NCBI GenBank assembly: GCA_902836505.1
Contig: CADFQU010000033.1
Location: 1-8,035 of the forward strand
Direction: 5' to 3'
DNA length: 8,035 bases
Source: Streptococcaceae bacterium
Lineage (GTDB): Bacteria > Bacillota > Bacilli > Lactobacillales > Streptococcaceae
The position numbers and the translations under genes were made by a program. Of this stretch, positions 1 through 8,035 are shown one piece after another; position 1 is the stretch's first letter, and the number at the start of each line of letters is the position of its first letter. The notes beneath the pieces are model-generated. The model saw only the letters and a program-made list of their open reading frames with translations, had not been told where the DNA came from and did not search any database.

Positions 1-100
1 GGTCCTTGAGACGTTGAATACCCAAGTCCACTTCGTGCTTGACAAAGTCTTCACCCATAGTCCCACTAGATAAACTTATAATACCAATTGTAGAAGTCAT
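1..100 (-). CDS. S66-family (LD-carboxypeptidase / MccF-like) peptidase, N-terminal fragment
   Basis: This is the first 33 codons of a leftward gene that runs off the left edge. The start is the ATG at 100-98, preceded by a strong AGGAGG ribosome binding site at 107-113. The readable protein begins MTSTIGIISLSSGTMGEDFV, a hydrophobic first strand followed by a Ser-Ser-Gly turn and a helix. This resembles the N-terminus of S66 peptidases, a family that includes murein tetrapeptide LD-carboxypeptidases and the MccF microcin-immunity hydrolases. Those enzymes use a Ser-Glu-His triad, and none of the catalytic region is visible here. The family call rests on the N-terminal pattern only and could be wrong. 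The gene is divergent from cinA. Confidence 0.6.
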   Translation of the reverse strand, partial: MTSTIGIISLSSGTMGEDFVKHEVDLGIQRLKD

Positions 101-130
101 ATATTATCCTCCTATAAATAAATTGATGCT

Positions 131-151
131 ATTGTATCATAAAAAATGATA
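131..151 (-). promoter_or_regulatory. Promoter of the leftward S66 peptidase gene, with overlapping dyad
   Basis: Read on the minus strand, TACAAT (136-131) is preceded by TG plus one base, giving an extended -10 (TGATACAAT). No good -35 is seen at 17 bases. A perfect dyad, TATCAT-5-ATGATA (135-151), covers the spacer and the edge of the -10, so it could be an operator. It could also be chance in AT-rich DNA. Confidence 0.45.
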
Positions 152-162
152 GAAAAATATAA

Positions 163-339
163 GGAATAGCGTTAGAGATACGATTTTATTTCAATAAAGC
201 AATAGAAAAATAACCGCTCGATGTGCTTACTTCAGAATATAGGCAAGCCCTTTTAGAAGTTGGTTACCACGTAGTTGAATCTCTTAGGAATATTGATGTA
301 ACGGAATTTATAAGAGTTCTTTACTTTATAATACTCTAA
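163..339 (+). pseudogene. Possible decayed reading frame 5' of cinA
   Basis: One forward frame stays open from 163 to the TAA at 337-339 except for a single TAA at 211-213. It has no usable start: there is no Shine-Dalgarno before the GTG at 223. The second half reads like ordinary protein (LTSEYRQALLEVGYHVVE, 226-279) and stops eight bases before a strong rightward hairpin terminator. That is the arrangement expected for the 3' end of a lost gene. I do not recognise the family. In related streptococci I recall tag or ruvA near this place, but I see no match to them. It may simply be non-coding sequence. Confidence 0.25.
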
Positions 340-346
340 AAGAAAA

Positions 347-394
347 AGATTGAAGAAAGTTACCTAAAATGAACTTTTTCTTCAATCTGTTTTT
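347..394 (+). terminator. Rho-independent terminator (possibly bidirectional) upstream of cinA
   Basis: The left arm AGATTGAAGAAAGTT (347-361) pairs with 372-388, which is the same sequence reversed and complemented apart from two extra Ts. The loop is about ten bases. GTTTTT follows on the plus strand and an A-rich run (340-347) precedes it, so the minus strand also has a U-rich tail. No intact rightward gene lies upstream in the window, so it either serves a lost gene or insulates cinA. Confidence 0.75.
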
Positions 395-413
395 AAAATT
401 ATTTAGGAAATTG

Positions 414-422
414 TGTTACAAT
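414..422 (+). promoter_or_regulatory. Possible vegetative promoter of cinA (extended -10)
   Basis: TGTTACAAT (414-422) is a TGnTACAAT extended -10. No convincing -35 lies 16-18 bases upstream. It sits just upstream of the competence box, so it could give low basal cinA transcription in non-competent cells. Confidence 0.45.
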
Positions 423-432
423 GAAGAAAAAT

Positions 433-440
433 TACGAATA
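433..440 (+). promoter_or_regulatory. Competence box (cin-box / com-box) for SigX (ComX)
   Basis: TACGAATA at 433-440 is an exact copy of the streptococcal late-competence promoter motif recognised by RNA polymerase carrying the alternative sigma factor ComX. It lies 18 bases before the cinA ATG, next to an A-rich stretch. cinA is a classic late-competence gene, so motif and context agree. Initiation several bases downstream would put the 5' end of the mRNA almost at the ribosome binding site GGAGG (449-453). Confidence 0.92.
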
Positions 441-457
441 GTATAAGTGGAGGCGTT

Positions 458-1726
458 ATGAAAGCAGAGATCATTGCAGTGGGAACCGAAATTCTCACAG
501 GACAGATTGTCAATACCAATGCGCAATTCTTATCAGAAAAGTTGGCCGGCCTAGGGATCGACGTTTATTTTCAAACTGCAGTTGGAGATAATGCTGATCG
601 TCTCTTGTCTGTTCTTGGGATTGCGCGTGATCGAAGTGATCTCATCATCCTCACAGGAGGTCTCGGACCGACCGAAGACGATCTGACCAAGCAGACCCTA
701 GCCCAGTTCTTGGATAGAGACTTGACATTTGATCCCGAAGCCATGGCCAAGTTGGATCGCTTCTTTGCCAGTCGGCCAGACCATGTCCGAACGCCCAACA
801 ATCTAAGACAAGCGCAAATAGTAACGGGTTCTAAGCCCCTCCAAAACCTAACCGGTTTGGCAGTGGGAGGTCTGATCGAAGTAGAGGGCATTAGCTATGT
901 GGTCTTGCCTGGCCCTCCGAGTGAATTGAAACCCATGGTTACGGATGAGTTAGTGCCCCTTTTAGCCACAGGCGAGAAGCTCTATTCACGCGTCTTGCGC
1001 TTCTTCGGGATTGGGGAAAGCCAGCTGGTAACCGTTCTAGCCGGTGTGATTGATGGCCAGACTGACCCGACGGTGGCTCCTTATGCAAAGACCGGAGAAG
1101 TCACCTTGCGCTTGTCGACCAAGGCTACGTCACAAGAGCAGGCTGATCAGAAATTGGATCAATTGGAACAAGTGATTCTCCAGCATGAGACCTTGGATGG
1201 TCAAGCCTTGAGCCAGCTTTTCTATGGCTATGGAGATGAAAATTCCCTAGCCAAGGTTGCTTTTGAACTCTTGCGCGAGAGTGGCTTGACCCTGACAGCA
1301 GCAGAGAGCTTGACGGCCGGGATGTTCCAGTCGACTCTGGCTAATTTCTCAGGAGCCTCAGCAGTCTTACCAGGAGGTTTCGTCACCTACAGCATAGAGG
1401 AGAAGAGCAAAATGCTCCAAATCCCCCTAGCCGAGTTACGAGAACATGGAGTGGTTTCTGCCCATACAGCTGAGCGGATGGCAGCGCAAGCCCGTCTCTT
1501 AACAGGGGCTGACTATGGAGTCAGTCTGACAGGTGTTGCTGGTCCAGACAGTCTAGAAGGCCACCCAGCAGGGACCGTTTTTATTGGTATTGCAGGTCCT
1601 AAAGGAGTCCAATCGATCAAGGTCAATATCGCTGGCCGGAGTCGTATGGATGTTCGGAAAGTTGCAGTCCTCCATGCCTTTAATCTGGTACGCCGGACTG
1701 TATTATTAGATGAAAATTTGCTATAA
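458..1726 (+). CDS. cinA: Competence-damage inducible protein CinA
   Basis: This 422-residue protein has the full two-domain length of the family. The N-terminal MoaB/Mog-like molybdopterin-binding fold (about residues 4-170) carries [12 protein letters not shown] at 66-77 and PGPPSE at 151-156. A linking region follows. The C-terminal CinA domain (about 258-415), which in other bacteria has nicotinamide-nucleotide amidohydrolase activity, carries AESLTAG (282-288) and TGVAGPDS (358-365). Many family members have AESCTGG at the first motif. The ATG at 458 follows GGAGG at 449-453 with four bases between. In streptococci CinA is made during competence and helps bring RecA to the membrane; that role is known from S. 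pneumoniae, not shown here. It is the first gene of the competence unit, 47 bases before recA. Confidence 0.96.
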
Positions 1727-1727
1727 T
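1719..1727 (+). promoter_or_regulatory. Likely basal recA promoter overlapping the cinA stop codon
   Basis: TGCTATAAT (1719-1727) is a perfect extended -10. Its TATAAT shares bases with the TAA stop of cinA. There is no good -35, which extended -10 promoters often lack. A start near 1734 would give a leader of about 40 bases. It fits the need for RecA outside competence. Confidence 0.6.
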
Positions 1728-1773
1728 GATAAGAAGCTTGTATAGCATTACGCTTTGAATATAGGAGAAAAGA

Positions 1774-2916
1774 ATGGCGAAAAAACAGAAAAAATTAGAT
1801 GATATCTCTAAGAAATTTGGAGATGAGCGTGAAAAAGCGCTCAACGATGCCCTAAAGTTGATCGAAAAAGACTTTGGTAAAGGATCCATCATGCGTCTGG
1901 GCGAACGCGCAGAACAAAAAGTACAAGTCATGAGCTCTGGTTCATTGGCTCTTGATATTGCCTTGGGTGCTGGTGGTTATCCAAAAGGTCGGATCATTGA
2001 AATCTATGGTCCAGAATCATCAGGTAAAACAACCGTTGCCCTCCATGCAGTAGCGCAAGCACAGAAAGAAGGAGGTATTGCTGCTTTTATCGATGCCGAG
2101 CATGCCTTGGATCCATCTTATGCAGCAGCTCTTGGGGTCAATATTGATGAACTCCTCTTGTCTCAACCAGACTCGGGGGAACAAGGACTTGAAATCGCGG
2201 GTAAATTGATCGACTCAGGTGCCGTTGACTTGGTCGTGATCGACTCTGTCGCCGCCTTGGTTCCACGCGCAGAAATCGATGGAGATATTGGTGACAGCCA
2301 CGTTGGTTTGCAAGCGCGGATGATGAGCCAGGCTATGCGCAAGCTCGGAGCTTCGATCAACAAGACCAAGACCATTGCTATCTTTATCAACCAATTGCGT
2401 GAAAAAGTTGGGGTTATGTTTGGAAATCCTGAAACCACACCTGGTGGTCGTGCCCTTAAATTCTACGCTTCTGTTCGTCTAGATGTTCGTGGAAATACTC
2501 AAATCAAGGGTACTGGGGATCAAAAAGATACCAACGTTGGTAAGGAAACCAAGATCAAGGTTGTGAAGAACAAGGTGGCTCCACCGTTCAAAGAAGCCAT
2601 GGTTGAAATCATGTACGGAGAAGGAATTTCGCGTACGGGTGAATTGGTGAAGATTGCAACAGACTTGGATATTATCCAAAAAGCTGGCGCTTGGTATTCT
2701 TATAACGGCGAGAAGATTGGCCAAGGTTCTGAAAATGCTAAAAAGTACTTGGCAGACCATCCAGAAATTTTTGATGAGATTGATCACCAAGTGCGCGTGC
2801 GCTTCGGCTTGATCGATGATGACACTGCTGTAGTTGCACAAGATGAAGTAGCTGAAAGCCCACTTGTTGAAGAAGTAACACTAGATCTTGATGATGCCAT
2901 TGAGATTGAAGAGTAA
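1774..2916 (+). CDS. recA: Recombinase RecA
   Basis: RecA forms ATP-dependent filaments on single-stranded DNA and carries out homology search and strand exchange in repair and transformation. The 380-residue protein has the normal order: an N-terminal oligomerisation helix, Walker A GPESSGKT (79-86), Walker B VDLVVIDS (151-158), DNA-binding loop L1 around 167-178 and loop L2 around 216-230 ([15 protein letters not shown]). It ends in a typical acidic tail (about 350-380, rich in Asp and Glu) that tempers DNA binding. The start at 1774 has AGGAG at 1763-1767. It can be transcribed from the competence box through cinA and from the extended -10 at 1719-1727. No convincing terminator follows. 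Confidence 0.98.
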
Positions 2917-2932
2917 TTTTTTTCAAAATAGG

Positions 2933-2962
2933 TCGAAAGACTGATGGTTTTTATGGTATAAT
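2933..2962 (+). promoter_or_regulatory. spx promoter
   Basis: TATAAT at 2957-2962 is preceded by TGG (2954-2956), giving a perfect extended -10. TCGAAA at 2933-2938 is a weak -35 at 18 bases. Transcription would begin near 2969. This makes the in-frame ATG at 2971, which has no ribosome binding site, an unlikely start for spx. Confidence 0.75.
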
Positions 2963-3003
2963 ATACTACAATGTTATTATCGTGTGGCGAAAGGAGTGCA
3001 TGC

Positions 3004-3402
3004 ATGATTAAAATTTACACAGTTTCAAGTTGCACGAGTTGTAAAAAAGCCAAAACTTGGCTAAATGCTCATCAGTTGATCTATAAAGAACAAAACCTTG
3101 GTAAAGAAGGAATTACAAAAGAAGAATTACTCGATATTTTGACCAAAACAGAAAATGGCATTGCAAGTATCGTTTCTTCAAAAAACCGATACGCTAAGAA
3201 TTTAGGTGTCGATATTGAAGACCTCAGTATGAATGAAGTCATCGATATCATCTTAGAAACACCACGAATCTTGAAAAGCCCTATCCTAGTGGATAACAAG
3301 CGACTTCAAGTTGGTTATAAGGAAGATGATATTCGGGCCTTTTTACCACGTTCTGTACGAAATGTTGAAAATGCGGAGGCTCGCTTAAGAGCAGCCCTAT
3401 AA
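3004..3402 (+). CDS. spx: Spx-family redox-responsive transcriptional regulator (position suggests SpxA2)
   Basis: Spx proteins do not bind DNA alone. They bind the alpha C-terminal domain of RNA polymerase and redirect transcription under thiol or cell-wall stress, and ClpXP degrades them. The 132-residue product has the usual length and fold (ArsC-like thioredoxin): the CTSC redox pair at 10-13, the conserved Gly at 52 needed for alpha contact in B. subtilis Spx, and the C-terminal block LVDNKRLQVGYKEDDIRAFL (95-114). B. subtilis has Arg-Pro-Ile where this protein has Ser-Pro-Ile (92-94). The ATG at 3004 is chosen because AAGGAG (2991-2996) lies seven bases upstream. Most streptococci have two or more Spx paralogs, and the copy beside recA is usually called SpxA2 (SpxB in S. 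mutans); this assignment is by position. Confidence 0.92.
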   Translation: MIKIYTVSSCTSCKKAKTWLNAHQLIYKEQNLGKEGITKEELLDILTKTENGIASIVSSKNRYAKNLGVDIEDLSMNEVIDIILETPRILKSPILVDNKRLQVGYKEDDIRAFLPRSVRNVENAEARLRAAL

Positions 3403-3408
3403 GAAACA

Positions 3409-3468
3409 AGTAGCCAATCGTTTAGCTACTGAGAAGAGTCGAGATAGTAGCATCTCGACTTTTTCTTT
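3409..3468 (+). terminator. spx terminator with an extra upstream hairpin
   Basis: The terminator proper is AGTCGAGAT (3437-3445), the six-base loop AGTAGC, ATCTCGACT (3452-3460) and a T-rich tail (TTTTTCTTTT). A smaller hairpin, AGTAGC (3409-3414) with GCTACT (3425-3430), precedes it. Confidence 0.9.
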
Positions 3469-3481
3469 TGTGTTTGGCTAA

Positions 3482-3537
3482 AGAATCCACAAAAAATGGT
3501 TGTAAGAATGTTTTTGCGGAGGATTCTATGGTACAAT
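3482..3537 (+). promoter_or_regulatory. Promoter of the lipoprotein pair with an imperfect inverted repeat
   Basis: TGGTACAAT (3529-3537) is an extended -10 with no clear -35. Immediately upstream, AGAATCC (3482-3488) and CAAAAA (3490-3495) are mirrored by TTTTTG (3511-3516) and GGATTCT (3521-3527). The inverted repeat covers the -35 region and could be an operator, or a leftover hairpin. Confidence 0.5.
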
Positions 3538-3586
3538 ACTTCTGTGGGGAAAATCCCTTTTATAGAAGCTTATCAAAGGAGAAAAC

Positions 3587-4180
3587 ATGAAAAAGAAGCT
3601 TATTTGTCTAGGAGTCTTACTCCTGACGCTGACAGCTTGTGGACAGAAGAAACATGGGAAAACCGATTCTTCCAGTGTTCAAAAATCCAACAGTGCTAAA
3701 ATTGAATCGTTCAATAAAGAAAATCGAAATTTGTTAGAGAAGGCAGAAGAACAGCAAGTCTTTACTAAACACTTTGTCCTTCCAACAGATGAGAAAGGTA
3801 TTCGCCAAGAGCAGACCATCACCTATCAAGGGGAACAATTACAAAAATTGGTCATGACAAATACCACTCCTGCCAGTGATGAATTGAAAAATGCCATTCA
3901 AGAAGTTGGCCTCGAAGAAGCCCAACGATTGATGGTGGAGTCGATGGACAAGGATGAACAACTTCAACAGGCGCGGACTCTTCCAGGCTTTACCATTGAA
4001 CTGACCGTACCAAATGAGAATGAATACCAAACGGTCATCACCTATGATTTCACCCAGTTGGATACTAAAAAAGCGGTGGAGTTAGAGTATTTCAAATCGG
4101 CTAATATTGCAGATTTGTTGAAGTTGACACCAACAGAATATATGAATAATCTACTCCGTAATGGAGCAAAAGAAGAATAA
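3587..4180 (+). CDS. DUF1307 (YehR-like) lipoprotein, first of a tandem pair
   Basis: This is a predicted lipoprotein of 197 residues. It has basic Lys2-4, a hydrophobic stretch and the lipobox LTAC with the lipidated Cys at 18. A polar Ser/Lys-rich linker (19-50) leads to a globular part (about 55-195). The block QTITYQGEQLQKL (76-88) and the ending LLRNGAKEE match in pattern the neighbouring lipoprotein and the DUF1307/YehR family, whose function is not established. The ATG follows AAAGGAG (3575-3581) at a good distance. The promoter is at 3529-3537. The next gene starts 11 bases after its stop, so the two are almost certainly co-transcribed. The family call is by pattern and is less sure than for the second gene. 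Confidence 0.75.
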   Translation: MKKKLICLGVLLLTLTACGQKKHGKTDSSSVQKSNSAKIESFNKENRNLLEKAEEQQVFTKHFVLPTDEKGIRQEQTITYQGEQLQKLVMTNTTPASDELKNAIQEVGLEEAQRLMVESMDKDEQLQQARTLPGFTIELTVPNENEYQTVITYDFTQLDTKKAVELEYFKSANIADLLKLTPTEYMNNLLRNGAKEE

Positions 4181-4191
4181 GGAGAAATAAC

Positions 4192-4743
4192 ATGAAAAAA
4201 TTTCTATTACTAGTCGTTGCTGGATTGCTTATCTTGGCAGGTTGTGGGAATTCTCAATCAAAAGGGGGCAAGTCCTTATCGAAAGATAGCGTCGTCACTC
4301 GGACCTTTAAGATTAACAGAGATGTCAACGAAGCTGACGAGGTAGCCAAACAGGAAATTACAGTGACCGTATCCTACCAAGGAAAGAAATACAAAAAAGT
4401 TTCCATCAAACTAGCGACTCATGTGTCGGAAGAATTCAAAGATGAAGTCAAGAAGTTGATCGATGCTGAGGATGATAAAGAAGGTGCCAAGCAAGCCTTG
4501 ATCGAGGGTTACGAAGGCGAAGGTGGCATTGATGAATTGAGAGACTACGATGGAATCACCGTGACATCAGATTGGACAGGTGAAGCAATGGTCTCTGAGA
4601 TTGAGATTGACCCTGATAAAGTAGACTTCGATGACATTAAAAACAGCGAAGACTTGGGAGAAATTTGCAAAATGATCAAGACCTACTCTCCAACGCTCTT
4701 CATCAAAAACTTGGAAAAGAATGGCTTTAAAGAAGTCAAATAA
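4192..4743 (+). CDS. DUF1307 (YehR-like) lipoprotein, second of a tandem pair
   Basis: This 183-residue lipoprotein has the lipobox LAGC with Cys18, at the same position as in the gene before it. After a short Ser/Lys linker it has the family features: ITVTVSYQGKKYKKV (56-70), an acidic middle rich in Asp and Glu (about 88-150), and the ending FIKNLEKNGFKEV (170-182). It should face outward on the membrane. The substrate or partner is unknown. AAGGAG (4179-4184) overlaps the stop codon of the first gene, so the pair is probably translated together. No hairpin terminator is visible before the ireB promoter. The second gene is more acidic than the first, so the two are diverged paralogs rather than a recent duplication. 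Confidence 0.85.
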   Translation: MKKFLLLVVAGLLILAGCGNSQSKGGKSLSKDSVVTRTFKINRDVNEADEVAKQEITVTVSYQGKKYKKVSIKLATHVSEEFKDEVKKLIDAEDDKEGAKQALIEGYEGEGGIDELRDYDGITVTSDWTGEAMVSEIEIDPDKVDFDDIKNSEDLGEICKMIKTYSPTLFIKNLEKNGFKEVK

Positions 4744-4826
4744 AGTCATTGAAAAAATGTAGCAGATTGCTTTCAAAAACAAGTGATAAAAAGTCCAAGA
4801 AAGCCCGTAAAATCAATAATTTTCGT

Positions 4827-4855
4827 TTGAGAAAGTATGGAAATTATGATATAAT
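4827..4855 (+). promoter_or_regulatory. Strong SigA promoter of the ireB-yqgF-yrzB operon
   Basis: TTGAGA (4827-4832) lies exactly 17 bases from TATAAT (4850-4855), and TGA (4847-4849) makes the -10 extended. Transcription would start near 4862, downstream of the ATG at 4859. That excludes that ATG as the ireB start. Confidence 0.88.
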
Positions 4856-4885
4856 AGTATGAATATAAAGAAAGAGGGTGGTATT

Positions 4886-5152
4886 GTGGGATTTACAGAC
4901 GAAACAGTACGTTTTAATCTTGACGATTCAAACCGTAAAGAAATTAGTGATACATTAAAGGATGTCTACTTATCTTTGGATGAGAAGGGCTACAATCCAA
5001 TCAATCAAATCGTTGGTTATGTACTCAGTGGTGATCCTGCTTATGTACCTCGTTATAACAACGCTCGCAACCAAATTCGTAAGTACGAACGAGATGAAAT
5101 TGTTGAAGAATTGGTTCGTTACTACTTGAAAGGGCAAGGGATCGATCTCTAA
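4886..5152 (+). CDS. ireB: IreB/ReoM family regulator (UPF0297), phospho-substrate of the PASTA kinase
   Basis: This 88-residue protein begins [10 protein letters not shown]. In Enterococcus faecalis IreB the matching Thr4 and Thr7 are phosphorylated by the PASTA kinase IreK and affect cephalosporin resistance. In Listeria the homologue ReoM, phosphorylated on the matching Thr, controls ClpCP-dependent turnover of MurA, the first enzyme of peptidoglycan synthesis. Both Thr residues are present here. The highly conserved core [20 protein letters not shown] lies at 37-56. The start is the GTG at 4886, after AGAGGGTGG, and not the ATG at 4859, which precedes the predicted transcription start and lacks a ribosome binding site. 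It overlaps the next gene by one base (TAATG). Confidence 0.93.
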
Positions 5153-5571
5153 TGAGAATTATGGGACTAGACGTTGGCTCGAAGACAGTCGGAGTAGCCA
5201 TCAGTGATCCATTAGGTTTTACTGCTCAAGGTCTGGAGATTATTCAGATTGATGAGGAGAAAGGGGAGTTTGGTTTTGACCGTCTCTCTGAACTGGTGAA
5301 GGAATACCGGGTTGATCGCTTTGTCGTTGGTTTGCCGAAAAATATGAACAACACAAGCGGTCCTCGAGTGGAAGCGAGTCAAGCTTATGGAAAACGCCTT
5401 GAAGAGTTATTCAACTTGCCCGTTGAGTATCAAGACGAGCGTTTGACGACCGTTGCCGCAGAGCGAATGCTGATTGAACAAGCAGATATCAGCCGAAATA
5501 AGCGAAAAAAAGTAATTGATAAATTGGCTGCCCAGTTGATTTTGCAAAATTATTTAGATCGAAAATTTTAG
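5152..5571 (+). CDS. yqgF: Putative pre-16S rRNA nuclease YqgF (RuvX)
   Basis: YqgF is an RNase H-like nuclease that trims the 5' end of 16S rRNA precursor; the older name RuvX reflects its likeness to the Holliday-junction resolvase RuvC. The 139-residue length is normal. The acidic residues of an RNase H-like site are visible: Asp7 in [12 protein letters not shown], Asp95-Glu96 in YQDERLTT, and Asp123 in [13 protein letters not shown]. The substrate-loop pattern [15 protein letters not shown] (58-72) is intact. The ATG shares its A with the ireB stop codon (5150-5152), pointing to translational coupling. Confidence 0.95.
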
Positions 5572-5588
5572 AAAAAAGAGGAAATAAG

Positions 5589-5900
5589 ATGGCACACAAT
5601 CATGATCATGACCACAACCATGACGAACGCGAATTGATTACATTGGTAGATGAGCAAGGAAACGAAACCTTGTTTGAAATCCTTTTGACCATTGATGGAA
5701 AAGAAGAGTTTGGTAAAAACTATGTTCTTTTGATTCCTGCAAATGCAGAAGAAGATGAAAATGGTGAAGTAGAAATCCAAGCATACTCATTTACTGAAAA
5801 CGAAGACGGAACAGAAGGCGACCTTCAACCAATCCCAGAAGATTCAGATGATGAATGGAACATGATTGAAGAAGTCTTCAACAGCTTTATGGAGGAGTGA
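5589..5900 (+). CDS. yrzB: DUF1292 / UPF0473 protein (YrzB-like)
   Basis: This small, very acidic protein of 103 residues belongs to a family of unknown function that regularly follows ireB and yqgF in Firmicutes. The N-terminus alternates His with Asn or Asp (His at 3, 5, 7, 9 and 11), which could bind a metal. The core [20 protein letters not shown] (16-35) is typical of DUF1292, and the C-terminus is rich in Asp and Glu and ends in an amphipathic segment. GAGG at 5578-5581 precedes the ATG by seven bases. The gap to yqgF is 17 bases, so it shares the operon. Its TGA stop is part of a perfect hairpin (5898-5922). Confidence 0.9.
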
Positions 5901-5905
5901 TACAG

Positions 5906-5952
5906 TCTGGGAGACTGTATCACCTCAACTCCTAGAAACTAGAAAGAGTTGG
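5906..5952 (+). repeat. 47-base direct repeat, copy 1
   Basis: It matches 6006-6052 at 41 of 47 positions by my count, without gaps, and begins TCTGGGAGACTGTATCAC. The second half folds as CAACTC-CTAG-AAA-CTAG-AAA-GAGTTG (5926-5951). In this copy the first part is also the right arm of the hairpin on the yrzB stop codon. Confidence 0.85.
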
Positions 5953-6005
5953 AACGTCCGGGGGACATTTTTACCCTTGCGTTGGAAATGCAGACCGCAA
6001 GTAAA

Positions 6006-6052
6006 TCTGGGAGACTGTATCACTCCAACTCCAAGAGATTGGAAAGAGTTGG
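6006..6052 (+). repeat. 47-base direct repeat, copy 2
   Basis: It lies exactly 100 bases after copy 1. The second half folds as CCAACTC-CAA-GAGA-TTG-GAAA-GAGTTGG. Differences from copy 1 include T to C opposite a G (U-G pair becomes C-G) and CTAG/CTAG replaced by CAA/TTG, so the stem survives. This copy lacks its own left arm for hairpin A. Confidence 0.85.
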
Positions 6053-6121
6053 TAAATAGAGTGGATGTTTTTAGCTCAGCTTCTAAAAATATTGGAACTG
6101 AAATAAGAAACCAAAGAAATA

Positions 6122-6165
6122 GGGGAGCGTGAGCCAGCAACAAGGCTTGATCGCTCTTTTCTTTT
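6122..6165 (+). terminator. Terminator-like hairpin abutting the folC ribosome binding site (possible attenuator)
   Basis: GAGCG (6125-6129) pairs with CGCTC (6152-6156), and AGCC (6132-6135) with GGCT (6144-6147), with wobble pairs and a two-base bulge between. TTTTCTTTT (6157-6165) follows. The folC ribosome binding site AGGAG begins at the next base, so no promoter fits between terminator and folC. Confidence 0.75.
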
Positions 6166-6176
6166 AGGAGAAAGAA

Positions 6177-7424
6177 ATGAATCAAATTGAAGAATGGATG
6201 AATAGTCGAATTGGACTCAATTTTCGTTCAGGCTTGGGGCGGATGCAACAGGCTGTAAAGCTCTTAGGTGCCCCTCATGAAGCTGTTCCGATGATCCATG
6301 TGACGGGGACCAACGGGAAGGGTTCAACCATTGCTTTTATGCGCCAGCTATTCCAACAACATGGTCTGAAAGTAGGTACCTTTACTTCTCCGCATATCGT
6401 TAGTATGCATGATCGGATTTGTATCAATGGGCAACCAATTTCGGATCAGGATCTGATTCGCTTGGGTCAGAGAATCCAAGAGATGGAGTCTCAGCTTCTC
6501 GAGACTCACGACCAACTCTCCTACTTTGAGATTGTCACCCTCTTGGCCTTTTTGTATTTTCATGAGCAAGAAGTAGACTTGGCCTTGATTGAGGTTGGGA
6601 TTGGAGGCCTCCTCGATACGACCAATGTCATTACAGGAGAGGTGGCAGTGATCACCTCAGTAGGGCTGGATCACCAGGAGACCTTGGGAGGAAGCCTAGA
6701 GGCCATTGCTACTCAAAAAGCTGGGATCTTTAAAGCTGGGAAGCCGGCTGTTATCGGTCCACTGGCTAAAGAGGCTGAGCAAGTCTGCACAGAAAAGGCC
6801 CAGGAAACAGGCTGTCCGCTGGCTCGCTATGGAGATGATTTCCAACTAGTGAAGGGCGTCTTCCAAGATGCGCATCATCGGTTTGATTCACTAAAAATTG
6901 GGCTCAATGGAGCTTATCAGGAAGAGAATGCGGCGGTTGCTCTCGAAGCCTTTCTCCTTTTTATGGAGCAGAGGGGTCTGGCAGTCGATGAAAACGGTGT
7001 TCGGGAGGCTTTGCAGGCGACTAGCTGGCCGGGGCGTCTGGAGAATTTTGACCAAGGCGTCTATCTAGATGGCGCTCATAACCCCCATGCCATCCATCGC
7101 TTAGTCGAATATGCCCGCACCTTTTCAGATAAGCGCGTGAAGATCCTCTTTGGAGCCTTAAAGCGCAAGGATTACCAAGGGATGTTGGAGATCTTTTCAA
7201 GAGACTTGCCGGAGGCGGACTTAACGGTGACGACCTTTGCTTATGGGGAAGTTGTCCAAGAGGCGGATGGCTTAGGATATCCTTATGTAGCTGATTTCAG
7301 AGATTACTTACAGGATTTTTATAGCCGACAAGATAGGGAAGAGGTGCTATTTGTCACTGGCTCTCTCTACTTCATTTCAGAAGTACGCGCTTATCTACTA
7401 GAGCAAGGAAAGAATCCTTTATAG
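6177..7424 (+). CDS. folC: Folylpolyglutamate synthase (bifunctional with dihydrofolate synthase possible)
   Basis: FolC adds glutamate to folates using ATP, keeping them in the cell and making them better cofactors; some bacterial forms also join glutamate to dihydropteroate. The 415-residue length is normal. The Mur-ligase order is seen: P-loop GTNGKGST (44-51), SPH (71-73), EVGIGGLLDTTN (139-150), LDHQETLG (164-171), the Lys-containing QKAGIFK (180-186), the hinge WPGRLE (284-289), and DGAHNPHA (298-305) opening the C-terminal domain. Many homologues have GGRLD where this has GGLLD. AGGAG (6166-6170) precedes the ATG by six bases. It seems to depend on read-through across the hairpin at 6122-6165. 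Confidence 0.95.
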   Translation: MNQIEEWMNSRIGLNFRSGLGRMQQAVKLLGAPHEAVPMIHVTGTNGKGSTIAFMRQLFQQHGLKVGTFTSPHIVSMHDRICINGQPISDQDLIRLGQRIQEMESQLLETHDQLSYFEIVTLLAFLYFHEQEVDLALIEVGIGGLLDTTNVITGEVAVITSVGLDHQETLGGSLEAIATQKAGIFKAGKPAVIGPLAKEAEQVCTEKAQETGCPLARYGDDFQLVKGVFQDAHHRFDSLKIGLNGAYQEENAAVALEAFLLFMEQRGLAVDENGVREALQATSWPGRLENFDQGVYLDGAHNPHAIHRLVEYARTFSDKRVKILFGALKRKDYQGMLEIFSRDLPEADLTVTTFAYGEVVQEADGLGYPYVADFRDYLQDFYSRQDREEVLFVTGSLYFISEVRAYLLEQGKNPL

Positions 7425-7454
7425 GCAGTAACCCTCATCAGCCAGTCATAAAGA

Positions 7455-7483
7455 TTGACCGAAAACTACCTCTATCGTATACT
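7455..7483 (+). promoter_or_regulatory. SigA promoter of the terminal lipoprotein gene
   Basis: TTGACC (7455-7460) and TATACT (7478-7483) are 17 bases apart, five of six matches to each consensus hexamer. Transcription would begin near 7490, giving a leader of about 57 bases that contains a small hairpin (AACGG 7502-7506 with CCGTT 7512-7516). Confidence 0.82.
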
Positions 7484-7546
7484 AAAGGTGAGCCACAAAT
7501 GAACGGGAAGTCCGTTGAAAAAAGTTGGCGCGAAAGGAGACCATCC

Positions 7547-7969
7547 ATGGCAAAGAATGTGACTGCTTTATTAGCAACAGCTACAGTCCTCCTACTTGGA
7601 GCGTGTTCAAACCAGCAAACACCATCGCAAACGAACACTTCATCAAGTGCGAAGACAACAACGGCAACTTCTTCTCAACAGACAACGACCAGTCCGCAGG
7701 TGAACCAAGCAGGTCTGGACGGAACCTATATGGGAATGGATGAAAGCGATCAAGTGACGCTCGTCATCGCTGGTGATTCAGGGACTTGGACGGCTGTCGA
7801 GGCAGATGGAGAGCAAGAGCTGAAACAGGTCAAGCTAGATGCTGCCAACCAGATCATTTTTATCGGAGATGATGGTTACCGTTATCAACTGGAGGGGCAA
7901 CAATTGACCTTGAAAGAAGCGGACAACGAGTTGGATGATCAGGATACGATCGTTCTGACCAAGCAATAA
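7547..7969 (+). CDS. Predicted lipoprotein of unknown function downstream of folC
   Basis: This 140-residue protein has a signal sequence ending in the lipobox LGAC with the lipidated Cys at 20. A low-complexity linker of Ser, Thr and Gln (about 22-54) follows, then a small beta-rich acidic domain (about 56-140, from GLDGTYMGMDESDQVTLVI). I recall a similar lipoprotein after folC in S. pneumoniae, but I know no function. The ATG at 7547 is preferred because AAAGGAGA (7533-7540) precedes it and the signal peptide then has normal length. An in-frame ATG at 7499 would add 16 charged residues, and its possible AGGTG site lies at or before the predicted transcription start. Confidence 0.82.
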   Translation: MAKNVTALLATATVLLLGACSNQQTPSQTNTSSSAKTTTATSSQQTTTSPQVNQAGLDGTYMGMDESDQVTLVIAGDSGTWTAVEADGEQELKQVKLDAANQIIFIGDDGYRYQLEGQQLTLKEADNELDDQDTIVLTKQ

Positions 7970-7979
7970 AATAGCTGAA

Positions 7980-8009
7980 GAGAGGCTGGGACAAAAGTCC
8001 TAGCCTCTC
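7980..8009 (+). terminator. Long hairpin after the lipoprotein gene (GAGGCTGGGAC type)
   Basis: GAGAGGCTGGGAC (7980-7992) pairs with GTCCTAGCCTCTC (7997-8009) around AAAA, thirteen pairs with one G-U. The sequence type GAGGCTGGGACAAAAGTCC is common between genes of streptococci. The T-run after it is poor on both strands (AATTGTCTTT on the plus strand), so termination may be incomplete. Nothing further is recognisable from 8010 to 8035. Confidence 0.7.
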
Positions 8010-8035
8010 AATTGTCTTTGGATTGTCGAGCAAGA

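Follow-up and report, generated by a model that had tools for sequence, protein, structure and literature searches.

The window analyzed here is an 8,035-nucleotide stretch of DNA from a Streptococcaceae bacterium. Between a DUF1292 gene and folC it carries two similar 47-base copies, which had been read from the sequence alone as a structured repeat, either a tandem RNA element or a small mobile repeat. The locus therefore raises the question of what this repeat is, how far it extends, and what it might do at the end of a gene. The genes of the window are arranged in the order recA (as we take the first gene to be), IreB (4859-5152), RuvX (5152-5571), the DUF1292 gene (5589-5900; presumably yrzB), and folC (6177-7424).

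A multi-unit array between the DUF1292 gene and folC

The two copies, 5906-5952 and 6006-6052, were found to be identical at 41 of 47 positions (6 differences) with starts 100 bases apart, as reported, and their alignment extends to 68 nt at 78%. The compensatory changes described between them are also present, an outer U·G becoming C-G and the inner CTAG/CTAG becoming CCAA/TTGG. The account of a two-copy repeat is correct for the copies but overlooked the unit between them, 5953-6001, which is of a different type; the reported copies are units 1 and 3 of a shuffled multi-unit array with a period of ~50 nt. Similarly, the first copy is real, but its start lies 5' of 5906, in a hairpin (5898-5922) that begins with the TGA terminating the DUF1292 gene. 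Each unit consists of a hairpin A, with a short stem and a three-base loop that is usually GGG or AGT, and a hairpin B, with an outer stem of 6-7 pairs, a short inner stem, and an A-rich 3' bulge. The features, all on the plus strand, are as follows.

5589-5900 (+): upstream DUF1292 gene, with its TGA stop codon at 5898-5900; Pfam PF06949, NCBIfam PRK13678
5898-5922 (+): hairpin A1, of the type without a T-run; 11 perfect pairs, -13.6 kcal/mol; left arm 5898-5908 (stop codon plus 8 nt), GGG loop 5909-5911, right arm 5912-5922
5925-5952 (+): hairpin B1; outer CAACTC/GAGTTG, inner CTAG/CTAG, A-rich 3' bulge; -8.1 kcal/mol
5953-5973 (+): hairpin A2, of the T-run type; AACGTCC-GGG-GGACATT followed by TTTA; weak, -4.0 kcal/mol
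5976-6001 (+): hairpin B2, of another B type (CTTGCG/CGCAAG); -8.1 kcal/mol
6003-6022 (+): hairpin A3, of the type without a T-run, with a short left arm; no folding alone (0.0 kcal/mol for 6000-6025 folded in isolation)
6026-6052 (+): hairpin B3; CAACTC/GAGTTG, inner CCAA/TTGG; -8.8 kcal/mol
6053-6110 (+): degenerate fourth and last unit, comprising A4 (TAGAGTGGATGTTTTTA; no folding in isolation) and a B4-like remnant
6177-7424 (+): co-directional downstream gene folC; TIGR01499 folC, 404 bits

When folded as RNA, the 228-nt array of the window gave a z score of -3.56, and none of 200 shuffles was equally low. The minimum-energy fold of the array uses a perfect 15-nt complementarity between 5894-5908, the left arm of A1 prolonged back into the DUF1292 gene, and 6012-6026 in unit 3, starting with the right arm of A3. 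This predicted long-range pairing competes with hairpin A1 and is a possible switch. A coding origin of the repeat, already dismissed in the sequence-only reading, was rejected: three does not divide the ~50-nt period, and no reading frame was seen to persist from unit to unit.

The corresponding gap was located in further streptococci with a 15-base pattern drawn from hairpin A, which matched 115 stretches; the 29 titled as Streptococcus were analyzed, the other 86 being titled as other taxa. An array lies directly behind the DUF1292 gene in all 29 of these loci. Among the loci matched by this pattern, the closest relatives of the window are Streptococcus sp. bf_0095 and S. australis (95% over 3.3 and 2.5 kb aligned, respectively). 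Of the 30 unit orders obtained from the 29 named loci and the window, 27 are distinct under a coarse typing (A with or without a T-run and six B types, two of them poorly separated) from which unclassified units were dropped and whose parser missed a unit in seven arrays (spacing 98-102) and, in four, added a false hairpin 131-133 nt further on. Many of the DUF1292-folC gap lengths step by ~50 nt. Unit spacing is mostly 49-51 nt over 86 extracted arrays, with a parser range of 46-54 only; these arrays comprise 82 from DUF1292 loci (window included), 2 from rpoB, and 2 from nadE, with one genome counted twice. A DNA search with one array gave matches in 101 of 197 Streptococcus genomes, some of them elsewhere than between DUF1292 and folC.

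Pairing in the units and the strand that carries it

Selection on structure, which had been proposed from the paired changes in two copies, was borne out by covariation in alignments of the units. Across 21 units of equal length, 93.8% of pair cells held standard pairs, compared with 77.1% after shuffling and 40-46% with slid partners; both sides had changed in 14 of 16 pairs, and double-change cells numbered 68 versus 24.8 in the shuffled alignments. An alignment of 91 distinct units from several gene loci, which had been fitted to the model, gave 89.4% standard pairs versus 69.5% shuffled and 277 double-change cells versus 84.6 shuffled; 54 of 500 shuffled versions of it had at least as many pairs altered on both sides. 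The structure of the unit is under selection.

The first A stem of an array is nearly free of irregular pairs. In 83 arrays including that of the window (three of the 86 were skipped), 904 of 913 pairs are Watson-Crick, 2 are G·U, and 2 are A·C, so that these stems give no strand information. Some eleven distinct arm sequences occur in them, and almost all of these pair over 11 bp, of which the stop is part. Internal A stems and the outer stems of B contain 155 G·U versus 48 A·C and 33 G·U versus 7 A·C, respectively, an excess as expected for RNA of the sense strand. In addition, CGAG stands opposite CGAG in the outer B stem of 50 of 165 units, giving tandem G·A with covarying flanks, under a scoring that favored G·A over other mismatches and with tandem copies that are not independent; of the remaining units, 85 show complete pairing in this stem, 21 contain mismatches of other kinds, and 9 yielded no stem. 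Read on the opposite strand, the tandem G·A becomes T·C mismatches. The tandem G·A in B, together with the excess of G·U over A·C, points to sense-strand RNA. If the tandem G·A has been read rightly, B is transcribed, and hairpin A therefore cannot end all transcripts.

Two structural likenesses were also considered. A kink-turn in B was dropped because the G·A pairs are not adjacent to the bulge. Some A hairpins have a C-AGU-G apical loop, which we take to be IRE-like; the GGG apical loop is as common as this type.

Stop codons, neighboring genes, and distribution

The stem of hairpin A starts with the stop codon, and the complement of that codon is paired to it in the right arm. Covarying pairing of a stop codon is, to our knowledge, unusual. 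For the 83 hairpins located at the ends of open frames of at least 60 codons, the combination is TAA–TTA in 56, TGA–TCA in 26, and TAA–CTA in 1, and no crossed combination occurs; this tally required inner pairing and a B-like sequence (31 of 160 hairpins lacking the latter were left out), draws 50 of the 83 from DUF1292 (51 with one variant ending), whose orthologues are not independent, and includes two hairpins (L286 and L291) that look like repeats. The stop-pairing rule is obeyed by 39 of the other 46 hairpins and broken by 7. Both the TAA–TTA and the TGA–TCA versions are present among orthologues of nadE and of the DUF1292 gene.

Sixty further regions were taken from the best-scoring matches to the module, and the 59 that were scanned (L334 was too short) all contained matches. 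A stop triplet is found at -3 of the model start in 56 of these 59 loci. At 31 of the 59, the stop (at -3 or -6) terminates a reading frame open for at least 80 codons, compared with 89 of 4016 control stop triplets (2.2%) in the same loci; one of the 59 is the DUF1292 gene again (L341), and one of the 31 resembles a dispersed repeat (L291). The module is thus not a known repeat scattered at random, the outcome that had been named in advance as contrary to the original proposal. On the other side, 28 of the 59 loci do not lie at the ends of long frames, many of them being within dispersed repeats. Given these 28 loci, the mobile-repeat half of the earlier reading may still hold.

Genes ending at the module were confirmed with family models, at one locus per gene, as nadE, sigA/rpoD, dnaK, obgE, rplT, rpmA, rpoB, and a mannose-type PTS IIA gene. 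The module lies at the ends of these genes in some genomes and also within dispersed repeats, and several genomes carry it at the same gene ends (DUF1292, nadE, dnaK, sigA, and obgE). The next frame is co-directional at both rpoB loci (rpoC), at 4 of 4 sigA, 4 of 6 nadE, and 2 of 3 dnaK loci, and likewise at rplT, PTS IIA, leuS-like, and ABC-transporter loci. At L276, and perhaps at L302, the next frames are on the opposite strand, and several loci have no clear neighbor within the available sequence. A co-directional next gene is therefore found at most, not all, loci where it can be read. Of 30 rpoB-rpoC junctions, 16 were parsed, giving 14 plain gaps of 35-184 nt and 2 that hold arrays (406 and 505 nt); one genome has six T-run units between rpoB and rpoC. 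A clean empty site at this junction was sought and abandoned, as the flanks are too divergent to set an insertion boundary.

The earlier description as a tandem RNA element or small mobile repeat was thus close but incomplete, the repeat being a genus-wide module that is anchored to stop codons at many genes. A covariance model (R1) run at E ≤ 0.01 on eight genomes picked for earlier matches gave 11 to 58 matches per genome. A second model (R2) had matches at E ≤ 1e-4 in 170 of 197 Streptococcus genomes, the other 27 giving none. Strict filters were applied, with some 29 candidates scored per genome, so that these counts are lower bounds. In a sample at the level of the order, 27 of 198 genomes had module matches. 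Of these 27, 17 are in the Streptococcus sample and a further nine match rpoB DNA of streptococci at E ≤ 1e-32; the last (G304) has one weak match to the module, which is probably due to chance, and no such rpoB match. The same rpoB comparison on 13 genomes without the module gave 2 weak rpoB matches. At this search sensitivity, the module looks confined to Streptococcus.

Copies away from gene ends occur in several settings. In one genome (G155), dispersed repeats carry one unit at an end (L242, 420-738 on the minus strand; L245; and L247-L249). Two more families of dispersed intergenic repeats carry the module after a context that resembles a gene end, with a GAG and stop-like sequence; one is represented at L297, L298, L309, L311, L313, L314, L317, L321, and L324 and the other at L282, L294, L327, L328, and L337. 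By eye, a module-like hairpin at L124 (G003:C1:863945-863996) appears to lie inside a transposase-like frame, on its opposite strand. Of 15 genomes with the element, 12 contained the IS200-type (Y1) transposase family PF01797, as did 6 of 10 genomes lacking the element, and two of the richest genomes do not have it; the count was made at the level of the family rather than of RAYTs, with fragments included. Mobility driven by IS200 or RAYT proteins was rejected, since by this family-level count PF01797 does not appear to track the element. Carriage as phage or plasmid cargo was also rejected, as phage and plasmid records contained no match to the array of the window.

Relation to known elements and possible function

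No family of Rfam 15 matched the window at E ≤ 1, and all 7 matches in 20 other loci fell below the gathering score of their own family, so that a known Rfam element was rejected, in line with the first reading, which had recognized no known streptococcal repeat or named riboswitch. Plastid-psbJ-1 overlaps units at L305 465-533 with 32.3 bits (gathering 62, E 0.082). A weak match to csRNA (RF02379; 42.8 bits, gathering 57) was seen near a tandem of units at L339 647-726 on the minus strand. The Streptococcus sRNA SSRC8_2 (RF02616) adjoins units in the dispersed repeat at L242, but its match, 68.3 bits against a gathering score of 72, lies almost wholly between the units (edge overlaps of 22 and 2 nt). 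Among the papers listed in searches of open-access literature (main text), none was found to describe this two-hairpin module.

Like the module, SPRITE, BOX, and RUP of Streptococcus pneumoniae are small, structured, intergenic repeats, BOX being modular with variable numbers of boxB copies (passages in PMC3049150). SPRITE is described in the same passages as an 18-bp duplex with a long U-rich tract, 28% GC, and AAAA/TTTT ends that is almost absent outside the pneumococcus and S. mitis (PMC3049150). The module, by contrast, has stems of ~11 and 6-7 bp, is present in 170 of 197 Streptococcus genomes, and has a GC content of 0.29-0.62, mostly 0.38-0.54, in 95 matches; judged by the published description, it is not SPRITE, as had been stated. 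BOX (boxA/B/C) and the ~107-bp RUP with its terminal inverted repeats differ from it in length and architecture, a distinction drawn from description alone rather than from sequence comparison. A survey of stem-loop families lists BOX, RUP, and the 45-nt genic Stre-1 for S. pneumoniae (passages in PMC2267715), and BOX and RUP are the sole named intergenic repeats in passages of the S. mitis B6 genome paper (PMC2828477).

Two further systems are also close. REP/BIME elements of enterobacteria and other bacteria are short palindromes at gene 3' ends and in intergenic regions, clustered as mosaics of non-identical modules and dispersed in the genome, and they sometimes supply the stop codon; GTAG REPs in particular often provide the TAG stop of flanking genes (passages in PMC3733652). 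REPs within 15 nt of a stop have been reported to stall ribosomes (ref. 17 of PMC12306157, as cited in a passage there). Those portions of the REP literature offer the closest working analogy (PMC3733652, PMC12306157). The module differs in that its units, in the arrays read, run head to tail on the sense strand rather than in alternating inversion, each unit has two different hairpins, stems vary freely between loci, and its presence does not appear to follow that of the IS200-type transposase family. The REP tag letters CGTC do occur in A arms, for example in AACGTCC, within the stem and not at its foot. Terminator-like stem-loops of low-GC Firmicutes likewise lie at or near stop codons, often with a complementary 5' A-tract and 3' T-tract of the 4A/4T kind (passages in PMC1590033), but an A/T tract does not explain the TGA–TCA version or first hairpins without a T-run, and in the module a B hairpin follows A and the units form tandem arrays. 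By analogy, the module most likely works like REP/BIME repeats or stop-overlapping terminators, but it falls under no named family.

The first A hairpins, at the stop, have a median of -11.5 kcal/mol. A T5 run follows in 57 of 86 arrays; in 24 of the 86 there is at most one T in a row, which excludes these 24 as ordinary intrinsic terminators. The A hairpins inside the arrays are weak, with a median of -3.7 kcal/mol (n = 255) and a T5 run in 171 of 255, and B1-B3 of the window have -8.1 to -8.8 kcal/mol each. A simple terminator scan of the window called no hairpin of the array. According to the respective sources, a ribosome at the stop codon of E. coli represses a terminator within ~27 nt (PMC4824070), terminators of B. 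subtilis lie a few nucleotides past stops because RNA polymerase outruns ribosomes (PMC7858274), and clusters of hairpins work as terminators (PMC8355165). Hairpin A starts at distance zero from the stop, and the second A lies ~50 nt on, past the ~27-nt reach in E. coli. The main text of transcript papers on strains D39 and TIGR4 does not mention folC (PMC6212727, PMC6296669).

The strong first A hairpin, the T5 run that is present in 57 of 86 arrays and lacking in 24, the weak internal A hairpins, and the stable B hairpins of the window suggest a reading that is preferred tentatively and held with somewhat less than even confidence: a genus-wide streptococcal two-hairpin module at stop codons that would act in the mRNA of the sense strand, forming 3' ends in a leaky manner and limiting read-through into the next gene. 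Hairpin A would close when the stop codon is free of a ribosome, and some transcripts would then end or be trimmed there; the hairpin would also block 3' exonucleases, capping the upstream message. Transcripts that continue would carry the B hairpins, and the number and type of units would set the proportion that reads into the next gene. It is possible, although doubtful, that the module goes further and serves as a translation-status device, in which a ribosome terminating at the stop melts hairpin A and a bare stop lets it close, so that the fate of the RNA after the gene (to end, be trimmed, or continue) would follow translation, with the shuffled arrays setting a different threshold in nearly every strain. 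The module would be an undescribed structured element of most sampled streptococci, among them relatives of the pneumococcus, and in some genomes it sits at the ends of core genes such as rpoB, sigA, dnaK, nadE, obgE, and genes for ribosomal proteins. The pairing of the stop codon would make control of 3'-end formation by translation termination directly testable in streptococci, and the shuffled DUF1292-folC arrays would be a natural library of variants for measuring the tuning of read-through.

An alternative is a selfish palindromic repeat, REP/BIME-like or MITE-like, that spreads, amplifies in tandem, and is tolerated at gene ends without a host function. The dispersed copies within larger repeats of several genomes, the SSRC8_2-like repeat between units, and the 28 of 59 loci away from long-frame ends favor such an element, and it would have precedents in BOX, RUP, and SPRITE, judged parasitic by Croucher et al. 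(a passage in PMC3049150), and in the stop-supplying GTAG REPs. It is nevertheless unlikely, given that the same gene ends are occupied in several genomes, that a switch of stop codon among orthologues of nadE and of DUF1292 is matched by a compensatory change, and that neither the transposase family nor the phage and plasmid records speak for its mobility. Distinctly unlikely is an ordinary fail-safe series of stop-overlapping intrinsic terminators, common in Firmicutes, with incidental B hairpins. The T5 runs of first and internal A hairpins agree with it, as do the Firmicute stem-loops and terminating hairpin clusters described in part of PMC1590033 and PMC8355165; the covariation and strand-specific tandem G·A of B, however, mean, if rightly read, that B is transcribed, full termination by the six T-run units between rpoB and rpoC would be costly, and the first units without a T-run and the weak internal A stems do not suit such a series.

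The near-perfect first stems may reflect template switching at the level of DNA rather than selection on RNA. A fuller account of this kind would have the sense strand fold while single-stranded in replication or transformation, with template switching perfecting the first stems, slippage shuffling the units, and any function lying in recombination. The scarcity of G·U in the first stems, the stepped gap lengths, and the shuffled unit orders are in its favor, but the G·U excess and tandem G·A of internal A and B fit RNA better and a purely DNA-based mechanism leaves the position at gene ends unexplained, which makes this account very improbable.

Two minor observations concern the DNA just 5' of folC. 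At 6124-6166 of the window, a GAGCG...CGCTC hairpin is followed by a T-rich tract that stops ~11 nt before the folC start codon, an attenuator-like arrangement that was not called by the terminator scan; a T-run hairpin ahead of folC is also found in several relatives. At one locus (L166, G165:C2:69500-72800), the DUF1292-folC gap exceeds 2 kb and holds a group II intron-like element behind a terminator upstream of folC, an insert in which a reverse-transcriptase-like frame can be seen by eye.
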